Source of the DNA: a virus | IMG/VR virus record: IMGVR_UViG_3300012271_000010 | Location: 1-64,000 of that record | Length of the DNA: 64,000 bases | Reading direction: 5' to 3' (one strand) | Shown: positions 1 through 64,000 of the stretch, piece by piece | Position numbering within the stretch: the first letter of the stretch is position 1 | Layout: each line of letters opens with the position of its first letter | Made by a program: the position numbers and the translations under genes | The notes under the pieces: model-generated | Seen by the model: only the letters and a program-made list of their open reading frames with translations | The model's database searches: none | What the model was told of the DNA's origin: nothing

Positions 1-34
1 ATTACTGATCTATTATATTATTGTAGGAGACCAA

Positions 35-316
35 ATGACCACACCAGATTACGAAGAAATTGCAAGACAAATTGGAGCAGTTGTACGATTAAAACAAGCT
101 GCTTACGGTGACTCATTCAACAAGTCATGTGAAGTACTAAAAGTTCTTTATCCTGATGGAGTTTCCCCAGATAATTTTAAAGACTTTCTAGCTGTTACTA
201 GAATCATCGATAAACTATTCAGGATAGCAACAGATAGAGACGCTCTAGGGGAGTCCCCCTTCCAAGATATTGCCGGTTATAGCATTTTAGGCGTAGCTCA
301 CTCAAAAGAGGAATAG
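35..316 (+). CDS. Small helical phage protein, DUF1599/Nmad1-like
   Basis: A 93-residue protein starting at an ATG preceded by AGGAG. A central YGDSF, an IIDKLFRIATD helix and an ESPFQDIAGYSIL stretch match my memory of the DUF1599 (nucleotide modification associated domain 1) pattern in phages, an all-helical family related in shape to MazG-like nucleotide pyrophosphatases. No catalytic assignment is possible from the sequence alone. It is followed without a gap by the next gene, so the two are probably co-transcribed. The family call is from memory and is moderate. Confidence 0.6.
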   Translation: MTTPDYEEIARQIGAVVRLKQAAYGDSFNKSCEVLKVLYPDGVSPDNFKDFLAVTRIIDKLFRIATDRDALGESPFQDIAGYSILGVAHSKEE

Positions 317-694
317 ATGTCCTGGACTCCACGAAGAAAGAAAAGAGTTGGAGCAAACAAATACTATTCCGTTGTAAACTTGCTCCGCAGACAAAAAAAA
401 ATTTCCCCACAGTTCGAAGTGATGCTCAACTCCCTTTCGTTAGAGGAAGTGATTGCAATTAAATTAGAATTAGCTGCTCAAGCGTCTGGTTCTCCTCTGT
501 ACGGCGTGCCTATCTGGAAGAACCTAATAACAATCGTAAGAGATTCAGTAATTAAATACGCTTTGTCAGCAACTAGAACAAAGTCAGAAGCGGCTAGGTT
601 TCTTGGGATGGAATTCTCTGATTTTGCAAAAAGACAAAGGTTTTATCAGACAGAAAGTTATTTCAATAGTGAAGAAAAAGAAGAAGATCTCTAA
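317..694 (+). CDS. Small protein with Fis-like C-terminal helix-turn-helix
   Basis: A 125-residue protein whose ATG follows the upstream stop directly. The first half is basic (RRKKRVGANKYYS). The C-terminal part, about residues 75-110, reads ALSATRTKSEAARFLGM, close to the Fis/NtrC-type DNA-binding helix-turn-helix in which a KSEAAR core leads into the recognition helix. A DNA-binding or regulatory role is inferred. A strong hairpin terminator overlaps its stop codon, so it ends this two-gene unit. Confidence 0.6.
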   Translation: MSWTPRRKKRVGANKYYSVVNLLRRQKKISPQFEVMLNSLSLEEVIAIKLELAAQASGSPLYGVPIWKNLITIVRDSVIKYALSATRTKSEAARFLGMEFSDFAKRQRFYQTESYFNSEEKEEDL

Positions 695-710
695 AAGAGG
701 TCTTTTTTTT
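685..710 (+). terminator. Rho-independent terminator
   Basis: An 8-bp stem (AGATCTCT with AGAGGTCT, one T-G wobble) with a 3-nt loop is followed by eight T residues. It overlaps the stop of the preceding gene. Confidence 0.85.
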
Positions 711-776
711 GTCTGTTTTATATATCACGAATGTAGTTATGTTAGGCGAAAGGGATAAAAAGGATAAAACCACACC

Positions 777-896
777 GTGAAAAAGAACCAAGAACAAATT
801 GATTTTAGTAGAACAGGAGATGCACGCTCGGCGCAAGCCATTGGCATGGTCTCACAAACTGCATCGAATCACATAACCCTTGTTTCTTTTGGCTAG
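777..896 (+). CDS. Possible 39-residue protein with GTG start
   Basis: An open frame beginning GTG, with AAGGA 12-16 bases upstream and an in-frame stop just before it. The product would be 39 residues, starting MKKNQEQIDF and ending VSFG. The composition is protein-like, but there is no recognisable domain and the start is not ATG. Its 3' end enters the left arm of the long inverted repeat at 878-930, so translation could affect that hairpin. It may instead be part of an untranslated leader. Confidence 0.4.
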   Translation: MKKNQEQIDFSRTGDARSAQAIGMVSQTASNHITLVSFG

Positions 897-930
897 AATG
901 CTCGCCACACACAACCGAAACGAAACAAGG
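878..930 (+). repeat. 9-bp inverted repeat overlapping a terminator arm
   Basis: CCTTGTTTC at 878-886 is perfectly complementary to GAAACAAGG at 922-930. The right arm shares GG (929-930) with the terminator hairpin that starts at 929, so the two stems exclude each other at that point. This resembles an antiterminator/terminator pair; that function is inferred. Confidence 0.6.
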
Positions 931-952
931 ACTCTTCAAAGAGTCCTTTTTT
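929..952 (+). terminator. Rho-independent terminator
   Basis: GGACTC and GAGTCC form a 6-bp perfect stem around a TTCAAA loop, followed by TTTTTT. It separates the 711-928 leader region from the promoter at 985. Confidence 0.85.
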
Positions 953-984
953 ATTAGGTACTTAGAGGAACATCACACAAGGGC

Positions 985-1013
985 TTGACAAAAGAGAAGT
1001 GATCTGTTAGGAT
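985..1013 (+). promoter_or_regulatory. Sigma70-type promoter with extended -10 (P1)
   Basis: TTGACA (985-990), a 17-bp spacer and TAGGAT (1008-1013) with TG one base upstream of the -10. The expected start at about 1020 lies just ahead of the tRNA-Thr/tmRNA cluster. It matches P5 at 8132 closely (CTTGACA ... TGTTAGGATA). Confidence 0.85.
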
Positions 1014-1034
1014 AGCTCTCACGAAAAAAAGAAT

Positions 1035-1119
1035 GCCGGGTTCGTATAGTGGACAATTACACCTGTTTTGTAATCAGGCGGCTCGACCTACGAGAGTTCG
1101 AATCTCTCACTCGGCTCCA
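1035..1119 (+). tRNA. tRNA-Thr(TGT), long variable region
   Basis: Acceptor GCCGGGT pairs with ACTCGGC (one wobble) and CCA is encoded. The T arm is GAGAG-TTCGAAT-CTCTC. Anticodon loop TTTGTAA gives TGT; the innermost anticodon-stem pair is a T-T mismatch. The variable region is 13 nt, not the usual 4-5 nt of a class I tRNA. Reading GTA (Tyr) would need a shifted stem, so Thr is preferred. Confidence 0.8.
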
Positions 1120-1126
1120 ATTTTTT

Positions 1127-1424
1127 GGGGAATCTATGGAATCGATAAAGCAAGGAGGATAATTTACACAAGGAAGCCAGCCAACGAATGCTTTGATCAG
1201 CGTTGGAAAAAATAACTGCAAACGATAACATCGAACAGTTCGCTCCTATTGCTCTAGCAGCGTAGAAAGCCGGGTGTCAACTACCTCGGAACAGAAAGTT
1301 GAGAAAAGTGAGTGCGAGAAGAAAGAAAGAAGGATTTCAATATCCTAAAAATTGAATAACCTTGTAAGAAAGTAAATTATAGAAATTGTTTTAGACACCG
1401 GTTCGAATCCGGTATTCTCCACCA
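1127..1424 (+). ncRNA. ssrA: Transfer-messenger RNA (tmRNA)
   Basis: The 5' end GGGGAAT pairs with ATTCTCC near the 3' end, with a G3-U70 wobble, the alanyl-tRNA synthetase identity element of tmRNA. The T arm is ACCGG-TTCGAAT-CCGGT, followed by A and CCA. The 5' domain has the TATGGAATCGAT block typical of tmRNA. The tag reading frame runs from GCA at 1218 to TAG at 1263-1265 and encodes ANDNIEQFAPIALAA, ending in the ALAA type of degradation tail. At 298 nt the gene is shorter than the 363-nt E. coli form. tmRNA with SmpB rescues stalled ribosomes and tags the nascent chain for proteolysis. No smpB gene is visible here, so host SmpB would be needed. Confidence 0.95.
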
Positions 1425-1503
1425 GGGCATAGCCCACGGGGTCACCGTAAGGTGGCTGACTGATTGCCGGATAAATCAGGATAAATAAGCCGGTCCTTGT
1501 TGT
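1425..1503 (+). ncRNA. Structured spacer between tmRNA and tRNA-Val
   Basis: Directly after the tmRNA CCA there are three hairpins in a row: GGGC-ATA-GCCC; GTCACC/GGTGGC capped by a GTAA (GNRA-type) tetraloop; and CTGATT/AATCAG. A short direct repeat, GGATAAAT twice with 2 nt between, lies at the last hairpin. No T arm or reading frame is present. It may be a small structured RNA or a processing spacer; no known family was recognised. Confidence 0.45.
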
Positions 1504-1579
1504 GCAGGATTAACTGAGATGGTTTTAGTGCTACCCTTACATGGTAGAAACGGGGGTTCGAATCCCTCATCCTGTACCA
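1504..1579 (+). tRNA. tRNA-Val(TAC)
   Basis: Acceptor GCAGGAT/ATCCTGT has a G1-U72 wobble. The anticodon arm CTACC-CTTACAT-GGTAG gives TAC; the T arm is GGGGG-TTCGAAT-CCCTC; ACCA is encoded. Length 76 nt. Confidence 0.93.
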
Positions 1580-1590
1580 GAGTGGATATT

Positions 1591-1619
1591 CGGCGGGACT
1601 GACTATCGTCCGGTTTTTT
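1591..1619 (+). terminator. Probable terminator after tRNA-Val
   Basis: GGAC at 1596-1599 pairs with GTCC at 1608-1611 around an 8-nt loop, followed by GG and six T residues. The stem is short, so strength is uncertain. Confidence 0.45.
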
Positions 1620-1661
1620 GTTTAGTCAACAGAGAATCCGAAACCACGCGTTTTAAAAAGG

Positions 1662-1690
1662 TTGACAGACTGTGAAGAGTGAGTTAAGGT
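1662..1690 (+). promoter_or_regulatory. Sigma70-type promoter (P2)
   Basis: TTGACA (1662-1667), a 17-bp spacer and TAAGGT (1685-1690). The start would be about 1697, 13 bases before the ATG of the 1710 gene, leaving room for the AAAGG ribosome site. Confidence 0.75.
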
Positions 1691-1709
1691 CTAACGAAGA
1701 AAGGTATCC

Positions 1710-1961
1710 ATGAAAAGATGGTTAGTGACAGGAACGAATGAAAATGGTTTTATCTGGGTACTTGAATTTGTTGGCGACGAAAAACCAAATCGCGGGAGGA
1801 TAAATCACGCGTTTGCTTCGGAATATCCAGAACAATGGGAATTCGAACCAGAGATTAGAAAAATAAAAATTCGTGAGTTTACCGACGCCCCACCACACGC
1901 CACTCTTGGTCTTTCGCTTAAAAAAGGATTTAATTTAAATGGAGAAGAAATAGAATATTAA
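1710..1961 (+). CDS. Hypothetical 83-residue protein
   Basis: Small, soluble, mixed-charge protein (MKRWLVTGTNENGF at the N terminus). No motif was recognised. It has its own promoter (P2) and an AAAGG ribosome site, and is followed 5 bases later by tRNA-Asp, so gene and tRNA probably share a transcript. Coding is supported by the promoter-start geometry and the uninterrupted frame; function is unknown. Confidence 0.75.
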   Translation: MKRWLVTGTNENGFIWVLEFVGDEKPNRGRINHAFASEYPEQWEFEPEIRKIKIREFTDAPPHATLGLSLKKGFNLNGEEIEY

Positions 1962-1966
1962 AATAC

Positions 1967-2042
1967 GGTTATGAGTTGCGGATGGCGAGCAGCTTCATTG
2001 TCAATGAAATGGTAGTCGGTTCGATTCCGACCATGACCGCCA
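1967..2042 (+). tRNA. tRNA-Asp(GTC)
   Basis: Acceptor GGTTATG/CATGACC; anticodon loop TTGTCAA gives GTC; T arm GTCGG-TTCGATT-CCGAC; discriminator G, as expected for Asp; CCA encoded. Length 76 nt. Confidence 0.93.
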
Positions 2043-2066
2043 GTCGTCCTGTCAACTCTGATATAT

Positions 2067-2087
2067 ATCATATTTAGAAAATATGAT
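2067..2087 (+). repeat. 9-bp AT-rich hairpin
   Basis: ATCATATTT and AAATATGAT form a perfect 9-bp stem with an AGA loop. No T-run follows, so it is not a clear terminator. It lies just upstream of the multi-helix RNA at 2110. Confidence 0.55.
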
Positions 2088-2109
2088 TAAGAGATTTTGT
2101 AAAAAGACA

Positions 2110-2256
2110 GGACAGGTAAAGAAGGTTCGCGACAGTCTTAGTAAGACGAAACGAAAGTCAGGAAAAGACTGCCTTCTTTACCAGGGACACGATGTAACAA
2201 CCGCCAAGTGGTGTGTCCTGGGTAATGCTAGTAGTTACAGAAATATGAGTCTGTCC
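2110..2256 (+). ncRNA. Multi-helix structured RNA, family unknown
   Basis: Outer helix GGACAG (2110-2115) with CTGTCC (2251-2256) encloses three arms in series. The first is GTAAAGAAGG (2116-2125) with CCTTCTTTAC (2172-2181), continued after a one-sided 7-nt bulge by CAGTCTT (2133-2139) with AAGACTG (2165-2171). The second is CAGGGACAC (2182-2190) with GTGTCCTG (2213-2220), one bulged G. The third is GTAA/TTAC (2222-2238). The first arm abuts the second without a gap, as expected for stacked helices in a four-way junction. It is not recognisable as RNase P, 6S or a group I intron. It sits between tRNA-Asp and a tRNA-like gene. The open frame across it is not convincing as protein. Confidence 0.6.
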
Positions 2257-2265
2257 AAATTGGGG

Positions 2266-2342
2266 GCGCCGCACGCATGCAGCGGTAGGAGCTTTCGAAT
2301 ACTCCATGGTTAAGTTAGGTTCGAATCCTAACAGGCGCACCA
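2266..2342 (+). tRNA. Imperfect tRNA-like gene, possibly tRNA-Arg(TCG)
   Basis: The 77-nt element has a perfect T arm (TTAGG-TTCGAAT-CCTAA), five acceptor pairs (GCGCC with GGCGC), ACCA and a D-loop-like AGCGGTA. The last two acceptor pairs fail, the D stem is poor, and the anticodon stem GGAG/CTCC holds a 10-nt loop containing TTTCGAA. TCG (Arg) is the best anticodon reading but is not secure. Confidence 0.5.
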
Positions 2343-2421
2343 GAGGCAGAAATATAGGTTCGAATCCTGTTGTCAACATTGTGTTGACCTCGTCTAACTG
2401 GTCAGGACGCTGCCGTTTTTT
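2343..2421 (+). ncRNA. Circularly permuted tRNA-like RNA ending in a T-run
   Basis: Parts of a tRNA occur in permuted order. First comes a 3' half: anticodon-stem strand GGCAG (2345-2349), variable AAAT, T arm ATAGG-TTCGAAT-CCTGT, acceptor strand TGTCAAC (2371-2377), A. Then TTGT. Then a 5' half: GTTGACC (2383-2389), TC, D arm GTCT-AACTGGTCA-GGAC, G, CTGCC (2410-2414). GGCAG pairs with CTGCC (5 of 5) and the acceptor strands pair 6 of 7. The permuted molecule is closed by the anticodon stem and followed by GTTTTTT, so the whole fold could act as an intrinsic terminator. No intact anticodon loop is encoded. Alternatives are a relic of a tandem duplication, or a permuted tRNA needing ligation. 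Confidence 0.7.
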
Positions 2422-2447
2422 AAACTTCTTAAAGAAAAGGAACATAA

Positions 2448-2786
2448 ATGCCTTGTAAATCAGATCATATGGAAGCAGCCTCGGATGAAACCGAATCCCG
2501 ACGACTAGCTAATTTGGTTATGTACTTGAACGATTCTCTGGACATCACTACAAGTGAAGACATTAAAGAAGCTGCACACAGTTATTACGGGAATGTTAAG
2601 ATACTAGATTCTCTAACCGCATATACGTGTGGTAAGATTAAGCGGATGGACGAAGAAACTCTAAACAGGGTAGTTTACGACGGCAGAAACCCCACCGCCC
2701 GTCAATTAGCAGATTGGTATGAGCAACATGAGGCGTTTGACCGCCGACGCTTGCGAGAAGAAAAGAGAAGAAAAGTTAGTAAATAA
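2448..2786 (+). CDS. Hypothetical 112-residue helical protein
   Basis: A charged, mostly helical protein with a basic C-terminal tail (RRRLREEKRRKVSK). Residues around ARQLADWYEQHEAFD recall an uncharacterised phage family but I cannot name it. The ATG follows AAAGGAA. The 3' end overlaps an out-of-frame zinc-ribbon-like frame at 2728. Confidence 0.75.
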   Translation: MPCKSDHMEAASDETESRRLANLVMYLNDSLDITTSEDIKEAAHSYYGNVKILDSLTAYTCGKIKRMDEETLNRVVYDGRNPTARQLADWYEQHEAFDRRRLREEKRRKVSK

Positions 2787-2865
2787 TGGAGAACCTACAT
2801 CTACAGGTTGTTACGATTGCAGAGGCACTGGTTTAAATTGTGAGAATTGTAATTCTTTAAAATAA
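2728..2865 (+). CDS. Small zinc-ribbon-like protein, overlapping frame
   Basis: A 45-residue frame starts inside the end of the preceding gene in another phase. Its second half reads GCYDCRGTGLNCENCNS: two CxxC pairs spaced like a minimal zinc knuckle and similar to the CxxCxGxG units of DnaJ. The conserved-looking half lies beyond the upstream stop. The first ATG has only a weak ribosome site, so it may be translated by coupling or a frameshift from the upstream gene. Function unknown. Confidence 0.5.
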   Translation: MRRLTADACEKKREEKLVNNGEPTSTGCYDCRGTGLNCENCNSLK

Positions 2866-2887
2866 AAAAGGTAGTAAATAATGGAGA
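2777..2887 (+). repeat. Direct repeat TAGTAAATAATGGAGA (two copies)
   Basis: The same 16 bases occur at 2777-2792 and 2872-2887. Each copy carries a potential start ATGGAGA. The second copy is just upstream of tRNA-Phe. They may mark a duplicated gene-start or spacer module. Confidence 0.6.
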
Positions 2888-2901
2888 TTGATTTTACATA
2901 T

Positions 2902-2977
2902 GGGGAGGTAGCTGATGTGGTCTTAGCATGAATTTGAAGAATTTGAGATGTTGGTTCGATCCCGACCCTCCCCACCA
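2902..2977 (+). tRNA. tRNA-Phe(GAA)
   Basis: Perfect acceptor GGGGAGG/CCTCCCC; anticodon loop TTGAAGA gives GAA; T arm GTTGG-TTCGATC-CCGAC; ACCA encoded. The anticodon stem contains two G-T wobbles. Length 76 nt. Confidence 0.92.
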
Positions 2978-2989
2978 TTAAATCATTTT

Positions 2990-3071
2990 GGCTATAGTGA
3001 ACGATGGACGTTCAGTGTCCTCATAAGGCATCGAGAAATCACCGCTGGTTCAATTCCAGCTATAGCTACCA
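2990..3071 (+). tRNA. tRNA-Met or tRNA-Ile2(CAT), G1-U72
   Basis: Acceptor GGCTATA/TATAGCT with a G1-U72 wobble; D arm GAAC-GATGGAC-GTTC; anticodon loop CTCATAA gives CAT; T arm GCTGG-TTCAATT-CCAGC; ACCA encoded. The variable region is 12 nt, unusually long. CAT may read Met, or Ile (AUA) if lysidine-modified; sequence alone cannot decide. Confidence 0.85.
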
Positions 3072-3075
3072 TTGT

Positions 3076-3164
3076 GGCGGGGCGGAGACTGTTGGATGTC
3101 TCGTAGATCTCATAAGTCTATTTCCTCATGGAAGACGCATGTTCGATTCATGCCCCCGCACCCA
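3076..3164 (+). tRNA. CAT tRNA with a class II-type variable arm
   Basis: An 89-nt gene. Acceptor GGCGGGG with CCCCGCA (position 1-72 is a G-A mismatch), a 5-bp D stem GAGAC/GTCTC, anticodon arm TAGAT-CTCATAA-GTCTA (CAT), a variable hairpin TTCC-TCAT-GGAA, T arm GCATG-TTCGATT-CATGC, then C and CCA. A long variable arm is normal for Leu/Ser/Tyr, not Met or Ile. It could be an initiator (unpaired 1-72) or a tRNA whose anticodon has changed. Confidence 0.75.
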
Positions 3165-3182
3165 TTTTAGAAAAAGAAAATT

Positions 3183-3326
3183 ATGATTTTTGTTGCTTCA
3201 CTTTTGCTCTTGACACTTCACATCGTTCCTGGTATAGTTTTTGCCGGATATACGCTGACAAGAGAAGTCGAAAATCGTATGTTATTAATTCGCAGCGGAC
3301 CAATGTCTGCTTGGTATAAGGAATAA
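3183..3326 (+). CDS. 47-residue single-pass membrane protein
   Basis: The ATG follows the AAGAAAATT leader shared by several small genes here. The first 22 residues are hydrophobic (MIFVASLLLLTLHIVPGIVF), then a charged segment with TREVENR and a C-terminal SAWYKE, consistent with an N-terminal membrane anchor and a short soluble tail. It lies between two tRNA genes. Function unknown; small phage membrane proteins often modulate host envelope or defence functions, but nothing here proves that. Confidence 0.65.
   Translation: MIFVASLLLLTLHIVPGIVFAGYTLTREVENRMLLIRSGPMSAWYKE
3210..3238 (+). promoter_or_regulatory. Possible sigma70-type promoter inside a small gene (P3)
   Basis: TTGACA (3210-3215), a 17-bp spacer and TATAGT (3233-3238) with TG before the -10. 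It lies within the 47-residue coding frame but could drive tRNA-Glu at 3334. Box and spacing are as good as the intergenic promoters; its location lowers confidence. Confidence 0.45.
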
Positions 3327-3333
3327 AAAGTTT

Positions 3334-3408
3334 GGTGCCATCTTCTAGCGGCTAAGAAATCGGTTTTTCACATCGACAACTGGAGTTCGATTCTCCATGG
3401 CACTACCA
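3334..3408 (+). tRNA. tRNA-Glu(TTC)
   Basis: Acceptor GGTGCCA/TGGCACT with a G1-U72 wobble; D stem TTCT/AGAA; anticodon loop TTTTCAC gives TTC; T arm TGGAG-TTCGATT-CTCCA; ACCA encoded. 75 nt. Confidence 0.92.
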
Positions 3409-3421
3409 AAAAGAGAAAATT

Positions 3422-3499
3422 ATGTTTAAATGTATTAAAGATTATCCAAGCGAGCTTCAACAAGTTTACAACACACCCTTTTGTGTTGTTCGAAACTGA
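3422..3499 (+). CDS. Possible 25-residue peptide
   Basis: The ATG follows AAGAGAAAATT, the same leader found before the 3605 gene and similar to that of the 3183 gene. The frame encodes 25 residues (MFKCIKDYPSELQQV at the N terminus) and ends exactly one base before tRNA-Gln. The shared leader and exact packing support translation; no domain is recognisable. Confidence 0.45.
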   Translation: MFKCIKDYPSELQQVYNTPFCVVRN

Positions 3500-3574
3500 T
3501 GGAGCATCGTCTAACCGGTAGGACCTTCGACTTTGACTCGAAAAATATAAGTTCGAACCTTATTGCTCCAGCCA
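3500..3574 (+). tRNA. tRNA-Gln(TTG)
   Basis: Perfect acceptor TGGAGCA/TGCTCCA; D arm GTCT-AACCGGTA-GGAC; anticodon arm TTCGA-CTTTGAC-TCGAA gives TTG; T arm ATAAG-TTCGAAC-CTTAT; discriminator G and CCA. Its D arm and AAAT variable loop closely resemble those of the permuted element at 2343. Confidence 0.94.
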
Positions 3575-3604
3575 CTTTAAAAGATATCACAAAAGAGAAA
3601 AATT

Positions 3605-3925
3605 ATGAATAAGAATGTTGTTAATTTAAGCGATTTTAAAAAGAAAATGGCTCTAAAAGAGAAAATTGAGTCAGAGACTGAAGAAAAGTCATTGGCAGTC
3701 TTGACAGACGAGCAAATCGATCGTATCATGTACGCAACAATCAACGATCGCGAAGAAGATGAAGATCCCTCAGAAGAAGAGATGATTGCGGTTTTAGAGT
3801 GGGCTCAAACTACTATGGTGAGAGTCACATTCTTGAACTTAATGCTCAAGGGAAAAGTTTCCATCAAATGGGACGAAGATAAGAATTTTCTGTTTTCAGC
3901 TACTGAGGAATCCGAAGAAGAATAA
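3605..3925 (+). CDS. Acidic 106-residue hypothetical protein
   Basis: Starts after the AAGAGAAAAATT leader. Strongly acidic, with SETEEKS near residue 20, DREEDEDPSEEEM near 50 and a C-terminal SATEESEEE. The segment between is helical (MIAVLEWAQTTMVRVTFLNLML). No family recognised. Acidic small proteins are common among phage host-takeover genes, including DNA mimics; assigning that here would be speculation. Confidence 0.75.
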   Translation: MNKNVVNLSDFKKKMALKEKIESETEEKSLAVLTDEQIDRIMYATINDREEDEDPSEEEMIAVLEWAQTTMVRVTFLNLMLKGKVSIKWDEDKNFLFSATEESEEE

Positions 3926-3933
3926 TAACTTAT

Positions 3934-4020
3934 GGAGAGTTGGCAGAGTCCGGCTGATTGCGCTAGTCTTGAAAACTAGAGGGCAGAGATGTCCCGAGGG
4001 TTCGAATCCCTCACTCTCTT
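3934..4020 (+). tRNA. tRNA-Ser(TGA), class II, no encoded CCA
   Basis: Acceptor GGAGAGT/ACTCTCT with a G1-U72 wobble; anticodon arm CTAGT-CTTGAAA-ACTAG gives TGA; a long variable arm (GGGC ... GTCCC) as expected for Ser; T arm GAGGG-TTCGAAT-CCCTC. The acceptor is followed by T and TCA, so CCA must be added after transcription. Confidence 0.9.
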
Positions 4021-4077
4021 TCAATTATGGTGAACAGTAGTAGTGGCTAACTTAACATTTTAATAAAAGGACTACAA

Positions 4078-4350
4078 ATGCCACTATTCAGAACTTTGCT
4101 TAATGATATGGAAAAAACTTTTGAAAGAGTGAAAGAGGCTGAATTTTTTAAGAAATATGGATTATGTCTTATATGCAAAGAAAGATCTGCAAGAGTTCAA
4201 AATCCACAAGTCACTAAAGAAGATATGATTTGTTTAGAATGTGAGGATAAGAGAGTCAACAAATTAACAACTGCGAGCCCAACTGGAACTCCAGTCTCAT
4301 TTTTCTCAAATGTTGTTGTTTATGATTATGAGCCGCTAGAAGAAGAGTAG
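4078..4350 (+). CDS. Zinc-ribbon-like 90-residue protein
   Basis: An ATG with AAGGA nine bases upstream. A CLIC pair at about residues 31-34 and a CLEC pair at about 55-58 make a four-cysteine zinc-binding pattern with a 20-residue spacer. The N-terminal part is helical, and the tail is acidic. A nucleic-acid or protein-binding role is plausible for such a ribbon but not shown. It sits between tRNA-Ser and tRNA-Gly. Confidence 0.75.
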   Translation: MPLFRTLLNDMEKTFERVKEAEFFKKYGLCLICKERSARVQNPQVTKEDMICLECEDKRVNKLTTASPTGTPVSFFSNVVVYDYEPLEEE

Positions 4351-4356
4351 TGTTAT

Positions 4357-4431
4357 GCGTCGTCGGTCTCAATGGTGGGACATCAGCCTTCCAAGCTGAA
4401 TATCAGAAGGGTTCGATCCCCTTACGGCGCT
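4357..4431 (+). tRNA. tRNA-Gly(TCC), no encoded CCA
   Basis: Acceptor GCGTCGT/ACGGCGC (one T-G); D stem GTC/GAC; anticodon arm TCAGC-CTTCCAA-GCTGA gives TCC; T arm AAGGG-TTCGATC-CCCTT; discriminator T, then TTA in place of CCA. Confidence 0.92.
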
Positions 4432-4439
4432 TTACTTTT

Positions 4440-4517
4440 GCTGGTATATTTCAGTTAGGTCAGAATACTTTCTTGGTAAGAAAGAGGTCATTGGTTCAAA
4501 TCCAATTATCAGCTCCA
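4440..4517 (+). tRNA. tRNA-Thr(GGT)
   Basis: Acceptor GCTGGTA/TATCAGC; anticodon arm CTTTC-TTGGTAA-GAAAG gives GGT; variable AGGTC; T arm ATTGG-TTCAAAT-CCAAT; T and CCA. 78 nt. Confidence 0.92.
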
Positions 4518-4542
4518 ATTTAACTTTAAACTAGAGGTAAAA

Positions 4543-4773
4543 ATGCCAGCTGAAAACAACACAATGGCTCAGTACAACATGGTCAAAGAGGCTTTTCTTG
4601 ATGCTCTGGTTAAGGACAACTTGATGAAGCAAGAAGTCGCAGACAGACTAAAAGAAACTTATGCGGTTGTTGTAACCCGCCGCTCTTGGCTCGGAAGGTT
4701 TATGGATAAACACATTTATAGCAAAGAAGAAGCTGATGAATTTAAGATTGTTATAATGCGGATTGTCAAATGA
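4543..4773 (+). CDS. Hypothetical 76-residue protein
   Basis: An ATG preceded by AGAGGTAAAA. A soluble helical protein with a basic patch (VVTRRSWLGRFMDKH) near residue 48. The stop overlaps the start of the SLOG-family gene (ATGA at 4770-4773), so the two are translationally coupled. No domain recognised. Confidence 0.75.
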   Translation: MPAENNTMAQYNMVKEAFLDALVKDNLMKQEVADRLKETYAVVVTRRSWLGRFMDKHIYSKEEADEFKIVIMRIVK

Positions 4774-5114
4774 AAATACTTGTCTGTGGTGGTCGCGATT
4801 ATGATAATCGAGCTTATGTGTTTCAAGTTTTAGAAATGATTCATGAGGAAAATCCCATTACATGTGTCGTTCATGGTGCAGCCACCGGCGCAGATAGTCT
4901 AGGACAAGCCTGGGCGCTTTCTAAGGAGATTTCTGAGATTCCTTATCCTGCTGAATGGGACAAATTCAAACGAGCAGCAGGACCGATTAGAAACGCAAAG
5001 ATGCTTAGAGAAAATGAAGATATTGAGTTAGTTGTTGCATTTCCTGGTGGAAGTGGAACAGGAAATATGAGAATAAAAGCTGAAAGGGCAGGAATAGAAG
5101 TTATCTGTCTTTAA
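4770..5114 (+). CDS. SLOG-family (DUF2493/YspA-like) nucleotide-binding protein
   Basis: 114 residues opening with MKILVCGGRDY, followed by a VVHGAATGADSLG loop (about residues 34-46) and an AGPIRNAKML segment (about 70-79). This is the signature of the SLOG/DUF2493 Rossmann-like family, which is thought to bind nucleotide-derived ligands. The GG and G-AxGAD loops are the likely ligand-binding sites. Coupled by a 4-base overlap to the upstream gene. A partly similar protein is encoded at 7749. Confidence 0.85.
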   Translation: MKILVCGGRDYDNRAYVFQVLEMIHEENPITCVVHGAATGADSLGQAWALSKEISEIPYPAEWDKFKRAAGPIRNAKMLRENEDIELVVAFPGGSGTGNMRIKAERAGIEVICL

Positions 5115-5144
5115 TTTAAACGAAGAAAACAAAAGGAGAACAAT

Positions 5145-5381
5145 ATGTTTTTGGATAAAGAAGAAAAAGTGACGCAGAAACCTGGTAAATCATGGAAGAG
5201 TATCGTTTACCGTTCAACTTACGCTGAAGCTGATAAGTTCCGTAATGAAAAGTTGAAGGAAAAAGATTTGGATGTGAAGGTTAAATTTATGCCTTCAATG
5301 GACAAATTTGCAGTTAAGACGCGAAAAAAAGCCATTGTTGAATCCGAGACTGAACTAGTTAAAGATAACAAAGAGGGTTAA
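5145..5381 (+). CDS. Hypothetical 78-residue lysine-rich protein
   Basis: Starts after AAAAGGAGAACAAT, a good ribosome site. A basic N-terminal half (KSWKSIVYRSTYAEADKFR) and a VKVKFMPSMDKFAVKTRKK strand-rich segment suggest a small alpha/beta domain; the tail is acidic. It ends three bases before the patatin-like gene and is probably in the same operon. No family assigned. Confidence 0.75.
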   Translation: MFLDKEEKVTQKPGKSWKSIVYRSTYAEADKFRNEKLKEKDLDVKVKFMPSMDKFAVKTRKKAIVESETELVKDNKEG

Positions 5382-5384
5382 TTT

Positions 5385-6314
5385 ATGTCGAAATCGTACA
5401 AACTTGTTCTATCTGGGTCTGGTACTCGTTACCCATGTTTTATTGGAGCGGTAAAACGTCTCCTGGAAGAAGGTCTTGAAATAGAAGAGGTTTGTGGGAC
5501 CAGCGGCGGTGGAATTATTGCCGCTGGTCTTGGATGGAAGTATGATAAAGAAAATCCTCTTGATTCTATTAAATTTTTAGAAGATATGGCATTATCTCTT
5601 TTACCATCTGATTTGTTAGACCCTCATTGGTTTGATTTTGCTCTATCTTTTCGATGGAAGAATCTTTTCCACGGATATAACTTCAGTCCTCTGAATTTGT
5701 TTAGAAAAAATAAAGACGTCCTTACTCTTGATCCGAAGAAAATGGTTTTGACGAGAAACACTAACGGAATGTTTAAGGGTAATAAAATTCTTAAAGTTTT
5801 AGAGAAATCGCTGCCAGAAGATCTTGAATTGAAAATTCCAGTTGTTATTACAACATTCAATAACAACTGGAGAGTGGTAGATTTTTGGAAAAGAGAGAAA
5901 GGTAACACTGGTGATTTAGCAAAATTAGTTAGAGCTACTCTTTCTCTACCGATAATTTTTGATCCTGTTATGATTGAAGGAGACTTACATTCTGACGGTG
6001 GAAATATTGCTAATTTCCCACTTGATGTTTTTGGACGAGATGCTAAAGTTATTGGGTTGACATTCGAAGGAATGAATCCAACACGAGTAGTAATTGATGA
6101 TAAACTTGATATTGCTGGAGCCAATCTAGACGGTATGATGAACGCGTCAATGGAAGAAGATATCCACGACGCCGGTCCAAACGCCCATGTTTGTCAGATA
6201 CGCACTAGACACACTGGTCTCAACCTTATGATGACTCCTGCCGACGTCGCAGAACAAATACTCGACGGATATGACAGTGTGTCCCGGTGGCTCAAAGAAA
6301 ATCCAGATCTGTAA
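5385..6314 (+). CDS. Patatin-like phospholipase
   Basis: 309 residues. The N terminus LVLSGSGTRYPCFIGAV matches the glycine-rich oxyanion region, CGTSGGGIIAAGL (about residues 37-49) is the GxSxG nucleophile elbow, and HSDGGNIANFP (about 202-212) supplies the DG half of the Ser-Asp dyad. Family members hydrolyse acyl chains of phospholipids. No signal peptide is seen, so it should act in the cytoplasm, on the inner leaflet, or after lysis. It follows a small gene by three bases. In a phage it might remodel membranes or help lysis; that is inference. Cap-type anti-defence or effector roles are alternatives. Confidence 0.85.
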   Translation: MSKSYKLVLSGSGTRYPCFIGAVKRLLEEGLEIEEVCGTSGGGIIAAGLGWKYDKENPLDSIKFLEDMALSLLPSDLLDPHWFDFALSFRWKNLFHGYNFSPLNLFRKNKDVLTLDPKKMVLTRNTNGMFKGNKILKVLEKSLPEDLELKIPVVITTFNNNWRVVDFWKREKGNTGDLAKLVRATLSLPIIFDPVMIEGDLHSDGGNIANFPLDVFGRDAKVIGLTFEGMNPTRVVIDDKLDIAGANLDGMMNASMEEDIHDAGPNAHVCQIRTRHTGLNLMMTPADVAEQILDGYDSVSRWLKENPDL

Positions 6315-6331
6315 AAAACTCTTTCAGACAC

Positions 6332-6360
6332 TTGACATCTTAACTTCGATGGGTTACACT
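6332..6360 (+). promoter_or_regulatory. Sigma70-type promoter (P4)
   Basis: TTGACA (6332-6337), a 17-bp spacer and TACACT (6355-6360). The expected start at about 6367 is 11 bases before tRNA-Ile. Confidence 0.7.
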
Positions 6361-6377
6361 GGTTCCAGAACGTATTT

Positions 6378-6452
6378 GCTCCCGCAGCATGACGGTCATG
6401 CGCGCTTCTTATAAGGGTAAAAATGTGGGTTCAATTCCCACCGGGAGTACCA
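6378..6452 (+). tRNA. tRNA-Ile(TAT)
   Basis: Acceptor GCTCCCG/CGGGAGT with a G1-U72 wobble; D arm GCAT-GACGGTC-ATGC; anticodon loop CTTATAA gives TAT, reading AUA; T arm GTGGG-TTCAATT-CCCAC; ACCA. The anticodon stem is weak (three wobbles and one mismatch). Confidence 0.85.
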
Positions 6453-6485
6453 AAGAAAGTGAACCATAAAAGAAAGTTGTAAATT

Positions 6486-6734
6486 ATGAGTGCAGTGAAA
6501 GTAGATTCCAAAACAGATCGTAAATACTTTATTCAATATTGTAAGGATTCGAATTGGATTTTTAGTCAACTTGATTCGGTTCAAGGTGGATTTGACCGGA
6601 CCTCTGATGCAGAGGCGGTAATTGACGATGTAATGGTTTTCCATAATGATTTCTCAGGATTTAATTATAGAATCCTTCAACGAACAACAATTATTCTTGA
6701 TGAACCACGTCAAGACTATAATAGTGGTTGGTAA
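6486..6734 (+). CDS. Hypothetical 82-residue protein
   Basis: Starts at ATG after AAAGAAAGTTGTAAATT. Acidic and aromatic-rich (DRKYFIQYCKDSNWIF), predicted soluble, with a C-terminal ILDEPRQDYNSGW. No family recognised. It lies between tRNA-Ile and tRNA-Arg(ACG), so it is probably transcribed from P4. Confidence 0.7.
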   Translation: MSAVKVDSKTDRKYFIQYCKDSNWIFSQLDSVQGGFDRTSDAEAVIDDVMVFHNDFSGFNYRILQRTTIILDEPRQDYNSGW

Positions 6735-6744
6735 AATTTAATGA

Positions 6745-6824
6745 GCGCTTGTATACCCTCCCGCTACGAACGGGTCGAAAGGTTAACTGGATACATGTGA
6801 GTTCGACTCTCCCCAAGCGTACCA
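6745..6824 (+). tRNA. tRNA-Arg(ACG) with rearranged arms
   Basis: Acceptor GCGCTTG/CAAGCGT (G1-U72), T arm GTGAG-TTCGACT-CTCCC (one mismatch) and ACCA are in place. The anticodon arm CCCG-CTACGAA-CGGG (ACG) comes only nine nt after the acceptor, so there is no normal D arm before it. GTATACC (6751-6757) can pair with GGATAC (6789-6794, one bulge), placing the anticodon arm inside this stem, and a D-loop-like AACTGGATA follows the anticodon arm. Confidence 0.65.
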
Positions 6825-6842
6825 CCTTATACTACAATTTGT

Positions 6843-6915
6843 GCCCCGAGCAATGGATATGCAGGCAGGTCTTCTAAACCAGCCTTTCTAAGTTCGATTC
6901 TTAGTCGGGGTGCCA
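6843..6915 (+). tRNA. tRNA-Arg(TCT)
   Basis: Acceptor GCCCCGA/TCGGGGT with a G1-U72 wobble; anticodon arm CAGGT-CTTCTAA-ACCAG gives TCT, reading AGA; T arm CTAAG-TTCGATT-CTTAG; discriminator G and CCA. The D arm is short (GCA-ATGGATA-TGC) and positions 8-9 seem to be missing. 73 nt. Confidence 0.85.
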
Positions 6916-7082
6916 TGTTCGGTAGTGTAATGGATTTCCGTAAAAAGGGTGGACTAGGACCCTGATTTGGAAAATCAATACCTGTGTAATGAGGAGCACG
7001 CACTTTTCATTATGTAGCAAAAATTGACGCACGCGCTTCTCATGAGAACGTAGAGGAGGTTCGATTCCTTCCTGAACAGCCA
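6916..7082 (+). tRNA. tRNA-like gene (CAT) with ~90-nt D-loop insertion
   Basis: It begins at the base after the CCA of tRNA-Arg(TCT). Acceptor TGTTCGG/CTGAACA, D stem GTGT (6925-6928) with GCAC (7029-7032), anticodon arm CGCTT-CTCATGA-GAACG (CAT, one mismatch), variable TAGA, T arm GGAGG-TTCGATT-CCTTC, then G and CCA make a full tRNA. The D loop spans 100 nt instead of about 8-10. The insertion folds into AGGGT/ACCCT, then TGAT-TTGGAAA-ATCA (itself like a GGA anticodon arm), then GTG/CAC. It may be an intron, a nested tRNA fragment or a stable extra domain. Confidence 0.6.
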
Positions 7083-7100
7083 TTTCAAAAGGAAAAGATA

Positions 7101-7310
7101 ATGCCAAGTTTTTCTAGAGAATTTTTAGACGAGTCCCGCCGACGGTGCTTAAAAGAAAATGGAGGATTTGATGATGCATTCTTCCGATGTTTAGCAGAGA
7201 CCCAAGCTATTGTTGATGCTTTAGAAGAAGAGCTTGCCATTGAACGACCTGTTCTAGAAGCGGGTAAGGCTAACGCCAAGAATCGCAAGACAAAAGAAAA
7301 AGATGACTAG
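7101..7310 (+). CDS. Hypothetical 69-residue protein
   Basis: An ATG with AAAAGGAAAAGAT upstream. Helical and charged, with one central cysteine region (FFRCLAETQAIVDALEEEL) and a lysine-rich tail. The stop overlaps the start of the 31-residue membrane peptide at 7303, indicating translational coupling. No family assigned. Confidence 0.7.
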   Translation: MPSFSREFLDESRRRCLKENGGFDDAFFRCLAETQAIVDALEEELAIERPVLEAGKANAKNRKTKEKDD

Positions 7311-7398
7311 AAAAGAAGACTTTGATGGTATCATATGGTTGATAGCCTCTGTAGTACCATATGTTTTGTATATGATTTATCACTTTAGCTCTCTCTAG
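7303..7398 (+). CDS. 31-residue membrane peptide
   Basis: The ATG lies eight bases before the upstream stop. After a charged MTRKEDFDG the product is hydrophobic to the end (IIWLIASVVPYVLYMIY), long enough for one membrane span. The last 11 bases overlap the 5' strand of the tRNA-like gene at 7388, so both use the same DNA. Function unknown. The frame also contains an 8-bp inverted repeat, CATATGGT/ACCATATG. Confidence 0.55.
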   Translation: MTRKEDFDGIIWLIASVVPYVLYMIYHFSSL

Positions 7399-7448
7399 AG
7401 GAGCTAGATAAAGCCGATGAAACAGTTCGATTCTGTTAGAGAGCACCA
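7388..7448 (+). tRNA. 61-nt tRNA-like RNA lacking an anticodon arm
   Basis: Perfect 7-bp acceptor GCTCTCT/AGAGAGC, perfect T arm AACAG-TTCGATT-CTGTT and ACCA. Only 26 nt lie between the 5' acceptor strand and the T arm, with a single CTAG-AGGAG-CTAG hairpin, so there is no room for both D and anticodon arms and no anticodon is visible. A decayed or deliberately reduced tRNA. Confidence 0.6.
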
Positions 7449-7471
7449 CCACCAAAAAAAGGATTGATTTA

Positions 7472-7693
7472 ATGACTAAAAACGAAGTTCTAAAACTTAC
7501 TAAAGATTTCACTCATCGTTCACCTGGCATGCCCGGCGATAAATGGATTGAAATTTCTTTTAATGAGGAAGACAACACTTCAAAAGAACCAGAAAATATT
7601 GAAGAATATTTTAAAAAGTTGCTCGGTCCAAAAGCAAAATTTGAGGTTTATGAGATGCTCGACGACACTATAGTATGTGTTAACTATAGATAA
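7472..7693 (+). CDS. Hypothetical 73-residue protein
   Basis: An ATG preceded by AAAGGATTGATTTA. A soluble alpha/beta-type protein with KWIEISFNEED and NIEEYFKKLLG, and a C-terminal strand ending VCVNYR. No family recognised. It follows the 61-nt tRNA-like element by 23 bases. Confidence 0.7.
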   Translation: MTKNEVLKLTKDFTHRSPGMPGDKWIEISFNEEDNTSKEPENIEEYFKKLLGPKAKFEVYEMLDDTIVCVNYR

Positions 7694-7748
7694 ATTGGTC
7701 AGCATTGTTGCAGAGATCAAGCAGGTGTTGCTTGTAAAGGGGTAATAG

Positions 7749-8135
7749 ATGAGTTGTTTCTTTATTAGTGGGCATGGAGATCTAACTTTAGAAGAGTTTG
7801 AGGAACATTATCATCCAATGATAGAAAAAGCTTTATCAGAAGATGGTTGGTTTGTCATCGGCGATTACAAAGGAGCTGATACTATGGCAAATAAGTTTCT
7901 TTCAGATTATCTTTTTTTCAATAAAAGTATGTTTCCTTATACCGAAGTAATAGTTTATCATGTCGGCGACAAGCCAAGAAACAACCCAGGAAGATTTGAA
8001 ACTTTTCCTGGGTTTTCTTCAGATGAAGAACGCGACGCTACTATGACTAGGCATAGTTCAGTTGATATAGCCTGGGTGAGACCTGGTAGGGAGAATTCAG
8101 GCACCGCCAGAAACATTGCTCGCAGAAAGGCTTGA
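7749..8135 (+). CDS. Putative nucleotide-binding protein, SLOG-like
   Basis: 128 residues. MSCFFISGHGDL at the start and WFVIGDYKGADTMANKFL (about residues 37-54) resemble the glycine loops of SLOG/YspA-type Rossmann-like proteins. A C-terminal SVDIAWVRPG and a SGTARNI motif recall the sugar/nucleotide-contacting segment of that family. The ribosome site is AAAGGGG. Related in pattern to the protein at 4770, so the phage carries two. The ligand is unknown. Confidence 0.6.
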   Translation: MSCFFISGHGDLTLEEFEEHYHPMIEKALSEDGWFVIGDYKGADTMANKFLSDYLFFNKSMFPYTEVIVYHVGDKPRNNPGRFETFPGFSSDEERDATMTRHSSVDIAWVRPGRENSGTARNIARRKA

Positions 8136-8160
8136 CACATATTTCCAAACCTGTTAGGAT
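8132..8160 (+). promoter_or_regulatory. Sigma70-type promoter with extended -10 (P5)
   Basis: TTGACA (8132-8137), a 17-bp spacer and TAGGAT (8155-8160) preceded by TGT. The predicted start coincides with, or lies a base from, the ATG at 8167, so the message would be leaderless or nearly so. Confidence 0.8.
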
Positions 8161-8166
8161 ACTTAT

Positions 8167-8721
8167 ATGATTACAACAATGAGTTTTAAAGCCGGAACCG
8201 ACCCTTGCCCTACTGTATCTTGGGGAGGAAATTATTCCAACGAACAACTTCAAGATGGTATTGAAAAGCTGGTAAGTTTTTGTGCATCTAAGGGAGTGGA
8301 AGTTCGTTTTGGAACGAGAGAGAGATGCAGTCATGCGATCGGCTTAAAGCTAATCACGATGAACAGTAGACTTTCTTTAAAGAAATTGTACCATGTTTTG
8401 CTACACGAAAGCGGACATGTTGTGATTAATCAAGATATGATTTCTGAAGAAGACCATACTGAATATCTTCTTAATTATCCTGGAAATGTAAACAAAAATA
8501 CAGAAGCATACATTGCTGAGGGTGACAACGAACATAAGTTGACAAAGAAAGATCATCGACGCTATATGGTTAGTCTCATTCATGAAGAATGTGACGCATG
8601 GCGCAAAGGTTTGGATATTGCAGCGATGTTGGAGCTTCCTTTGAATTTGTATGATTTTTATTCTGATGCAACAACTGGAATTGAATCTTATATTCTAGCA
8701 GCTGCCCAATCGAGGTCTTAA
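8167..8721 (+). CDS. HExxH zinc metallopeptidase-like protein
   Basis: 184 residues. VLLHESGHVVI at about residues 78-88 is a clear HExxH zinc-binding motif in a hydrophobic helix. A downstream LIHEECDAWRKGLDIA segment (about 137-152) could give the third ligand. The start could instead be the second ATG (8179). Neither has a Shine-Dalgarno sequence, and P5 would start transcription at the first ATG. The family is unclear; it looks like one of the small phage-encoded ImmA/IrrE-like or WLM-like peptidases. Two other HExxH proteins lie in this window. Confidence 0.75.
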   Translation: MITTMSFKAGTDPCPTVSWGGNYSNEQLQDGIEKLVSFCASKGVEVRFGTRERCSHAIGLKLITMNSRLSLKKLYHVLLHESGHVVINQDMISEEDHTEYLLNYPGNVNKNTEAYIAEGDNEHKLTKKDHRRYMVSLIHEECDAWRKGLDIAAMLELPLNLYDFYSDATTGIESYILAAAQSRS

Positions 8722-8979
8722 ATGTCATTTTTCTCTAAACGTCGTACTTCTCGTATGTTTACTTTTGGAAAAGTTGGAAGTAAAAGTGGGCTGATTTTTG
8801 TCTTAGCTAAAGATGGTGTTTGGGATATCACAAGTGAAAAAACCGGAGCCCATTCTGTAAGGTTTGGTATTACTACTCAGAAAAAAGAAGATTGTAGTTT
8901 TTATTCTTTTTTTATTGGTCCCTTGGCAATAATGCTGAACGTACCGAAAAAAGTGCTTGACAAAGAAGAAAAGAAGTAG
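8722..8979 (+). CDS. Hypothetical 85-residue protein
   Basis: The ATG directly follows the upstream stop (TAAATG), so it is coupled to the metallopeptidase gene. A basic N terminus (FFSKRRTSRMF), two strand-rich segments and a hydrophobic SFFIGPLAIMLNV near the C terminus. No family recognised. Promoter P6 overlaps its last codons. Confidence 0.7.
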   Translation: MSFFSKRRTSRMFTFGKVGSKSGLIFVLAKDGVWDITSEKTGAHSVRFGITTQKKEDCSFYSFFIGPLAIMLNVPKKVLDKEEKK

Positions 8980-8985
8980 TAAGAT
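8957..8985 (+). promoter_or_regulatory. Sigma70-type promoter (P6)
   Basis: TTGACA (8957-8962), a 17-bp spacer and TAAGAT (8980-8985). It overlaps the end of the preceding gene. The start at about 8992 serves the 32-residue gene at 9031 and tRNA-Asn. Confidence 0.75.
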
Positions 8986-9030
8986 ACTAGTTAAGAAACA
9001 CTGGAAGAAATTCTGGTTTGAGGATTTATA

Positions 9031-9129
9031 ATGTTTACATCAAAATTGTATAATAAATCGAATATTAACGGCTACAATAATTTGTGGGATAGCCATTTAT
9101 ATGCACTCAAACCAAGCTTGTTAGCCTAA
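9031..9129 (+). CDS. 32-residue peptide
   Basis: An ATG with GAGGA seven bases upstream and a good promoter (P6) about 46 bases before it. The product is polar and Asn/Tyr-rich (SNINGYNNLWDSHLYALK). No homology recognised. Promoter, ribosome site and position before tRNA-Asn favour a real gene. Confidence 0.55.
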   Translation: MFTSKLYNKSNINGYNNLWDSHLYALKPSLLA

Positions 9130-9155
9130 TTTCTCTAGAATCCATTAAAATTTAT

Positions 9156-9233
9156 TGTAGTTGAACCGACCGGGTGTCGGTGCCGAGCTGTTAACTCGGA
9201 ATAAGGTAGGTTCGAGTCCTACAACTACAGCCA
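9156..9233 (+). tRNA. tRNA-Asn(GTT)
   Basis: Perfect acceptor TGTAGTT/AACTACA; 5-bp D stem ACCGA/TCGGT; anticodon arm CCGAG-CTGTTAA-CTCGG gives GTT; T arm GTAGG-TTCGAGT-CCTAC; discriminator G and CCA. 78 nt. Confidence 0.95.
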
Positions 9234-9253
9234 TTTAAAAGAAAGAAGAGAAA

Positions 9254-9397
9254 ATGATTGATTTCATCTTGAGAAAGATTAGAAAGAGAATTGAGCCAAA
9301 AAATATGTGTGATTCTTGTACAAGGAAGTATACATGCCAGACCAAAAGTGGTAAGATGCTCTGTGAACGATGTTATAAAAGGGAATTAAATGTCTAA
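9254..9397 (+). CDS. 47-residue zinc-ribbon-like protein
   Basis: Starts after AAAGAAGAGAAA. A basic N terminus (ILRKIRKRIEPK) is followed by CDSC and CERC pairs with an extra Cys between them, a compact four-cysteine zinc knuckle. The stop overlaps the start of the nuclease/deaminase gene by eight bases, suggesting coupled translation and perhaps related function. Probably nucleic-acid binding (inference). Confidence 0.65.
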   Translation: MIDFILRKIRKRIEPKNMCDSCTRKYTCQTKSGKMLCERCYKRELNV

Positions 9398-10583
9398 ATC
9401 GGAAACAAAGCGATGCGCTATATGTGGAAATACGAATTCTAGGAAAGGTAAGACGCAGTTTTGTTCAACCAAGTGTTATTTAGAGTCTAATAGAAGTGTA
9501 AAGAAATGTGAAGTTTGTAAAAAAGAATATTCTTATATATCTTTTTATGAAAAAAGGACGTGTTCTAGAAAATGCGGAGCTAAAATAAATGCTTCATGTT
9601 ATCAAAAAGACCCAAAAACATGGGTAACGACAAAATGCAATATTTGCAATAAAGATTTTGATGTACGAATCAAAAGGTTGAAGAGGACCAAGAACGTGTT
9701 ATGCAGCACTAAATGTTCTGCGGAATTTAGATCTATTAACTTTAATCATGATCGGATATTGAATCACTATTCTGGATTCTTTTCATCTCTTAAATCAGGA
9801 GGTGAAAAGAAAATTAGATTTGATTCCTCTTGGGAATTGAGAAGGTTTAAAGAATTAGAATTTGATCCAAAAGTCATTCTATGGGATAGATGTCAAGATA
9901 AAATACTTTGGTATGATTCTGACAATAAAAAGCATCATTATAATCCAGATATTTATATTGAGTACGAAGACGGTAAAAGAGTAGTGGAAGAAATTAAAGG
10001 ATTCATGAATGAAGAATCTAAATTAAAAATTGAAGCTGGCGAAGAGTTTTACGACAGAACAGAAATATTATTTCGGGTAATAGATAATAAGAATATCTTA
10101 TTTGATAAAAAACTTGAATATAAAACAGAAGAGTATGAAAATGATTATGGAATATTTAATCGACTTAAAATGGAATATATTTGGATGTCTCTAGCAATTA
10201 TGTTAGCAAGCAAATCTACTTGTTCTCGATTAAAAGTAGGTTCAGTTATAACCGATTCTGGCATGAATAGAGCACTTTGTGTTGGATATAATGGAGATGA
10301 AAAAGGGGGCAAAAACCAGTGTGAAAGTTTAAAACCAGGAAAATGTGGTTGTTTGCATGCTGAAACTAACGCGATAGCGAAATCCCGCGAATCACTAGAA
10401 AATTGTATCTTATTCGTAACAACAGCACCTTGCAAATCTTGCGTTAAGTTGATTATTAACTCAGGTATAAGAGAAGTAATATATAATGAAGTTTATAGGG
10501 ACACTAGTGGACTCAAATTGATGAAACAGCGTGGTCTTAAAGTAACACGTTTTAGCAAAATTGAAGATGATACCCTTCTTTAG
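9390..10583 (+). CDS. Zinc finger / PD-(D/E)xK nuclease-like / dCMP deaminase fusion
   Basis: 397 residues in three parts. (1) Residues about 1-100 carry repeated Cys pairs (CAICGN, CSTKC, CEVCKK, CSRKC, CNICNK, CSTKC), a zinc-finger array. (2) About 115-245 contain FDSSWELRRFKEL, then HHYNPDIYIEYEDGKRVVEE and IKG; the PD ... ExK spacing fits a PD-(D/E)xK nuclease like those of Vsr/TnsA-type or phage homing enzymes. (3) About 262-390 is a dCMP deaminase-type domain with HAETNAI (His323) and PCKSC (Cys348, Cys351), the complete zinc and catalytic set. dCMP deaminases are normally about 150-200 residues, so the N-terminal 250 residues are extra. The fusion could be an in-frame homing-type insertion or one bifunctional enzyme. 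Confidence 0.75.
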   Translation: MSKSETKRCAICGNTNSRKGKTQFCSTKCYLESNRSVKKCEVCKKEYSYISFYEKRTCSRKCGAKINASCYQKDPKTWVTTKCNICNKDFDVRIKRLKRTKNVLCSTKCSAEFRSINFNHDRILNHYSGFFSSLKSGGEKKIRFDSSWELRRFKELEFDPKVILWDRCQDKILWYDSDNKKHHYNPDIYIEYEDGKRVVEEIKGFMNEESKLKIEAGEEFYDRTEILFRVIDNKNILFDKKLEYKTEEYENDYGIFNRLKMEYIWMSLAIMLASKSTCSRLKVGSVITDSGMNRALCVGYNGDEKGGKNQCESLKPGKCGCLHAETNAIAKSRESLENCILFVTTAPCKSCVKLIINSGIREVIYNEVYRDTSGLKLMKQRGLKVTRFSKIEDDTLL

Positions 10584-10586
10584 GGC

Positions 10587-10614
10587 TTGACTTACTGAGA
10601 AAACGTGGTATAGT
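10587..10614 (+). promoter_or_regulatory. Sigma70-type promoter (P7)
   Basis: TTGACT (10587-10592), a 16-bp spacer and TATAGT (10609-10614) with TG before it. The start at about 10621 is 20 bases before the TTG start of the phosphoesterase gene. Confidence 0.75.
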
Positions 10615-10640
10615 GGTTAGACAAGAAAACGGAGGCGGAG

Positions 10641-11279
10641 TTGAAGATAGTGGCAATTAGCGATACTCACAATCAACTTCGTAACATTAAGGTTCCCCAT
10701 GGTGATGTCCTGATCCATGCTGGCGATTTCACAATGAATGGAACCGCCAACGAAATTCGTGAGTTTAATCATGAGCTTAGTCTCTTATCTCACGCACATA
10801 AAATTGTGATTGCAGGCAATCACGATATAAATTTTGAAATGGAACCGGTTGAATCTAGAAAATTACTAACTAATGCAATTTATCTAGAAGATAGTGGAGT
10901 TGAAATCGGAGGAGTAAAGTTTTGGGGTTCACCCTGGCAGCCACAGTTTTATGATTGGGCTTTCAACCTTGAACGAGGTTTGCCTTTGAAAGAAAAGTGG
11001 CAACAGATTCCATCTGATACAGATGTTCTTATTACTCACGGACCTCCAAAGGAAATCCTTGACGAAGCACCCCGAAAGGGAATTTTGAATTATTTGAATG
11101 TTGGTTGTAAAGATTTGAGAGAAGAGGTTCTGTATAGAATCCAACCAAAATATCATGTCTTTGGACACATTCACAATGGATACGGTTATAAGTCTTTTGG
11201 AAACATTAATTTTATCAACGCATCTATTTTGAACGAGAGATACAAAATCGAAAATAAGCCTATTATTTTCAACATTTAA
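10641..11279 (+). CDS. Calcineurin-like metallophosphoesterase
   Basis: 212 residues. The metal-binding motifs of the family are all present in order: ISDTHNQ (about 6-12), HAGDFTMNG (about 26-34), GNHDIN (about 59-64), LITHGPP (about 129-135) and FGHIHNGYG (about 173-181). These enzymes hydrolyse phosphomonoesters or diesters with two divalent metals; the substrate cannot be told. The start is TTG with GGAGG nine bases upstream, under promoter P7. No signal peptide. Confidence 0.9.
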   Translation: MKIVAISDTHNQLRNIKVPHGDVLIHAGDFTMNGTANEIREFNHELSLLSHAHKIVIAGNHDINFEMEPVESRKLLTNAIYLEDSGVEIGGVKFWGSPWQPQFYDWAFNLERGLPLKEKWQQIPSDTDVLITHGPPKEILDEAPRKGILNYLNVGCKDLREEVLYRIQPKYHVFGHIHNGYGYKSFGNINFINASILNERYKIENKPIIFNI

Positions 11280-11365
11280 AGGAAGAATTAAAATGAAAAA
11301 CTACGCAAAACGAAAACATAAACGATAGGGCTGGGATGTGCCCGTTGAAACATCCCACACCATGT

Positions 11366-11443
11366 GGGTTTGTAGTATAACGGATGTATTATACTCGGCT
11401 CTTAACCGATGAGATTTGGGTTCGAATCCCAACAGACCCACCA
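11366..11443 (+). tRNA. tRNA-Lys(CTT)
   Basis: Acceptor GGGTTTG/CAGACCC; an extended D stem (GTATAA/TTATAC, up to 6 bp); anticodon loop CTCTTAA gives CTT; T arm TTGGG-TTCGAAT-CCCAA; ACCA. 78 nt. Confidence 0.92.
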
Positions 11444-11446
11444 CAT

Positions 11447-11522
11447 GGGTTGTTAGTTCAATTGCGTAGAACATGTGGCTTTTAACCATTCAATCCGAGT
11501 TCGAGTCTCGGACAACCCACCA
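11447..11522 (+). tRNA. tRNA-Lys(TTT)
   Basis: Perfect acceptor GGGTTGT/ACAACCC; D stem GTTC/GAAC (loop has TGCG in place of the usual GG); anticodon loop CTTTTAA gives TTT; T arm CCGAG-TTCGAGT-CTCGG; ACCA. Three bases after tRNA-Lys(CTT). Confidence 0.94.
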
Positions 11523-11554
11523 ATTTTGAGAAGAAAATAGATTTTTGAGTTTTT

Positions 11555-11826
11555 GTTCGTGCTGCCGTCGTTTGGATAGCTGGCAGCCACTTGCACCGAA
11601 AGAAGTCTCAGCTGAACCTGCGAATCGAAAGTGAAGCGGGGAGAAAGATGACTTGAGGTTTGAGGTTCGATAGGAGGGGCGTCGCTGCCCCAAAAATGTG
11701 CCTCGCGCGTGGTGAGTTCTTGATAGTAGGAAAAGGTGTACTGAGAATGCACTAAAGTACAAAATCATAGCCCTGTCAGTCTCAGACAGAGCGAAAAGAC
11801 TTAGGGTTCAATCCCCTACACGAACA
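11555..11826 (+). ncRNA. 272-nt structured RNA with tRNA-like ends
   Basis: GTTCGTG (11555-11561) pairs perfectly with CACGAAC (11819-11825), next to a T arm TAGGG-TTCAATC-CCCTA and followed by A and six T residues. The 5' end continues with a D-arm-like CTGCC ... GGCAG (loop containing TTTGGATA). The 230 nt between contain GAACCT/AGGTTC, CCTGC/GCGGG, GGGGC/GCCCC, CTGTC/GACAG and CTGAGA/TCTCAG. The acceptor has no G3-U70 and no tag frame is evident, so it is not a second tmRNA. It could be a tRNA with an intron or large insertion, or a new tRNA-like RNA. AGTCTCA in the last hairpin lacks U33, so an isotype cannot be given. Confidence 0.65.
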
Positions 11827-11851
11827 TTTTTTATTTGGAGAAGAAAAAAAC

Positions 11852-12469
11852 ATGAGTGACAAATTACTTGGAAAAATGATCAAAGAGTTGACTGAAAACA
11901 ATATCAGTATAAAATTTGTAAACAAAAGTACTCTTGAAGATGATAGTCCAATGTTGGGGTTTTTCTGTGAATTGGATAAATTAATCGAAGTAGGAACTCT
12001 CGACGACGGCTGGTTTCAGACTTTCGCTCATGAATATTGTCACTTTAAACAGTGGAAAGATGGTCTCTTTGACGATATAACAACAATAGCTGCATATGCC
12101 ACATTAGATAATTGGGTGGACAGGAACAGAGAACTACCATCAGAAACAGTAAAGAAATTTATCCGTTGCATGCAGTTTATTGAATGGGACAATGAAAAAC
12201 GTACAATTGAATTTCTTGATAAAAACAAAATTGATTATGACAGAGAAGCTTATGTTAAGAAAGCTAACGTTTATGTTGCTTCTCATGAATTAACAAGACG
12301 TATTAGACGATGGCAAAGTAAACCATTGAGTACTGTTCCCGGAGTAAGTGATTTATTTTCAGGGGAAGAAATGATGCTAGAAAGAGATTTTGGGAATCTC
12401 CCAGAAGGTTTTGAAGCATTAGCAATTTCATCTTTTGAAGAAGTTATCGTTGAGGAAGAAGAGGATTAA
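11852..12469 (+). CDS. HExxH metallopeptidase-like protein
   Basis: 205 residues, ATG after GGAGAAGAAAAAAAC. FAHEYCHFKQW at about residues 59-69 is an HExxH zinc motif. The rest is helical, with NVYVASHELTRRIRRWQ (about 138-154) and an acidic tail. No signal peptide, so a cytoplasmic protease or a non-catalytic zinc protein. The motif context (HEYCH) differs from the HESGH protein at 8167 and the HELAH protein at 19335, so these are distant relatives rather than recent copies. Confidence 0.75.
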   Translation: MSDKLLGKMIKELTENNISIKFVNKSTLEDDSPMLGFFCELDKLIEVGTLDDGWFQTFAHEYCHFKQWKDGLFDDITTIAAYATLDNWVDRNRELPSETVKKFIRCMQFIEWDNEKRTIEFLDKNKIDYDREAYVKKANVYVASHELTRRIRRWQSKPLSTVPGVSDLFSGEEMMLERDFGNLPEGFEALAISSFEEVIVEEEED

Positions 12470-12514
12470 AATGGACTATTATTATTATAAGATTAGACAT
12501 ACCCATATCAACAT

Positions 12515-12603
12515 GGGAGACTTTCCTCGCGGTTGGCTGTAAACCAATTACCATAATAAGCGGGGTGGACGGTGAGAAGGTTCAATTCCTTAGTCTCCCA
12601 CCA
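12515..12603 (+). tRNA. tRNA-Tyr(GTA) with anticodon arm inside another stem
   Basis: Perfect acceptor GGGAGAC/GTCTCCC with ACCA; T arm GAAGG-TTCAATT-CCTTA; anticodon arm GTTGG-CTGTAAA-CCAAT gives GTA. Only 10 nt separate acceptor and anticodon arm, too few for a D arm. Instead CCTCGC (12524-12529) can pair with GCGGGG (12559-12564), enclosing the anticodon arm. 89 nt in all, close to normal Tyr length. Confidence 0.7.
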
Positions 12604-12624
12604 AATTAAACCGATTATGTGTAT

Positions 12625-12713
12625 GGTGGCTGTGCTGGAAATGGTAGACAGGCTGGGCTGTGAACCCGGTGTTTGATAAAGACGTGCGAGTTCGAAGCTC
12701 GTCAGTCACCCCA
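12625..12713 (+). tRNA. tRNA-His(GTG) with long variable arm
   Basis: An 8-bp acceptor that includes the G-1 to C73 pair diagnostic of tRNA-His (GGTGGCTG/CAGTCACC); anticodon loop CTGTGAA gives GTG; T arm GCGAG-TTCGAAG-CTCGT; CCA encoded. The variable region is 16 nt with a possible GTTT-GATAA-AGAC hairpin, abnormal for His. Confidence 0.9.
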
Positions 12714-12738
12714 ATTCAAAAAACACACTTAGGAAGAA

Positions 12739-12945
12739 ATGAAAGTAGGAACAAGAGTAAAAGTTATTTGTTCATGTTGTCAAAATGGAGCATGGACTCT
12801 TTTGGAACAAGAAGGAATAATTTACAAAGATTTTAATACTGCTTATTGCGAAGACCTCACGGTGACACAAAATCTCTACGGCATCAGATTCGACGACAAG
12901 ACCGAGGGATCCTTCTGGACAAAACAGATTGAGGTGTTATACTGA
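12739..12945 (+). CDS. Small beta-rich protein, family A
   Basis: 68 residues (MKVGTRVKVICSCCQNGAWT). Alternating short strands and the VGTRVKV ... EGIIYKD ... YGIRFDD pattern suggest a small SH3-like barrel. Similar layouts occur in the small proteins at 13116, 14544 and 14784, so these may be paralogues. The stop overlaps the next start (TGATG), giving coupled translation. Confidence 0.7.
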   Translation: MKVGTRVKVICSCCQNGAWTLLEQEGIIYKDFNTAYCEDLTVTQNLYGIRFDDKTEGSFWTKQIEVLY

Positions 12946-13115
12946 TGTTCTACTGGCTCTCGACAACGAAGATGACTGTGATGGTGGAAACCGATGAAAA
13001 CGATATTCTCATTGAAGCAGCACCAATAGTAAGAAGATTCTTGGGACAGACGATAGAAGACCTTGCAATGTGGATGAACAGACAAGAAGGTTTTAAAATA
13101 GAGGAGTTAAATTGA
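12945..13115 (+). CDS. 56-residue hypothetical protein
   Basis: The ATG shares one base with the upstream stop (TGATG), and the next gene's ATG follows this stop directly, so three genes form a coupled set. The product opens MFYWLSTTKMTV and ends with an amphipathic helix containing TIEDLAMWMNRQEGF. No family recognised. The tight packing is strong support for translation. Confidence 0.75.
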   Translation: MFYWLSTTKMTVMVETDENDILIEAAPIVRRFLGQTIEDLAMWMNRQEGFKIEELN

Positions 13116-13307
13116 ATGGAATACGAAAAAGGTGATCTGATGAAACATAATGATGGTTCATTGGGAATTATTACTAAAGTAAGCACCTACCGTTATCAAA
13201 TCTCTTGGTTTGAAGAACGTACGTTAACCAATCTCAGTTATACCTGGATTAATAAAAATATTTCAAAGAAATACCTTCCAGTGTGTATTAGTCGAACAAA
13301 GTTGTGA
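13116..13307 (+). CDS. Small beta-rich protein, family A
   Basis: 63 residues (MEYEKGDLMKHNDGSLGIIT). The KGDLMKHNDGS-GIITKV opening matches KKGDLVKI ... GIIIDI of the protein at 14784, an SH3-like or KOW-like barrel pattern. The ATG follows the upstream stop with GAGGAG ten bases before. Function unknown. Confidence 0.7.
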   Translation: MEYEKGDLMKHNDGSLGIITKVSTYRYQISWFEERTLTNLSYTWINKNISKKYLPVCISRTKL

Positions 13308-13314
13308 AAGTTAT

Positions 13315-13401
13315 GGGGATGTGGTGGAACTGGTTTACACAGCAGGCTTAAAACTTGTAGCCCGCGAGGGCTTGTGGGTTCGAATCCCACCATCCCTACC
13401 A
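13315..13401 (+). tRNA. tRNA-Leu(TAA), class II
   Basis: Acceptor GGGGATG/CATCCCT with a G1-U72 wobble; anticodon arm GCAGG-CTTAAAA-CTTGT gives TAA; long variable arm AGCCC-GCGA-GGGCT; T arm GTGGG-TTCGAAT-CCCAC; ACCA. 87 nt. Confidence 0.94.
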
Positions 13402-13405
13402 TTTT

Positions 13406-13483
13406 AGGTTAGTAGAGAATTGGTATATCGAGGGGATTCAAACTTCCCTGTCTATGTGGGTTCGAGTCCCACCTAACCTACCA
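13406..13483 (+). tRNA. tRNA-Leu(CAA)-like with class I variable loop
   Basis: Perfect acceptor AGGTTAG/CTAACCT; anticodon arm GGGGA-TTCAAAC-TTCCC gives CAA; T arm GTGGG-TTCGAGT-CCCAC; ACCA. The variable region is about 7 nt, whereas Leu tRNAs normally have a long arm. Isotype is from the anticodon only. Confidence 0.8.
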
Positions 13484-13498
13484 TTTTAAGAGGAATAA

Positions 13499-14035
13499 AT
13501 GAAGAGAACAATCTTGTGCTTGCTAGCACTACTTATAAATGCTAGTTGTTTCTATCTACCAGTTTCAATACCTGATGGTGGAGTTGGAACAATTAGTGAT
13601 GCAGGAACAGGACAAAGATTAGGAGATTTAGATGCAGGTGAGACAAATGATTCTGGAAACCCTCAAACAGACAGCGGTATCATCATCGATCTTGATGGCG
13701 GCGTTTTCGTGGACGCTGGTAATGAAGATGACGCTGGATTTATTGCAGGCGACGCAGGTTTGGTAGACTCTGGACCATTTGACTCTGGGATTTTTGATGG
13801 AGGTTTGTTTGATTCTGGAATCTTCGAGTTTGATGCTGGCTTTGTAGACGCTTCTGTGATTATTGACGCAGGAACAGAAATTGTAGATGCTTCTATTGAA
13901 ATTGATGCCGGAGAAGAATGCGAAGATACTCATGGACATCATGGATACGGTAGTTGGAATGAACCTGAGCCAAGTTGGAATGAACCAGAATCGGAATGTC
14001 CAGATGAATCGGAGCACGAATGGTGGGAGAATTGA
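13499..14035 (+). CDS. Asp/Gly-repeat lipoprotein
   Basis: 178 residues. MKRTILCLLALLINASC is a signal peptide ending in a cysteine, consistent with a lipobox (INASC, lacking the usual Leu at -3). The body repeats DAG, DSG and DGG units about every 6-10 residues (for example DSGPFDSGIFDGG), an acidic pattern that could bind calcium. The tail is His/Trp/Glu-rich with two SWNEPE units. Expected at the host inner or outer membrane, periplasm-facing. Superinfection exclusion or envelope modification is conceivable. The next gene overlaps its last 16 bases. Confidence 0.8.
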   Translation: MKRTILCLLALLINASCFYLPVSIPDGGVGTISDAGTGQRLGDLDAGETNDSGNPQTDSGIIIDLDGGVFVDAGNEDDAGFIAGDAGLVDSGPFDSGIFDGGLFDSGIFEFDAGFVDASVIIDAGTEIVDASIEIDAGEECEDTHGHHGYGSWNEPEPSWNEPESECPDESEHEWWEN

Positions 14036-14295
14036 TTAAAAAAGGTCAACTTTTAAAAGTTATACGTTGTACGTTTGAAAGTACCGTCACCGCCGAAACG
14101 CGCGGCACCGAAACACCGGTGTTCCCCGCCCACTACCGCGTCGCCGACGACGTCGACGGTCTTAAATTTCTTGATATAGGAACACTGCTGATTGTGACCA
14201 GGGAACAAAGTGACACCAATATTGGGATCGAAGCTTACAACCCAAAAACAAATAGAACTATTTTTGTACCGATGAACGATGTTATTAAACTTTAG
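14020..14295 (+). CDS. Hypothetical 91-residue protein with GC-rich centre
   Basis: Starts inside the end of the lipoprotein gene. Strand-rich, with GELIKKGQLLKV at the start and TLLIVTREQ in the middle, reminiscent of the small barrel proteins nearby. The stretch 14083-14160 is far richer in G and C than its surroundings and encodes TVTAETRGTETPVFPAHYRV, suggesting recent insertion or different codon choice. No family recognised. Confidence 0.7.
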   Translation: MVGELIKKGQLLKVIRCTFESTVTAETRGTETPVFPAHYRVADDVDGLKFLDIGTLLIVTREQSDTNIGIEAYNPKTNRTIFVPMNDVIKL

Positions 14296-14315
14296 CTTAA
14301 AAAAAAGGTAGTTAT

Positions 14316-14389
14316 ATTCCAGAGCGTAGGTTGTGTCGACCGATCTCCAAAATCGTGTTGTGAGAGTTCGAATCTCTCCTGGTTTGCCA
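14316..14389 (+). tRNA. tRNA-Trp(CCA)
   Basis: Anticodon arm CCGAT-CTCCAAA-ATCGT gives CCA; T arm GAGAG-TTCGAAT-CTCTC; discriminator G and CCA. The acceptor ATTCCAG/CTGGTTT has two T-T mismatches (2-71 and 3-70), and the D stem is weak, so processing or function could be impaired. Confidence 0.8.
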
Positions 14390-14392
14390 ATT

Positions 14393-14563
14393 ATGATAAT
14401 ATGTGTTTGCAATAATTTAAACGAGCAAGAAATCCAAACAGCAATTTCAGGCGGATGTAAAACAGCTTCAGAAGTTTGGGAATTTCATAAGTGCAGAGGA
14501 AGATGTACCAAGTGCGTTCCTGAAATCGAAGAAAGTATTGAAAATGAAAAAGATAGAACTTAA
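14393..14563 (+). CDS. Bfd-like [2Fe-2S] ferredoxin
   Basis: 56 residues. CVC at residues 4-6 and CTKC at 38-41 reproduce the CxC ... CxxC cluster-binding pattern and spacing of bacterioferritin-associated ferredoxin (Bfd), with typical ISGGCKTASEVWEF helices between; total length also matches. The ATG lies three bases after the tRNA-Trp CCA; a longer frame through the tRNA is discounted. Bfd releases iron from bacterioferritin in bacteria. In a phage it could mobilise host iron or feed an Fe-S enzyme; both are inference. Confidence 0.85.
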   Translation: MIICVCNNLNEQEIQTAISGGCKTASEVWEFHKCRGRCTKCVPEIEESIENEKDRT

Positions 14564-14744
14564 ACTAGGTGAACTGGTCACAGCTTGTGGAAACGGAGCC
14601 GCCGCCAGCCGAAAATTTGGAATTTTGATTAAAGTAGTGGATGAAGAAGACGGCGACACTTGGTATGACGCAAATGTCTATTGGGTAGGTAAATATCCTC
14701 GTTTTGAGAGGGTGTGTCTCTCTTATCTAAGAAAAATAACTTGA
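14544..14744 (+). CDS. Small beta-rich protein, family A
   Basis: 66 residues from the ATG (a TTG lies six bases upstream). LKLGELVTACGNGAAASRKF, then FGILIKVVDEEDGDTWYDAN and VYWVGKYP, follows the G-x-L-V ... GI-I-V ... YW pattern of a small barrel shared with 13116 and 14784. It overlaps the end of the Bfd gene by 20 bases. Function unknown. Confidence 0.7.
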   Translation: MKKIELKLGELVTACGNGAAASRKFGILIKVVDEEDGDTWYDANVYWVGKYPRFERVCLSYLRKIT

Positions 14745-14769
14745 CACCGTCAAATTAAACTGTTAGAAC
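14741..14769 (+). promoter_or_regulatory. Sigma70-type promoter with extended -10 (P8)
   Basis: TTGACA (14741-14746), a 17-bp spacer and TAGAAC (14764-14769) preceded by TGT. It starts within the last codon of the 14544 gene; the start at about 14776 is only eight bases before the ATG at 14784, so the leader is very short. It is very similar to P9 (CTTGACACCG ... AAACTG). Confidence 0.75.
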
Positions 14770-14783
14770 CAACTTATTAAAGT

Positions 14784-15008
14784 ATGAAATCATTATTTAA
14801 AAAAGGAGATCTAGTAAAAATAAAAGAAAGTGTTGGCGGAAACGATACACTATTTAAAGGATTTGGCATAATAATAGATATAAAAAAATATCCTGACAGA
14901 AAAGGAACAATGTTGATAATGAATAGAATTTATTTCTTAAAAACAGGACAAGAAGATATTTTTGGTGACGATGAAATCGATAAAAAATACTTGACACCGG
15001 CGAAATAA
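14784..15008 (+). CDS. Small beta-rich protein, family A
   Basis: 74 residues: MKSLFKKGDLVKIKES, then FKGFGIIIDIKKYPDRKG, MNRIYFLKTGQ and a C-terminal DEIDKKYLTPAK. Same layout as the small proteins at 13116 and 14544 (xKKGDLVKI, GIIIDI, IYFL), so probably a paralogue with a small barrel fold. Driven by P8 with almost no leader; P9 overlaps its end. Confidence 0.7.
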   Translation: MKSLFKKGDLVKIKESVGGNDTLFKGFGIIIDIKKYPDRKGTMLIMNRIYFLKTGQEDIFGDDEIDKKYLTPAK

Positions 15009-15019
15009 ACTGCTAGAGT
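14991..15019 (+). promoter_or_regulatory. Sigma70-type promoter with extended -10 (P9)
   Basis: TTGACA (14991-14996), a 17-bp spacer and TAGAGT (15014-15019) preceded by TGC. The start at about 15026 precedes the strongest Shine-Dalgarno sequence in the region (AAGGAGGAG at 15031-15039). Confidence 0.8.
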
Positions 15020-15044
15020 CTATTTATAAAAAGGAGGAGAGATC

Positions 15045-15107
15045 ATGTGTAAAGAAATGTTATTTGTTGAACAACTGGAAAGTGAACTTCTCCTTTTGCC
15101 CGTCTAG
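15045..15107 (+). CDS. 20-residue peptide with strong translation signals
   Basis: An ATG five bases after AAGGAGGAG, under promoter P9. The product, 20 residues starting MCKEMLFVEQLESELLL, is too short for a domain. It might be a leader peptide for the downstream tRNA region or a small regulator. The signals are much better than chance; function unknown. Confidence 0.5.
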   Translation: MCKEMLFVEQLESELLLLPV

Positions 15108-15177
15108 GGTCAAACAAATAGAAAAATTGAATAGTTCGAGTCTAGATTGGATAAACCTTTCTTTGTAAAATTTATGT

Positions 15178-15256
15178 GTGGGTAAGGGCGATTTTGGTAC
15201 GCCACTCCGTTTGGGGCGGAGAAATCTTGAGAGTTCGAACCTCTCTACCCGCACCA
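15178..15256 (+). tRNA. tRNA-Pro(TGG)
   Basis: Acceptor GTGGGTA/TACCCGC (T2-G71 wobble); D stem GGCG/CGCC; anticodon arm CTCCG-TTTGGGG-CGGAG gives TGG; T arm GAGAG-TTCGAAC-CTCTC; ACCA. 79 nt. Confidence 0.93.
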
Positions 15257-15289
15257 TTGGCATCACTAAAGGGGCTGTGATTTAATAGA

Positions 15290-15319
15290 GGGGGCTAAAA
15301 CCCTGAAGCCTTGTTTTTT
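15290..15319 (+). terminator. Probable terminator after tRNA-Pro
   Basis: GGGGCT and AGCCTT can form a 6-bp stem (two G-T) around a 10-nt loop, followed by GTTTTTT. It precedes the 15337 gene, whose own promoter was not identified. Confidence 0.5.
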
Positions 15320-15336
15320 GTTAAAGGTGTAGTTAC

Positions 15337-15615
15337 ATGTCAAATGTTAAAATTGAAGAATATAGAAAATTACTTGAAAAGGTCTCAAGAATACGCTCTC
15401 AACAAGGAGAGGTGACATCGTTGATCGAGCAAACTCTCGCCGCAGGAGCCATTGGCACCGCTACAAGTATGAAATACCATTGTTCGGATTTGGAAGATAC
15501 AGAAGATTCATATCTCGAACAAATGGATAAAGTTTGGTACTCAATGTCCGAAGAAGAAATTGAAGTTATAAAAAATCTTTTATCTAAAGAGAGAGAAAAT
15601 GATAACGAATCTTAA
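15337..15615 (+). CDS. Hypothetical 92-residue helical protein
   Basis: MSNVKIEEYRKLLEKVSRIR begins an almost continuous helical protein (IEQTLAAG, SEEEIEVIKNLLSKE). Possibly a coiled coil. The ribosome site AAAGG is 11 bases upstream of the ATG. The stop TAA overlaps the ATG of the next small gene (TAATG). Function unknown. Confidence 0.7.
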   Translation: MSNVKIEEYRKLLEKVSRIRSQQGEVTSLIEQTLAAGAIGTATSMKYHCSDLEDTEDSYLEQMDKVWYSMSEEEIEVIKNLLSKERENDNES

Positions 15616-15722
15616 TGTCCCACCAGAATTTTATCAATTGGCGCACCCACGACCCGCACTATGTTTGGAAACAAGGTGTTAGTTATGGAGGAAGTTCTTG
15701 CTGGATTCCAGCGATTAGATAA
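15615..15722 (+). CDS. 35-residue protein coupled by TAATG
   Basis: Start and upstream stop share one base. The product, MSHQNFINWRTHDPHYVWK at the N terminus, is rich in Trp, His and Tyr, then GVSYGGSSCWIPAIR. Composition and stop-start overlap suggest a real gene. No family recognised. tRNA-Leu(TAG) follows 11 bases later. Confidence 0.6.
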   Translation: MSHQNFINWRTHDPHYVWKQGVSYGGSSCWIPAIR

Positions 15723-15733
15723 AAAATAAGTTT

Positions 15734-15807
15734 GGCTGTGTATTCCAACTGGCAGAGAAGATCGACTTAGAATCGATACAGTGTGGGTTCGACTCCCACC
15801 ACAGCTA
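15734..15807 (+). tRNA. tRNA-Leu(TAG)-like with class I variable loop, no CCA
   Basis: Acceptor GGCTGTG/CACAGCT with a G1-U72 wobble; D stem TTC/GAA; anticodon arm ATCGA-CTTAGAA-TCGAT gives TAG; variable ACAGT (5 nt); T arm GTGGG-TTCGACT-CCCAC; discriminator A, then GGA in place of CCA. A short variable loop is abnormal for Leu. Confidence 0.85.
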
Positions 15808-16006
15808 GGAATGAAAAGTTAAAGTACCTGCATGCGGTTCATTCTGCACGACCCTTGATTTGGTCGACTAAATCTTTAACGATTAACCAGTATTTGTCTT
15901 TAGCTTTTTGATTCATTTTAATTATCGAGGAGTGAGTTGCACTGGATACGTCAACGGTTATTGGCAAACGGTCTCTTACGGCTGTTAAAAAACAAAGAAA
16001 TAAAAC
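15808..16006 (+). other. Non-coding 199-nt stretch with hairpins
   Basis: No convincing reading frame. It holds a 5-bp hairpin CGACC ... GGTCG (15849-15866) and a D-arm-like hairpin GTTG-CACTGGATACGT-CAAC (15936-15955). The latter resembles the 5' half of a tRNA, but no matching 3' half or T arm follows. Probably a tRNA fragment or small RNA. Confidence 0.4.
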
Positions 16007-16468
16007 ATGAATATTTTTGTTCTAGATTCAGATCCTGTTAAGGCGGCAGAATATCAATGTGATAAACATGTCGTTAAGATGATTTTAGAAACTGCACAAA
16101 TGCTGTGTACTGCAATACATGAGACTGGTGGAAATGCACATTATAAATCAACACATCGAAATCACCCTTGTACGATATGGGCTAGAAAAAGCAAAGGAAA
16201 CTTTGCATGGTTGAAAACCCACGGTTTAGCTTTGTGTAAAGAATATAATAAAAGATATGGGAAGGTTCACAAATCGCAAGCAGTGATAGAAGAATGTCTA
16301 GACCTAACTATTCCAGATGGATGTAAGACTAACTTTGCTCTTGCAATGCCTGACTATTGTAAGGTTGATAACGTGGTCGATTCTTATAGGAACTACTATT
16401 TAAAAGAGAAATCTAACATTGCAAAATGGAAACTAGGCAACAAGCCGGATTGGTTCTTAATCGAATAA
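16007..16468 (+). CDS. Conserved phage protein of unknown function
   Basis: 153 residues: MNIFVLDSDPVKAAEYQCDK, HVVKMILETAQMLC, THRNHPCTIWARKS, LAMPDYCK, SYRNYYLKEK and a C-terminal KPDWFLIE. I recognise this motif order as a protein family widely conserved in tailed phages and some bacteria, but its function is not established to my knowledge. Several His/Cys/Asp residues are conserved-looking and could bind metal. The ATG follows AAATAAAAC, with no strong ribosome site. A hairpin with a T-rich tail lies about 33 bases after the stop. Confidence 0.75.
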   Translation: MNIFVLDSDPVKAAEYQCDKHVVKMILETAQMLCTAIHETGGNAHYKSTHRNHPCTIWARKSKGNFAWLKTHGLALCKEYNKRYGKVHKSQAVIEECLDLTIPDGCKTNFALAMPDYCKVDNVVDSYRNYYLKEKSNIAKWKLGNKPDWFLIE

Positions 16469-16472
16469 AATA

Positions 16473-16868
16473 TTGATTAAAACTTTGTCACATTTAATAA
16501 GCGAGCATCCACAGTTCAGTTTCGAACCAGGGATGCTCGTTTTATTTCACAATACTTTAGAAAAGACGATAAAGTTACGGATTAAGAGCCACGACCAGGC
16601 ACGACTTTGGAAGTTGGCAGATGAGCACCTACAACCTGTGCTCGATGATTACAGTACAGCTGGAGTCCTCTTACACATACTTCAGACGACGATCGGAGAA
16701 GGCTGTGAGATTGAACTGGAACGTAAAGTTTGGTTTTTCACTCCAACGTGGTCGATCAAAATAAAGAGATATTTTATAAAAGAAGAGGACAGTATACTAG
16801 GAAATGTTCTAGCGACTGTCCTCTTGAAGTTGTGGGATGAAAGAAAGTTAGAAAGAAGCAACTCCTAA
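16473..16868 (+). CDS. Hypothetical 131-residue protein, TTG start, many inverted repeats
   Basis: The frame opens with TTG and no good ribosome site (an ATG 60 bases on is an alternative). The product is mixed helix/strand (LWKLADEHLQPVLDDYSTAG, KVWFFTPTWSIKIKRYFI). The DNA contains three perfect inverted repeats: CGAGCATCC/GGATGCTCG (16502-16539), GAGCAC/GTGCTC (16623-16643) and AAGAGGACAGT/ACTGTCCTCTT (16783-16826). This is unusual inside a coding region, and the first is followed by TTTTATTT. It may be coding, or partly a structured RNA. Its end overlaps the convergent protease gene. Confidence 0.5.
   Translation: MIKTLSHLISEHPQFSFEPGMLVLFHNTLEKTIKLRIKSHDQARLWKLADEHLQPVLDDYSTAGVLLHILQTTIGEGCEIELERKVWFFTPTWSIKIKRYFIKEEDSILGNVLATVLLKLWDERKLERSNS
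16502..16545 (+). repeat. 9-bp inverted repeat with T-rich tail
   Basis: CGAGCATCC (16502-16510) pairs with GGATGCTCG (16531-16539) around a 20-nt loop containing TTTCGAACC, followed by TTTTATTT. It could terminate transcription from the 16007 gene. Confidence 0.5.
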
Positions 16869-17534
16869 TAAGAATTTGTGAATTTCTTCTAATGGAACCA
16901 TCATACCGATGTTTTCTAAGTCTGGTGAAGCTCTTGAAGTAATTCCGATCACTTCCCAGTCTTTATTGAAAATAGGAGAACCTGAACTTCCTCCTTTGGT
17001 TGGTATAGTGTACAAATCAAATTCAAAATCAAGTGCTGGATGAAGAAATCTTCCTGAATAATATCCTTCAAATTGGAGAACCATGTTTTTACCATGAATT
17101 CCCAAAGGAGCAGATAAGTTGTAAGCTTTGTCGCCTGGTTTGACCATCTCTTTGGCAATGAAACTAAAGTCCCGCCCGATGCGGTTTCTAGATTCAAAAA
17201 CGCACAAATCCGTTACTTTTGGATCAGATACCTTTAATATGTCAATTTCGTAAACTTGTTGTTCTAAATCGATAGCGAAAGATTTACGGGTGTTGTCATC
17301 ACAAACATGTCCAGCTGATAAAATTAAAGTTTTCTCAGCAGAATGATGTATGATTACTCCTGAAGCAGATCCAATTTCAACTTCTTCTTTTTGGAAAACA
17401 AGCTTGACAAAAGAGTCCCGTGCTGCTATAATAGGAGTTATATTGCTGTTAGAGGTTTGTATAGAAGCACAAGACAGAGGGTTCATTAAGAACAAAAAAC
17501 CGAATGTTAGTGCAAAGAATTTTAAGACTTTCAT
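16848..17534 (-). CDS. Trypsin-like serine protease with signal peptide
   Basis: 228 residues from the ATG at 17534 (an upstream ATG adds 15 unlikely residues). MKVLKFFALTFGFLFLMNPLSC is a signal peptide, possibly lipidated at Cys. The chymotrypsin-fold triad is visible: SAGHVCDD (His), VTDLCVFES (Asp) and GGSSGSPIF (Ser), with VIGITSRAS after it. It should act in the periplasm or outside. It is the only clear minus-strand gene in the window and converges on the 16473 frame. It may be a horizontally acquired moron gene; a role in altering the host envelope or rival phages is inference. Confidence 0.9.
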   Translation of the reverse strand: MKVLKFFALTFGFLFLMNPLSCASIQTSNSNITPIIAARDSFVKLVFQKEEVEIGSASGVIIHHSAEKTLILSAGHVCDDNTRKSFAIDLEQQVYEIDILKVSDPKVTDLCVFESRNRIGRDFSFIAKEMVKPGDKAYNLSAPLGIHGKNMVLQFEGYYSGRFLHPALDFEFDLYTIPTKGGSSGSPIFNKDWEVIGITSRASPDLENIGMMVPLEEIHKFLLGVASF

Positions 17535-17598
17535 ATAAGTAACTATGGACCTACTGGTGCGAATCGCCAACGGTCCCATTTAATAATAAGGTAGGTAA

Positions 17599-18972
17599 AT
17601 GGCTAAAAAAAATATATATGTGCTAGACACGAACGTGTACTTGACAAACGCTAAAGCAATTTATGATTATGGAATTCATGATATTGTAGTCCCTATGAAA
17701 GTTCTTGAAGAAATCGACAAACATAAAAATAGACAAGACTCGGTTGGCTCGCAAGCGAGAAGCACGATTAGAACTTTAGATTCTTTGAGAGAACGCGGAA
17801 ATCTGAAAGCAGGTGTCCGAATTGCTAAAGGACGCGGTATTTGTCGTGTTGCAGAATCTGATACTTCACTTCTTCCTGTTGATTTGAGCCCTGACGTACC
17901 AGATAATATGATTCTTTCAACCGCTCTGTCGGTACAGAAAGAAGAAGATGCAGTCTCATTGAGGCTGTCAGCCTCAAATTTTGAAGCAACCGGCGCGAAG
18001 AAAACAAAAAAGAAAGTAATTCTTGTCACTCGTGATATCAATATGAGAGTTATTTGTGATGCTATTGGATTTCCAGTAGAAACTTATGAGCCAGAAAGTG
18101 CTGTCGAAGACAGTGATCTTCTATATTCAGGATATTCGGAAGTCCTAGTCGATGATGAATTTATTGATCGCTTTTATCAAGGCAGTGTCTCCGAATTACC
18201 AGAAGGTACTTTGAAACACGCTCCTCAACCAAATGAATTCTTGATGCTGGTCGCAAAAGGTAATGATAAAAAGACTGCTTTGGCTAGATACAAACACGGT
18301 GGTGATATTGTTCGGGTTGGCGATAGAAATGAACTGTTTGGTATTAGATCTCGTAACCGCGAACAATCTTTTGCTTTAGACCTTTTGGTTGATGATAATA
18401 TTAAAATAATTACTCTTGTTGGAAAAGCAGGATCTGGCAAGACACTTTGTGCGATTGCAGCTGGATTGAGTCAATCTCTTGAAAAAGATACTCCATATAA
18501 AAAACTTATTGTCTCTAGACCAATTCAGCCAATGGGAAAAGATATTGGATATTTGCCAGGTGATATCAACGAAAAGATGCTTCCTTGGTTAGCTCCAATC
18601 CAAGACAATTTACAATTTCTTCTCGGTGACGATAAAGAAATGTTAGCGGAGTACATTGAAAAAGGCAAAATTGAGCTTGAAGCTTTGACTTATATTCGTG
18701 GTCGCTCAATTTCTAACGCTTTCATCATCATTGATGAAGCTCAAAATTTGACCATTCACGAACTGAAGACAATTATCACCCGTGTCGGTGAAAATACGAA
18801 AATCGTCCTCACGGGTGATATCGAACAAATCGACAATGCGTTTGTCAACGATGTTACAAACGGACTTACGCATGCCGTCGAAAAATTCAAGTTTTCAGAC
18901 CTAGCTGGTCATGTAAGTTTGATCAAGGGCGAAAGGTCAAAAGTTGCCACACTTGCGGCTGCTTGCCTATAA
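17599..18972 (+). CDS. phoH: PIN-PhoH family ATPase
   Basis: 457 residues. The N-terminal PIN nuclease-like domain (about 1-165) has VLDTNVYL, EEIDKHKN and VTRDINMR, keeping the acidic residues typical of PIN enzymes. The C-terminal PhoH NTPase (about 215-455) has Walker A GKAGSGKT (275-282), Walker B IIIDEAQN (about 376-383) and LTGDIEQID. Full-length PhoH2-type proteins couple an RNA-directed ATPase with a PIN RNase. PhoH is common in phages, and its exact role there is uncertain. The ribosome site is AAGGTAGG. Confidence 0.95.
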   Translation: MAKKNIYVLDTNVYLTNAKAIYDYGIHDIVVPMKVLEEIDKHKNRQDSVGSQARSTIRTLDSLRERGNLKAGVRIAKGRGICRVAESDTSLLPVDLSPDVPDNMILSTALSVQKEEDAVSLRLSASNFEATGAKKTKKKVILVTRDINMRVICDAIGFPVETYEPESAVEDSDLLYSGYSEVLVDDEFIDRFYQGSVSELPEGTLKHAPQPNEFLMLVAKGNDKKTALARYKHGGDIVRVGDRNELFGIRSRNREQSFALDLLVDDNIKIITLVGKAGSGKTLCAIAAGLSQSLEKDTPYKKLIVSRPIQPMGKDIGYLPGDINEKMLPWLAPIQDNLQFLLGDDKEMLAEYIEKGKIELEALTYIRGRSISNAFIIIDEAQNLTIHELKTIITRVGENTKIVLTGDIEQIDNAFVNDVTNGLTHAVEKFKFSDLAGHVSLIKGERSKVATLAAACL

Positions 18973-19000
18973 CAAAAACAACAAATAAAAAGGAAAAAAA

Positions 19001-19345
19001 ATGACTGATAAAGAAGAAGCACCAACCGAAAGTGTAAAATCTCTAGAACAACTCGAACAGGAAGCTCGTGAAGAAGTTCAAGCCGCTGTCGTACCAGATA
19101 ATCCACTAAGAACTTTGTTTGTAGAATATGTTGGAGATAACTACTCTCTAGAGGGTAGCAACGAAGTTACTATTGAGATGTGTATTCTGGCATTGGCGCA
19201 AGAGTTCCCAGAGTTTTTATCGCCCTTGTGTGAACAAAATTTTATGCTTGGATACAAACAAGCCGAAAATGATCTCATGAAGCTGCTTCAAGAACAAAGG
19301 ACTGAAGAAGTTCCTGAGCAGGCGGAAGAGTCTAATGACGACTGA
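19001..19345 (+). CDS. Acidic 114-residue hypothetical protein
   Basis: An ATG after AAAAAGGAAAAAAA. Glutamate-rich at both ends (KEEAPTESVKSLEQLEQE and EVPEQAEESNDD) with a helical core (IEMCILALAQEFPEFL). The end overlaps the next gene by 11 bases. Predicted soluble; no family recognised. Confidence 0.75.
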   Translation: MTDKEEAPTESVKSLEQLEQEAREEVQAAVVPDNPLRTLFVEYVGDNYSLEGSNEVTIEMCILALAQEFPEFLSPLCEQNFMLGYKQAENDLMKLLQEQRTEEVPEQAEESNDD

Positions 19346-20009
19346 CGGGGTACATGATTACATTCGTCAAACAGCGAATGGATTGCAACAAGATCAATTG
19401 TTCAATAGGATTGTCGTCTATCGACAAAATCCACTCCCCCAGGATGTAGATTTAAAATCTGTTTTAAAAAAGATTGAAGAAAAAATCCCTCAATTTTTAT
19501 TTAACGATATTGATTCTATTTTTATTGGACAATTTTCTTTTTTAAAAGAAAAAGAAGTTAGTGCCATCTACGAAGATGGGGCAATATATCTCACGAATGA
19601 GCAAGAATCTGAAGATGATTTCTACTCAGATATAACACATGAACTTGCGCATGCCGTCGAAGAAACTTATCCATTAGAAATATATGGCGACCGAATAATT
19701 GAACAGGAATTCCTGGCAAAAAGAAGAAGTATGTCAGAGATTCTAAACGCTCATGGCTACAATAAATTCGGCGTCGAAAAGTATTTTCAGACAGAATATT
19801 CAATTGATTTCGATCTTTATCTTTATGAAGAAGTTGGGTATCCTATTTTGCATACTCTTTTAGAAGGGCTATTTGTTTCGCCCTACGGAGCAACTTCCTT
19901 AAGAGAATATTTTGCTAATTCCTTTGAAGAGTTTTATTCAGGAGATGTCTTTTATGTTAAATCTATCTCTCCAGCTGTGTATAAAAAGATAGTAGATATT
20001 CAATCTTGA
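19335..20009 (+). CDS. HExxH metallopeptidase-like protein
   Basis: 224 residues. YSDITHELAHAVEE at about residue 100 is an HExxH zinc helix preceded by a strand (GAIYLTNEQE). A downstream LREYFANSFEEFYSG (about 190-204) has the acidic helix often found as the third zinc ligand in M48-like or minigluzincin-type enzymes. No signal peptide, so cytoplasmic or virion-associated. It overlaps the upstream gene by 11 bases. Third HExxH protein in this window. Confidence 0.75.
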   Translation: MTTDGVHDYIRQTANGLQQDQLFNRIVVYRQNPLPQDVDLKSVLKKIEEKIPQFLFNDIDSIFIGQFSFLKEKEVSAIYEDGAIYLTNEQESEDDFYSDITHELAHAVEETYPLEIYGDRIIEQEFLAKRRSMSEILNAHGYNKFGVEKYFQTEYSIDFDLYLYEEVGYPILHTLLEGLFVSPYGATSLREYFANSFEEFYSGDVFYVKSISPAVYKKIVDIQS

Positions 20010-20020
20010 GGAGTGAAGAA

Positions 20021-20368
20021 ATGGAAAATTGTAAAGTAAAAATTGATAAGGATAAAGGTCATGTTAGTGTTTATCTGAGTCTTCCTCTTTGGAAGCCAGG
20101 TTCTCCAAAGGTTCGTTATTATGAAAGTTGGGCAAGACAACAAGTTGAAGATAAGTTCCCAAATATTAAACTTGGGAAAACTATTATTCCTTGTGTAATG
20201 AAGAGTCAAGGACCGGTCACAGAAGGAACTTGGGTTTTTGAATTGATACAGAAGGCTCAAGTAAAGAAGATTTCCACGAAGAAGAAAACTAAAATAAAAG
20301 AGAAGGTAAATGTCGAAACCCTTGAAACAGATCAAAGAACCGTTACAGATAAAGACGAAACAATATGA
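20021..20368 (+). CDS. Hypothetical 115-residue protein
   Basis: The ATG at 20021 is chosen because GAGGAG lies eight bases upstream; an earlier ATG at 20006 has none. Strand-rich (HVSVYLSLPLWKPGSP) with a lysine-rich segment (KISTKKKTKIKEK) near the end. The next gene starts inside it, 59 bases before the stop. It lies just upstream of a RecB-like nuclease and may work with it, but no domain supports this. Confidence 0.7.
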   Translation: MENCKVKIDKDKGHVSVYLSLPLWKPGSPKVRYYESWARQQVEDKFPNIKLGKTIIPCVMKSQGPVTEGTWVFELIQKAQVKKISTKKKTKIKEKVNVETLETDQRTVTDKDETI

Positions 20369-21203
20369 AGAAGAACAAGGATATTATCTCTCATGGTCTA
20401 GTACAAAAAACTGGGTTGATTGCGCTCATTATTTTAAACTAACAAAAATTGATAATGTTCCTGGTTTCGAGGGTAATCTGCATACAGCCTTCGGAAACGG
20501 CGTGCATTGGACTGTAGAGACTCAACTTAATCCACTTCGAATTGAAGAGCTGGACTTAAGTGATACTTTTACTGAGAAGTTTGAACTCGCTATATCAGAA
20601 TTACCTAATTCAGAAAAAGAAAAAATAGAGTTAGAGAGGGAAAAATTAGTTGCCAACCCTGATAAATCTAGTTTAGAAAAAGAGATGAGAGAACAAGGTC
20701 GTGAGCTGGTACATTTTTTGGTGCCCGCTCTCGACAAATTTTTTGGTCTTTGGGAACTCGTAGGTATTGAAGAAAGATTTTACGAAAAGTGTGATTTTTA
20801 TGAATTATCAAATTTTTTCTTCAAAGGGTATATTGACATTATTATAAAAACTTCTGATGGCAAGTATCACATTATAGACTGGAAAACTTGCAGTTGGGGA
20901 TGGAAAGCTGAAAAGAAAACTGAACCAATGACAACATATCAGTTGACTTTGTACAAATATTTCTTCTGTAAAAAGTATGAGATTAACCCAAAAGATGTAG
21001 AAACATATTTCGCCCTTTGCAAGAGAACGAATAAAACAGATAAGAGAGTCGAGATCTTCAAAGTGACCAGCGGAACCAAAAAAACTTCTAATGCGCTTAA
21101 CTTGTTGCGTAAGGCAGTATATAATGTTGATCATAGCTTTCATATGAAAAATCGTTTGAGTTGCCATCGCTGTCAATTTAGACACACGAAGCATTGCACC
21201 TAG
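20310..21203 (+). CDS. RecB/Cas4-like PD-(D/E)xK exonuclease
   Basis: 297 residues. An N-terminal SWSSTKNWVDCAHYFKLTK and FGNGVHWTVE (His motif), then FKGYIDIIIK and HIIDWKTCS (the D ... DxK catalytic core, about 170-196), then YQLTLYKYFF (QxxxY motif) match the RecB/Cas4-like nuclease family. A C-terminal LSCHRCQFRHTKHC, together with the early Cys, could hold an Fe-S cluster as in Cas4/AddB-type enzymes. Likely roles are DNA end processing in phage recombination or replication. The ribosome site GAAGG is close to the ATG. Confidence 0.85.
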   Translation: MSKPLKQIKEPLQIKTKQYEEEQGYYLSWSSTKNWVDCAHYFKLTKIDNVPGFEGNLHTAFGNGVHWTVETQLNPLRIEELDLSDTFTEKFELAISELPNSEKEKIELEREKLVANPDKSSLEKEMREQGRELVHFLVPALDKFFGLWELVGIEERFYEKCDFYELSNFFFKGYIDIIIKTSDGKYHIIDWKTCSWGWKAEKKTEPMTTYQLTLYKYFFCKKYEINPKDVETYFALCKRTNKTDKRVEIFKVTSGTKKTSNALNLLRKAVYNVDHSFHMKNRLSCHRCQFRHTKHCT

Positions 21204-21211
21204 GATAAAAC

Positions 21212-22498
21212 ATGACAGAAGAAAAAAAGATTAAAATCTTAACCATTAGTGACCATCCAATGTCTCCTTCTGGCGTTGGTACTCAAGCTAGATACATGAT
21301 TGAATATTTGCTTTCAACAGGCAAATATCAATTTGTTTCAATCGCTGGAGCTGTAAAACATCATGACTATCGTCCACAAAAAACTGAACAATGGAAAGAT
21401 GATTGGATTATTTTTCCAGTAGATGGTTATGGTAACCAGGATATGATTCGTTCTATTCTTTTAGCACAAAAACCTGACGTTCTTTGGTTTATGACTGATC
21501 CACGCTTTTATGGTTGGTTATGGGAAATCGAAGACGAAATTCGACCTTTTGTGCCAATGGTTTATTATCATGTGTGGGACAACTATCCTCTTCCGAAATT
21601 TAACAAATCTTATTATGACTCAAATGATGCAGTGATTACAATTTCAAAGTTGACTGATAATTGTGTTCGGGGTGTTTCCCCTGAAGTGAATTGTATTCAC
21701 CTTCCACACTCGGTCGACACCGAGGTCTTTAAGAAACAACCCTCTGAAGTGGTCGAAAATTTTAGGTTACAAGCATTTCCTCAAGAAAAAGATGGTTCAC
21801 CATTTATTTTTCTTTGGAATAGTAGAAATGCCCGTCGTAAGCAATCTGGTACACTGATTTTTTGGTTTAAGGAGTTCCTTGATTCCGTAGGAAGAGATAA
21901 AGCCCGTCTTATCATGCACACTGATCCTAAAGACGTTCATGGTCAAGACCTGGAAGCTATTATTCGAGAATTAGGTCTCACTAACAGCGAAGTGATGTTC
22001 TCGCGAAATAAATTACCTCCTGGAGAACTAGCAAATCTTTACAACATCGCCGATTGCACAATGAGCATATCAGATGCTGAAGGTTTTGGTCTTTCAACAT
22101 TAGAATCTATTTCTTGCGAAACTCCTATCATCGTGAATATGACTGGCGGACTACAAGAACAAGTTACAGATGGAGAAAATTGGTTTGGCATTGGAATTGA
22201 GCCTGCTTCAAAATCGATTATTGGTTCTCAGGAAGTTCCATATATTTACGAAGATCGAATGGCAAAACAAGATTGTATCGCAGCGATGACTAAAATGTAC
22301 GAAATGAGTAAAGAAGAAAGAGAAACTCTCGGTACTGCCGGTAGAAATCATGTTTTGAAAAATTACAACTTTAGAGACATGATTGAGGGTTGGGATAAAA
22401 TTTTCACCGACTTACACAATGAAAGTGGTTCATGGGATACTCGTAAAAACTACAAACGATGGACTCTAGAAGAAATGAACGTGGGAGAAACACAATGA
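21212..22498 (+). CDS. GT-B glycosyltransferase (GT4-like) 1
   Basis: 428 residues. The N-terminal Rossmann half opens ILTISDHPMSPSGVGTQARY, where SGVGTQ is a GT-B glycine loop. The C-terminal half has IFLWNSRNARRKQ and the donor-binding E-x7-E motif EGFGLSTLESISCETP (about 292-307). It probably transfers a sugar from a nucleotide donor. First gene of a nine-gene sugar cassette with overlapping starts and stops; the next start overlaps its stop (ATGA). The acceptor is unknown. Confidence 0.9.
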   Translation: MTEEKKIKILTISDHPMSPSGVGTQARYMIEYLLSTGKYQFVSIAGAVKHHDYRPQKTEQWKDDWIIFPVDGYGNQDMIRSILLAQKPDVLWFMTDPRFYGWLWEIEDEIRPFVPMVYYHVWDNYPLPKFNKSYYDSNDAVITISKLTDNCVRGVSPEVNCIHLPHSVDTEVFKKQPSEVVENFRLQAFPQEKDGSPFIFLWNSRNARRKQSGTLIFWFKEFLDSVGRDKARLIMHTDPKDVHGQDLEAIIRELGLTNSEVMFSRNKLPPGELANLYNIADCTMSISDAEGFGLSTLESISCETPIIVNMTGGLQEQVTDGENWFGIGIEPASKSIIGSQEVPYIYEDRMAKQDCIAAMTKMYEMSKEERETLGTAGRNHVLKNYNFRDMIEGWDKIFTDLHNESGSWDTRKNYKRWTLEEMNVGETQ

Positions 22499-23745
22499 AA
22501 AGGGTTTTGGTAAGAGGACCAGCTTTGTCAACGTCTGGTTACGGAGAACAATGTCGTTTTGCTTTGAGGGCACTTCTAGCTCACGAAGAGCGCTTTGAAG
22601 TATTTCTTCAGAACATTAACTGGGGACGAACTGGTTGGATTGCGATGGACGATAAAGAAAGAGTTATGATTGACCAAATGATGGGTAAAACAAGTATCTT
22701 TCTTCAACAGGGTGGAAAATTTGATATTTCACTTCAAGTTACTATTCCAAATGAGTGGGACAATAGTTTGGCACCTTATAACGTTGGATACACAGCAGGT
22801 ATCGAGTCTACCAAGATTGCTCCTCAATGGATCGAACCTAGTAACCGCATGGATAAAATTATAGTTGTTTCAAATCATGCGAAACAAGGATTTGATAATA
22901 CATCTTATTCATCTAAAAATGATATGAATGAAATTCGAGAGTTCAAAGTAGAAACTCCGATTGAAGTAGTCAATTATCCAGTTCGAGACATTGAACCCGA
23001 AACATTAGATTTAGAACTTTCCTCAGATTTTAATTTTTTGTCTGTTTGTCAGTGGGGACCAAGGAAGAATTTAGAAGCTACTATTTTTAGTTTTATAGAA
23101 GAATTTTTAAATGAAGATGTTGGTCTTGTTTTGAAAACAAACATTATGAAAAATAATGTTACTGACAAAGCAGCTTGTCATCAACGTCTCGAAGGTTTTC
23201 TTAAAAATTTTCCAAATAGAAAATGTAAGATCTATCTTGTTCACGGAAACTTAACTTCAAGTGAGATGGCTGGTCTTTATACACATCCTAAAATTAAAGC
23301 TCTTGTTTCGACTACCCATGGTGAAGGTTTTGGGTTGCCGCTGTTCGAAGCTGCATATTCTGGTCTGCCGATTATTGCTCCTAATTGGAGTGGACATGTA
23401 GACTTTTTATATGCTCCAACAAAAGATAAAAAGACTGGCAAATTTAAAAATCGTCCCCATTTCTTGAAGTTAGAATACGTTCTAAAACAAATACAACCAT
23501 CAGCTGTTTGGGAAGGTGTTTTACAGGCAGACTCTAAGTGGTGTTTCGTCAAGAATACAAATGTTAAAAAAGTGATGCGAGAAGCTTTCAATAACATCGA
23601 AATTCGTGAACTTGTCGCTAGAAAATTGAAAAAACACGTTCTTGAAAAATTCAATAAAGAAGACATCTACATGCAGTTCGCTGATGCTGTACATGAATCA
23701 GATAACGCGTGGGAAAATGATCTCGACGCAATCTCTGAAATTTAA
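22495..23745 (+). CDS. GT-B glycosyltransferase (GT4-like) 2
   Basis: 416 residues; the ATG at 22495 overlaps the upstream stop and is preferred over an in-frame ATG 36 bases earlier. Starts KRVLVRGPALSTSGYGEQCR (GYG loop). The C-terminal domain has FLSVCQWGPRKN and HGEGFGLPLFEAAYSGLP (E-x7-E), followed by APNWSGHVDFL. Clearly the same fold as the upstream enzyme but divergent, so the two probably add different sugars or use different acceptors. Confidence 0.9.
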   Translation: MKRVLVRGPALSTSGYGEQCRFALRALLAHEERFEVFLQNINWGRTGWIAMDDKERVMIDQMMGKTSIFLQQGGKFDISLQVTIPNEWDNSLAPYNVGYTAGIESTKIAPQWIEPSNRMDKIIVVSNHAKQGFDNTSYSSKNDMNEIREFKVETPIEVVNYPVRDIEPETLDLELSSDFNFLSVCQWGPRKNLEATIFSFIEEFLNEDVGLVLKTNIMKNNVTDKAACHQRLEGFLKNFPNRKCKIYLVHGNLTSSEMAGLYTHPKIKALVSTTHGEGFGLPLFEAAYSGLPIIAPNWSGHVDFLYAPTKDKKTGKFKNRPHFLKLEYVLKQIQPSAVWEGVLQADSKWCFVKNTNVKKVMREAFNNIEIRELVARKLKKHVLEKFNKEDIYMQFADAVHESDNAWENDLDAISEI

Positions 23746-23758
23746 ATTAGGAATTTAA

Positions 23759-25522
23759 ATGAAAATAGGATTTATTGCTGATTACTTTAGAAATGAAATT
23801 TTAGGCGGCGCAGAAGCGAATAACGCTGTCCTGATCGACCATTTAGAAAGCAAAGGTCACGACGTTGAAAAAATTAAGAGTAGTTCTGCTATTCTTGATA
23901 AAGATACCTTTTATATTGTCGCCAATTTTATTGGTTTAAGTGAGGAGAACAAGCTTTTCCTTCAACATAACTGCGATTACATAATCAGTGAGCACGATCA
24001 TAAATACGTGAAGAATCGCGACCCATCACGTTTTAAAAATTTCAAGGCGCCTCAAGACCAAATCATTAACGCTGACTTTTACAGAAATGCAAAAGCGGTG
24101 ATAGTGCTTAGTGAGATCTGTAAGGAGGTGATTTACAAAAATCTCAAGGTATCCAACGTCTATAATATTGGTTGTAGTTTTTGGAATGAGGACCGTCTTG
24201 ATCTTTTAGAAGAATTGTCAACGACTGAAAAAATACATGATTCAGTAGTGTTGAACACTAATAATCCTACAAAAGGCATGCATGCTGCAATGGGTTATTG
24301 TAAGAAAGCTGGCATTTCTCCAGAACTTATTTCTTCAAAAGATGAATTAGAATTTCTCAAAATGTTAGCATCCGGCAAACGTCTGGTCTTCATACCACAA
24401 GTTCTTGAAACCTTTTGTCGTACTGCTGCTGAAGCAAAGATGCTCAACTGTAAATTGATTACGAAGCCCAAAATGTTGGGATTTTCAAGTGAAAGTTGTT
24501 TTCAACTTTCTGGCATAGAATTGATAAACGATATTCGCCTTAGAATCAAAAACGCATTAAAACTATTTGAAGATCTTTTGAATGGTAAGTCACCAACTAA
24601 GACAATAAAGAAAGCTGCATTCATAGGTAAGTTTCGAAGATTGTATGATGAAGAGGGTAAAGCTCGTTCTCTAGAAGAGGAAGGTGTCGAGGTTAAACGC
24701 TTTGATGAAACAACTTTTAATAAATATTCTCCAAACGATCTCACAACTCTTCTTGAATATAAACCTGATGTAGTATTTTTTACTAAGTTGCGCGTACCTC
24801 GTGCTCAAGAACTTATAGATGAATGTAAACGACGTGGGATAAAGACAGTTTGTTGGATGCCAGATTTATATTTTGGTCTCCAACGCGAACAAGAAGTCTT
24901 AAATAAAACTCCAATGTTTAGAGCGGATTATGTTTTTTCGCCTGATGGCGGAAACCAAAAGAAATTTGAAGAGTGCGGCGTCAAACATCATTTGATGAGA
25001 CAAGCAATTTTTAAAGATTCTTGTGAATTAAGAAAAGAAGAGAAGAAATATGATGTCCTGTTCGTAGGTACTTTAGGTCCAGAGCATGGTTCTCCAAGAG
25101 CAAAGCTTTTGAAGTTTCTAGAAATAGAATACGGTAACAGATTTTATTGGGCTGGTCGCACTGGACCACATGAGATAAGAAATGATTCGTTAACTAAACT
25201 GATTTCAGAATCGAAAATAGTGATTGGTGATTGCGTATACTCGAAGAATTATTGGTCAAACAGGATCTATGAAACGCTCGGTCGCGGAGGTTTTCTAATC
25301 CATCCTAATATTCCAGGTCTTGAAGATGAGTTTGAACACGGCAAGCACCTGTTGACATTCGAATATGGAAACTTGACTGAATTGAAAAGTACAATTGAGG
25401 AAGCTCTGCACGACGATTTTAGTAGAGAAATCATTAGAGAAAATGGAATGAAACACGTTAAGAAAAACCACACTCTTAGAAATAGAGCACATCAAGTGTT
25501 AGAGGTTTTAAACAATGAGTAG
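23759..25522 (+). CDS. Double-domain glycosyltransferase
   Basis: 587 residues with two GT-B-like units. Residues about 1-280: IGFIADYFRNEILGGAEANN, VVLNTNNPTKG and ETFCRTAAEAKMLNCKL. Residues about 285-587: KAAFIGKFRRLYDEEGKAR, DVVFFTKLRVP, DVLFVGTLGPEHGSPRAKL and RIYETLGRGGFLIHPNIPGL, the CgeB-like (Glyco_trans_1_2) pattern. A bifunctional or tandem transferase that could add two sugars in sequence. Its end overlaps the methyltransferase gene by eight bases. Confidence 0.85.
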   Translation: MKIGFIADYFRNEILGGAEANNAVLIDHLESKGHDVEKIKSSSAILDKDTFYIVANFIGLSEENKLFLQHNCDYIISEHDHKYVKNRDPSRFKNFKAPQDQIINADFYRNAKAVIVLSEICKEVIYKNLKVSNVYNIGCSFWNEDRLDLLEELSTTEKIHDSVVLNTNNPTKGMHAAMGYCKKAGISPELISSKDELEFLKMLASGKRLVFIPQVLETFCRTAAEAKMLNCKLITKPKMLGFSSESCFQLSGIELINDIRLRIKNALKLFEDLLNGKSPTKTIKKAAFIGKFRRLYDEEGKARSLEEEGVEVKRFDETTFNKYSPNDLTTLLEYKPDVVFFTKLRVPRAQELIDECKRRGIKTVCWMPDLYFGLQREQEVLNKTPMFRADYVFSPDGGNQKKFEECGVKHHLMRQAIFKDSCELRKEEKKYDVLFVGTLGPEHGSPRAKLLKFLEIEYGNRFYWAGRTGPHEIRNDSLTKLISESKIVIGDCVYSKNYWSNRIYETLGRGGFLIHPNIPGLEDEFEHGKHLLTFEYGNLTELKSTIEEALHDDFSREIIRENGMKHVKKNHTLRNRAHQVLEVLNNE

Positions 25523-26021
25523 ACCAGTTGATAAGTTAGATTTTTGGAAAGGTCGTATTGCGGATTCTAAAAATAGTGACATTCACCATAGTGTTTATCG
25601 CTGTAACGGACAGTTATGGAGTATGTTAGAAGACCATCATGTCAGGATAATGAGAGAACACATTAAACCAACCGATAAGGTACTTGATGCCGCATGTGGT
25701 TATGGAAGAATGTCTCAATATTTTAAAAAAGAGAATTATGTTGGCGTTGATTTTTCTCCTGATTTTATCGAAATTGCTAAGCAAGACTATCCTAATAATA
25801 GTTTTATTGTCGGCGATTTAAAGAATCTTCCTTTTGAAGACGAAGAATTCGATTGGTCTTTTGGAGTTTCGATTAAAGACATGATTGTCAGAGAAATTGG
25901 TGAAGCTGATTGGAGTTTGATGGAGAAAGAACTTCGCAGAGTTTCAAAGAAAATTATCCTTTTAGAATATTCAGATGGCAAAGGAAGTCACTTGACCGAC
26001 AATTACAAGGTGATTAAATGA
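25515..26021 (+). CDS. Class I SAM-dependent methyltransferase
   Basis: 168 residues. VLDAACGYGRMSQYF (about 54-68) is motif I of the SAM-binding Rossmann fold, GVDFSPDFIEIAKQ (about 76-89) is motif II with the ribose-binding Asp, and PFEDEEFDWSFGVS follows. Small, without a C-terminal substrate domain. In this cassette it may methylate a sugar or its carrier. The last codon overlaps a downstream ATG; a 70-base gap separates it from the FkbM gene. Confidence 0.85.
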   Translation: MSRPVDKLDFWKGRIADSKNSDIHHSVYRCNGQLWSMLEDHHVRIMREHIKPTDKVLDAACGYGRMSQYFKKENYVGVDFSPDFIEIAKQDYPNNSFIVGDLKNLPFEDEEFDWSFGVSIKDMIVREIGEADWSLMEKELRRVSKKIILLEYSDGKGSHLTDNYKVIK

Positions 26022-26091
26022 AAATCTGTATCGAACATCATCAGAGGTCTCCACTTCCCAGGAAAAGAATCTCCTTATTTTATAGGGAAAG

Positions 26092-26760
26092 ATGGAGAAA
26101 AGAATTACATTCATTACCAGAGAGGAAGCGATGAGGATTGAACTTGACAATTACATTAAGGTTCTAAAAGAAAAAACTACCATCGAACCAAAAGTTTTGT
26201 TCGAAGCTGGCTCTAAAACTGGCGACGACGCTGAGTTCTTAGCAAAACAACTCGGCGTGCCTGATAGTGGAGTGTATGTGTGCGAACCACATTCTGAATT
26301 TTATAAAAAAATATTAGAGAAGTATCCACAACATACTGTAATGAACATAGCTCTCTTCAATGAAGAAGGAGAATTAGAATTCAACGAAGCGAACAATCTC
26401 GACGATGGTCGTTCTTCACTGATGGGAAGAGATATCTATCAAAAAGATTTTTCAATTATAAAAGTAAAAGCAAAAAGAATGGATAATTTGATGGAAGAAC
26501 TTGGACTTGAAACTGTGGACGTTTTTAAGTTAGATGTTGAAGGTGCTTCATATGAGGTCCTTGAAAGTTTCGGTGAACGCATTGATGATCTTAAGTCCAT
26601 TCAGATTGAAGCCGAATATGACGAGGTATGGGAAAATCAAAAGACGTGGGGAGCTATTGTCGATTTTATGATGACAAACGATTTTGTCCTTCTTTGGGAA
26701 CACAATATCATTAACATCCAGATAGATTCAGTGTGGGTGAAGAAAGAGTTTATAAAATGA
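26092..26760 (+). CDS. FkbM-family methyltransferase
   Basis: 222 residues. KVLFEAGSKTGDDAEFLAKQ is the SAM-binding loop, VYVCEPHSEFYKKIL motif II, and VDVFKLDVEGASYEVLESF (about 141-159) is the FkbM signature. FkbM enzymes are O-methyltransferases common in polysaccharide and glycan clusters. The ribosome site TAGGGAAAG precedes the ATG. The stop overlaps the next gene (ATGA). Confidence 0.9.
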   Translation: MEKRITFITREEAMRIELDNYIKVLKEKTTIEPKVLFEAGSKTGDDAEFLAKQLGVPDSGVYVCEPHSEFYKKILEKYPQHTVMNIALFNEEGELEFNEANNLDDGRSSLMGRDIYQKDFSIIKVKAKRMDNLMEELGLETVDVFKLDVEGASYEVLESFGERIDDLKSIQIEAEYDEVWENQKTWGAIVDFMMTNDFVLLWEHNIINIQIDSVWVKKEFIK

Positions 26761-27761
26761 GAGTTGGTTCCATAGTTCTATCCTCTTATCAAGGTTTGGG
26801 GATTTTAGCAAAATCATTTTATGACAATGGGATAATCCAAGAAACGTTAGTAAAACGATCTGGTAGATTTAAGAATCATCCAGAATGGTTTGATAATAAA
26901 GTTCTGGTTGGTAATCCAAACAGTGATTTCGAAGAGAAATTTGAAAAAAAAGATCTACCAGAAGTGGTAGATTTCTTATCTAAAATCGATGTATTGTTGT
27001 TGTTTGAGATTCCTTTCGTAAAACAGCTGATAACTTTGGCTAAACAAATGGGTGTTAAAGTAGCACTGATGCCAATGTACGAATGTACACCTTATCCTTT
27101 AGAAGCTGATTTGTATATCTGTCCATCAGTCCTGGACGAAGATTATTATAAGAAAATGTATCCCAAAGGGAATGTAACTCAGATAAACGTACCAGTTCAA
27201 GTTGATTTTAAACTTAGAGAAAGGGCACACATCTTCGTTCATAATGCAGGTAATGGCGGAACATTCGGTAGGAATGGAACTAAAGAGATCTTAGAAGCGA
27301 TGAAATACGTTAAGTCTCCTATCAAACTGATCTTAAGGACTCAAAAAAATGGTTATACTTCTGATGATCCTCGAATAGAGATTGTTACAAGCACAGTGTC
27401 GTATGATGAGTTGTGGTCAAAAGGAGATGTGTTTTTGTTTCCTGAAAAGTTTAATGGTCTCTCTTTACCGCTTCAAGAAGCGCACGGTTGCGGCATGCTG
27501 GTTATGACGGGCAACCGAAGACCAAACAACGTTTGGTTGCCGCAGGAGCCTTTAATCCCTGTAGACAGAGAGCACGAAACTAAAATAGTTAATGTAAAAT
27601 TTCAAATGTCTGAGTTCGATCCTCGTAAAATAGCTGAAAAGATTGACCACTGGTATGGTAAAGATATAACAGAGTTTTCAATGAGAGGAAAAGCTTGGGC
27701 TGAAGTGAACTCATGGGAAACGTTAAGACCAGTATATCTGGATTCATTAAGGAGAATTTAA
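26757..27761 (+). CDS. Glycosyltransferase, GT-B type
   Basis: 334 residues from the ATG overlapping the upstream stop (an in-frame ATG 24 bases earlier is less likely). VGSIVLSSYQGLGILAKSF has a GT-B-like glycine loop. NAGNGGTFGRNGTKEILEA and FNGLSLPLQEAHGCGMLV (E-x-x-x ... donor site near 230-250) fit a group 1 transferase. Fourth transferase of the cassette. Confidence 0.85.
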   Translation: MRVGSIVLSSYQGLGILAKSFYDNGIIQETLVKRSGRFKNHPEWFDNKVLVGNPNSDFEEKFEKKDLPEVVDFLSKIDVLLLFEIPFVKQLITLAKQMGVKVALMPMYECTPYPLEADLYICPSVLDEDYYKKMYPKGNVTQINVPVQVDFKLRERAHIFVHNAGNGGTFGRNGTKEILEAMKYVKSPIKLILRTQKNGYTSDDPRIEIVTSTVSYDELWSKGDVFLFPEKFNGLSLPLQEAHGCGMLVMTGNRRPNNVWLPQEPLIPVDREHETKIVNVKFQMSEFDPRKIAEKIDHWYGKDITEFSMRGKAWAEVNSWETLRPVYLDSLRRI

Positions 27762-27762
27762 T

Positions 27763-28725
27763 ATGTCAAGAAACGACGAAATTAGAAATGCTAAAGTTTG
27801 TGTAATTGGGGGCGCCGGTTTTCTTGGTTCTCATCTGGTGAATCATTTGGTTGACGACAGAAATTGTGAAGTTTTGGTCCTTGACAATTTGATTACAGGT
27901 TTAAAAAAATACATCAATTCAAAAGCAACTTTCAAATGGCATGACATTCGCGATGATGGTAATACTTTGTCGAATATTCTTCTTGAACATGAGATTGAGT
28001 GGGTTTTCAATTATGCAGCCGAACCATATATTCCAGAGTGCTTTGAACGACCAATGCATTTTTTTGATATCAATGCTACCTCTGTTCTCAGAGTCTTGAA
28101 TGCTTGCGACGTAGCAAAAGTAAAAGGTCTTTTGCAAGTTTCCTCAGCTGAAATCTATGGAGATATGAAAGGTAAAATTAAAGAAACCGACTCTGTGGTC
28201 CCACACTCAACTTATGGCGTGTCTAAAGTTGCTGCTGACGGTCTGGTGCAAGTTCGCTGGCGCGAAGCAAAAGTCCCCTCTATTGCTATGAGACAGTTTA
28301 ATTGTGTTGGAGAAAGAGAAACACATGAATATGTTATTCCTGAGATTATTCAACAGTTGGCTAAGTCATCTACGGTAAACCTGGGAAACAACTCTTTTAG
28401 AGACTTTCAATATGCTGGTGACGCTGTAAGGATGGCAGTAGAACTTCTTGAAAAAGGAGAATTCGGTGAAGTCTATAATATGGGAAGTGAAGGCGGTATT
28501 CAAATTTACGACTTAGCTAATCTCATCGGAGAAATCATTGGTCATGAGGAAGTGACGATTAAGACAGAGTCATCCCGCCAACGCCCTTGGGAAATCTGGC
28601 ACCTACAGTCTGACAACACTAAATTGTATTCAGTAATTGAATCACGTCCTACGGTTACTTTGCGAGAATCCTTGGAAAAGACTGTAAAATTTTACTTTGA
28701 TAACGGGCATTCCTGGGATTATTAA
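27763..28725 (+). CDS. NAD-dependent nucleotide-sugar epimerase/dehydratase (extended SDR)
   Basis: 320 residues. VCVIGGAGFLGSHLVNHL (GxxGxxG, about 11-28) binds NAD; LLQVSSAEIYG supplies the Ser and STYGVSKVAAD (YxxxK, about 150-160) the catalytic Tyr and Lys. RQFNCVGERE and FRDFQYAGDAVRM match GalE / dTDP-glucose 4,6-dehydratase relatives. It acts on a nucleotide-linked hexose, probably making the keto-sugar used by the DegT-type enzyme encoded next. Confidence 0.9.
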   Translation: MSRNDEIRNAKVCVIGGAGFLGSHLVNHLVDDRNCEVLVLDNLITGLKKYINSKATFKWHDIRDDGNTLSNILLEHEIEWVFNYAAEPYIPECFERPMHFFDINATSVLRVLNACDVAKVKGLLQVSSAEIYGDMKGKIKETDSVVPHSTYGVSKVAADGLVQVRWREAKVPSIAMRQFNCVGERETHEYVIPEIIQQLAKSSTVNLGNNSFRDFQYAGDAVRMAVELLEKGEFGEVYNMGSEGGIQIYDLANLIGEIIGHEEVTIKTESSRQRPWEIWHLQSDNTKLYSVIESRPTVTLRESLEKTVKFYFDNGHSWDY

Positions 28726-28726
28726 A

Positions 28727-29710
28727 ATGTTAGCTCCTTATCTTGAATTAGAGAAAAAATATGCAGAATATATCGGCACCAGCGGCTGTGTGACTACTAA
28801 CACTGGGACTTCCGCTCTACATACAGCTCTAGAAGCTTTAGAGCTTAATCCAGGAGATGAAGTCATTGTACCTGAATTTACAATGATAGCTTCAGCTTGG
28901 GCTGTTGTATACGCTGGTCTTAAACCAGTTTTTGTTGATTGTCAACATAATCTTTTGATTGACCCTAATAAAATCGAAGAGAAAATAACACCTAGAACTA
29001 AAGTTATTATGGTTACCCATGTCTATGGTCGTGTTTGTGAAATGAAGAGAATTCATGGAATAGCTAAAAAATATGGTTTAAGGTTGATTGAAGATGCTTG
29101 CGAAGCTCAAGGGGCGAGATATGAAAATGAAAAGAAGGTTGGAAGTCTAGACATTGGTTGCTTTTCATTTTATAGAAATAAAATTATTTGTGCTGAAGAG
29201 GGCGGCGCGATTACTTCAAATGATGAAGATTTCCTAAAGAAGTGTTCTGATTTGAAGAGCATGTCTTTTGGTTCAGAACACAATTATCTCCATGGAAAGA
29301 TCGGATTTAATTATAGAATGACAGATTCCCAAGCAGTTTTGGCATTGAAATCTCTTGAAAATGTTGAAGAAAATCTAAAAGCTAGAAAGCTAGTTGAAAG
29401 CTGGTACAATAAACATCTTCCTTATAAATTTCAAAATTCTCTTTGGTTAGAAAGAAGTGTAGTTTGGGTTTATGACATTAGAGTCGACTCTCAAATCAAA
29501 GATGACCTCGTCGCGTTTTTAAATAGCAAGGGAATAACTGCTCGGCACAGCTTTAAGCCAATGTCTATGCAACCAACATTCAATTATAATTATAAAAATT
29601 TAGTTTCATATCGAGCTTCGAAAGAAGTTTGTTATTTGCCTGTCATACCCGAAATGGATGAACCGGAAGTGGTTAAAATTTGTAATTTAGTTAAGGAATT
29701 CTTTAAATGA
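28727..29710 (+). CDS. DegT/DnrJ/EryC1 PLP-dependent sugar aminotransferase
   Basis: 327 residues from the ATG just after the upstream stop (an in-frame ATG 30 bases earlier lies inside the previous gene). TNTGTSALHTALEALELNPG, VPEFTMIASAWAV, LIEDACEAQGA and CFSFYRNKIICAEEGG (the Lys after RN is the Schiff-base Lys) are family hallmarks, followed by NYRMTDSQAV. It transfers an amino group to a keto sugar. With the SDR enzyme it would give an amino-deoxy sugar nucleotide. Confidence 0.9.
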   Translation: MLAPYLELEKKYAEYIGTSGCVTTNTGTSALHTALEALELNPGDEVIVPEFTMIASAWAVVYAGLKPVFVDCQHNLLIDPNKIEEKITPRTKVIMVTHVYGRVCEMKRIHGIAKKYGLRLIEDACEAQGARYENEKKVGSLDIGCFSFYRNKIICAEEGGAITSNDEDFLKKCSDLKSMSFGSEHNYLHGKIGFNYRMTDSQAVLALKSLENVEENLKARKLVESWYNKHLPYKFQNSLWLERSVVWVYDIRVDSQIKDDLVAFLNSKGITARHSFKPMSMQPTFNYNYKNLVSYRASKEVCYLPVIPEMDEPEVVKICNLVKEFFK

Positions 29711-30543
29711 AAAAAACAATTGGGATTATTGGATACGGGTTTGTCGGTAGAGCGGTATCTCAACTTTCGGAAGTATACGAGGTCAACATTTATGATCCGT
29801 TCGTAGAACAGTATAGTTCACTAGAAAATAAGAATGCATCTTATCTTAGTGATTACGTGGTGGTGTGCGTACCAACTCCAACAAATTCAGATGGTTCGTT
29901 GGAGTTGGGATTGGTAGATAGTTGTGTTTCTGAATGGTCGACAAAAAATAGAAATAGTCTAGACCTTAAAAATAAAGAGTCTATTTTGATTATTAAATCT
30001 ACTATCGAACCAGGTACTATTAAAAAGCTTTCGAGAAAACATAACACAAAAAAGATAGTCCATAATCCAGAATTTTTGACTCAACGTACTGCAATGGAAG
30101 ATTTTAGAAATCCTGTAGAAGTGATAGTCGGCGGCGAAGATCCTAAAGTAGTTGATAGTGTCTTGAATTTGTATAGAGGTTATTATGTTTCTGGAGATAG
30201 AGAACCAAAATATTATGGGACAAGTTCCAAAATGGCTGAACTAGTAAAAATAACTAGAAATTCTTTTTATGCTGTTAAGGTTTCTTATTTCAATGAAATA
30301 AAAGAGTTGTGCACAAAAATCGATGTAGATTACAAACAGTTCAGAGAAATTTTTACTTTGGGCGGAGACCATCCTTGGATCTCAAAACAACATACACAAG
30401 TACCTGGTCCAGATGGTAAGGTTGGTTTTGGCGGTGCTTGCCTTCCGAAGGATTCACAAGGACTAGTAGAATTATCAGAAACACTTGGAGTGTCGATGAC
30501 GACTCTTAAAGGTGCGATTAAATCAAATAAAAGGAGAAGATAA
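29707..30543 (+). CDS. Short nucleotide-sugar dehydrogenase (UDP-glucose dehydrogenase-like)
   Basis: 278 residues. IGIIGYGFVGRAVSQL (NAD loop), VVVCVPTPTNSDGS, IIKSTIEPGT, VHNPEFLTQRTA (catalytic Glu), ELVKITRNSFYAVKVSYFNE (Lys and Asn) and GFGGACLPKDSQGL (catalytic Cys) are all present. Bacterial enzymes are usually near 390-450 residues; this lacks the C-terminal UDP-binding domain, a reduction also seen in some phage versions. It would oxidise a UDP-hexose to the uronic acid if still active. Starts within the upstream stop (ATGA). Confidence 0.85.
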   Translation: MKKTIGIIGYGFVGRAVSQLSEVYEVNIYDPFVEQYSSLENKNASYLSDYVVVCVPTPTNSDGSLELGLVDSCVSEWSTKNRNSLDLKNKESILIIKSTIEPGTIKKLSRKHNTKKIVHNPEFLTQRTAMEDFRNPVEVIVGGEDPKVVDSVLNLYRGYYVSGDREPKYYGTSSKMAELVKITRNSFYAVKVSYFNEIKELCTKIDVDYKQFREIFTLGGDHPWISKQHTQVPGPDGKVGFGGACLPKDSQGLVELSETLGVSMTTLKGAIKSNKRRR

Positions 30544-30755
30544 TGAAATTAAGTAATCAAATGGTTGGAGCGGTCATGATGGCACTTCAAAATAGTCTGA
30601 TGAACCAAACCGATATTCAACCGGAATTCGAAGGTTGGGAAGTATTCTTAAAGGATGGAGAACTTTTTGTTGAAAATCCTCCACAAGTTAATTTTGAAGA
30701 AGATCTTGATGAGACTGATGACATCTTAGATTTTCTCACAGAACCAACTGAGTAA
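30543..30755 (+). CDS. Hypothetical 70-residue acidic protein
   Basis: The ATG overlaps the dehydrogenase stop (TAATG). A helical N terminus (SNQMVGAVMMALQNSLM), then a strand-turn segment (WEVFLKDGELFVENP) and an acidic tail. No family recognised. Confidence 0.7.
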   Translation: MKLSNQMVGAVMMALQNSLMNQTDIQPEFEGWEVFLKDGELFVENPPQVNFEEDLDETDDILDFLTEPTE

Positions 30756-30762
30756 AATAAAA

Positions 30763-31029
30763 ATGCCTCGATATGAATACAAGTGTAAAGACTGTGAAAA
30801 TACTGTTATACTAAGCCACAGTAGAAAGGATGTCGTTGCAGTTAAGATCTGTCCTAATTGTGACAGCTCTTCTGAACTTGAAAGAATCTATTCTTTTTCG
30901 ATAAGCAAGGATGCAGTTCAAAAAGAAAACAAACCAGGTAGTTTAGTAAAATCACACATCGAAGAAGCTAAAGAAGAATTGAAAGAAGAAAAGAAAAAAT
31001 TAGTTGAGAAGGATTTTAAAGTATGTTAA
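30763..31029 (+). CDS. FmdB-type zinc-ribbon protein
   Basis: 88 residues. MPRYEYKCKDCENT and KICPNCDSSS give a CxxC ... CxxC zinc ribbon with the N-terminal PxYEYxCxxC opening of the FmdB regulatory-protein family. A long lysine/glutamate coiled tail (EEAKEELKEEKKKLV) follows. The family is often near transcription functions, and this gene is two genes upstream of the late sigma factor. A regulatory role is inferred. Confidence 0.75.
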   Translation: MPRYEYKCKDCENTVILSHSRKDVVAVKICPNCDSSSELERIYSFSISKDAVQKENKPGSLVKSHIEEAKEELKEEKKKLVEKDFKVC

Positions 31030-31376
31030 GTTTTACCGTTGTTTTATTATTGTCGTTAGCACTTAATGTTATTACGATCTGGTATATTATAAAACTTCTC
31101 AAAAAATATGTACCTATTTCTGAGGATCTTATCGACTTGTTCGAAAAATTGGAAGAATATCATTTTCATGTTAAGACGGTATCGGAAATGCAATCTTTTT
31201 ATGGAGATGAAATTCTTTTGAATCTTTTACGACATTCTAAAACAGTAGTTCACGAAGTAGGGGAGTTTAAGAAAGCTTATTCTCTATTGGATGAACCTGA
31301 CGAAGTTCTAGAACTTGAAGAAGGAGAAGAAGTAGATGACGACCCCGAGAATAAAGACGACGCCCGCGAAGCGTAA
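31023..31376 (+). CDS. Membrane-anchored coiled-coil protein
   Basis: 117 residues. An N-terminal hydrophobic segment of about 25 residues (FTVVLLLSLALNVITIWYII) is a single membrane anchor, followed by a helical region (FEKLEEYHFHVKTVSEM) and a highly acidic tail. It overlaps both neighbours, by seven and 41 bases. Function unknown; a similar anchor-plus-helix protein sits near the late-transcription genes in some T4-type phages (recollection, not verified). Confidence 0.7.
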   Translation: MLSFTVVLLLSLALNVITIWYIIKLLKKYVPISEDLIDLFEKLEEYHFHVKTVSEMQSFYGDEILLNLLRHSKTVVHEVGEFKKAYSLLDEPDEVLELEEGEEVDDDPENKDDAREA

Positions 31377-32055
31377 GCGCCGCTCAAAAGGAAGATTATA
31401 CTTTACGCAAGAGCATCAAGATGCAATTGTAGCTTTTGCAAAATCAGATAATCATGAAGAAAGAGAAAAACTTTATCGTGACTTGATAGGACCAACTTTC
31501 AATGAGTTGGTTGATAAGATAGTTTTTACTTATAAATTTAATAGCTTACCGAATATCGAAGTTTTAAAACACGAATGTAAGGTAGATCTGACTACTATTT
31601 TAGGAAAGTTTGATCCTGACAAAGGATCAAAAGCTTTTTCATATTTTAGTGTTATAACTAAGAATTGGTTTATTCATAAAACAAAAAAGACGGCAAAACA
31701 ACGCGAGCGCGAAGTATACCTCGAAGATGTGAAGCGTGAATCTGATTTTATCACCTTATCAGAAGAAAACCAATATCACAATAAGAGAGAATACAAAGAA
31801 TTTTGGTTAAGTCTTCGTGAAGAGATCGTTAACTGGGAGAAGATGGAACTTAAAGAGAACGAACAAAAAGTTCTCAAAGCTATAAATATTTTATTTGACA
31901 ATGCGGAAGATATTCCTATTTTTAACAAAAAAGCTGTGTATCTCTATTTAAGAGAGATAACAGGTCTCAACACAAAACAGATTGTAAACAATCTTAATAA
32001 ACTTAGATCTAAATATGAACTTTTTAGAAAGAAGTGGGATGAAGGAGAGATATGA
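31336..32055 (+). CDS. T4 gp55-like late-transcription sigma factor
   Basis: 239 residues, ATG after AAGGAG. A basic N terminus, then LILxKFDPDKGSKAFSYFSV-type region 2 (residues about 92-118, KFDPDKGSKAFSYFSVITKN) and an FIHKTKKTAKQ helix, as in phage late sigma factors of the gp55 kind. The C-terminal part (LREITGLNTKQIVNNLNKLR) is a helix-turn-helix-like segment. gp55 proteins recognise a -10-only late promoter together with the sliding clamp. It should direct expression of the virion genes downstream. Confidence 0.85.
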   Translation: MTTPRIKTTPAKRKRRSKGRLYFTQEHQDAIVAFAKSDNHEEREKLYRDLIGPTFNELVDKIVFTYKFNSLPNIEVLKHECKVDLTTILGKFDPDKGSKAFSYFSVITKNWFIHKTKKTAKQREREVYLEDVKRESDFITLSEENQYHNKREYKEFWLSLREEIVNWEKMELKENEQKVLKAINILFDNAEDIPIFNKKAVYLYLREITGLNTKQIVNNLNKLRSKYELFRKKWDEGEI

Positions 32056-32390
32056 GTAAGCTTAAAGAAATTTTAGAAAAGACTCTTACTTCAATCGACA
32101 GCGATAGAACTGACGCTAAACAAATGTTTGATGATATCGCTTCTCATATCGGCAAATCAGCGGATAAATATGCCACTCTAGGTCTGACAGCTGCTAAGTT
32201 TTTAGAAACACTTCAGAAATCAAATGAGCAGAGAGTTAAGCTTCTTAGTATTTTTTCTAGTCGTCTTGAAGATGAAGATGATTTTGGAGAAGTCTCTAAG
32301 GAAGAAGCTGATGCAATTTATGAACAGTTTGAAGAAGAAGAAAACGAAGTAGTGGTTGAACCGATTGAGGAAATTAAGGATGGGTCGTAA
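32052..32390 (+). CDS. Acidic helical 112-residue protein beside the late sigma factor
   Basis: Starts within the sigma gene stop (ATGA). Helical (LKEILEKTLTSIDSDRTDA, LGLTAAKFLETLQKSNEQ) with an acidic tail. In T4, the late sigma factor works with the small co-activator gp33; position and size would fit, but I see no sequence similarity to gp33. Treat as hypothetical. Confidence 0.7.
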   Translation: MSKLKEILEKTLTSIDSDRTDAKQMFDDIASHIGKSADKYATLGLTAAKFLETLQKSNEQRVKLLSIFSSRLEDEDDFGEVSKEEADAIYEQFEEEENEVVVEPIEEIKDGS

Positions 32391-33702
32391 GAATTTTAAA
32401 TATGGAGATTTAAATCCTGCTAATCATCCTCAAGATGGTAGAACACTCGATCCAGAATCATTTACTGGTGCTGGCAATTTAACAGAAGCTGCTCGCCGTG
32501 TCAACACTCCAAATTTTATTGAAAAACTTGGTTTTCCTTTAAAAGGAATTGTGATTCGTGTCGAAACGAATCATAAAGGAAAACCAGAAGCTTCAAGCAA
32601 TTCTAACGAAGGTTGGGGCGCTTGGTCATATAGTTCTACCCTTCCGCAACCTCAATTATGGCGTTGTCGAGTAAGAATTCCTGAGTTGCACGCCCACCTC
32701 CCGATTCCGTTTGATTTTGGACCCGAGGGGCTAAATTCTATTATGGCTTTATATCCAGTTTTTCAAGCTAAAGATGAAGCGACGGCACCACCGATTGTCG
32801 GAGAAATTTGTTATGTAGATTTCGGTGACAGAGAAAGATTCGAAGATCCAATCTTTTTAGGAATGATTAAAAGTGGTGGAACCCCAGTTGAAGGCGGTAC
32901 ATCTTCTGAGAATTCTAACCCTGTTCCTTCTTTAGTCATTAACGAAAATCCTGGTCCTTTAAGCGTCCAAGCGCCGCCAGGAGATTCCATTGGATCTTCT
33001 TTTGAAATAGAGCCAGAGCTTGACGCTCAAAGTCAAGTTCCTGTAGTCGTTCCGCCCAAAGAAACTTTCAAGTGTACAGATACCAAAAATCCTTCTAACA
33101 ATCCTCCAAGTTGTGGACCCCTTGTTTCTACGTCTCCTGGTGAATACGAAACTGCTGAGCGCGGACGTTCAACTGGCAAAAAAGAAATGGCAACATGGAA
33201 CAATCGTTCTCGTAAAGACGTATTGGTTTTAGCTGCTTCTAAACATACTCTAGAGTTGATGGAAGCAGCTTTTATAAAAGATACTGGAATTAAAGATATT
33301 GATATAAAGCGTTTTATCGTTTCAGGTTTTAGAAATTTAGAACATCAAGAATGCCAAAGAAAAAAATATGAAGAATGTCTTAAAGAATGGAAGCGAAAAG
33401 GAGGTAAGCGTCCTACTAGAAGAAACCCACCCGATAAAGGAGCCCTTTTAGATGAGCAACCATCCGCAGTTGCTAAATCAGGTTTTTCAAAACATAACTC
33501 TGGTCTGGCAGTGGATTTTGATCACGACGGTAAGGGAAAAGGTAAAAAATCTAGATCAATAGCTTTGTGGATTTGGTTGCAAAAGAATTCTAGAAAATTT
33601 GGCTGGGTCAATCCAGCTTGGGCTCGGAACAACCCAGCTGAGCCATGGCATTTCGAGTTTAATGAAAGTCTTGCGAAGAAAAATGGTATGCTTCCGCAGT
33701 GA
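32380..33702 (+). CDS. gp5-like baseplate hub with M15 peptidase domain
   Basis: 440 residues from the ATG overlapping the upstream stop (a TTG start 24 bases earlier is possible). Residues about 30-165 resemble the OB-fold part of gp5-type hub proteins (GIVIRVETN, RCRVRIPELHAHLP, ICYVDFGDRERFEDPIFLG). A proline-rich linker follows. The C-terminal 160 residues are an M15 (VanY/D-Ala-D-Ala peptidase) domain: SGFRN, SKHNSGLAVDFD (His and Asp near 372-379) and EPWHFEFN (His near 423). T4 gp5 carries a lysozyme at this place; here a peptidase would open peptidoglycan during infection. Confidence 0.85.
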   Translation: MGRKNFKYGDLNPANHPQDGRTLDPESFTGAGNLTEAARRVNTPNFIEKLGFPLKGIVIRVETNHKGKPEASSNSNEGWGAWSYSSTLPQPQLWRCRVRIPELHAHLPIPFDFGPEGLNSIMALYPVFQAKDEATAPPIVGEICYVDFGDRERFEDPIFLGMIKSGGTPVEGGTSSENSNPVPSLVINENPGPLSVQAPPGDSIGSSFEIEPELDAQSQVPVVVPPKETFKCTDTKNPSNNPPSCGPLVSTSPGEYETAERGRSTGKKEMATWNNRSRKDVLVLAASKHTLELMEAAFIKDTGIKDIDIKRFIVSGFRNLEHQECQRKKYEECLKEWKRKGGKRPTRRNPPDKGALLDEQPSAVAKSGFSKHNSGLAVDFDHDGKGKGKKSRSIALWIWLQKNSRKFGWVNPAWARNNPAEPWHFEFNESLAKKNGMLPQ

Positions 33703-33710
33703 GATAAAAA

Positions 33711-34643
33711 ATGAGTCAAAAAGCAGTAGATCACTCAGGCGAGACTAGAGAGCAAGGAATACAAAGAAGATCTTTGTCCAAGTCAACATCTATCCACACA
33801 AAAGGGATAGCTGGTGGAGTCTTGCCTGAACCGATTCCGAAATTTAATAGAACAAAGAGTGAGAAAATTATTGAAGGTTCAAACAATACCTTTATTGTTT
33901 TGGGTCGCGATAGACCAGCAAGCAGACTCAGTGGTTTCGGAGGAACAGGAGACACGCAAGCAGGCGCAATTGATTTGGTTGTTGGCAGACTTGGACCACT
34001 AGTTCAAGCTAACGTTTGGGCAGATAATGATTTCTTAAGAGACTCAGCTCGAATTTATATTAGTCAAAAATCGAATGTTGATGATAATTTTAGATTATCA
34101 GATGGAACAGTGGGGAATGCTAAAGGTTCCTCCGCTATTGCTTTAAAAGCTGATGACATCAGAATTATCGCTAGAGAAGGGATCAAATTAATTACTGGTA
34201 CTGACAGAGAAAACTCCAGAGGCGGCAGCGTCGACGCCATTGCTGGAATTGATTTGATTGCAGGGAACGATGGGTCTGTAGCCAAAAACGCTGGTGAAAC
34301 AGGTTTACAACCTATAGTTAAAGCGAAGAATACAGAAGAAGCTTTGGACAAAATGTTGAAACTTATTTCAAGTCTTGGTGGTATTGTATCTGCTTTTTTA
34401 CAGTCACAAATGACTTATAACTCAATTCTAGGAACTCATTTCCATGTGTCACCTTTTTACGGTATTCCAACGACCCCTTCATCTCTCGCTTCATCAGGAG
34501 CTAGCACAGCTGCTACTAATATGATGAACGATTGTATTTCAGGTCTGCAAAAACACAAGTCTAACATTTCTAGTGTTAGGAATACTTATCTCAAAACCCA
34601 CGGTAAAAAATATATCGGAAGCCGTTACAACAATACCAACTAA
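33711..34643 (+). CDS. Baseplate/hub-associated virion protein
   Basis: 310 residues, coupled closely to the hub gene. A central part rich in glycine and turns (SGFGGTGDTQAGAIDLVVGR, NDNFRLSDGTVGNAKGSSAI, DRENSRGGSVDAIAGIDLI) looks like repeated beta strands, and an HFHVSPFYGIPTTP segment resembles spike or PAAR-associated proteins. A hub or spike accessory role fits the location; no specific T4 counterpart is proven. Confidence 0.7.
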   Translation: MSQKAVDHSGETREQGIQRRSLSKSTSIHTKGIAGGVLPEPIPKFNRTKSEKIIEGSNNTFIVLGRDRPASRLSGFGGTGDTQAGAIDLVVGRLGPLVQANVWADNDFLRDSARIYISQKSNVDDNFRLSDGTVGNAKGSSAIALKADDIRIIAREGIKLITGTDRENSRGGSVDAIAGIDLIAGNDGSVAKNAGETGLQPIVKAKNTEEALDKMLKLISSLGGIVSAFLQSQMTYNSILGTHFHVSPFYGIPTTPSSLASSGASTAATNMMNDCISGLQKHKSNISSVRNTYLKTHGKKYIGSRYNNTN

Positions 34644-34644
34644 C

Positions 34645-37600
34645 ATGCCAATATCTCAAAAATTTGTTATAGATCTTCGAAGACTGCGAAACGATACTAG
34701 TAAGGTCTCATCCTTGTTGACTAAGCTCGGAAAAGATATGAATTTTGCTGGTTTTTATACACCAGGATTTGATTTCGCTATCCAAGCTAATGCAATTTTG
34801 TTGTTTCCTGAATCATTGCGTGCTCTTATAAACTTCAACGTAAAAGAGATGAATAACCACGATGCATTTAATAATGAATGGAAAGGTTATACTTCCTATG
34901 ATTTTGTTGAGTTAGCTGTTGATTTATCTTACAACGTTATTACTTCGATTCGACTTCTAGGAGACACCAAGAAGAAGACTATCGAACAAATTCGTTTTGC
35001 TTTGTTCGATATTGATAATGAATTATTCACTCCAACAACTATAAATACTGTTTCGAATATCAAAGAAATTTCTGATGGCATCACGGAATTTTTTGGTGCT
35101 GATAACACGTCTCTTTCCTGTAATGTAAACAGTTCTTCCTCAAGAGTTCCGTTGTTGCAAAATCGTATTAATTCGAATATTGAGTGGTCTAACTATATCA
35201 AAGAATATGTTATTCCAAAGCCTAAAATCCTCTCTTTAGAAGTAAACGTAAATCTCCAGTGTGGTGGAGAGGTTTTTGCTTCCTTCCTTAGTGAATTTGA
35301 AACAAAATCATTTAAAACTGATGAAGAGAAGATTGCAGAAGAACAAATTTGGGAAAGTGTTGAGTTTAAAAAACAAATTTCTGAAATGCAAAGCAGATGT
35401 GTTGAAGTGATAAACACCTCAGCAGATATTTTGGAGGATCCGACCGCTCTAGTCAATAAGATTCAGACGTTAGGTGACGCATATTCACAATTTTTTGATA
35501 AAATTTCTTTGGAATGTTTGATCAAATCTGCCATGAAGTGTATTGCTCCGCCTTTAACATGTAAAGAAATACTTGCTGGTTTTGAACTTAAAGATATTGA
35601 AAGTAAGATTGAGTTAGCTTTCCCGAACGTACCTAGAATTGCTTCTCTTGTTAAGAAAGCAGCTACAAATGCGAGAACATCTTTTTCAGACGAATTTGAA
35701 GCAGCAAGTGCGTTTTTAGACGAGATTGAAGAGGTCATCGATTTGGAAGTAATCTGTGATGTAGCTAAATTTAATTTAGCATTTCAAATACCGACAATTG
35801 AACTTCCAGAACTTCCTATAATTGATTTATTTGCTTCTGTAGAAATAGCTATTGAAGACGCTATTTTATCCGCATTGACTGTTTCAATTTTAGAAATGTT
35901 GTTGAAAATCCTTGAAGATTTACAGTCTTGTAATAATTTGGACTCTTTCATCGCAGGGGCAATTAACGGACAAATTCCTACACCATCTGGGTTAAACAAT
36001 GATCTGAACAAGATGTTTGGTTTACTTGTTGATAGTGATCCTTTGGGAACATCTCGCGATATAGTTTCATCTCTTGGCTCTAAATGGCAGAACTTTGTGA
36101 AACAGGCAGAACCATTATTAAATGAACAAGTAAAATTAGAGAATCAAACGAATCCTGAGGTACTTGGAGAGGCTGCTCAACTCCGTAATCAGATAGACTC
36201 TTATGGTGGATTGGAGAGCTTACTGGAAGCTGTAGAGGGCAACATAGGAGTTGCTGCTGCTAGAGCTGTCTTTGTTGCGTTCTTTCAAGGACAAATTAAT
36301 TTTTCTCAACTATTAGTATTCCAAGGTACCGACGGTGCTACTGCTCTTCGAGCTTTTTTTAACGAAATTGGTTTGTTTGAAATAGACGAAGAAGAAAAAA
36401 GTTTCGTCTTAAGAATGTCAGATGAACAATCGATTGTAGTTTTCAATGCCATTGGAAGAGCATCTAGAGCAAATATTGATACGAGTGGCGCTGCTTTAGT
36501 CGACGCCATCGGCGGTTTATTAAATGATGTTGTAGCCGTTCTTTCTCCCGCTGATACTTTGAATCTTTTAGCAGGAACTCCTTCCCTCAAAGTGGTAGAA
36601 GTTATTATAGAATTGATCAAAGTTAGTAGGGAAGAGATTCATTTTATAAATAAACCAGATCAAATTATCCAACTTTTTAAAACTCTTGGGGATGCAACTG
36701 GAACATCAGCTATGAAAAATGGTGTTGTTTTAGCTTCTAATGTTAGAAGAAACAGAGATATTCCAAGAAAATTTTGTCCTGAAGACGATGAAGCGCTTAG
36801 GTTGCAAGAACAGATTCTCATTAGAAGTTTCCCACCTGAAGAGGTCCGAACTATAATTGATGAAATTATTGAAAAGCGTAGAATTCGTTACAACGAGTTA
36901 GGTGATATTTTAGTTCGTCTTGGCGACGATGACTTTTCTCCTACCGAGATACTGGAACCAATTCTTTGTGGTTTTAATCCAGATGGTTCACGTCCAGCTA
37001 TAGTTGACGACGCTTTGAACACAACAATTAACACGATTTTTGAATCAACTAAAATGGCTTTCGACAGAGAGATTCCAAGATATCCAGATGCCTTATCCTC
37101 TGAGGAAAAAATAACAAGAATTGTCCCAAGAACAATCAGAAGACGCGGTGATCGACCAGTGTTTGGCTCCGACGACGGAAATTTGTTTGGAACTTTTACA
37201 ACTTTTCTTGAAGGTCTTGGCTTAGACAATCCTTTTGATAGTGAAGGCAACTCAGAAAGAATCATAAATCCCGAATGGTCAAAAATTGTCTCACAAGGGC
37301 TCGTTCCCCCAGAAGGTGATGGCTCGGCACGAGATAACAGGTTAGGACCATTCACAGAAGGTCCTCCTGCACCAATTCAGGATGTTGTTAAGAGAGTGGG
37401 TGTTAATTTCAAAAGAGCGTTTAAATTCGAAGACGCGGTTACTATTAAACAGTCGAATGAAAATTCTTTTGAAGTACAGATAAAAGGAAGTCTCCCTGTG
37501 CAATCCCCTGTACAGCAGTTTTCTCCTGTTCCTGCTACGCCGCCAAGTTGGGTAATTTCATACAAAGAACAAGACCAAATTTTAAGTTTGTCTCTTGCTG

Positions 37601-40488
37601 CTCAAGGTTTTTTCTATTCTTCTAGACTTGGGCGAGTTGAGTTCTCTGATAATTTTCATTTTTCCGAAGACTTTAGTAGAGATCTTTCCCCGGAAATTCT
37701 GGAAAGAACAGCAGAATTGAACAGATCAGTAGATGGTGTTAACTCTAAGCCAGAAATATTTTCAAGTCTCTTGAAAGAGAAACTTACTCCGGCTATTGAA
37801 GCTCAAAACGTAAATCTTTTCGAAGCATCCGCCGAGTTGTTTTTTAAAGATAGATACGAAGAGTTTGTTAAAAGTTTTCTTACTAATGCTGGAAAGAAGA
37901 TAGCGAATAATAGATTATTAAAGAAGATTCCGAATCAAAGCTTAGATCATCTTGGTCCTGGAACTTCTGAATTCAATTCCAAAGAACAAACAGAAACCTT
38001 AATTTTAAACTTGATTAATTTTTCTGCAACTCCAACAGACGGACAAAAAAGATGTAAAGCTGATCCTCACTTGCTCGATTTAGAATTTATCAAATCAATC
38101 GTTAAAAGTGAATATGATAAAGATTGTGAAACAGAGAGCAATAATGATGGAGTTAGTCGCTCTAAAGGACCTATGAACTCATCAGGTTTTGTTGGCGTTG
38201 TACTTACCGTCGTCAGATTATATGTTATTGAATACGTTCTTCGTGGGTTGTTTGTATTTGATGAATATGGTTATAAAACAGAATTCGCCGAAGACCAATT
38301 GTTGATTGATTATGTCTCATTTAGGATAAAGAAGGATCTTGAGAGACAAGGTGAATTAGCTCAAGGTACAAGATATTACGACGCTTTCGAAAGAGAGGTT
38401 GTAGTTGCTTACAAAAAACTTCTTAAAAATGAAGATTTCGGAATTGAAGAAGAAGAACTTCCTCTTGCTGGTCCTGATGGCGTCCCCGCCGAACTTAAGA
38501 TTCTCGTGAGAGAACAATTGAAATCTGTTCTTGAGAAGATTGGAGAGATCGTAGGAGTGAATTCTGATTCACTTGAAGATAATCTTATTAAAGACTTGTT
38601 GTCGAATGTTCCAAATCTAGATACTTTTTCTTTATTTGGAAATGGCACAGTAGAAAATTCTGATTATACCTCTTTAGATTCAAGAATGTCTTCTTTATTC
38701 CAACCAGAAAGAAAAGAAAGTATTCCTTTTCCACCAGTTCCGCCCCAAGTAGCTGCTATAACCGATTCTGAAGGAAAATACGCTATTGAACGTTATATTC
38801 GTGTTCCTTTGTCCTCGAACGAAAGTTTAAGAACAGAACAGCAACGAACTGGACTCAAAGACGTAGTAAACTTTAAAAACTTTGAAGAATTCTTAAGTAA
38901 CAATGAACAATTCAATAATAAAAGAATGGAAGAACTTTTTGAGGAGCCTTTTAAATATGGTTATAGATTAGTGTTTATTTCACCAGTTTCTGCTGAAGCA
39001 GCCACTGTTCCTGAGATAAACAATAGCCAAAAAAGTTTTAAATTAAACGGACCAATCAGGATGAACTTGAGAGATTCTGTTTTAAAATCAGAAAAAGCAT
39101 TTCATGTTCTAGAGAAAGAAAAAACAAACTCAGATGAACCAGTAGGAAAGTTGAATGAGTTCTTGTCTAATTTTGGTCTTGATATCGATGTAGGCTCCAC
39201 TGTTCCTTCACCAATTGGTGAACCATTAATACCTGAACTTCCAGTCTACAAACAATTTAATACAGTTCCTATTGCTCAAGTAGAAATTTCTATAGATAAC
39301 TTTTCGAATATTCAAGCAGCACGAGGTAATATTTTAAATGTTTTTAAATCTGATTATGAGTCACGTTTGTTGGAAGAGTTATCTAATTCTGTCGATGTTC
39401 GTACTCTATTTGAATATTGTTTTTTCTCAAAAAGACTTATCACTTTCATGTTAATTCAAAGCTCTATGGTTTTGAATAGTGAAGATATGAAATTTTTATT
39501 TGAAGGAACAAAAATTGAGCTTAAAAAACTGTTTGATATCTTGAGAAATATGGGAGACTATACTAGCAAGAGTGATGAACAATTCTTAGATGGTGTTCCT
39601 GGTAATGCTGGAGCATATAAAGCAGAATTCGACCAAATTGGTAGCCCATCAGGTCCAAAGAGTCCAGATGCATTTTATTTATCATCTATTACTCCAATTT
39701 TGATTCTTCGCGGACTCGCTGAACTGATAGACCCAAATATAGCTATAACAGCAAAGATTGTGGCTGCCGGTAACGCTGGTTATTTATTGCCAAAGTTTGT
39801 GCGTTTGCCAAATGGAAAGATTAAACTTTCTGGAACTGAAGATAATCCAGGTCCACCAGTAATCCAATTTACTCCTGTTGGAATTATAAACCCCAATACA
39901 GGATTCGAGTGTATCGTAAGAGCGTCTGATGACCTCCCTTCTTGGGCAGATGAAGAAACTTTGGTAGAATGGAAATCTCCTATTCTTCCTAGTTTTCCAG
40001 GACTCCCAGAGTTAACTTTGCCCCCACCAGGTGGACTTTTAACTATCCCGCGTGGTCCAAATCGTGAGATCTTTGGTTTAGACCGTAGTTTTAACACAGA
40101 AAATCCTAATTCTGTTGTTTTGAGTGTACCAGAATTCCCAGGAGAGTCTATAAACCTTCCTTATGGTTTAGTATCTTTGGCTTTATTGCCAATGCAGTTG
40201 TTTTTCCCGCTTATAGGAAACTTTGCTGGTCCTCCATATAACATTAATATACCACTGGGAATTGAGTTCTTAAAACTCGAACCATTGATTTATCAATTAC
40301 CAAATTACAAATTTTCTGTTGAAGACACCGATGTGGCAACAGAACTTTTGGCTTCAGAAGGAATTGATTTGGGAGCAGCCAAAAGAATTAAATGTAAAGA
40401 TAACACTGAGGCAACCTCAGCACCATCAGATATTACAGAGTCTGATCCAACAAACCCTAATTTGCCAAAAACTAGCGATAGTTGTTAA
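34645..40488 (+). CDS. Very large virion protein (1,947 residues)
   Basis: The ATG at 34645, one base after the upstream stop, is preferred to an in-frame ATG in the previous gene. Mostly helical and acidic in the first 750 residues (DAILSALTVSILEMLLKILE, GAALVDAIGGLLNDVVAVL), then mixed with proline-rich links (FPPVPPQVAAITDSE, TVPSPIGEPLIPELPVYKQ). Several Cys occur but there is no enzyme motif. Between hub and wedge genes it should be a tail or baseplate component. A tape-measure role is possible but the long membrane-like segments typical of those proteins are not evident. Confidence 0.7.
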   Translation: MPISQKFVIDLRRLRNDTSKVSSLLTKLGKDMNFAGFYTPGFDFAIQANAILLFPESLRALINFNVKEMNNHDAFNNEWKGYTSYDFVELAVDLSYNVITSIRLLGDTKKKTIEQIRFALFDIDNELFTPTTINTVSNIKEISDGITEFFGADNTSLSCNVNSSSSRVPLLQNRINSNIEWSNYIKEYVIPKPKILSLEVNVNLQCGGEVFASFLSEFETKSFKTDEEKIAEEQIWESVEFKKQISEMQSRCVEVINTSADILEDPTALVNKIQTLGDAYSQFFDKISLECLIKSAMKCIAPPLTCKEILAGFELKDIESKIELAFPNVPRIASLVKKAATNARTSFSDEFEAASAFLDEIEEVIDLEVICDVAKFNLAFQIPTIELPELPIIDLFASVEIAIEDAILSALTVSILEMLLKILEDLQSCNNLDSFIAGAINGQIPTPSGLNNDLNKMFGLLVDSDPLGTSRDIVSSLGSKWQNFVKQAEPLLNEQVKLENQTNPEVLGEAAQLRNQIDSYGGLESLLEAVEGNIGVAAARAVFVAFFQGQINFSQLLVFQGTDGATALRAFFNEIGLFEIDEEEKSFVLRMSDEQSIVVFNAIGRASRANIDTSGAALVDAIGGLLNDVVAVLSPADTLNLLAGTPSLKVVEVIIELIKVSREEIHFINKPDQIIQLFKTLGDATGTSAMKNGVVLASNVRRNRDIPRKFCPEDDEALRLQEQILIRSFPPEEVRTIIDEIIEKRRIRYNELGDILVRLGDDDFSPTEILEPILCGFNPDGSRPAIVDDALNTTINTIFESTKMAFDREIPRYPDALSSEEKITRIVPRTIRRRGDRPVFGSDDGNLFGTFTTFLEGLGLDNPFDSEGNSERIINPEWSKIVSQGLVPPEGDGSARDNRLGPFTEGPPAPIQDVVKRVGVNFKRAFKFEDAVTIKQSNENSFEVQIKGSLPVQSPVQQFSPVPATPPSWVISYKEQDQILSLSLAAQGFFYSSRLGRVEFSDNFHFSEDFSRDLSPEILERTAELNRSVDGVNSKPEIFSSLLKEKLTPAIEAQNVNLFEASAELFFKDRYEEFVKSFLTNAGKKIANNRLLKKIPNQSLDHLGPGTSEFNSKEQTETLILNLINFSATPTDGQKRCKADPHLLDLEFIKSIVKSEYDKDCETESNNDGVSRSKGPMNSSGFVGVVLTVVRLYVIEYVLRGLFVFDEYGYKTEFAEDQLLIDYVSFRIKKDLERQGELAQGTRYYDAFEREVVVAYKKLLKNEDFGIEEEELPLAGPDGVPAELKILVREQLKSVLEKIGEIVGVNSDSLEDNLIKDLLSNVPNLDTFSLFGNGTVENSDYTSLDSRMSSLFQPERKESIPFPPVPPQVAAITDSEGKYAIERYIRVPLSSNESLRTEQQRTGLKDVVNFKNFEEFLSNNEQFNNKRMEELFEEPFKYGYRLVFISPVSAEAATVPEINNSQKSFKLNGPIRMNLRDSVLKSEKAFHVLEKEKTNSDEPVGKLNEFLSNFGLDIDVGSTVPSPIGEPLIPELPVYKQFNTVPIAQVEISIDNFSNIQAARGNILNVFKSDYESRLLEELSNSVDVRTLFEYCFFSKRLITFMLIQSSMVLNSEDMKFLFEGTKIELKKLFDILRNMGDYTSKSDEQFLDGVPGNAGAYKAEFDQIGSPSGPKSPDAFYLSSITPILILRGLAELIDPNIAITAKIVAAGNAGYLLPKFVRLPNGKIKLSGTEDNPGPPVIQFTPVGIINPNTGFECIVRASDDLPSWADEETLVEWKSPILPSFPGLPELTLPPPGGLLTIPRGPNREIFGLDRSFNTENPNSVVLSVPEFPGESINLPYGLVSLALLPMQLFFPLIGNFAGPPYNINIPLGIEFLKLEPLIYQLPNYKFSVEDTDVATELLASEGIDLGAAKRIKCKDNTEATSAPSDITESDPTNPNLPKTSDSC

Positions 40489-40515
40489 GCATGATAATTA
40501 CTTAGGAGGGAAATC

Positions 40516-40890
40516 ATGGCTTCATTTACACCAAAGCTTCCATTGAGTTTCGGAGATTCGCCTGACTATCAAAACATAGTTGCGATTAAAGAATTGGTAA
40601 AACAAAATTTAAAGAACTTATGCTTAACTATCCCAGGAGAAAGGTTGATGGATAGCGATTTCGGCGTAGGTCTGAAAACTTTCTTATTTGAACAAAACTT
40701 GGAAACTACATATGGTGACATATCAGCTAAAATAGAAGAACAAGTAAATATCTACATGCCATTTGTTGAAGTTGATGATATTATAGTTATCCCAGATGAA
40801 GATAATGAAAATCTAATACGCGTACAGGTGCAATATTATGTTACTCCAACATCTCAAAGTGATATCCTAAAATTATCAATAAATAGATAA
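40516..40890 (+). CDS. gp25-like baseplate wedge protein
   Basis: 124 residues of the GPW/gp25 family: LSFGDSPDYQNI, VKQNLKNLCLTIPGERLMDSDFGVGLKTFLFE (PGER and FGxxLxxFLF signature) and SAKIEEQVNIYMPFV. T4 gp25 is a small wedge subunit needed for baseplate and sheath assembly. AGGAGGG seven bases before the ATG is one of the strongest ribosome sites in the late region. Confidence 0.95.
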   Translation: MASFTPKLPLSFGDSPDYQNIVAIKELVKQNLKNLCLTIPGERLMDSDFGVGLKTFLFEQNLETTYGDISAKIEEQVNIYMPFVEVDDIIVIPDEDNENLIRVQVQYYVTPTSQSDILKLSINR

Positions 40891-40912
40891 CTACTTATAA
40901 GGTGAAAAATGT

Positions 40913-40927
40913 ATTGGTCTGACCAAT
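40913..40927 (+). promoter_or_regulatory. 15-bp palindrome upstream of the wedge gene
   Basis: ATTGGTC-T-GACCAAT is a perfect 7-bp inverted repeat with a 1-nt centre, 21 bases before the gp6-like start. It could be an operator or processing hairpin. A TTATAAG sequence 10-20 bases upstream might be a late promoter, but a T4-type TATAAATA is not present. Confidence 0.45.
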
Positions 40928-40947
40928 AAAATCAAGGAGTCTTTACT

Positions 40948-42744
40948 ATGCCTAAAAAAAACGTGCCAATCTCTTATTTTTCCAGAGATTTTGAATCAAT
41001 CAAAAAGTCTTTAGTTGAACATGCGAAAAGATATTATTCTGATTCATTTACAGACTTTAACGAGGCTGGATTTGGTTCGCTTTTTCTAGATACTGCTGCA
41101 TATACTGGGGATATTCTCTCCTTTTACTTAGATTATCAGGCAAATGAATCTTTTTTAGAAACAGCAAACGAGTATGATAATGTTTTGCGTCATGCTAAGC
41201 CATTGGGTTACAGATTACAAGAAAACCCTTCATCACATGGAGTTTTGACTTTTTTTGTTCTTGTGCAAGCAAATGAAGTGGGTCTTGGTCCAGACTCTCG
41301 ATACATTCCTATTTTAAAAAAGAACAGTATATTTTCTGCCAAAAATGGTAATAACTTTACTTTAGTAGAAGATGTGTTTTTTGGCGACCCGGATAATGAA
41401 ATTGTAGTTGCTAGAGTCGACGACATTACTGGTCTGCCAACTTCTTATGCGATTCGCGCTTTTGGAAGAGCGGTCTCTGGACGTTTGGAAGAAACCTTCA
41501 TTACTGTTGGAGATTTTGAAAGATTTCTTACTGTTTCTCTTGATATAGGAAATGTTGCAGAAATTATCTTAGTTGAAGATGCAGAAGGTCACGAGTATTA
41601 TGAAGTTGATTTTTTATCGCAGGATGTAGTTTACAAATCAGTACTAAATCGTTCGTCAGACTCGCAAAACGCCCCTGACTTGTTAAAACCTTTTACGGTC
41701 CCCCGTCGCTTTATTGTTGATAGAAAAGAAGGAAAAGTATTTCTTCAATTTGGTTCTGGCAACGATGATTCGGATAGAACTTCAGAAAGAATTGTTGATC
41801 CTTCTCGTGTAATTTTAGATGTACATGGTCGGACAAGTATACCAGATACTTCTTTCGATCCTACTAATTTAATTAAAACAGATAAGTTTGGAATCTCTCC
41901 AGCTAATACAACTTTAAGAGTTGTTGTTCGAGCGAATACCGTTGATAACGTAAATGCATCCTCTGATTCTGTTGTCGAAACAGTAAATGCTAATTTTGAT
42001 TTTAATGATTTACCCACTTTAGATAGAGGATTGGTAAACTCAGTAAAAGCTTCGATTGAAGTGACTAATGAAGAGCCACTTATAGGAGATGTTACTCTCC
42101 CCGACGCCCAAGAATTAAAACTTCGTGTATACAACTCTTTTGCTTCTCAAAATAGAGCAGTAACTTTGCAAGATTATATAGCTTTGGTATATAATATGCC
42201 ATCTGAATTTGGTTCTGTCAAAAGAGTAAATGTTGTTAGAGATCCAGATTCTTTTAAAAGAAACTTGAATCTTTATACGATTTCCGAAAATCAGAATGGA
42301 ACATTGACTCCGACTTCCACTACTATAAAACAAAATTTGAAAGTTTGGCTAAATAAAAACAGAATGATTAACGATACAATTGATATTCTAGATGCTAAAA
42401 TAGTAAATTTAGGAATCAGTTACTCAGTAGTTGGTGATCTGGAAAGAGATAAATATGATATTTTAGCAGATGCGAACTTTGCTGTGTCTAATCTTTTTAA
42501 TAGTGTAAAAGATATTGGAGAGTCTCTATTTATCACGGATGTTTATGACACTTTAAAGAGAGTTTCTGGTGTAGTCGACGTTATAAGAGTGAAAGTGTCT
42601 CAAAAAGTGGGAGGGGTTTACTCAGATATACGTTTTAATATAAACGAGCAAACATCAGCCGATGGACGTTATATTGTAGCTCCTGCTAATGTAATTTTTG
42701 AAGTTAAATATCCGATTGATGATATTAAAGGAGAAGTTAAGTAA
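40948..42744 (+). CDS. gp6/baseplate-J-like wedge protein
   Basis: 598 residues. ISYFSRDFESIKKSLVEHAK opens the protein, FTDFNEAGFGSLFLDTAAYTGDILSFYLD (residues about 30-60) is the baseplate-J entry motif, and NRAVTLQDYIALVYNMP with FGSVKRVNVVRDPD (about 390-430) follow. T4 gp6 links wedges into a ring. Order gp25-gp6 is conserved with other myoviruses. AAGGAG precedes the ATG; the next gene overlaps by one base. Confidence 0.9.
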   Translation: MPKKNVPISYFSRDFESIKKSLVEHAKRYYSDSFTDFNEAGFGSLFLDTAAYTGDILSFYLDYQANESFLETANEYDNVLRHAKPLGYRLQENPSSHGVLTFFVLVQANEVGLGPDSRYIPILKKNSIFSAKNGNNFTLVEDVFFGDPDNEIVVARVDDITGLPTSYAIRAFGRAVSGRLEETFITVGDFERFLTVSLDIGNVAEIILVEDAEGHEYYEVDFLSQDVVYKSVLNRSSDSQNAPDLLKPFTVPRRFIVDRKEGKVFLQFGSGNDDSDRTSERIVDPSRVILDVHGRTSIPDTSFDPTNLIKTDKFGISPANTTLRVVVRANTVDNVNASSDSVVETVNANFDFNDLPTLDRGLVNSVKASIEVTNEEPLIGDVTLPDAQELKLRVYNSFASQNRAVTLQDYIALVYNMPSEFGSVKRVNVVRDPDSFKRNLNLYTISENQNGTLTPTSTTIKQNLKVWLNKNRMINDTIDILDAKIVNLGISYSVVGDLERDKYDILADANFAVSNLFNSVKDIGESLFITDVYDTLKRVSGVVDVIRVKVSQKVGGVYSDIRFNINEQTSADGRYIVAPANVIFEVKYPIDDIKGEVK

Positions 42745-45308
42745 TGGGAATAAAACGTTACGTCGCCACAAAAGACTCAACAATTACGGATGCCTATAAA
42801 GACAATCTTACTGACCGAGCCACTAATTCTAATATGGGCGCCAGCGATATCTTAGAAGTTTTTTCTATCTTTGGACAAGCAACTTCGACGGCTGTTGTAA
42901 CTGGAACTGATCTCTATACGCTAGAAAACATTTTTACTTCAAGCGTTTCTCAGGCTAGTGATGCGTTTGGACAAGGTCTTAGTAGATATGAAGATATTAT
43001 GGCAATTGGATCACCCGCATGGTCAGGGTCTTACACCGCCGAGGGCAAAGTAACTGTATTTAGAAGCTCAAGTATTGGTTGGTCTGAAGAGGCAACTTTG
43101 TTAAGTTCTAATCCTGAAGTTTCATCGAATTTTGGTTTGGCGGTGGAAGCCTATGAAAATTTTATTTTAATTGCGAAACCACACTTTTCAAATACTACAG
43201 ATCCATCAGGAAGTGTTGAACTATTTCATAGCAATAGTTCAGGTTGGACGAGTGTTCAAATTTTTAGCGGTTCAAATTTATTTTCTGGGGCTTCTCAGTT
43301 TGGTTATAAAATGGACCTGGACTATCGAAATAATAAATTAATTGTTTCAGCTTATTTATCTTCTAAAGCTTTCATTTTTTCAAGCGGAAGTTCTGGTTGG
43401 GTTGAAGAAACCGTTTTAACTGGTCCAGCAGCACAAGCCTTCGGTAATGATGTGGCTATAGAAGAAGATTATGCTGTCGTTGGTTCTTCCTACCGTTTTG
43501 ATGTTAGTTCTATTACTGGATCGGCTTATATTTTTAAAAGTGGTAGCTCTGGTTGGGTTGAAGAAGCTATCTTGACATCGTCCGAATCAGCATTAGATGA
43601 TTATTTCGGGTTTGGAGCAATTTCAATTTCATCTAACAAAGTTCTTGTTGGCGCCCAGCTCGGTGACGGCTTTAATGGGTCTGCTTATCTGTTTCAAAGC
43701 AGTAGTTCAGGTTGGTCTGAAAGCCAAGTTTTCAAAGATCCGCTCGCGACATTCGCCGAGGTTTTTGGGGTTTCTGTTAGAATAACGGGTTCTTTTGCAG
43801 TGATTGGTCGCGCTGGTGGCGGAACCAATACACCTGGATTCAGAATCTATGAAGCAGAAACCGGAGATTATATTGAAACTCAGTTTATAACTTCTTCTGT
43901 ATTATCTTATTCTAGTCTCATAGATGTTTACAGGGATAGTATCTTAGTAGCAACTGCTGATTCTACAAACGGAAGATTTATGGAGTTGTATTCTTATGAC
44001 CCAATTGTATCAAGTTTCGCTGATGCCATTGAATCTTCAAGACTCTTAGTGGAATTCCCAGTCACAGATATAATAAACGATAGAGCAGCAGGAAATTTAC
44101 CTGCAAGTGGAAGTGTTAGTTTTTACCTTAACCTAAGTAATGCTCCTCACGGAGAGAACACACCTAAAGACTTTGATCTTGTGGTTGCGCCAATCTCTCA
44201 ATCTTGGACAGAAGGTTTCGGACAAGATATGGAGTCTTACGAAGATTTAGGTCCAGTTAACTGGAATACTGCTTCAACAGGAAACGTCTGGAATAATTCA
44301 GGAGGTGATTATTTGTCTTCTCCAGTTTACACTTCTAGTTTTTCTATTGGTGATGAAGATTTGAATGTCGATATTACAGAGTTGGTCGAATCGTGGATTA
44401 GTGGTACAGTTTCGAATAATGGTTTAGGAGTCAGACTTGCTCCGACTTATGAGAACAGCACAACAACTTCTTTCTTTACTAAAAGATTCTTTGGCAGGAG
44501 AACAGAACACTTCTTTAAAACTCCATGGATTGAAGCCCGCTACAACAATGCAATTAAAGACAATCGAAATAGTTTCTATGCAAGCAGTTCTTTAGTCCCA
44601 GCATCAGAAAATCTAATGACGCTGTTTTTATACAATAAAACTAGAAAAGGTCTTAAAAACATTCCATCTATCGGAACAGGACCAATTTATATGAGTTTGT
44701 TCTCAGGAACTCTTGGACCCAGTGGAGCCGAACTTCTTCTCCATACAGGAGAATTAGCTATTACAGGCGGCGCCACTGATACTGGAATTTATACTGCTTC
44801 AGTCGCAATAGACACTCAATTTACTCAAGTGTGGGATGTTTGGCATAATAATCTTACTGGAAGTTCTAGGATCGAATACTTTACGGGAAGTGTGATTATT
44901 GCTTCTCAATATGCGGCATCTGATGATTTTGAAATTAGTGATTATGTTTTAAACATTACGAATTTAAAGCCGGAATACTCAAAATCAGAAGAAGCAAGAT
45001 TCAGATTATTTACAAGATTGAAAGATTGGAACCCTACGATATATACTATTTCAATAGCAAACATAGAAAATGAAATTATCGAAGAGGCTTATTACAGAAT
45101 TTTTAGGGTTATTGACGATTTTGATGTTGTTCCTTATAACACCGGTAGTGATAATGCTACACTCTTAAGTTATGATAAAGTAGGAAATTATTTAGATTTT
45201 GATATGTCTATTTTAGAATCAGATTATCAATATGGAATTCAATTTACTTTTAAATTGGAAGATAAGTACTACGAACAACCAGAAACTTTTCACTTTCGGG
45301 TTAGATAG
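42744..45308 (+). CDS. Baseplate/tail protein with FG-GAP-like repeats
   Basis: 854 residues. After a short N-terminal module (KRYVATKDSTITDAYKDNLT), residues about 50-430 carry around seven repeats of about 55-60 residues, each with a YEDIMAIGSP-like strand and a VTVFRSSSIGWSEE-like strand (FGxxL ... AYLFxSxSSGWxE), an FG-GAP/propeller pattern. Residues 440-854 form another module (FFTKRFFGRRTEHFFKTPWI, NNLTGSSRIEYFTGS). The shell module resembles phage tail proteins; the propeller is probably an insertion for receptor or glycan binding. Confidence 0.75.
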   Translation: MGIKRYVATKDSTITDAYKDNLTDRATNSNMGASDILEVFSIFGQATSTAVVTGTDLYTLENIFTSSVSQASDAFGQGLSRYEDIMAIGSPAWSGSYTAEGKVTVFRSSSIGWSEEATLLSSNPEVSSNFGLAVEAYENFILIAKPHFSNTTDPSGSVELFHSNSSGWTSVQIFSGSNLFSGASQFGYKMDLDYRNNKLIVSAYLSSKAFIFSSGSSGWVEETVLTGPAAQAFGNDVAIEEDYAVVGSSYRFDVSSITGSAYIFKSGSSGWVEEAILTSSESALDDYFGFGAISISSNKVLVGAQLGDGFNGSAYLFQSSSSGWSESQVFKDPLATFAEVFGVSVRITGSFAVIGRAGGGTNTPGFRIYEAETGDYIETQFITSSVLSYSSLIDVYRDSILVATADSTNGRFMELYSYDPIVSSFADAIESSRLLVEFPVTDIINDRAAGNLPASGSVSFYLNLSNAPHGENTPKDFDLVVAPISQSWTEGFGQDMESYEDLGPVNWNTASTGNVWNNSGGDYLSSPVYTSSFSIGDEDLNVDITELVESWISGTVSNNGLGVRLAPTYENSTTTSFFTKRFFGRRTEHFFKTPWIEARYNNAIKDNRNSFYASSSLVPASENLMTLFLYNKTRKGLKNIPSIGTGPIYMSLFSGTLGPSGAELLLHTGELAITGGATDTGIYTASVAIDTQFTQVWDVWHNNLTGSSRIEYFTGSVIIASQYAASDDFEISDYVLNITNLKPEYSKSEEARFRLFTRLKDWNPTIYTISIANIENEIIEEAYYRIFRVIDDFDVVPYNTGSDNATLLSYDKVGNYLDFDMSILESDYQYGIQFTFKLEDKYYEQPETFHFRVR

Positions 45309-45317
45309 GGAACAACA

Positions 45318-48300
45318 ATGCTTAAAAATCTATTTGGCAAAAAGTCTCAAAAATTATTAGTTACCGCAACGACCAATAGGGACTTGAAAAACGAAACAGA
45401 ATCAGAAGATTTTGTTAAAGCGAATATCATTGATAAGGAACGCTTTGTTCCTACTGTTGATTTTTCAGATCCAAATAATTTTGCTAGATTTGCTTCCGCT
45501 TCTAAATATTATGTCGATGCAATCAATATGATCCAACGGTCATATCCCTACGATGGTTCTTTAGCTGAAAAGTTGAACTTTCACAATGACTCAGTTGATT
45601 TTCATAACTATCTTTTTGAAAATGAATATCCCCGTACTAATGGATACATTAAGATCGGCGAGAGTTACGGAAGTGTCACTACTGCTTCTCATGGTTACGA
45701 TACTCCTTCTGCTTTAGAATACATTTCTTTTAAAGGTGGTCCAAACGCAGCGGTCAGTGCTTCGTCTAAAACTTTAAAAACTCTCTTCAAAGAAGCAAAT
45801 ATTTACGATGTTGAAGACGATAGAACCTCAAATCTAGAAATGAATGCTAGCGGTGGCACCTCAGTAGAGTTTTGGCTCAAAAAAACAAACTTCTCAGGTT
45901 CTCAGAAACAAGTTGTTTTTGATCTTTGGAATAGCAGTTCTTTTGGCACTGATGAATACGGTCGTTTTCGAATCGAGGTGTCAGGAAATCAATTTTTTGT
46001 AGAATATAGTTCTGGTTCGGCAGGAGTATTTAATACTCCTTTAGGACAAAATTTAAATATTACTGGATCAGATTGGAAACATTATGGCTTCTCTATTGAA
46101 AACACAGGAAGTTCTCTTTCTATGCGTTTTTATGTTACAGGAACTCTTAATGACTCTTCGATAACTGGTTCTTCAACAGGTTTAGTTGCTGGTCCGATGC
46201 TTGGGTTTATAGGTGCGTTGCAAACGCCAGTCTCTGGTACTTCTGGTTCCCTAGGAGATGCTAAATTATCCGGTTCTCTTGATGAATTTAGATATTGGAG
46301 AACTAAAAGAACAGACAAAAAGATAAAAAGATATTGGTTTCGACAAGTTGGTGGTGGAACAAACACCGATGAAGCAAATACCGATTTGGGAATTTATTAC
46401 AAATTCAATGAAGGAATCGTTGTAACTGGAGCTATCTTTCAGGCAGATAAAACGGTGTTAGATTATAGTGGTCGTGTATCAAATGGTACGTGGGTTGGCT
46501 ACACTGCAACTTCAAGAGATACTGGTTCTGCTATGGTAGAGTCAGGCGCTTCCGCATTTGAATTTAAAGATCCAATTCTTAATTCAAGCCACCCAAGGCT
46601 TATTTCTTTACGAAACGCTAAGATTCTAACTGGTAGTCTTCACGATCAGGAAAACAGTTCTTACGTCTTTAACTCATTTCCTTCATGGATAACCGAGGAA
46701 GACGAAGTCTCTGGTGAACCTCTTAAAGACCTGGTTCAAATCACTGGTGAATTTTTCGATGACATGTATTTGAAAATTGAAGCCTTGCCTTCAATTAAAG
46801 ACGCGGTTTATCGTTCTGGCAAACCACTTCCTTTTGCTTCTAGACTGTTAGAATCCTTTGGTTTTACAGCTCCAGAAATCTTTACAAAATCATCTATCTT
46901 TGAAGAAATTCTTTCAACTGATAACGAAAGAGAATTCGAAGAAAAACTTCATAATGTTAAAAACCAAATTTATCAAAATATTTATAACAATTTGATTTAT
47001 ATCTATCGTTCTAAGGGAACTGAAAAGTCAATTAGAAATTTAATTAGATGTTTTGGTGTCGACGATGAATTGATCAAAATTAACATGTATGCTGCTGACG
47101 GAGTAGACTATAAACTGGAAGATAGCTACCGTTACACAAGCGTTAAGAAAAATTATGTGGACTTTAATGATACTGATAGATTCGATTCTAATGTGTATCA
47201 AATGACTGCCAGCGGCAATTCTAATAGTCTTTCATACATTTCAGGAAATGTTGCTTCTGGTCTTGTAGGAACTACATTTGAATGTGAAACTATATTCCCG
47301 AAGAAGTTCGAAAAATCTAGTGAATTATTCTTTAGAACAGATTTTGTTTCTTGCTCATTGTTTGGAATGCATGAAGCCGACACGTCTTCGGGCTCCAACA
47401 CTACGTTCTTTGGTTCTGACAGAGCTGAATTGAGTGTCTTTGCGATTCGTCCTGAAGAAGAATCAAAAGATGCCTATTTTATGTTAACTTCTTCTTACCT
47501 CGGTTTAGAGTTGACTAGCAGTACTTACAGAGATGTGTACGATAATGAGAAATGGAATTTTGGTGTACGTTTCCACCACGAAAAATATCCTTTATCTGAT
47601 GGAGTGACAGGAAGTTCTACCGGCAATTATAATATTGAATTTTTCGGTGTTAACGCAGTTTTAGATGTTTTGCAGAATGAGTTTCTCTTAACTTCTAGTG
47701 TGACTGCTTCTTTAGCCGAAGGACATTTTACAGCTGCAAAGAGAATTTACGTCGGCGCACACAGAAATAACATGACAGGTTCGGTCTTGACTGGATTAGG
47801 CACAAATAACGAACATTTTTCAGATGCAAAGATTTCAGGTGTAAGATATTGGCTTACTAACGTTAGTGATGTTATTCTTCGCGAACACGCTAAAGATCCA
47901 ACTAACTTTGGTCCTGAACACCCTTATAGAAATATTGATGCTTACTTAACTTCTGAGTTGAATGGAATATTGGTTCCTCAAATTGAGACACTTGCACTTC
48001 ATTGGGACTTTGACACAGTAACAGGGTCGGACAATGGAAGTGGCATTGGTCCTTCAAACACTTCTGACGCCAAATTTTTGGTAGAAGACTCATCTTCTGG
48101 ATCAGTAGATTTACAAACACGATGGAGTTTTATTGGAAATATTTCCAAAGCTCAACACCCTGGTCGCGGAGACTTCTTTTTGAGAAATAACAATCAAGTC
48201 GTTCAGCGAGAATACGTTTTTGCTGCTAGAAAAAGATTGCCTGAAACTCTCAATAGCGATGATCTGATTGAAATTCGAAGTCAAGATGACGAAAATTTCA

Positions 48301-49040
48301 CAAGAGATAAGCGTCCAGTAAACCATTATTTTGCTATTGAAAAAAGCATGTATCAGACTTTGTCTGAAGAAATGATTAAGTTTTTTGGTACTATCACTGA
48401 CTTTAACAACTTGATTGGAGACCCGATTAATCGTTATAGACAAAGATATAATGATTTGGACAAACTAAGAACTTTATTTTTTGAGAGAATTGAAAATACA
48501 CCTGATTTAGAAAAGTATGTAGATTTTTATAAGTGGATTGACAATTCGATCACTCAAATGACTTTACAGCTCATTCCAGCGTCAGCTAATTTTTCAACTT
48601 CTTTAAGCACAGTAATTGAAAGTCATGTTCTGGAAAGAAATAAATATTGGAACAAATATCCTACTTTAGAATTGAAACAAGAGCCTCCTGAAGCTGCTGC
48701 GCAATCTATAGGAAAGCATAAATATAATTGGAAATTTGGTCATGCTCCTGTGGGACTACAGCAAAGTGATAATTGTTTGTGGTGGAGAGAAAGAGCGGAG
48801 AGAGACAATAAAACAGGTATAGATTTAAATTCTTTACGAGCAAATCTCTTAATAGCAACACTAAGCACTCTTAACAGAAGGTTCACGCAAGTGTATGATC
48901 TAAAAAGTAGCGTGACTGTGATAGATAAAGATCCGAAAAGTGTAGAAGTTGCGAAACAAGTAACAAGTTTCGGATCGGGTGGATACTTAGTAGTTGAGGC
49001 TACCGATTTCGAGACGCCAAACTGTGACGATGACTCCTAG
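45318..49040 (+). CDS. Large tail protein with LamG-type lectin domain (1,240 residues)
   Basis: Residues about 170-360 contain SVEFWLKKTNFSGSQKQVVF, EYGRFRIEVSGNQFFVEY, SDWKHYGFSIENTGS and KLSGSLDEFRYWRTKRTDK, the strand order of a LamG/concanavalin-like jelly roll. N- and C-terminal parts are structural (PYDGSLAEKLNFHNDSVDFH, TQMTLQLIPASANFSTS). GSSGS-type Ser/Gly loops are frequent. A host-surface glycan-binding baseplate or fibre-base protein is likely. It shares domain type and style with the gene downstream. Confidence 0.75.
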   Translation: MLKNLFGKKSQKLLVTATTNRDLKNETESEDFVKANIIDKERFVPTVDFSDPNNFARFASASKYYVDAINMIQRSYPYDGSLAEKLNFHNDSVDFHNYLFENEYPRTNGYIKIGESYGSVTTASHGYDTPSALEYISFKGGPNAAVSASSKTLKTLFKEANIYDVEDDRTSNLEMNASGGTSVEFWLKKTNFSGSQKQVVFDLWNSSSFGTDEYGRFRIEVSGNQFFVEYSSGSAGVFNTPLGQNLNITGSDWKHYGFSIENTGSSLSMRFYVTGTLNDSSITGSSTGLVAGPMLGFIGALQTPVSGTSGSLGDAKLSGSLDEFRYWRTKRTDKKIKRYWFRQVGGGTNTDEANTDLGIYYKFNEGIVVTGAIFQADKTVLDYSGRVSNGTWVGYTATSRDTGSAMVESGASAFEFKDPILNSSHPRLISLRNAKILTGSLHDQENSSYVFNSFPSWITEEDEVSGEPLKDLVQITGEFFDDMYLKIEALPSIKDAVYRSGKPLPFASRLLESFGFTAPEIFTKSSIFEEILSTDNEREFEEKLHNVKNQIYQNIYNNLIYIYRSKGTEKSIRNLIRCFGVDDELIKINMYAADGVDYKLEDSYRYTSVKKNYVDFNDTDRFDSNVYQMTASGNSNSLSYISGNVASGLVGTTFECETIFPKKFEKSSELFFRTDFVSCSLFGMHEADTSSGSNTTFFGSDRAELSVFAIRPEEESKDAYFMLTSSYLGLELTSSTYRDVYDNEKWNFGVRFHHEKYPLSDGVTGSSTGNYNIEFFGVNAVLDVLQNEFLLTSSVTASLAEGHFTAAKRIYVGAHRNNMTGSVLTGLGTNNEHFSDAKISGVRYWLTNVSDVILREHAKDPTNFGPEHPYRNIDAYLTSELNGILVPQIETLALHWDFDTVTGSDNGSGIGPSNTSDAKFLVEDSSSGSVDLQTRWSFIGNISKAQHPGRGDFFLRNNNQVVQREYVFAARKRLPETLNSDDLIEIRSQDDENFTRDKRPVNHYFAIEKSMYQTLSEEMIKFFGTITDFNNLIGDPINRYRQRYNDLDKLRTLFFERIENTPDLEKYVDFYKWIDNSITQMTLQLIPASANFSTSLSTVIESHVLERNKYWNKYPTLELKQEPPEAAAQSIGKHKYNWKFGHAPVGLQQSDNCLWWRERAERDNKTGIDLNSLRANLLIATLSTLNRRFTQVYDLKSSVTVIDKDPKSVEVAKQVTSFGSGGYLVVEATDFETPNCDDDS

Positions 49041-49047
49041 GTAAAAT

Positions 49048-52000
49048 ATGTCAGAAATTTTTAAAACAAAGAAAAAACTTCCTTTTAGTATTGTTAGTTC
49101 ATCTGTAAAAACAGGTTATAACTCTGAGATTTCTTCTAGTTTTAGACCGAATATTGATATTGCTAACCTGCATGGCGATAATTATTCTTCTTATGAAGAC
49201 GCTCCAGCTCAAGGACCTTTTACAGAGGCACACGTAGGAGGCAATAAACATCGTCATGCTCCTCTAAACGCCGGTGACGATGACGCTTCAAACCGCGCAG
49301 AAGCGTTTTTAATAAACCTTGATACTCCTGGTGAGCTGAGAGTTTATGGTCCAGAAACAGTAGACACAGCTTACCCAAGAGCTTCAATGCTACGAGGAAA
49401 CGCAGCAAAGAGCCCTCTAAACCTTTCGAACATACAGAGTACTACAGGTTCTGCATTATTAGGAAATTACAAAAATGAATATGAAGTTCTACAGACTTCT
49501 GGTAGAACAGTCAATAATAGATTCATAAAGAACGACGGAGAAATCGCCGTTCTCAATCCGATCACATTTTTTGTAACTGGTGCTGCTGAATATACGCTTC
49601 CAAGTCGCGAAAACACTGAGACAAACAAGTTTATTTTTGTTGAAAGATTTAATGCACCAGGAGGATTTGATGTTTCTTCTCGCGGCATGCTCGATAGAGC
49701 AGCTGAAGAGATGGCATCAAACAATGCCCTCCCTTTCAGAAATTTAAAAGTACGTCTTTCTCTTAGAAATTCTTTATCTGAACACACTGTTCCAGCAACA
49801 GGATTGTCAGGTTCCTTACATAAAGTAAATAGAAATACTCTTAGGCGCCCGAGCAAAAGCGACGATGGAACTTTTACTCCCTTGTACGACAATGGATATG
49901 TCAATCACCCAATTCCACAATCTGATTTACAATATAGTTGGATAACTTCTTCAGCTATTACGACTATGAACGAACTGTTAGGTTATCAACATAGTGGTTC
50001 ACATTTAAATAAAGCTGGTGCCTTCACCGACATAAGTTTTTCTGTTTCTGGCTCAGTCATTGATGATGATACTCTCACTGATCATTTGAATATAAGAGGA
50101 TTCAACAAGAATTTTCATTATATTAATAAATTTGATAAAACTTTAGAAAAAGACCGTTCTTTTTTTGTGTTTGATGGTCAGACTCAAACTTTTCCTGGGG
50201 CAGGTCAGCATACCAACGCTATAGATTTGGGGAACACTTCGTTGTGGAACCACTCTATTGGAACTTTAGGAAGTAAGAAATTTACTCTCTCTATCTGGTT
50301 TAACTTAACGTCTTTCTCAGGTTCGGTAACTACTCCAAGATTGTTTGATTTTTCCAATGAAATGTATCTTGCTTTGGAAAGTGGTTCAAATAACAGAATT
50401 GATGTTGCGTTCATGCAAGACACAACTGGGGTTCATGTTTCTTATTTTACTAATAGTGGTTCTGCTCCAAATATCGATTTTGGAACTTGGCATCATGCTG
50501 TTTTGACATTCGATGGAACTCAAATAACCTCTTCAACTCCTCCTATACTCTACCTTGATGGAGCTAAAGTTCTATTACAAAATGATGATTCTCCGACTGG
50601 AGATATGAGTAGCTTTGCTTCTTTCGCTAATTGTTTTGTCGGAAATAGAAGAAGCGTAAGTTCAGCGGACCTCCCTTTTAGCGGTTCATTATCGGAAATT
50701 AGTATCTGGAATGATGTTCTCACTGAAGAAGAGCAAGGTTTACTTTATTTAGCAACTAAGCCACCGAATAATATTGGTGCACCACTTAATTATCGCGAAC
50801 ACAAGATCGATCAACAATACCCTTCGATGAGACGCAAATTGGTTTCTTGGTGGTCAGGTTCTGGTCGTCACCAAAGAAACAATGTTATTAGCGCTAACGG
50901 CGGCGGAAGTCCTAAGACTGGTATTTTTATTGAAGATGTCGCTCGAATTAACAATTACCACGCCGCAATGGGCTCCGGTGTAACAAAACAAAAGGTTGGT
51001 ATAACTTCACTATCTTTTAATAATGGTCCATATCAACATCCAATTTGGAAACAAATTCGTACTGGAGAAACACCAGTCGCTAGATTTCTAAGACACGCTA
51101 ATATTATCACAGTGCAAGATGAACCAATTTTGAAAGAAATCGTTTCAAACGGTAAACGAAGAGTTATAAAACCTAAGCGCTCTTCTACTTCTACTAGTTT
51201 TGTTGAGCCACCGGTTTCTTCAAAATATAAACCAATTAAGCACAATTTGATGTTAAAGGGTACAGTAAATCCATTACTTGGACACGAAATAACTCATACT
51301 TATGCAAACAATTTATCAATGTTTGCTAACAAGTCACTTAATCAACGTTTGAAAATTGATCGTTTAGATAAACAGATGTACGATCGTTTAGTTGAGTTTT
51401 ATTTAGATTCTGATCTACCAGAGGAAGATAACCCAATTGCAAGATTTTTAAACCTTATTTATAAGGAAACTATCTTTCCTAAAGAAGAAAATACCTTTCT
51501 AGGTAAAACAAGAAGTCGACAAAAATACATTCTTGATCTTTCTGGGTTTTCATCAGAAGGTTATGATAAAACGTTTGGTTCACAGAGAGTTTTCTGGAGA
51601 GATCATTTTTCAGATAGACAAAGAACTGTCAATAAAGCGATTAATAGTCAAGGATTTATAATTTCTTCCTCATTAGGTGGAACTTCTGCGTATCCTATTG
51701 ATCTCCACTCGGCTTATCTCACTTCTTCAGCTCTGGCATCTTCTTCAGTCCAAATAAACACTGGAATCGCCTTAACCTCTCAAGAAGTAATTAAAGTATG
51801 GAATTCACCATCAGGATCTGGTGAATTGAATGCTTATGCCTTTTTAGAAAACAATAGAGAGGCATTTGTTTCTTCTATCCCAGCCATGTTCTATTCCGAT
51901 ACTTTAGTTGATTTAGATTTTCTTTCTAATTTTCATCATTACACACAAAGTTTTGGTTCTTTGATGAATACCACAGGGACTTTTCCTTTAACGCCACCGC

Positions 52001-54687
52001 GCGCCAAATACTTATGTTGGCTCGGCGGATACACAAAAGAATTTACTGATGAACCAGCATTTTTTGATAGTTTCAACAGTCATACTAAAGACAGTGGGAT
52101 TATAAACAGAGTAAATGAGCAAGCCGGGAAAAATTCATGGTTCGATTCTTATGAAGATTACTCACAAGACATTCGTTTGATGGGACAAGATATGTCTTTG
52201 ATTCCTGAATTCCGTATGTCAGAACATATGGAGTTTTATGTTGAAACGAACGGAGGAAACTTCAGAAAAAAGAACAATAAATTCCTTTCTATCGACGGAG
52301 GAAAAGTGCGAAATAGCGCTTTGACTGAAAATACAGAATTGGATTTGAACTTCTCAAATGATTATGTTGTTTCGGATAAGATTAGATTTATCGATGGAAT
52401 CAAAGAAGAACATGGAAATATAGCTAAAGTAGCGAACATTTCACTTAAATGTAAAGGCATCAAAAAACTACTTCCTTATAACGGATTTTATCCTATTACT
52501 AGAACTTTGCAACTTGCAAACTTATTCTCTCAATCATATGGTTCTTCTTTTGTTGGAGGTTATGACAAACTAGAGGTATCATCAAGTGCCGCCGTTAATT
52601 TTTTATTCGTTGACACAAATGAATTTATTGAAAATGAAAATAGTAGAATGAAAGCAGCTCTTGCTCCGTTCTTTGCTCCTGGAATTATGTACAATACTAT
52701 TAAGTCGGGTATTGCTGTAGACTTTCCTGTCTATACAGGATCGCTCTCGACCCCGACAGGTGCATTTCAAGTTTACACTTTTCCTCGTAAATACGAATGG
52801 GGAATAGTTCCGAATTATAGATTTCCTTTTGAAGCGATTATTACTCCTAGTGCTTATTTGCCAAGATCTTCTTCAACTGACAGCAGTAAAGTGCAATATC
52901 AAAAAGCGGATTTCTTTTTTCATACGGGTAATGTTGTTAGTCGAGAGTTCTTCAAATGGACCGGCATCATAAATCCTTTATATGATTTAGCCTCATCTAA
53001 CTTTTTCGCCGAAACAGTGAAATTCTTCTTAAAAGATGAGAAGCTAACAACATTTAGCTCAGCAAAAGAAACTGAATGGGGTCAAACTATTTTCAATAGT
53101 TCTAAAACCTATTATATGGATGTGGTGATTGAAAAAACATCAGATTTAGTAATGATGGAAGCATATAATACTTCTTCTCATTATACTGTAAATCCTGAAC
53201 CACAATTTGGAACGTTTGAAGGTCTTGGTACAAAGAATGGTAGATATTTTGGATTTCCGATGTCAACTCAAGGGAATCCTTCTGTTGCTGAGGCTTATGA
53301 TGATCCTTGTTATGCTGCTTATACACCACCTTATTTCGAAGGCGCTTCATTTGCGAGAATTTCCTTTTCTCCTACTAGTACTAGAGCTTTTTCGCTAGAA
53401 GAGATTTTTGCAAGTTCATCGATATCATATACCCAAGGAGGTTTTGAGAATATGTCTCAAACTTCAACAGCGTATTCTTCTTCAATGCGTGTTTCTTCAT
53501 CGGTCAATATTTTTGGGGTGTCAAATATTCCAAAGGTGACATACGATGAACAAGGAAATATAATTCAGATTGTGGAAGACCAAAACAAGAGATGGGTTAT
53601 TTCTTCTAGAACGGAAACACCAGTATTAGATTTTTCTTCACAACCATTTGAACAAGATTTACTTTATTCTGCATCGGCTGGTGACGCCCGTCTTGCAGCC
53701 ACCGGTTCACATGACAATCAGGCTCATGACCCAAATCAGAGTGGATATGGTCGAGGAATGTGGAGTGGTTACGGCACCACGCCCGCTGGAAGCAAAGGAA
53801 TTTTCCTTAGACTGAGAGAGAGTTTTCCCGAACAAAGTGAAAACCCTTCTTCGACAACAGCTTCATTATTGCAAGTTATGAAATTTAGCGAAAACTCTTC
53901 ACTTGAACAAAAGATTGGTGAATTGGCTGACGTAAAAGAAATTTCGGAAGCGATCATCGCAATTCCATATGTTAAAACTCCTACTAAGAATACTGTCGAG
54001 ATCCTTGGCAAAAACTTTATTAAAATTGATCGTAACATATTCGATTCTCAAAGAGAGAGAATTAAAAAAGGGCAGACCGCTGTTGGAATAGGAGTTCTTT
54101 CTAGTAAAGAGGACATCGCCGAAACTTCGATTTCTAAAATGATTTCAACCATGAATAAACATGTTATGCCGCCACATTATGACTTCTTACAATTTAATGA
54201 TATTGAACCATTTGTGGCTTACACTTTTGAATTTAGGCATAATTTAGACAAGCAGGATTTGGCAGATATCTGGCAAGGGGTGATGCCTAAGATAGCTATT
54301 GTTCCAGAAAAAGATGAGATCGAATTTTCACATCCATCTAACAAATTTGAGTTTTTTCACGGAGAAGAAATGCCGGATGGTTTACGTTGGATGGTATTTA
54401 AGGTTAAGAAGAAGTCTGAAAAGAATTACTTTGCAGTAACAGCAGATTCTTCTGATGATTCTAGATACAGTTTTGACTTCGAAGTTGGTAGAAAAGCTCC
54501 TGAATATAGCTACAATTGGCCATATGATTATTTTTCTCTTGTAGAACTGGCTAATTTAGAAGTTGAAATTGAATATGAAAACAACAATGAAATTGAAAAA
54601 ATCAGACAAGGAAATATAAGAGGACTGGATACTCAGCGCCCCGCTTCCAGTCAACGTGGTTCCTCAAATAAAGGCAAGAAAGTATAA
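49048..54687 (+). CDS. Giant tail protein with LamG-type lectin domain (1,879 residues)
   Basis: Residues about 405-580 show KFTLSIWFNLTSFSGSVTTP, MYLALESGSNNRIDVAFM, TWHHAVLTFDGTQ, PILYLDGAKVLL and FSGSLSEISIWNDVLTEEEQ, a textbook LamG/concanavalin-like set. The remainder is Ser/Thr-rich strand protein (SSSLGGTSAYPIDLHSAYLT), and the last 250 residues are more compact (KMISTMNKHVMPPHYDFLQF). Likely the main tail-associated adhesin or neck-of-fibre protein. The stop overlaps the next start (TAATG). Confidence 0.75.
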   Translation: MSEIFKTKKKLPFSIVSSSVKTGYNSEISSSFRPNIDIANLHGDNYSSYEDAPAQGPFTEAHVGGNKHRHAPLNAGDDDASNRAEAFLINLDTPGELRVYGPETVDTAYPRASMLRGNAAKSPLNLSNIQSTTGSALLGNYKNEYEVLQTSGRTVNNRFIKNDGEIAVLNPITFFVTGAAEYTLPSRENTETNKFIFVERFNAPGGFDVSSRGMLDRAAEEMASNNALPFRNLKVRLSLRNSLSEHTVPATGLSGSLHKVNRNTLRRPSKSDDGTFTPLYDNGYVNHPIPQSDLQYSWITSSAITTMNELLGYQHSGSHLNKAGAFTDISFSVSGSVIDDDTLTDHLNIRGFNKNFHYINKFDKTLEKDRSFFVFDGQTQTFPGAGQHTNAIDLGNTSLWNHSIGTLGSKKFTLSIWFNLTSFSGSVTTPRLFDFSNEMYLALESGSNNRIDVAFMQDTTGVHVSYFTNSGSAPNIDFGTWHHAVLTFDGTQITSSTPPILYLDGAKVLLQNDDSPTGDMSSFASFANCFVGNRRSVSSADLPFSGSLSEISIWNDVLTEEEQGLLYLATKPPNNIGAPLNYREHKIDQQYPSMRRKLVSWWSGSGRHQRNNVISANGGGSPKTGIFIEDVARINNYHAAMGSGVTKQKVGITSLSFNNGPYQHPIWKQIRTGETPVARFLRHANIITVQDEPILKEIVSNGKRRVIKPKRSSTSTSFVEPPVSSKYKPIKHNLMLKGTVNPLLGHEITHTYANNLSMFANKSLNQRLKIDRLDKQMYDRLVEFYLDSDLPEEDNPIARFLNLIYKETIFPKEENTFLGKTRSRQKYILDLSGFSSEGYDKTFGSQRVFWRDHFSDRQRTVNKAINSQGFIISSSLGGTSAYPIDLHSAYLTSSALASSSVQINTGIALTSQEVIKVWNSPSGSGELNAYAFLENNREAFVSSIPAMFYSDTLVDLDFLSNFHHYTQSFGSLMNTTGTFPLTPPRAKYLCWLGGYTKEFTDEPAFFDSFNSHTKDSGIINRVNEQAGKNSWFDSYEDYSQDIRLMGQDMSLIPEFRMSEHMEFYVETNGGNFRKKNNKFLSIDGGKVRNSALTENTELDLNFSNDYVVSDKIRFIDGIKEEHGNIAKVANISLKCKGIKKLLPYNGFYPITRTLQLANLFSQSYGSSFVGGYDKLEVSSSAAVNFLFVDTNEFIENENSRMKAALAPFFAPGIMYNTIKSGIAVDFPVYTGSLSTPTGAFQVYTFPRKYEWGIVPNYRFPFEAIITPSAYLPRSSSTDSSKVQYQKADFFFHTGNVVSREFFKWTGIINPLYDLASSNFFAETVKFFLKDEKLTTFSSAKETEWGQTIFNSSKTYYMDVVIEKTSDLVMMEAYNTSSHYTVNPEPQFGTFEGLGTKNGRYFGFPMSTQGNPSVAEAYDDPCYAAYTPPYFEGASFARISFSPTSTRAFSLEEIFASSSISYTQGGFENMSQTSTAYSSSMRVSSSVNIFGVSNIPKVTYDEQGNIIQIVEDQNKRWVISSRTETPVLDFSSQPFEQDLLYSASAGDARLAATGSHDNQAHDPNQSGYGRGMWSGYGTTPAGSKGIFLRLRESFPEQSENPSSTTASLLQVMKFSENSSLEQKIGELADVKEISEAIIAIPYVKTPTKNTVEILGKNFIKIDRNIFDSQRERIKKGQTAVGIGVLSSKEDIAETSISKMISTMNKHVMPPHYDFLQFNDIEPFVAYTFEFRHNLDKQDLADIWQGVMPKIAIVPEKDEIEFSHPSNKFEFFHGEEMPDGLRWMVFKVKKKSEKNYFAVTADSSDDSRYSFDFEVGRKAPEYSYNWPYDYFSLVELANLEVEIEYENNNEIEKIRQGNIRGLDTQRPASSQRGSSNKGKKV

Positions 54688-55766
54688 TGACTTTTCTTAA
54701 TAAAAAAGAACAGGTTTTAGATATTGAACTCACTCAGCACGGCAAACGCTTATTGTCTCGTGGTAAGCTGAAGCCAGTCTACTATGCTTTTTTTGATGAC
54801 AATGTCATTTACGATTCTAAATATGGTGGATTCGAAGAAAATAGAAACGACGCCGGACAAAGAATCAAAGACGACACACCAACTACTGAAGTCCAATATG
54901 TTTTCAGTGGTATTGAAACTGATATTAAAAAAGCAGTAGCTCAAAAGAGGACTAATATAAGTGCAGGTCTTGACGAAGGTGTCTTGATCCAAGGTACACC
55001 AGAAAAGCACTATGCCATTTCAGCCCCAATGGGCAATTCTGGTCAAGGTGATATTTTTTCTCCTTCTTGGGGGGTAAGTGTTTTTCAAGGAGAAATCAGT
55101 GGAACAATCGAAGTTGTAACTGGTTCCCAACCGAACACTAAGATTCCTCAAATAAATTTAGAAAACGTAGTATTCAAAACCACTCCTATAACACCTATTA
55201 AAGATAGCCCCGAGGCTCAACAGAATCAACCCTTCGGCGATTTCGGTGACGCCGCCACCGCTACTGTGTCTGATTTAAACTTTGCCTCAAGTCGATTTGA
55301 GGACGGTTCTTTTATACAAATAGAAGAAGACTTTATACTTCTTGAAGTTTCTGAGGAAAACGTCGATAATTTAAGTAAGAATTTCGATATTGAAGTTTTT
55401 ATTCAAGAGGTTGACGACATTACAGGGCAGGATGTTTTTATTCCTTTATACTTTGATGTTAAAAAACCCTTAGTTATAAACGATATACTTGTGGACCAAG
55501 ACGACGACTTACCACTAGAAAACCGAGCATTAGATCCTACTTATGTTGATCACTTTTTTCATGTCTATGTAGATGACGAGATTAGTAAAGATGTTCTTTG
55601 CAGAAAAGTTCCTTTATCTGTTCTAGAAGCAAGTTTCCCGGCTGATTTCATAGATTGTGATAAATTTATTGAACCACGTTTAGTTAATAACACTTTAGTA
55701 ATTGATGCTGGTGGATTGTACGATAGTGATGTAACTGAAGCTGATATTGATCCAGATTGTGATTAG
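54687..55766 (+). CDS. Virion protein with LTxxG module, paralogue of 62370
   Basis: 359 residues. The N terminus FLNKKEQVLDIELTQHGKRL, LSRGKLKPVYYAFFDDNVIYD matches, in spacing and key residues (FL, ILD, LT-GR, L-G, FA-DD-I-Y), the N terminus of the protein at 62370, so the two are paralogous over about 50 residues. C-terminal half: FILLEVSEENVDNLSKNFDI and VDHFFHVYVDDEIS, beta-rich. A structural tail or neck role is inferred from the operon. Confidence 0.75.
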   Translation: MTFLNKKEQVLDIELTQHGKRLLSRGKLKPVYYAFFDDNVIYDSKYGGFEENRNDAGQRIKDDTPTTEVQYVFSGIETDIKKAVAQKRTNISAGLDEGVLIQGTPEKHYAISAPMGNSGQGDIFSPSWGVSVFQGEISGTIEVVTGSQPNTKIPQINLENVVFKTTPITPIKDSPEAQQNQPFGDFGDAATATVSDLNFASSRFEDGSFIQIEEDFILLEVSEENVDNLSKNFDIEVFIQEVDDITGQDVFIPLYFDVKKPLVINDILVDQDDDLPLENRALDPTYVDHFFHVYVDDEISKDVLCRKVPLSVLEASFPADFIDCDKFIEPRLVNNTLVIDAGGLYDSDVTEADIDPDCD

Positions 55767-55781
55767 GGAAGGAAAGTTTAG

Positions 55782-58700
55782 ATGGTAACAGTAAATCAAG
55801 AAGATCTATTGGGGGAACTTATTCCTGATGTTTATATTAGGAAGATTACTCTTGAAACATCAGGAACTCCAAATACCGATTCCAATCCGCACATTGATCA
55901 TAAGAGGGAATCTCTTCCTTCAAAAATGCAAAAAGATTCAGATTCACTGATTGTAACGTTAGAACTTTTGATGAAAGAGAAGTTAGACAATGATCTCATC
56001 GGAACCTGGTTTGCCAATCAGGATTTGAACAAATATTTAGAAATAAAAGTATTCCAAAGCACAGATCCTAAAGTTACAGCAATTTTATCAGCTGGAACTG
56101 ACCTGTTGGAACTCGTTGAACCAAATAAGCACGTTCCAGTTACAGACTTGAAGGTTAAATTAGCAGCTACTGTTTTTGAAGTTAGTAATTTTGAAAATGT
56201 TTTCGAAAGACTGAACAACGAAACAGTTTTTAAAAAATTCAAAGCAAGTAAAGCTGGTACTGGTGTTGAGCCGAAAATTAGCCAATATAAACAAATCGTT
56301 GACGATGAAGGAAATAGAGTTTTCAACATAACTTACCAACAAAGGTTTGAATTAAACGACTCAAACCCAGAACATTTAGCTTATTTTGCTGTTACTTCAC
56401 TTGATTTAGAAAAACTTGCTAAAGAATTCGAGATAGATTTCGATTCCATCGGTCTTGAGTCGACTAACGGCAAGATTGCTTCTGATATCGTTATTGATGA
56501 TTTTAAAGTAGTGAATAAGAGTTTCACATTTTTAGATCCGCAAGGCAAGATTTGGACAGGATCAGTTCACCAACGTGATGGGGTATTTCGTTCTAATAGC
56601 ACTGAAACTTCAAACTCTTTTGATTTAGAACAAGTTTTTGTTTCAAATTCAAAAATACAAGACTTTAGAGATGTGAAAGAAATTGAACGTTTGACTTTAA
56701 ATCTTGATAAGTTAGAACGTATTTTCGCCAAGAATAATCTTACTAAAGTTTTGTCGAACGATATCATTGGTCCAACTAATGAATCAAATTATTTTTCCAA
56801 CATGTTGTTGTCTCGCGATAAGGACGGCGACGCTAAATTCTTTTTTTCTATCGATTTCAATAAGCTGATAGAAGAAAATGCTATTTTAGGAAATCTGTTT
56901 GCTTCTTCTAATATGAAAATGAAGAGAGAGATAATTAAAAATGCACACATTCGTTCTTTAAGAATACTGAGAAGAAGAATTGTAAAAAGTAAAGATGTAA
57001 ATTCTCTTGGAACTCCTGATTTGGTTAGAGTTTTTGATAAAGAAGAACCTTTGGAGTTAATCGCAATTTCGAGTGAGAAAAGATGGAAGAGTTTTAACCC
57101 TTCTAAGTTAGAAATGGGTTCAATTAAAGAAATTGATTTGACAACTAGAACTAACTCTGAATTAGTTCGCCATTTCACAGGTATGGATTTGTCCATGTCA
57201 GAGGTGACTGATGGGTTGTATCAATACATCATTGAATTGGAAATAGACGACGCCACAGTTACTTTTTTGAAAGATAAAGTGAAAGAACTTTCATTAGCTA
57301 AAAACGTCTTATCTTTATATCTGGGAGAGGCAAGTCAACCTTCTATGTCAAAATATCTAGAAGAAGTAAGAAATCCTCATATTGTTCACCCTTCAGAGTT
57401 TTCTGGAACAAAGGGAACGATTGCAGGTGCATTTGATATTCCTTCAAACCGGTTCACACAAAACTTTATCAATGAGCAACGTAGAAAATATGCAGGTCGC
57501 ATGACGTCGTCACCTTGGATCTCCTCAGTTGTCACCTACGTTAGTATTTTAGATTTATTGACTGACGCATTTGAAAGTGAATCTTCTCGTCAAAAATTCA
57601 TAAATTCTTTATATTCATATGTTTCTCCAAATACTGGAAATCCAACAGGAATTTCCTCAGTAATAAAATTGATTGATAAATTGATTTCTTCTCTGTCTGG
57701 AATAGCGGGTGTTTCTAACGAAACAACTCCTCGCCCTTTTGATGGCACCACGAAGTCAACTCTACAGAGTCCCATTTTAAACCCAGGAAGAGGAAACAAG
57801 AGGACTTTTAAAGTTTCCAAAGCATTCAATGAAGTTTTTGATAGTAATATCGTAAAAGGAGCTGGACTGGATTATCTCTCTTCTGGAGAAGATGAGACTG
57901 AAAATGATGATGGTCTTCGTACAATTAAAAACGAGAATTATAAACTTAGAGTTGATTTAGAAACTCTCAAATATTATAAAGATCCAGAACCAAATATAGA
58001 TTTGTCTTTCGGAGGTGAACAATTCACAGAAGGTGACAATATCAAAGCAACAAACTTTTCATTTTTGTCTCCTTCTAGAGTTGATTTTTCAAGAAAATCT
58101 TTCATCTTGTCTGAGGGCGGACGTAAAAACTCTTCTGTTAAAACGGCAAAAGATAAAAAACAAAGAGCCATTAAACACATCGATGATATAGAAGCAAGAA
58201 AGGAAGATGTTGCTACAGATATTCTCACCTCTATTTTACTTCAGTCATCGACTGGCTCTCCTATTGATTATAGTTCAAATGAAGTTAAAAGCGAAGTGAA
58301 ACTAAATCAAAGAAAAATACGTCATAAATTCGAAAATTATATCTCAAAACAAGTCTCTACAACAATCAAAACTGCAAGAACAAAAACAGTTAAGGATGTA
58401 AACGATGACACAATTTCTTTGAAATCGATCCGCAAGGTTGAACCATTAGAAACAAAAAATACTTTAGAAGAAGAAAATGAAGATTTTTCTAAGAGTCAAG
58501 ATGTAACAATGCAAGATGAAAGCTTTCCTTTGAATCAATTTTATATTGCGATTTCTAAACCGATGATTCAAAAATCAACACCTCTCTTAGATAAGCTTAG
58601 TTTAAGAGAACTCAGTGTTGTCTCAACTTCAGGTAGACCAGATGCTGTAAAAACTATACATGGTCTAAATAAAGTGATCACAGAGAATCAGTTAAAATCT

Positions 58701-59573
58701 CTACCTAATCAGTTAAAAGCTGTTTTCCTTCAAACCTCTACCCAGAATGTGCTTAGAGCCTCAAAGATGAATTCGATTAGTATTTCAAATTCTTCAGATA
58801 AGAGAAAATATTCCGCCTCCGCTATATTAGATTTTGAAATGCTTAGAAAAATAGAGTATTTTACTGGATATGGAAAGAATCAAGAAGAAGAGCTTTTGAT
58901 AAAAGAGAGGAACTGGAAGCCACTTACTGATGAAGCAAATAACCTTCTTGTCGGCAACAATATACTATGTCGTTCAATTCCTTATGAAGAAACTTCACTT
59001 GGAATTATCCCTAATAAAGGATTATCTACTATTGTTTATGATGAGTATTTCATTCTTCAGCCTAAATTCAGAGAGATTTTTGAATCTTTTGGAGAAATAG
59101 AGATCAATGTAGCTGTTCCCAAAGAAACGTTTGAGTTAGGTGTTCAAGGAACTACGGTTGCAGCACCAGTATCAATTGTAAATGAAATTCTTGCAACTGA
59201 TGAAAAGACAAATAGGTTTGAAGGAGAATTTACTTCGAACAACATAATGATTCAAACTTTATTTTCTGATGCAGCAGAAGAAGCATCCTCTAATATACGC
59301 GAAAGCTCTTCGGCAGTAGACGCATTGAGAAACAGAGCTGGAGACGGTTTTATAGAGGCATTAGGACTTTCAGAAGACCAAGCTCTTATAATGTTAAATT
59401 CTATTCCTTCTAACCTATCTACGGAGACGGAAGTTGTTCAATTTATAGGACAAACATTAGAAGAAGCAAATCTTGTTGATAGTGAAAACGCTTTAAACCT
59501 AAACGTCGATACGGTAGATTCAAGAACTATAAGAACATCAATTTCAGATTTGATCAAAAAGAGTAGAAGATAA
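55782..59573 (+). CDS. Large virion protein (1,263 residues)
   Basis: ATG after GGGAAGGAAAG. An N-terminal part with SLIVTLELLMKEKLDNDLIG and the FNITYQQRFELNDSNPEHLAYF segment is beta-rich; the central region is lysine-rich and helical (VKTAKDKKQRAIKHIDDIEA). A C-terminal LPNQLKAVFLQTSTQNVL and SSAVDALRNRAGDGFIEALG follow. It resembles large structural proteins of long-tailed giant myoviruses in style, but I cannot match it to a named protein. Confidence 0.65.
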   Translation: MVTVNQEDLLGELIPDVYIRKITLETSGTPNTDSNPHIDHKRESLPSKMQKDSDSLIVTLELLMKEKLDNDLIGTWFANQDLNKYLEIKVFQSTDPKVTAILSAGTDLLELVEPNKHVPVTDLKVKLAATVFEVSNFENVFERLNNETVFKKFKASKAGTGVEPKISQYKQIVDDEGNRVFNITYQQRFELNDSNPEHLAYFAVTSLDLEKLAKEFEIDFDSIGLESTNGKIASDIVIDDFKVVNKSFTFLDPQGKIWTGSVHQRDGVFRSNSTETSNSFDLEQVFVSNSKIQDFRDVKEIERLTLNLDKLERIFAKNNLTKVLSNDIIGPTNESNYFSNMLLSRDKDGDAKFFFSIDFNKLIEENAILGNLFASSNMKMKREIIKNAHIRSLRILRRRIVKSKDVNSLGTPDLVRVFDKEEPLELIAISSEKRWKSFNPSKLEMGSIKEIDLTTRTNSELVRHFTGMDLSMSEVTDGLYQYIIELEIDDATVTFLKDKVKELSLAKNVLSLYLGEASQPSMSKYLEEVRNPHIVHPSEFSGTKGTIAGAFDIPSNRFTQNFINEQRRKYAGRMTSSPWISSVVTYVSILDLLTDAFESESSRQKFINSLYSYVSPNTGNPTGISSVIKLIDKLISSLSGIAGVSNETTPRPFDGTTKSTLQSPILNPGRGNKRTFKVSKAFNEVFDSNIVKGAGLDYLSSGEDETENDDGLRTIKNENYKLRVDLETLKYYKDPEPNIDLSFGGEQFTEGDNIKATNFSFLSPSRVDFSRKSFILSEGGRKNSSVKTAKDKKQRAIKHIDDIEARKEDVATDILTSILLQSSTGSPIDYSSNEVKSEVKLNQRKIRHKFENYISKQVSTTIKTARTKTVKDVNDDTISLKSIRKVEPLETKNTLEEENEDFSKSQDVTMQDESFPLNQFYIAISKPMIQKSTPLLDKLSLRELSVVSTSGRPDAVKTIHGLNKVITENQLKSLPNQLKAVFLQTSTQNVLRASKMNSISISNSSDKRKYSASAILDFEMLRKIEYFTGYGKNQEEELLIKERNWKPLTDEANNLLVGNNILCRSIPYEETSLGIIPNKGLSTIVYDEYFILQPKFREIFESFGEIEINVAVPKETFELGVQGTTVAAPVSIVNEILATDEKTNRFEGEFTSNNIMIQTLFSDAAEEASSNIRESSSAVDALRNRAGDGFIEALGLSEDQALIMLNSIPSNLSTETEVVQFIGQTLEEANLVDSENALNLNVDTVDSRTIRTSISDLIKKSRR

Positions 59574-62290
59574 TGGCATTTAAGATTACAAAAGATATAA
59601 TTGATACGGTTTTGAAGAAAGATTCTAAAGAAGAAAAGAGAAATATCAATAACCCGAAAAAGAAAAACTTAAATCCTCCTGTGAAGATTAATAGTAAGAA
59701 ATCTGTTAAAAAAATAGTCCCTGTCTTTGCTGTTGGAAATTTGATTCCTTTAAATCAGGAATTTAAAGCCTTATTGCAAACGGCAGAAGCGATTCCAGAA
59801 GATAAATCTGTCCCTAAAGAACCAAAGAAAGAAGATACTGTTCCCAGTACGGAAGTTTTATCAACTGGTAAGAGGCACTTTTCGATAGATAGCAATGCTT
59901 TTGGTTCTAGAACAAAAGATTTTTTAGCTTCTCCCATTGAAGAAAAGAAATCTTTTTCAACGGATTCTGTTCGCGGAAATTCTGCCAAATATTGGTCAAT
60001 TGATTCTAAAGATAAGAATTTCGTCTTTGTAGAAGATGAGCTTGGCTCCTCATCGCGAAGTACAACACCATATGAACTGGATTTTTATACTCCCTATAAT
60101 TCAAAAGAAGATAGCGATTTTGGTCGTACAGAACAATGGGTTTCTATGAAAAGTAATATGAAACTTTTCGAGAATTCAAATAAGAAATTTTCTAAAGATT
60201 TTTGGAATTCGTATATCGCAGGAGGGGAATATAAGGGTACCTCTAAAAGAAGTAAGGGAGAACCTATTTTCTATGATCCTGTCGTTAAAATGAATCAAAT
60301 ATTCTCTGATCATTCTTATGAAATGCCTCTTCCATTTACTAATAAAGAGATTGAAGATTTTCAAGTTCCAAGAGGTTCTCTAGTTTCTAAAATTGATCAT
60401 GAATACAATTTTTATATTGAGGAATATGAAAATACAATTTCTAGAAAGAAAGAGGTATTAGATAATACGTTACCAAATATGTATGTCTTTATGTCTGAAC
60501 TTAAAAATGAAAAACCTAATCCTGAATTTAAAAACTTCATTACTCTTGATGATACCTTGGTAACTGATGAACAATTATCTCGAAATGGTACAAGTCGTAA
60601 CAAGTTTGATATCAAGACACATCCAATTGGACAGTATTACGATATTTATGCGAGACAGTACACCAATGCTGTAGAGAAGGGCGCTGTAGAGCGTCTGAAC
60701 AAGAAGTTTTCGAACATTGTTGTGCCTTTGGAAGAAATTGGATTGTTTAACTCTTTCAACGAAAGTAGTGAGATGTTTCCTATGCTTGTAGATATCACTA
60801 TTGGTACCGACAAGACTACTACTTTCGCTCAAATCCTAAAAGATTCAAAATTAACCAATTCATTTATTACTAGGCTTGTTAATCGACATATTAATTCTAA
60901 ATCTTCCACATTGAGTACTGAAGTTTCAATGGAAACTATTGTACAACGAGATGATGGAACCACAAAGAGAAAAGTATCAAAGTTTGAATCAGTGAATAAA
61001 AGGACGTGGGATTTAGCAGAACTGGTAGAAGGTCTCCGCCAAGACGAAGAAAAATTAAATAGCAGTTCAGCGATTTTTCTAGGAAATTACGACCAAGAAG
61101 CTGAAGCGAACAGCGGTCCGCAGTTTAAATTCTTCAAATCATTAATGTTTTCGATTTTTCAAGGAAAGTTTCAAAGTTTAATTAAACAAAAAACCAGAAC
61201 AATTAAAGAAGTCATGTCTGGAACCCCAGCTTATTCTGAAACTGTCTTGTATAGAATTTCTAAACATGAAGGAAATTCTAATAGTCAACCAATTCAAAAT
61301 TTTTGGCTTCCAAATTCGAACGAAATCGATGTTTTAAGATTTCTTGATACTCAGGTGAAATACTCTAAAAGATATTTTTATAAAGTTTGGGCTTATCAAC
61401 TTGTAATCGGGAGTAAGTACTGGTATACGGATTTAGATGTTCAAAGTTACGATCATCACGCATCTTTCAAGACCCATATGGAGCCATCAGTAATGTTGGT
61501 TGAAACTTTGTATTCTGACGCCACTGTGAGAGTAATGGATAAACCTCCAGTACCTCCAGATGTGGACATTATTCCTTACAAAGGAGTTGACAATGAAATT
61601 CTCTTCTACTTGAAGGGTAACGTTGGCGATTTTGAAGCCGAACCGGTCTTAATTCAATCTACAGATCAGGCTATTTTCAACAATATACGAGATTCGCAAA
61701 AGAAAGATATAGATGAAAAGATTCTCTTTGGATCTGATGATCATCCTTCTACGTTCCAGATATTTAGAATTGAAAATAAACCTAGATCGTATTCTGACTT
61801 CACAAACAATATTCGAGCAAGAGTAAATATCGATATATCATTAGAATCTAAACAAAAAGCTACATCAGCTTCTTTTGTAGACTCTGTTTCTCCAAACACT
61901 AAATACTATTATATTATAAGAACAATAGATATACACGGTCATGTATCAAATCCATCTCCAATTTACGAAGTGGAAATTATTAACGAAAATGGTCTAATTT
62001 TTCCTTTGATAAAGTGTGTTGATTTTGATAAAGAAAACAATGAGACAAACAAACCAGCACGAAGATTTATACAAATCGTTCCAAATATACTTCAGACACT
62101 AATTAATGAAGAGAAGTCAGGATATGAAGAAGCGGAAACCGCTGAAGACATTAAGAGAAAATTACATCTTGGTGTGACATCAGATGCTGTTTGGGACAAA
62201 AGGTTTAAAATAAGATTGACTTCTAAATCTACTGGTAAGAAAATTGAGCTGAATTTGGGATTTGAACACAAACACTCAGAGAAAGCTTAA
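59573..62290 (+). CDS. Large virion protein with fibronectin-III-like segment (905 residues)
   Basis: A lysine-rich N terminus (KKDSKEEKRNINNPKKKNLN), then a mixed central region. Residues about 560-820 carry FN3-type strands: SETVLYRISKHEGN, RYFYKVWAYQLVIGSKYWY and TKYYYIIRTIDIHGHVSNPS, the Y-x-Y-x-I-R-x-x-D pattern of FN3 domains. It starts within the upstream stop (TAATG). Probably a tail-surface or baseplate protein. Confidence 0.7.
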   Translation: MAFKITKDIIDTVLKKDSKEEKRNINNPKKKNLNPPVKINSKKSVKKIVPVFAVGNLIPLNQEFKALLQTAEAIPEDKSVPKEPKKEDTVPSTEVLSTGKRHFSIDSNAFGSRTKDFLASPIEEKKSFSTDSVRGNSAKYWSIDSKDKNFVFVEDELGSSSRSTTPYELDFYTPYNSKEDSDFGRTEQWVSMKSNMKLFENSNKKFSKDFWNSYIAGGEYKGTSKRSKGEPIFYDPVVKMNQIFSDHSYEMPLPFTNKEIEDFQVPRGSLVSKIDHEYNFYIEEYENTISRKKEVLDNTLPNMYVFMSELKNEKPNPEFKNFITLDDTLVTDEQLSRNGTSRNKFDIKTHPIGQYYDIYARQYTNAVEKGAVERLNKKFSNIVVPLEEIGLFNSFNESSEMFPMLVDITIGTDKTTTFAQILKDSKLTNSFITRLVNRHINSKSSTLSTEVSMETIVQRDDGTTKRKVSKFESVNKRTWDLAELVEGLRQDEEKLNSSSAIFLGNYDQEAEANSGPQFKFFKSLMFSIFQGKFQSLIKQKTRTIKEVMSGTPAYSETVLYRISKHEGNSNSQPIQNFWLPNSNEIDVLRFLDTQVKYSKRYFYKVWAYQLVIGSKYWYTDLDVQSYDHHASFKTHMEPSVMLVETLYSDATVRVMDKPPVPPDVDIIPYKGVDNEILFYLKGNVGDFEAEPVLIQSTDQAIFNNIRDSQKKDIDEKILFGSDDHPSTFQIFRIENKPRSYSDFTNNIRARVNIDISLESKQKATSASFVDSVSPNTKYYYIIRTIDIHGHVSNPSPIYEVEIINENGLIFPLIKCVDFDKENNETNKPARRFIQIVPNILQTLINEEKSGYEEAETAEDIKRKLHLGVTSDAVWDKRFKIRLTSKSTGKKIELNLGFEHKHSEKA

Positions 62291-62293
62291 ATT

Positions 62294-62322
62294 ACTAGTT
62301 GAAAGAAGGTAGAATAACTAGT
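62294..62322 (+). repeat. 7-bp inverted repeat in the 62.3-kb gap
   Basis: ACTAGTT and AACTAGT are perfectly complementary, 15 bases apart, in the 79-base gap before the 62370 gene, one of the larger gaps in the late operon. Two GTAGAATAA copies lie here as well. A regulatory or late-promoter site is possible. Confidence 0.45.
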
Positions 62323-62369
62323 TAGAAAGATGCAGTAGAATAAACTATTGCGAAGGAGAACAAAAAGAT

Positions 62370-63278
62370 ATGGGCTTTCTCGATAACTCCGGCGATATTA
62401 TCCTCGACGCAGTACTAACCGACACAGGACGATTCCGACTTGCAAAGGGCGACGGTTCGTTCCGAGTCGCCAAGTTTGCGGTTGGCGATGATGAAATCGA
62501 TTATTCTAAATATAATAAGAATCATCCTAGTGGATCAGCTTTCTTTGATTTGGACGTCTTGCAGACTCCTATCTTCGAGGCTTTCACAGATAACACCGCT
62601 AATTTAAAGTCTAAATTGATTTCTATTCCGAGAACAAATCTTTTGTTTCTTCCTGTTATCAAAGTAAATGATCTTTTTGAAAAGACATCTTTGCATGCTT
62701 CTGGCGCGTTCTTTGTCGCAGTTGATAAAGATACGGAGGATGCGATCAGCGTCGTTTCAAACCAGCTTGTGGATGGGATTATGTTAGGGGAGTCATTAAA
62801 CGGTGGCACTTACATTCGCGTCGATCAAGGATTGAATACGACAGAGATAACACCCTCAGTTACTATCGACTCAGACTTGGTTGAGACCCAATTTATCGTA
62901 GAAATGGACAATAGGCTTGGGAAATTAGCAAGTCGTGTTAACGGTCGGTCTGCTAAAGTATCTTTTATTGACGACGACAATGTGGCTAGCTACTTTCTTT
63001 CTCTAGGAACAGATTTAGACTATGTCTTAGAAAATACTGAAAGAGATACAAAACCTACGCAGGTTATATCTGGTCCACGCGGCACAATTTTACAATTTAT
63101 GATTCGTTCCTCTTTGGAGCTTAACACAAGTGATTACTTGTTTGATCAGTTAGGGGGAACAACTACTATTGCTCCGAATGCTACAGCAATTCAAACTATC
63201 GACACAGTTATCAGAATTACAGGCGCAACAACTGGATATCGCTTGGATTTACCAGTTCGTTATGTTAAACTGGTCTAA
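62370..63278 (+). CDS. Virion protein with LTxxG module, paralogue of 54687
   Basis: 302 residues, ATG after GAAGGAGAAC. MGFLDNSGDIILDAVLTDTG, then RFRLAKGDGSFRVAKFAVGDDEIDYS defines the shared N-terminal module. A mid-part RTNLLFLPVIKVNDLFEKTS and a C-terminal RITGATTGYRLDLPVRYVKL are beta-rich. Many tailed phages encode single proteins with this LTxxGR-LAKG-F opening next to tail genes; their exact role is unknown to me. Confidence 0.75.
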   Translation: MGFLDNSGDIILDAVLTDTGRFRLAKGDGSFRVAKFAVGDDEIDYSKYNKNHPSGSAFFDLDVLQTPIFEAFTDNTANLKSKLISIPRTNLLFLPVIKVNDLFEKTSLHASGAFFVAVDKDTEDAISVVSNQLVDGIMLGESLNGGTYIRVDQGLNTTEITPSVTIDSDLVETQFIVEMDNRLGKLASRVNGRSAKVSFIDDDNVASYFLSLGTDLDYVLENTERDTKPTQVISGPRGTILQFMIRSSLELNTSDYLFDQLGGTTTIAPNATAIQTIDTVIRITGATTGYRLDLPVRYVKLV

Positions 63279-63290
63279 TAGGAGTTAATA

Positions 63291-64000
63291 ATGTCAACTG
63301 TATTTAAAACTTTCCTGAACAATGATGTAACGACAACCAGGTCGTTGCTTCATGAAGCTATCCCAATTACTGGCTCTATTGTATCGGGAACATATTCTGA
63401 TCTTAATATCAAGGATTACTCGCACGGTATATTTCAGTCTGTTTTTGATTATCCGTATCTTAGTTCTTCTGCAAATCATATTTTTGATTTAACGACTGGA
63501 TACTCTCCTTTGTCGTCGCTTTCTTCATCTGCAAATATTCAAAATGCTAAGAAGATTAATTTATATAATCAGATGGCACAGATTCTTGTAGGTCATGATA
63601 TCACCGGTGGCATTCTTCAATTTGATAACGATGGTGACTTACTCGCTGGTGGGAACAAGATTAAAGAAGCTGTCTTTATAAACTTCGCAAGACTTTTAAA
63701 TAAGGACGAGATTAAGAAAGGTTCGTTCTTTTTACAACTGGGAACAGGAAGTACTTATGCAAGTCCTTTCGTGAATGTTCTGACACTGCAAGATACTAAT
63801 GCTCAAAACGAGTTTAGAATAAACTCTCCAGCCGGTGAATACGCGCCTCTCTATACCGCTTCTTCCGGCATTATAACAGATACAGGTGTCGGATTGGTTT
63901 TTTATCAAGCTGGAATTGCAGTTGTTACAGCCTCAGTTTTTGCTGGTATAGAATTTAGTGCAAGTCTTGGATCAGATCAATTAGTAGACACTGCTTTAAC
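63291..64000 (+). CDS. Virion structural protein, cut by the window end
   Basis: ATG after AGGAGTTAATA. The frame is open for 236 codons to the last base of the window, so it is a 5' partial. MSTVFKTFLNNDVTTTRSLL, HEAIPITGSIVSGTYS and SVFDYPYLSSSANHIFDLTTG are typical of a beta-rich structural protein with Ser/Thr/Gly turns. The gene position suggests a tail or neck protein; no specific match was recognised. Confidence 0.75.
   Translation, partial: MSTVFKTFLNNDVTTTRSLLHEAIPITGSIVSGTYSDLNIKDYSHGIFQSVFDYPYLSSSANHIFDLTTGYSPLSSLSSSANIQNAKKINLYNQMAQILVGHDITGGILQFDNDGDLLAGGNKIKEAVFINFARLLNKDEIKKGSFFLQLGTGSTYASPFVNVLTLQDTNAQNEFRINSPAGEYAPLYTASSGIITDTGVGLVFYQAGIAVVTASVFAGIEFSASLGSDQLVDTAL

What the first reader, a model, noticed from the sequence alone, without database searches (positions are those of the whole stretch)
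1127..1424. Complete phage-encoded tmRNA with an ALAA-type tag
The ends pair as a tRNA-Ala-like acceptor with the G3-U70 identity wobble, and the internal frame encodes ANDNIEQFAPIALAA. tmRNA in phage genomes is rare. A phage copy could rescue ribosomes stalled by host RNase defences, or redirect tagging.
Basis: partly seen in the sequence, partly recalled or inferred. Interest (0 to 1): 0.78.

Follow-up and report, generated by a model that had tools for sequence, protein, structure and literature searches.

The report
Phage-encoded tmRNA in tRNA cluster
This phage carries its own intact copy of tmRNA, the bacterial RNA that frees stalled ribosomes and tags unfinished proteins for destruction; it is genuine and kept by related phages, but phage tmRNAs are already well documented, so it is a new example of something known.

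Summary
Window 1127-1424 (+) is a complete, one-piece, standard-order tmRNA gene: ARAGORN calls it with tag ANDNIEQFAPIALAA, and Rfam RF00023 matches end to end (79.5 bits, E 3.4e-29, gathering score 47). The acceptor with G3-U, T-arm, helix H2, pseudoknots PK1 and PK2, the resume-codon context and a third H-type pseudoknot are all present. Two related IMG/VR phages (PhoH 72% and 67% identical) carry a tmRNA in the same tRNA cluster with tag ANDNVEQFAPIALAA. Across the three sequences 13 base pairs change on both sides (shuffle mean 4.4). So it is a maintained, folded gene and not a remnant. No SmpB gene was found in the three (partial) records, so host SmpB is presumably used. The tag was not found in the genome contigs of 84,980 species, so it does not point to a host. 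Phage tmRNAs are well known: about 2.3% of phage genomes in a published 2021 survey, 79 unique sequences in the current tmRNA database. The most likely role is a phage-supplied, ordinary trans-translation RNA that goes with the phage's 20 tRNAs. Rescue from RNase-based defence, or redirected tagging, is untested. New member of a known kind; low interest.

The parts
1127..1424 (+). tmRNA (ssrA) gene, one-piece, standard order, encoded CCA
   Evidence: ARAGORN; RF00023 79.5 bits, E 3.4e-29, full length
1127..1133 (+). 5' strand of the acceptor stem, GGGGAAU, including G3 of the G3-U pair
   Evidence: pairs 7/7 with 1414-1420 in all three phages, 3 pairs changed on both sides, G3-U invariant
1414..1424 (+). 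3' strand of the acceptor stem (1414-1420), discriminator A (1421) and CCA (1422-1424)
1397..1413 (+). T-arm, ACCGG UUCGAAU CCGGU
   Evidence: 5/5 paired in three phages, 3 pairs changed on both sides
1146..1173 (+). 5' side of helix H2 (three segments)
   Evidence: pairs with 1360-1393; 4 pairs changed on both sides between relatives
1360..1393 (+). 3' side of helix H2
1174..1206 (+). pseudoknot PK1
   Evidence: AAGC/GCUU and CCAACG/CGUUGG; G003 has CCAACA/UGUUGG, a compensatory change
1213..1214 (+). U and A in the place of E. coli U85 and A86, 5 and 4 nt before the resume codon
   Evidence: invariant in the three phages and in Streptomyces phage Enygma; A86 is needed for activity in E. coli (PMC2481249)
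1218..1265 (+). tag reading frame: GCA resume codon to UAG, ANDNIEQFAPIALAA
   Evidence: relatives encode ANDNVEQFAPIALAA, and the last 33 nt (EQFAPIALAA*) are identical in all three
1270..1302 (+). pseudoknot PK2
   Evidence: conserved in three phages; U-A to C-G change in stem 1
1331..1356 (+). third H-type pseudoknot (PK3/PK4 position), not shared by the relatives
   Evidence: AGGAU/AUCCU and UUCAAU/AUUGAA; 4 of 2000 shuffles form one as large
985..1013 (+). likely sigma-70 promoter TTGACA-17-TAGGAT with TG before the -10, ahead of tRNA-Thr and the tmRNA
   Evidence: consensus match only, 3 found against 2.4 expected by chance, although this one scores 10 of 12
927..948 (+). terminator-like hairpin with T-run that separates the unit from the genes upstream
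1035..1119 (+). tRNA-Thr(TGT), upstream neighbour
   Evidence: in the relatives ARAGORN calls it in G002, and in G003 similar sequence lies there but is not called
1504..1579 (+). tRNA-Val(TAC), downstream neighbour
   Evidence: same neighbour in G002 and G003

Best explanation
It is a functional, phage-encoded tmRNA that works in ordinary trans-translation. Host alanyl-tRNA synthetase charges it through the G3-U acceptor; host SmpB delivers it to ribosomes stalled at the end of an mRNA without a stop codon; the ribosome resumes at GCA, adds the tag ANDNIEQFAPIALAA and ends at UAG; and the ALAA end sends the tagged protein to host proteases. The phage carries it, together with 20 tRNAs, to keep translation going during infection when host RNA is being lost. 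Shown: gene identity, fold, tag frame, conservation between phages, placement in the tRNA cluster. Inferred: expression, charging, use of host SmpB, tagging, protein turnover and benefit to the phage.
For: ARAGORN and a full-length RF00023 match. Related phages G002 and G003 carry it beside the same tRNA-Val and downstream of tRNA-Thr or Thr-like sequence. 92% of structure cells are paired (shuffle mean 86.1, 0/500 as high) and 13 pairs change on both sides (shuffle mean 4.4, 0/500); slid structures give 35-47% and 0-1. The tag is kept with a single I/V change and otherwise only synonymous changes. The U85/A86 equivalents are invariant. A promoter-like site lies ahead. No SmpB was found in the records. 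A cluster of 20 tRNAs surrounds it.
Against: No expression data. The host is unknown, so host SmpB and protease compatibility are assumed. The RF00023 score is lower than in the relatives (79.5 against 106.3 and 99.4). The region between PK2 and H2 is reduced to a purine-rich linker plus one short pseudoknot. Only three sequences support the covariation.
Confidence: 0.85

Rival explanations
1. Counter-defence: the tmRNA is kept chiefly to recycle ribosomes stalled when host RNase or toxin defences cut mRNA during infection.
For: The mechanism fits what tmRNA does in general; the gene sits in a tRNA cluster, and phage tRNAs are often explained as replacing cut tRNAs (established idea; nothing measured here).
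Confidence: 0.25
2. Redirected tagging: the 15-residue tag differs from the host's and sends tagged proteins to other adaptors or proteases, or spares them.
For: The tag has no match in the genome contigs of 84,980 species, and EQFAPI is kept between phages.
Against: The tag keeps AND at the start and ALAA at the end, as in ordinary degradation tags. Absence of a genome match may only mean that the host is not held. DNA-level identity of the 3' half may reflect RNA structure rather than the peptide.
Confidence: 0.1
3. Decoy: it binds up SmpB and inhibits host trans-translation, as reported for the tRNA-like-domain-only form from mycobacteriophage DS6A.
For: Such a phage form exists and inhibits the host tmRNA when expressed in E. 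coli (PMC11915505; PMC4131195).
Against: Here the tag frame, resume-codon context, PK1 and PK2 are all kept, which a decoy would not need.
Confidence: 0.05
4. Non-functional remnant picked up from a host by imprecise excision.
For: Fragments of ssrA in prophages are known (cited in PMC9004378).
Against: Complete gene, in three phages at the same place, with compensatory changes; baseplate genes and a tRNA cluster, and no integrase among the proteins scanned (not every gene was scanned).
Confidence: 0.02

Closest known systems
tmRNA, Rfam RF00023 (one-piece bacterial ssrA)
   Same: Acceptor with G3-U and CCA, T-arm, H2, PK1, resume codon, ALAA tag with stop, PK2
   Different: 298 nt against a 374-position model; one short pseudoknot on a purine-rich linker in place of the remaining pseudoknots; in a phage; tag not found in the genomes held
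tmRNA of Streptomyces phages of subcluster BE1 (Karimacvirus, e.g. Enygma, PP358745.1)
   Same: Phage-encoded, in a tRNA cluster, about 280 nt, similar PK2 (GGGUGNCAACUNCCUNGGAACAGAAAGUUG)
   Different: Tag ANSNVASAYALAA; PK1 and H2 sequences differ; phage otherwise not closely similar
Two-piece tmRNA of OM43 phage Melnitz and marine relatives (PMC9004378)
   Same: Phage-encoded tmRNA, proposed to maintain host translation or tag host proteins
   Different: Permuted, two-piece, under a glutamine riboswitch; this one is one-piece in standard order
tmRNAs of mycobacteriophages Bxz1, Cali, Catera, Wildcat and Bacillus phage G (PMC4131195)
   Same: Phage-encoded ssrA genes
   Different: Different phages and hosts; sequences not compared here

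Membership tests
tmRNA (RF00023) | Score above the curated cut-off over the whole model | tested here: met
   79.5 bits against 47, model 1-374 of 374
tmRNA (RF00023) | tRNA-like domain: acceptor with G3-U, T-arm, CCA | tested here: met
   7/7 and 5/5 pairs, G-U invariant, 6 pairs changed on both sides
tmRNA (RF00023) | Helix H2 joining the two domains | tested here: met
   22 pairs in three segments, 4 changed on both sides
tmRNA (RF00023) | PK1 upstream of the tag frame | tested here: met
tmRNA (RF00023) | Resume codon with conserved U85 and A86 equivalents | tested here: met
   U87 and A88 of the gene invariant in four phages; role of A86 from PMC2481249
tmRNA (RF00023) | Short tag frame ending in a degradation signal and a stop codon | tested here: met
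   ANDNIEQFAPIALAA then UAG
tmRNA (RF00023) | Pseudoknots PK2 to PK4 downstream of the tag (number varies in the family) | tested here: met
   PK2 conserved; one further pseudoknot specific to this phage; a fourth was not found
tmRNA (RF00023) | Charging with alanine, SmpB binding and tagging of stalled proteins | not testable with these tools
   needs an experiment; no SmpB gene in the phage records
Two-piece (permuted) tmRNA (RF04321) | Permuted order of the two domains | tested here: not met
   Standard order; RF04321 only 29.8 bits against a cut-off of 47

The most novel reading that the evidence does not exclude
The phage tag is a functional departure from the host tag: its EQFAPI centre, kept between phages and not found in the genomes held, changes which adaptor or protease handles rescued proteins, so that infection rewires the quality control of stalled proteins.
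Probability: 0.08. Interest if true: 0.55.

Novelty: new member of a known kind. Interest (0 to 1): 0.2.

Why it matters
It adds a well-supported one-piece tmRNA, with a tag not seen in the genomes held, from a group of uncultured phages with large tRNA clusters. Conservation between relatives supports the view that phages keep tmRNA for use. It does not change what is known about tmRNA.

Tried and rejected
Host by tag: a degenerate tag pattern in 84,980 species genomes gave nothing. A looser pattern for any 15-residue ANDN-7-ALAA tag gave 18 loci, mostly alphaproteobacterial (Rickettsia and relatives, often permuted tmRNAs), none with EQFAPI. Two viral-contig tag patterns found nothing; the first demanded Ile where the relatives have Val. 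Nucleotide search of phage records with the first 12 kb gave no match. The closest proteins pointed at no single host: glycosyltransferase to Streptomyces phages at about 30%, PhoH to many hosts at under 40%. A plain minimum-energy fold does not show the pseudoknots, which is expected since that method excludes them. A phage-only tmRNA lineage based on the PK2 motif GGAACAGAAAGUUG was considered and dropped, since alphaproteobacterial tmRNAs carry a similar CGGGCAACAGAAA motif.

Full report
What is there. ARAGORN finds a tmRNA at 1127-1424 on the + strand with tag ANDNIEQFAPIALAA. The Rfam tmRNA model RF00023 matches it over all 374 positions with 79.5 bits, E 3.4e-29, against a curated cut-off of 47. 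The permuted, two-piece model RF04321 reaches only 29.8 bits, so this is a one-piece gene in the standard order.

Anatomy. The acceptor GGGGAAU/AUUCUCC pairs over seven positions with G3-U in the third, followed by A and an encoded CCA; the T-arm is ACCGG-UUCGAAU-CCGGU. Helix H2 pairs in three segments. PK1 is AAGC/GCUU with CCAACG/CGUUGG. The tag frame starts at GCA (1218) and ends with UAG (1263-1265). U and A stand 5 and 4 bases before the resume codon, as U85 and A86 do in E. coli; in E. coli A86 is needed for activity and frame choice (PMC2481249). PK2 is CCGGGU/ACCU-C-GG with UCAACU/AGUUGA. A purine-rich linker follows, and then a compact H-type pseudoknot, AGGAU/AUCCU with UUCAAU/AUUGAA; only 4 of 2000 shuffles of that segment form a pseudoknot of that size. 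A TTGACA-17-TAGGAT site (10 of 12 consensus positions, TG before the second hexamer) and, ahead of it, a terminator-like hairpin frame a unit that begins with tRNA-Thr; such consensus matches are weak evidence by themselves.

Related phages. The window is 64,000 of 72,110 bases of a virus record. It has baseplate wedge, SbcC/SbcD-like, primase, RuvC-like, PhoH and glycosyltransferase genes, which fits a contractile-tailed phage. With the PhoH protein as query, 11 related loci were found in IMG/VR. The two records most alike beyond one short near-identical contig carry tmRNAs at 106.3 and 99.4 bits: G002 (IMGVR_UViG_3300022226_000011, PhoH 72% identical) and G003 (IMGVR_UViG_3300009481_000013, 67%). 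Both have tag ANDNVEQFAPIALAA and tRNA-Val(TAC) downstream; tRNA-Thr(TGT) is called upstream in G002, and G003 has similar sequence there that ARAGORN does not call. G002 has a further 93 nt between PK2 and H2. More distant PhoH relatives have no tmRNA in the records held, but those are fragments.

Is it maintained? On the alignment of the three sequences, 92.0% of cells in the proposed structure are paired against 86.1% in shuffles, and 13 pairs change on both sides against 4.4 (0 of 500 shuffles as high for either). Sliding the partners by 1-3 columns drops pairing to 35-47% and double changes to 0 or 1. Changes on both sides occur in the acceptor, T-arm, H2, PK1 and PK2. Nearly all failures fall in the third pseudoknot, which is specific to the window. 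The tag differs by one Ile/Val exchange and by synonymous changes; the last 33 nt of the frame are identical in all three, which may reflect both the peptide and RNA structure. Three sequences are few, but the result is clear for a gene whose fold was known beforehand.

How it most likely works. Host alanyl-tRNA synthetase and SmpB would serve it: no SmpB was found in the three partial phage records. It would release ribosomes stuck on mRNA without a stop codon and add a tag ending in ALAA, the usual signal for ClpXP-type proteases (general knowledge of tmRNA). Its place in a cluster of 20 tRNAs suggests general support of translation. That it counters RNase-based defence is a reasonable guess without evidence here. 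That the tag redirects proteins is possible but less likely, since AND and ALAA are both kept. A decoy role such as that of the domain-only RNA of phage DS6A (PMC11915505; PMC4131195) does not fit a gene that keeps its tag frame.

The host. A degenerate search for the tag in 84,980 species genomes found nothing, and a looser search found only other tags, mostly of Rickettsia and other Alphaproteobacteria. The tag therefore does not name a host, and origin from a host cannot be traced. No close relative is in the annotated phage collection.

What is known. Phage tmRNAs have been described for years: mycobacteriophages and Bacillus phage G (PMC4131195); 402 of 18,146 phage genomes, 133 unique forms, in a 2021 survey (PMC9004378); 79 unique phage entries in the current database (PMC11915505); Bradyrhizobium elkanii phages (PMC12656738); and Streptomyces BE1 phages with tag ANSNVASAYALAA. 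This is a new member of that known kind. What is specific is the tag and the reduced 3' pseudoknot region.

In passing, the same intergenic region holds a minimal HDV-like ribozyme candidate (2184-2250) and an unnamed structured element (1580-1650), both shared by the two relatives. These may deserve more attention than the tmRNA and are listed separately.

Noticed in passing
window 2184-2250 (+); L018 2362-2429; L019 2253-2320: Minimal HDV-like (theta-type) self-cleaving ribozyme candidate in all three phages: RF02682 at 21.9 bits (window) and 24.5 bits (L018), below the cut-off of 44; L019 by eye. P1 GGGACAC/GUGUCCU becomes GGGAUAC/GUAUCCU in G003, P3 ACC/GGU becomes GCC/GGC in G002, P2 differs but pairs in each. 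Theta ribozymes were reported mainly from gut phages, next to tRNAs (PMC10879173). Outside these phages a pattern search of IMG/VR found none.
   Followed up: partly
window 2113-2183 (+): The RNA just upstream of the ribozyme is not a recognised tRNA: it closes with an 11-bp helix GGUAAAGAAGG/CCUUCUUUACC plus one A, and the relatives have a closing helix of different sequence at the same place (read by eye). A possible small RNA with a ribozyme-made 3' end.
   Followed up: no
window 1580-1650 (+); L018 2017-2088; L019 1929-2003: Conserved structured element just after tRNA-Val: GGAY[UGACUA]UCGUCC ... UAGUCA looks like a pseudoknot inside an outer helix whose sequence differs but pairs in each phage. 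No Rfam match. Other IMG/VR hits to its core are not beside any called tRNA, and the two whose context was printed do not resemble the element.
   Followed up: partly
L061 260-682 (-) and L063 about 1717-2184 (-): Other viral contigs encode tmRNAs with long, near-identical 27-residue tags: ADKTSRQEIGASIINMAFANAPVALAA (ARAGORN) and AETKSRQEIGASIINMAFANAPVALAA (read by eye; RF00023 50.9 bits).
   Followed up: no
L064 546-988 (-): tmRNA missed by ARAGORN but found by RF00023 (82.7 bits); by eye the tag would be GENPFFILAGLVPQKEAEVALAVA, 24 residues, starting with GEN as in Bacteroidota tags (the latter from memory).
   Followed up: no
window 1425-1503 (+): The stretch between the tmRNA CCA and tRNA-Val shares a short pattern with the relatives (G-G-YRWAGCC ... 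GGCTKGAC and a hairpin); role unknown, perhaps 3' processing.
   Followed up: no
window 2262-2343 (+): tRNA-like sequence not called by ARAGORN or Rfam, with T-arm TTAGG-TTCGAAT-CCTAA and CCA.
   Followed up: no
window 5385-6314 (+), 16848-17579 (-), 16007-16468 (+): Patatin-like phospholipase, trypsin-like protease on the opposite strand to its neighbours, and pyrimidine-dimer glycosylase.
   Followed up: no

What the first reader, a model, noticed from the sequence alone, without database searches (positions are those of the whole stretch)
2343..2421. Circularly permuted tRNA that closes as an intrinsic terminator
All elements of one tRNA are present, but the 3' half (anticodon-stem strand, AAAT variable loop, T arm, acceptor strand, A) comes before the 5' half (acceptor strand, TC, D arm with TGG, G, anticodon-stem strand). 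GGCAG/CTGCC pair perfectly and the acceptor pairs 6 of 7 across a 4-nt loop. The new ends fall in the anticodon loop, and the closing stem runs straight into GTTTTTT. Permuted tRNA genes are known from some eukaryotic algae and archaea, and permuted tmRNA from some bacteria. I know of no described phage case, nor of one built as a terminator. Possible roles are a tRNA-shaped terminator, a stable tRNA-like decoy, or a permuted precursor matured by RNA ligation. A relic of tandem duplication is the simplest alternative.
Basis: partly seen in the sequence, partly recalled or inferred. Interest (0 to 1): 0.88.

Follow-up and report, generated by a model that had tools for sequence, protein, structure and literature searches.

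The report
Permuted tRNA-shaped RNA in a phage
A phage tRNA cluster encodes a complete tRNA shape with its two halves in swapped order, and a related phage has one at the same spot with different letters but matching stems, so it looks like a kept tRNA look-alike (a kind already known from phage and bacterial Y RNAs) and not a working decoding tRNA.

Summary
Window 2343-2421 reads anticodon-stem 3' strand, variable loop, T arm, acceptor 3' strand, 4-nt linker, acceptor 5' strand, D arm, anticodon-stem 5' strand. It is the only such hit in the window, and none appeared in 60 shuffles. Its predicted fold is this cloverleaf.

A syntenic relative (L060) has a permuted tRNA at the same place, 2 nt after the CCA of the preceding tRNA. 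Eight stem pairs differ on both sides and only two of 42 pair cells are broken. A second relative (L058) has Ile-tRNA-CCA-GA there and then no tRNA. The shape is therefore probably selected, but orthology of the two copies is positional only.

The anticodon is not kept: L060 lacks U33. No RNA ligase was found. The terminator reading is not supported: the T-run touches the stem only in the window.

'No phage case' needs correction. YrlA Y RNAs are permuted tRNA mimics reported from bacteria and phages. My permuted-tRNA model hits two YrlA-like RNAs beside a Ro60-type gene, and many viral contigs carry similar elements. The window copy lacks the Ro-binding stem, any YrlA match and, in the held 72 kb, a Ro60 gene. 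Best reading: a YrlA-like, stem-less tRNA mimic.

The parts
2343..2344 (+). 2-nt leader 'GA' between the CCA of the preceding tRNA-like sequence and the first stem (CA in L060, GA in L058)
   Evidence: sequence
2345..2349 (+). anticodon-stem 3' strand GGCAG
2350..2353 (+). variable loop AAAT
2354..2370 (+). T arm ATAGG-TTCGAAT-CCTGT
2371..2378 (+). acceptor 3' strand TGTCAAC and position 73 (A); no CCA encoded here (L060 has A-CCA)
2379..2382 (+). linker TTGT capping the acceptor stem (A-TTG-T extends the inverted repeat)
2383..2389 (+). acceptor 5' strand GTTGACC, pairs 6/7
2390..2409 (+). TC (8-9), D arm GTCT-AACTGGTCA-GGAC with G18G19, G26; closest to tRNA-Gln(ttg) 3500-3574
2410..2414 (+). 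anticodon-stem 5' strand CTGCC
2415..2421 (+). GTTTTTT tail: 3' end or remnant of a T-rich anticodon loop; not conserved in L060 (ACCATTTT)
2262..2342 (+). preceding degenerate tRNA-like sequence ending in CCA. Its 3' part matches the 3' end of tRNA-Ile of L058, and it occupies the place of intact Ile(gat) in L060/L058

Best explanation
It is a circularly permuted tRNA mimic: a small non-decoding RNA kept for its tRNA shape (acceptor/T and D arms, closed by the former anticodon stem). Its topology is that of the tRNA-like module of YrlA Y RNAs, but it has no Ro60-binding stem. Proposed working: it is transcribed at the tail of a tRNA run. The 3' maturation of the preceding tRNA at its CCA frees its 5' end 2 nt before the closing stem. 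It folds into an L shape whose acceptor stem is capped by a short loop, so it cannot be charged. It then serves as bait or tether for a tRNA-binding protein, as the YrlA module does for PNPase. Shown here: sequence, predicted fold, position after CCA in two phages, co-varying stems, shared topology with YrlA. Inferred: expression, release by tRNA processing, and binding partner.
For: Complete permuted cloverleaf as the predicted fold and beyond chance. A second permuted tRNA at the syntenic place in L060, with 95% of pair cells paired and 8 of 21 pairs changed on both sides, against 0-1 in slid controls. Both start 2 nt after a CCA. The anticodon is not kept: in L060 positions 32-33 read A-C. 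My permuted-tRNA model R1, built only from window tRNAs, finds two YrlA-like RNAs of a Puniceicoccaceae genome (35.0 and 34.4 bits), which lie about 1 kb from a TROVE/Ro60-type gene. Permuted tRNA-shaped RNAs with YrlA matches occur in many viral contigs, two of them near TROVE genes. YrlA's tRNA-like domain binds PNPase (PMC8394870).
Against: No YrlA match at the locus, no Ro-binding stem, and no TROVE gene in the held part of the genome or its relatives. Two copies only, about half identical over the aligned columns, so orthology rests on position, and two unrelated permuted tRNAs would show the same co-variation. L058 lacks it. The thermodynamic z-scores are modest. No expression data.
Confidence: 0.48

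Rival explanations
1. Decay product: a tandem tRNA duplication lost its outer halves, leaving 3' half plus 5' half. The place is a rearrangement hot spot and L060 carries an independent relic.
For: The preceding tRNA 2262-2342 is itself degenerate, and its 3' end matches L058 tRNA-Ile. A tandem pair (Lys-Lys, 11366-11522) shows the required intermediate and scores 40.2 bits with the permuted model. L060 keeps CCA plus 1 nt as the linker, as a tandem spacer would. L058 has nothing there. The two copies are highly diverged.
Against: All four stems pair, and tRNA tertiary-contact bases (T8-A14, G18G19, TTCGAAT) are intact in the window. A second permuted copy sits at exactly the same distance from a CCA in L060, with 8 compensatory pairs.
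Confidence: 0.24
2. A bona fide permuted tRNA gene: the ends are ligated in the anticodon loop, RNase P and RNase Z open the acceptor linker, CCA is added, and the tRNA decodes.
For: Rotated, it is called a tRNA by ARAGORN. A 7-nt loop G-U-UUU-G-A with U33 can be built in the window. L060 encodes CCA exactly after position 73.
Against: L060 has no U33 (A-C at 32-33). The loop built for the window has G at position 32, unusual for a tRNA. No RNA ligase of families PF09414, PF09511 or RtcB was found in the held 72 kb or above cut-off in relatives. With 2 nt between CCA and the stem there is no room for a BHB-type leader strand. A phage tmRNA points to a bacterial host, and BHB endonucleases are archaeal/eukaryal.
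Confidence: 0.11
3. A 3'-end structure of the tRNA transcript (terminator or exonuclease block) that happens to be tRNA-shaped.
For: In the window, L060 and L058 the last tRNA's CCA is followed by 2 nt, a structured segment and a T-run (TTTTTT, TTTT, TTTT).
Against: The stem is 5 bp closing a loop of about 60 nt, and the consensus scan does not list it. In L060 the T-run is 4 nt away from the stem and short. The L058 segment folds no better than shuffles. T-rich anticodon loops explain part of the window's T-run.
Confidence: 0.14

Closest known systems
YrlA Y RNA-like RNAs (Rfam RF02553), partner of Rsr/Ro60 (TROVE, PF05731)
   Same: tRNA-like module in permuted order: T arm, acceptor stem capped by a loop, D arm, and a stem joining the RNA's own 5' and 3' ends. 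Found in bacteria and phages. Model R1 recognises both.
   Different: The window and L060 RNAs have no Ro-binding stem, give no RF02553 match and no TROVE gene was found. They start right at the CCA of an upstream tRNA, and the closing stem is a 5-bp anticodon stem.
[quoted passage not shown]
   Same: 3' half before 5' half, short linker joining the acceptor strands, a break in the anticodon loop in some.
   Different: No BHB-capable leader and trailer, bacterial host implied, anticodon not decodable in the relative, no evidence of circularisation.
Two-piece (permuted) tmRNA (RF04321)
   Same: A permuted tRNA-like RNA gene in bacteria with an acceptor loop removed by tRNA processing.
   Different: No tag reading frame, no pseudoknots, a D arm with GG present. 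The phage has a separate one-piece tmRNA at 1127-1424.

Membership tests
YrlA Y RNA (RF02553) | permuted tRNA-like module (T, acceptor, D arms) | tested here: met
   for the locus. R1 also hits YrlA-like RNAs of Puniceicoccaceae K14.
YrlA Y RNA (RF02553) | match to the Rfam covariance model | tested here: not met
   No RF02553 match at 1900-3200 with E<=1, none in G000 at 0.01.
YrlA Y RNA (RF02553) | long terminal stem that binds Ro60/Rsr | tested here: not met
   Only 2 nt separate the CCA from the module. The RGG-N7-CAGCAA/CCYG stem of other phage copies is absent.
YrlA Y RNA (RF02553) | TROVE/Ro60 gene in the same genome | tested here: inconclusive
   None in the held 72 kb or in relatives, but the record is a fragment.
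Permuted tRNA genes (algal/archaeal) | halves swapped, acceptor strands joined by a linker | tested here: met
Permuted tRNA genes (algal/archaeal) | joined halves give a decoding anticodon loop with U33 | tested here: inconclusive
   Possible in the window; no canonical 5-bp arm with U33 in L060.
Permuted tRNA genes (algal/archaeal) | BHB motif at the junction | tested here: not met
   Leader before the stem is 2 nt after a tRNA CCA and the trailer GTTTTTTAAAC does not pair with it (by inspection).
Permuted tRNA genes (algal/archaeal) | circular intermediate and charged product | not testable with these tools
   Needs RNA from infected cells.
Two-piece tmRNA (RF04321) | match to model, tag coding piece | tested here: not met
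   No match at the locus.
Intrinsic terminator | compact G+C-rich hairpin directly followed by a T-run, kept in relatives | tested here: not met
   Not in the consensus scan. In L060 a 4-nt gap and only TTTT.

The most novel reading that the evidence does not exclude
A functional permuted tRNA gene of a bacterial virus: tRNA punctuation frees its ends, a ligase seals the anticodon loop, and RNase P/RNase Z open the acceptor linker. It would be the first outside algae and archaea among the papers I could search.
Probability: 0.11. Interest if true: 0.85.

Novelty: new variant of a known kind. Interest (0 to 1): 0.5.

Why it matters
If kept as a mimic, it shows that phage tRNA arrays carry permuted tRNA-shaped RNAs that are not tRNAs, missed by tRNA finders and by the YrlA family model. 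It suggests that the tRNA module of Y RNAs can exist, or arise, without its Ro-binding stem, and points to tRNA-like phage RNAs whose partners (PNPase, tRNA-modifying or defence enzymes) can be tested. If it is a true permuted tRNA, it extends that gene class to bacterial viruses.

Tried and rejected
1) R1 bit scores as evidence for permutation: rejected, because tandem tRNA junctions score 30-48 bits. 2) Hits in 22 records (the window's own and relatives by baseplate protein): those in relatives turned out to be halves of ordinary tRNAs. 3) Neighbour protein 2448-2786 and exact core pattern to find relatives: nothing. The proteins at 35-316 and 5385-6314 did find them. 4) A new self-circularising element around viral permuted tRNAs (AGG-N7-CAGCAA ... 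CCTG): first taken as a possible novel splicing element, then recognised as YrlA-type by Rfam and TROVE proximity. 5) RNA-ligase enrichment among carriers: PF09511 in 1 of 25 records; PF09414 and RtcB were tested only in the focal group and its relatives. 6) Retained anticodon arms in viral Y-type RNAs: suggestive but not significant against exchanged strands (5 of 12 against 2.3 expected). 7) HDV-like hit as part of the permuted unit: it ends about 90 nt upstream and precedes another tRNA in relatives, so it was left out. 8) Similar DNA in named phages: none for the locus.

Full report
WHAT IS THERE. The window is part of a 72,110-base virus record whose first 16 kb holds 20 ARAGORN tRNA genes and a tmRNA with tag ANDNIEQFAPIALAA. 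At 2343-2421, directly after a tRNA-like sequence ending in CCA at 2342, the order is GA, GGCAG, AAAT, T arm, TGTCAAC, A, TTGT, GTTGACC, TC, D arm, G, CTGCC, GTTTTTT. Every part of one tRNA is present once, with the 3' half first. RNAfold's best structure is exactly the permuted cloverleaf. Rotated in silico with an assumed loop, ARAGORN reads it as a tRNA.

CHANCE. I built a covariance model (R1) from 19 window tRNAs permuted in silico. Its best window hit is 2343-2416 with 40.7 bits. The second, 40.2 bits, is the junction of the tandem Lys(ctt) and Lys(ttt) genes, so bits alone prove little. In 80 viral loci ordinary tandem junctions reach 47.6 bits. A strict descriptor that requires the anticodon stem 5/5, the acceptor >=6/7 and a D arm finds one place in the window, none in 60 dinucleotide shuffles, and 10 in 20,000 local shuffles that keep the T arm.

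RELATIVES. Proteins at 35-316 and 5385-6314 led to two syntenic contigs. In L060 (IMGVR_UViG_3300009481_000013) an intact tRNA-Ile(gat) ends in CCA, then CA, then GCGGA AGAC GTTGG TTCGATT CCAAC TATCACA A CCAT AGTGATA TC GTTT AGTGGAA GGAT A TCCGC ACCATTTT. This is a second permuted tRNA (R1 37.0 bits; fold). On the two-sequence alignment 95.2% of pair cells are standard pairs, 8 of 21 pairs differ on both sides, and slid controls have 0-1 such pairs. The closing stem has 4 of 5 pairs exchanged. In L058 (IMGVR_UViG_3300022226_000011) a tRNA-Ile(gat) is followed by GA and a short segment without tRNA parts. The caveat is important: 35 of 70 aligned columns are identical and many of those are universal in tRNAs, so common descent of the two copies rests on position and on the 2-nt distance from CCA.

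NOT A DECODING tRNA, NOT A PLAIN TERMINATOR. The best paralogue of the window copy is tRNA-Gln(ttg) at 3500-3574. The window could give a 7-nt loop with U33, but L060 has A-C at positions 32-33. RNA ligase families PF09414, PF09511 and RtcB are not found in the held genome part, nor above the cut-off in its relatives; these are fragments. L060 encodes CCA right after position 73, which could be a functional 3' end or what a tandem duplication leaves. The consensus terminator scan does not list the element, and L060 has four bases between stem and a T4 run.

WHAT IT RESEMBLES. With a perfect acceptor stem, a D arm and no intact tRNA, 39 candidates in 32 of 218 viral loci appear, against 4 in 119 genome loci. 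Many are enclosed by a stem RGGNNNN-NNN-CAGCAA ... NNNNCCYG. Rfam identifies several as YrlA Y RNA-like: full-length matches at 32-44 bits, below the gathering score 69. Ro60-type TROVE genes lie within about 1 kb of two of them (G029, G036). Control: the K14 genome holds YrlA matches of 63.6 and 47.6 bits, also below the gathering score, beside a TROVE gene, and R1 hits both (35.0 and 34.4 bits). So YrlA's tRNA-like module is a permuted tRNA by the same test. Literature: YrlA has a stem of paired 5' and 3' ends and a tRNA-like domain that binds PNPase (PMC8394870); Y RNAs are reported in mycobacteriophages (PMC12282133); TROVE proteins occur in jumbo phages (PMC7824862).

MEMBERSHIP. The window and L060 RNAs share the topology but not the other marks of YrlA: no RF02553 match at the locus, no Ro-binding stem, no TROVE gene in the held sequence. 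I therefore do not file them as YrlA. Nor do they meet the marks of algal/archaeal permuted tRNA genes (34 known by 2014, PMC3978253): no BHB-capable flanks, anticodon not conserved. The best label is a YrlA-like, stem-less permuted tRNA mimic.

VERDICT. The shape is real and probably selected (two copies, co-varying stems, same distance from CCA). The function proposed (bait or tether for a tRNA-binding protein, released by maturation of the preceding tRNA) is inferred. A relic of tandem duplication and a 3'-end structure remain open, and a true permuted tRNA is the least likely but most novel reading.

Noticed in passing
window 2184-2250; L060 from about 12186; L058 from about 5708: HDV-like ribozyme candidate (Rfam RF02682, 21.9 bits, gathering 44). 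P1 and P2 strands differ but still pair in the three phages by inspection (GGGACAC/GTGTCCT, GGGATAC/GTATCCT; TGTAAC/GTTACA, ACAAC/GTTGT). It fits the tRNA-associated theta ribozymes of PMC10879173, but in a tmRNA-carrying phage.
   Followed up: partly
window 2113-2183; L060 about 12140-12185; L058 about 5640-5707: A long hairpin with a TTCG-containing loop region ends exactly at the predicted ribozyme cleavage site (...A|GGGA) in all three phages; it resembles an acceptor/T-arm minihelix.
   Followed up: no
L123, L143, L155, L180, L184, L206, L207, L298 and others: Phage YrlA-type Y RNAs in tRNA arrays share RGG-N7-CAGCAA and CCYG strands; Rfam RF02553 scores them well below its gathering cut-off. 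One 235-kb phage contig (L143) has about six such elements in 14 kb.
   Followed up: partly
L123 +6183, L155 -6069, L184 +748, L207 +11329, L429 +1545: Some YrlA-type RNAs keep a complete anticodon arm when the break (after position 28 or 29) is joined, with U33 and an ordinary anticodon (e.g. Thr TGT, Asn GTT, Ile GAT). Not significant against exchanged strands.
   Followed up: partly
window 2262-2342: Degenerate tRNA-like sequence ending in CCA, missed by ARAGORN and Rfam. The anticodon arm has an enlarged loop (GGAG-CTTTCGAATA-CTCC); its 3' end matches L058 tRNA-Ile, so it may be a chimera left by a deletion.
   Followed up: partly
L058 5890-6440: About 550 nt of apparently non-coding, structured-looking DNA between two tRNA-Ala(tgc) genes, with no Rfam match.
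   Followed up: no
window 14314-14391: A 78-base stretch 88.5% identical to Streptomyces phages Annadreamy and Limpid, unannotated there.
   Followed up: no
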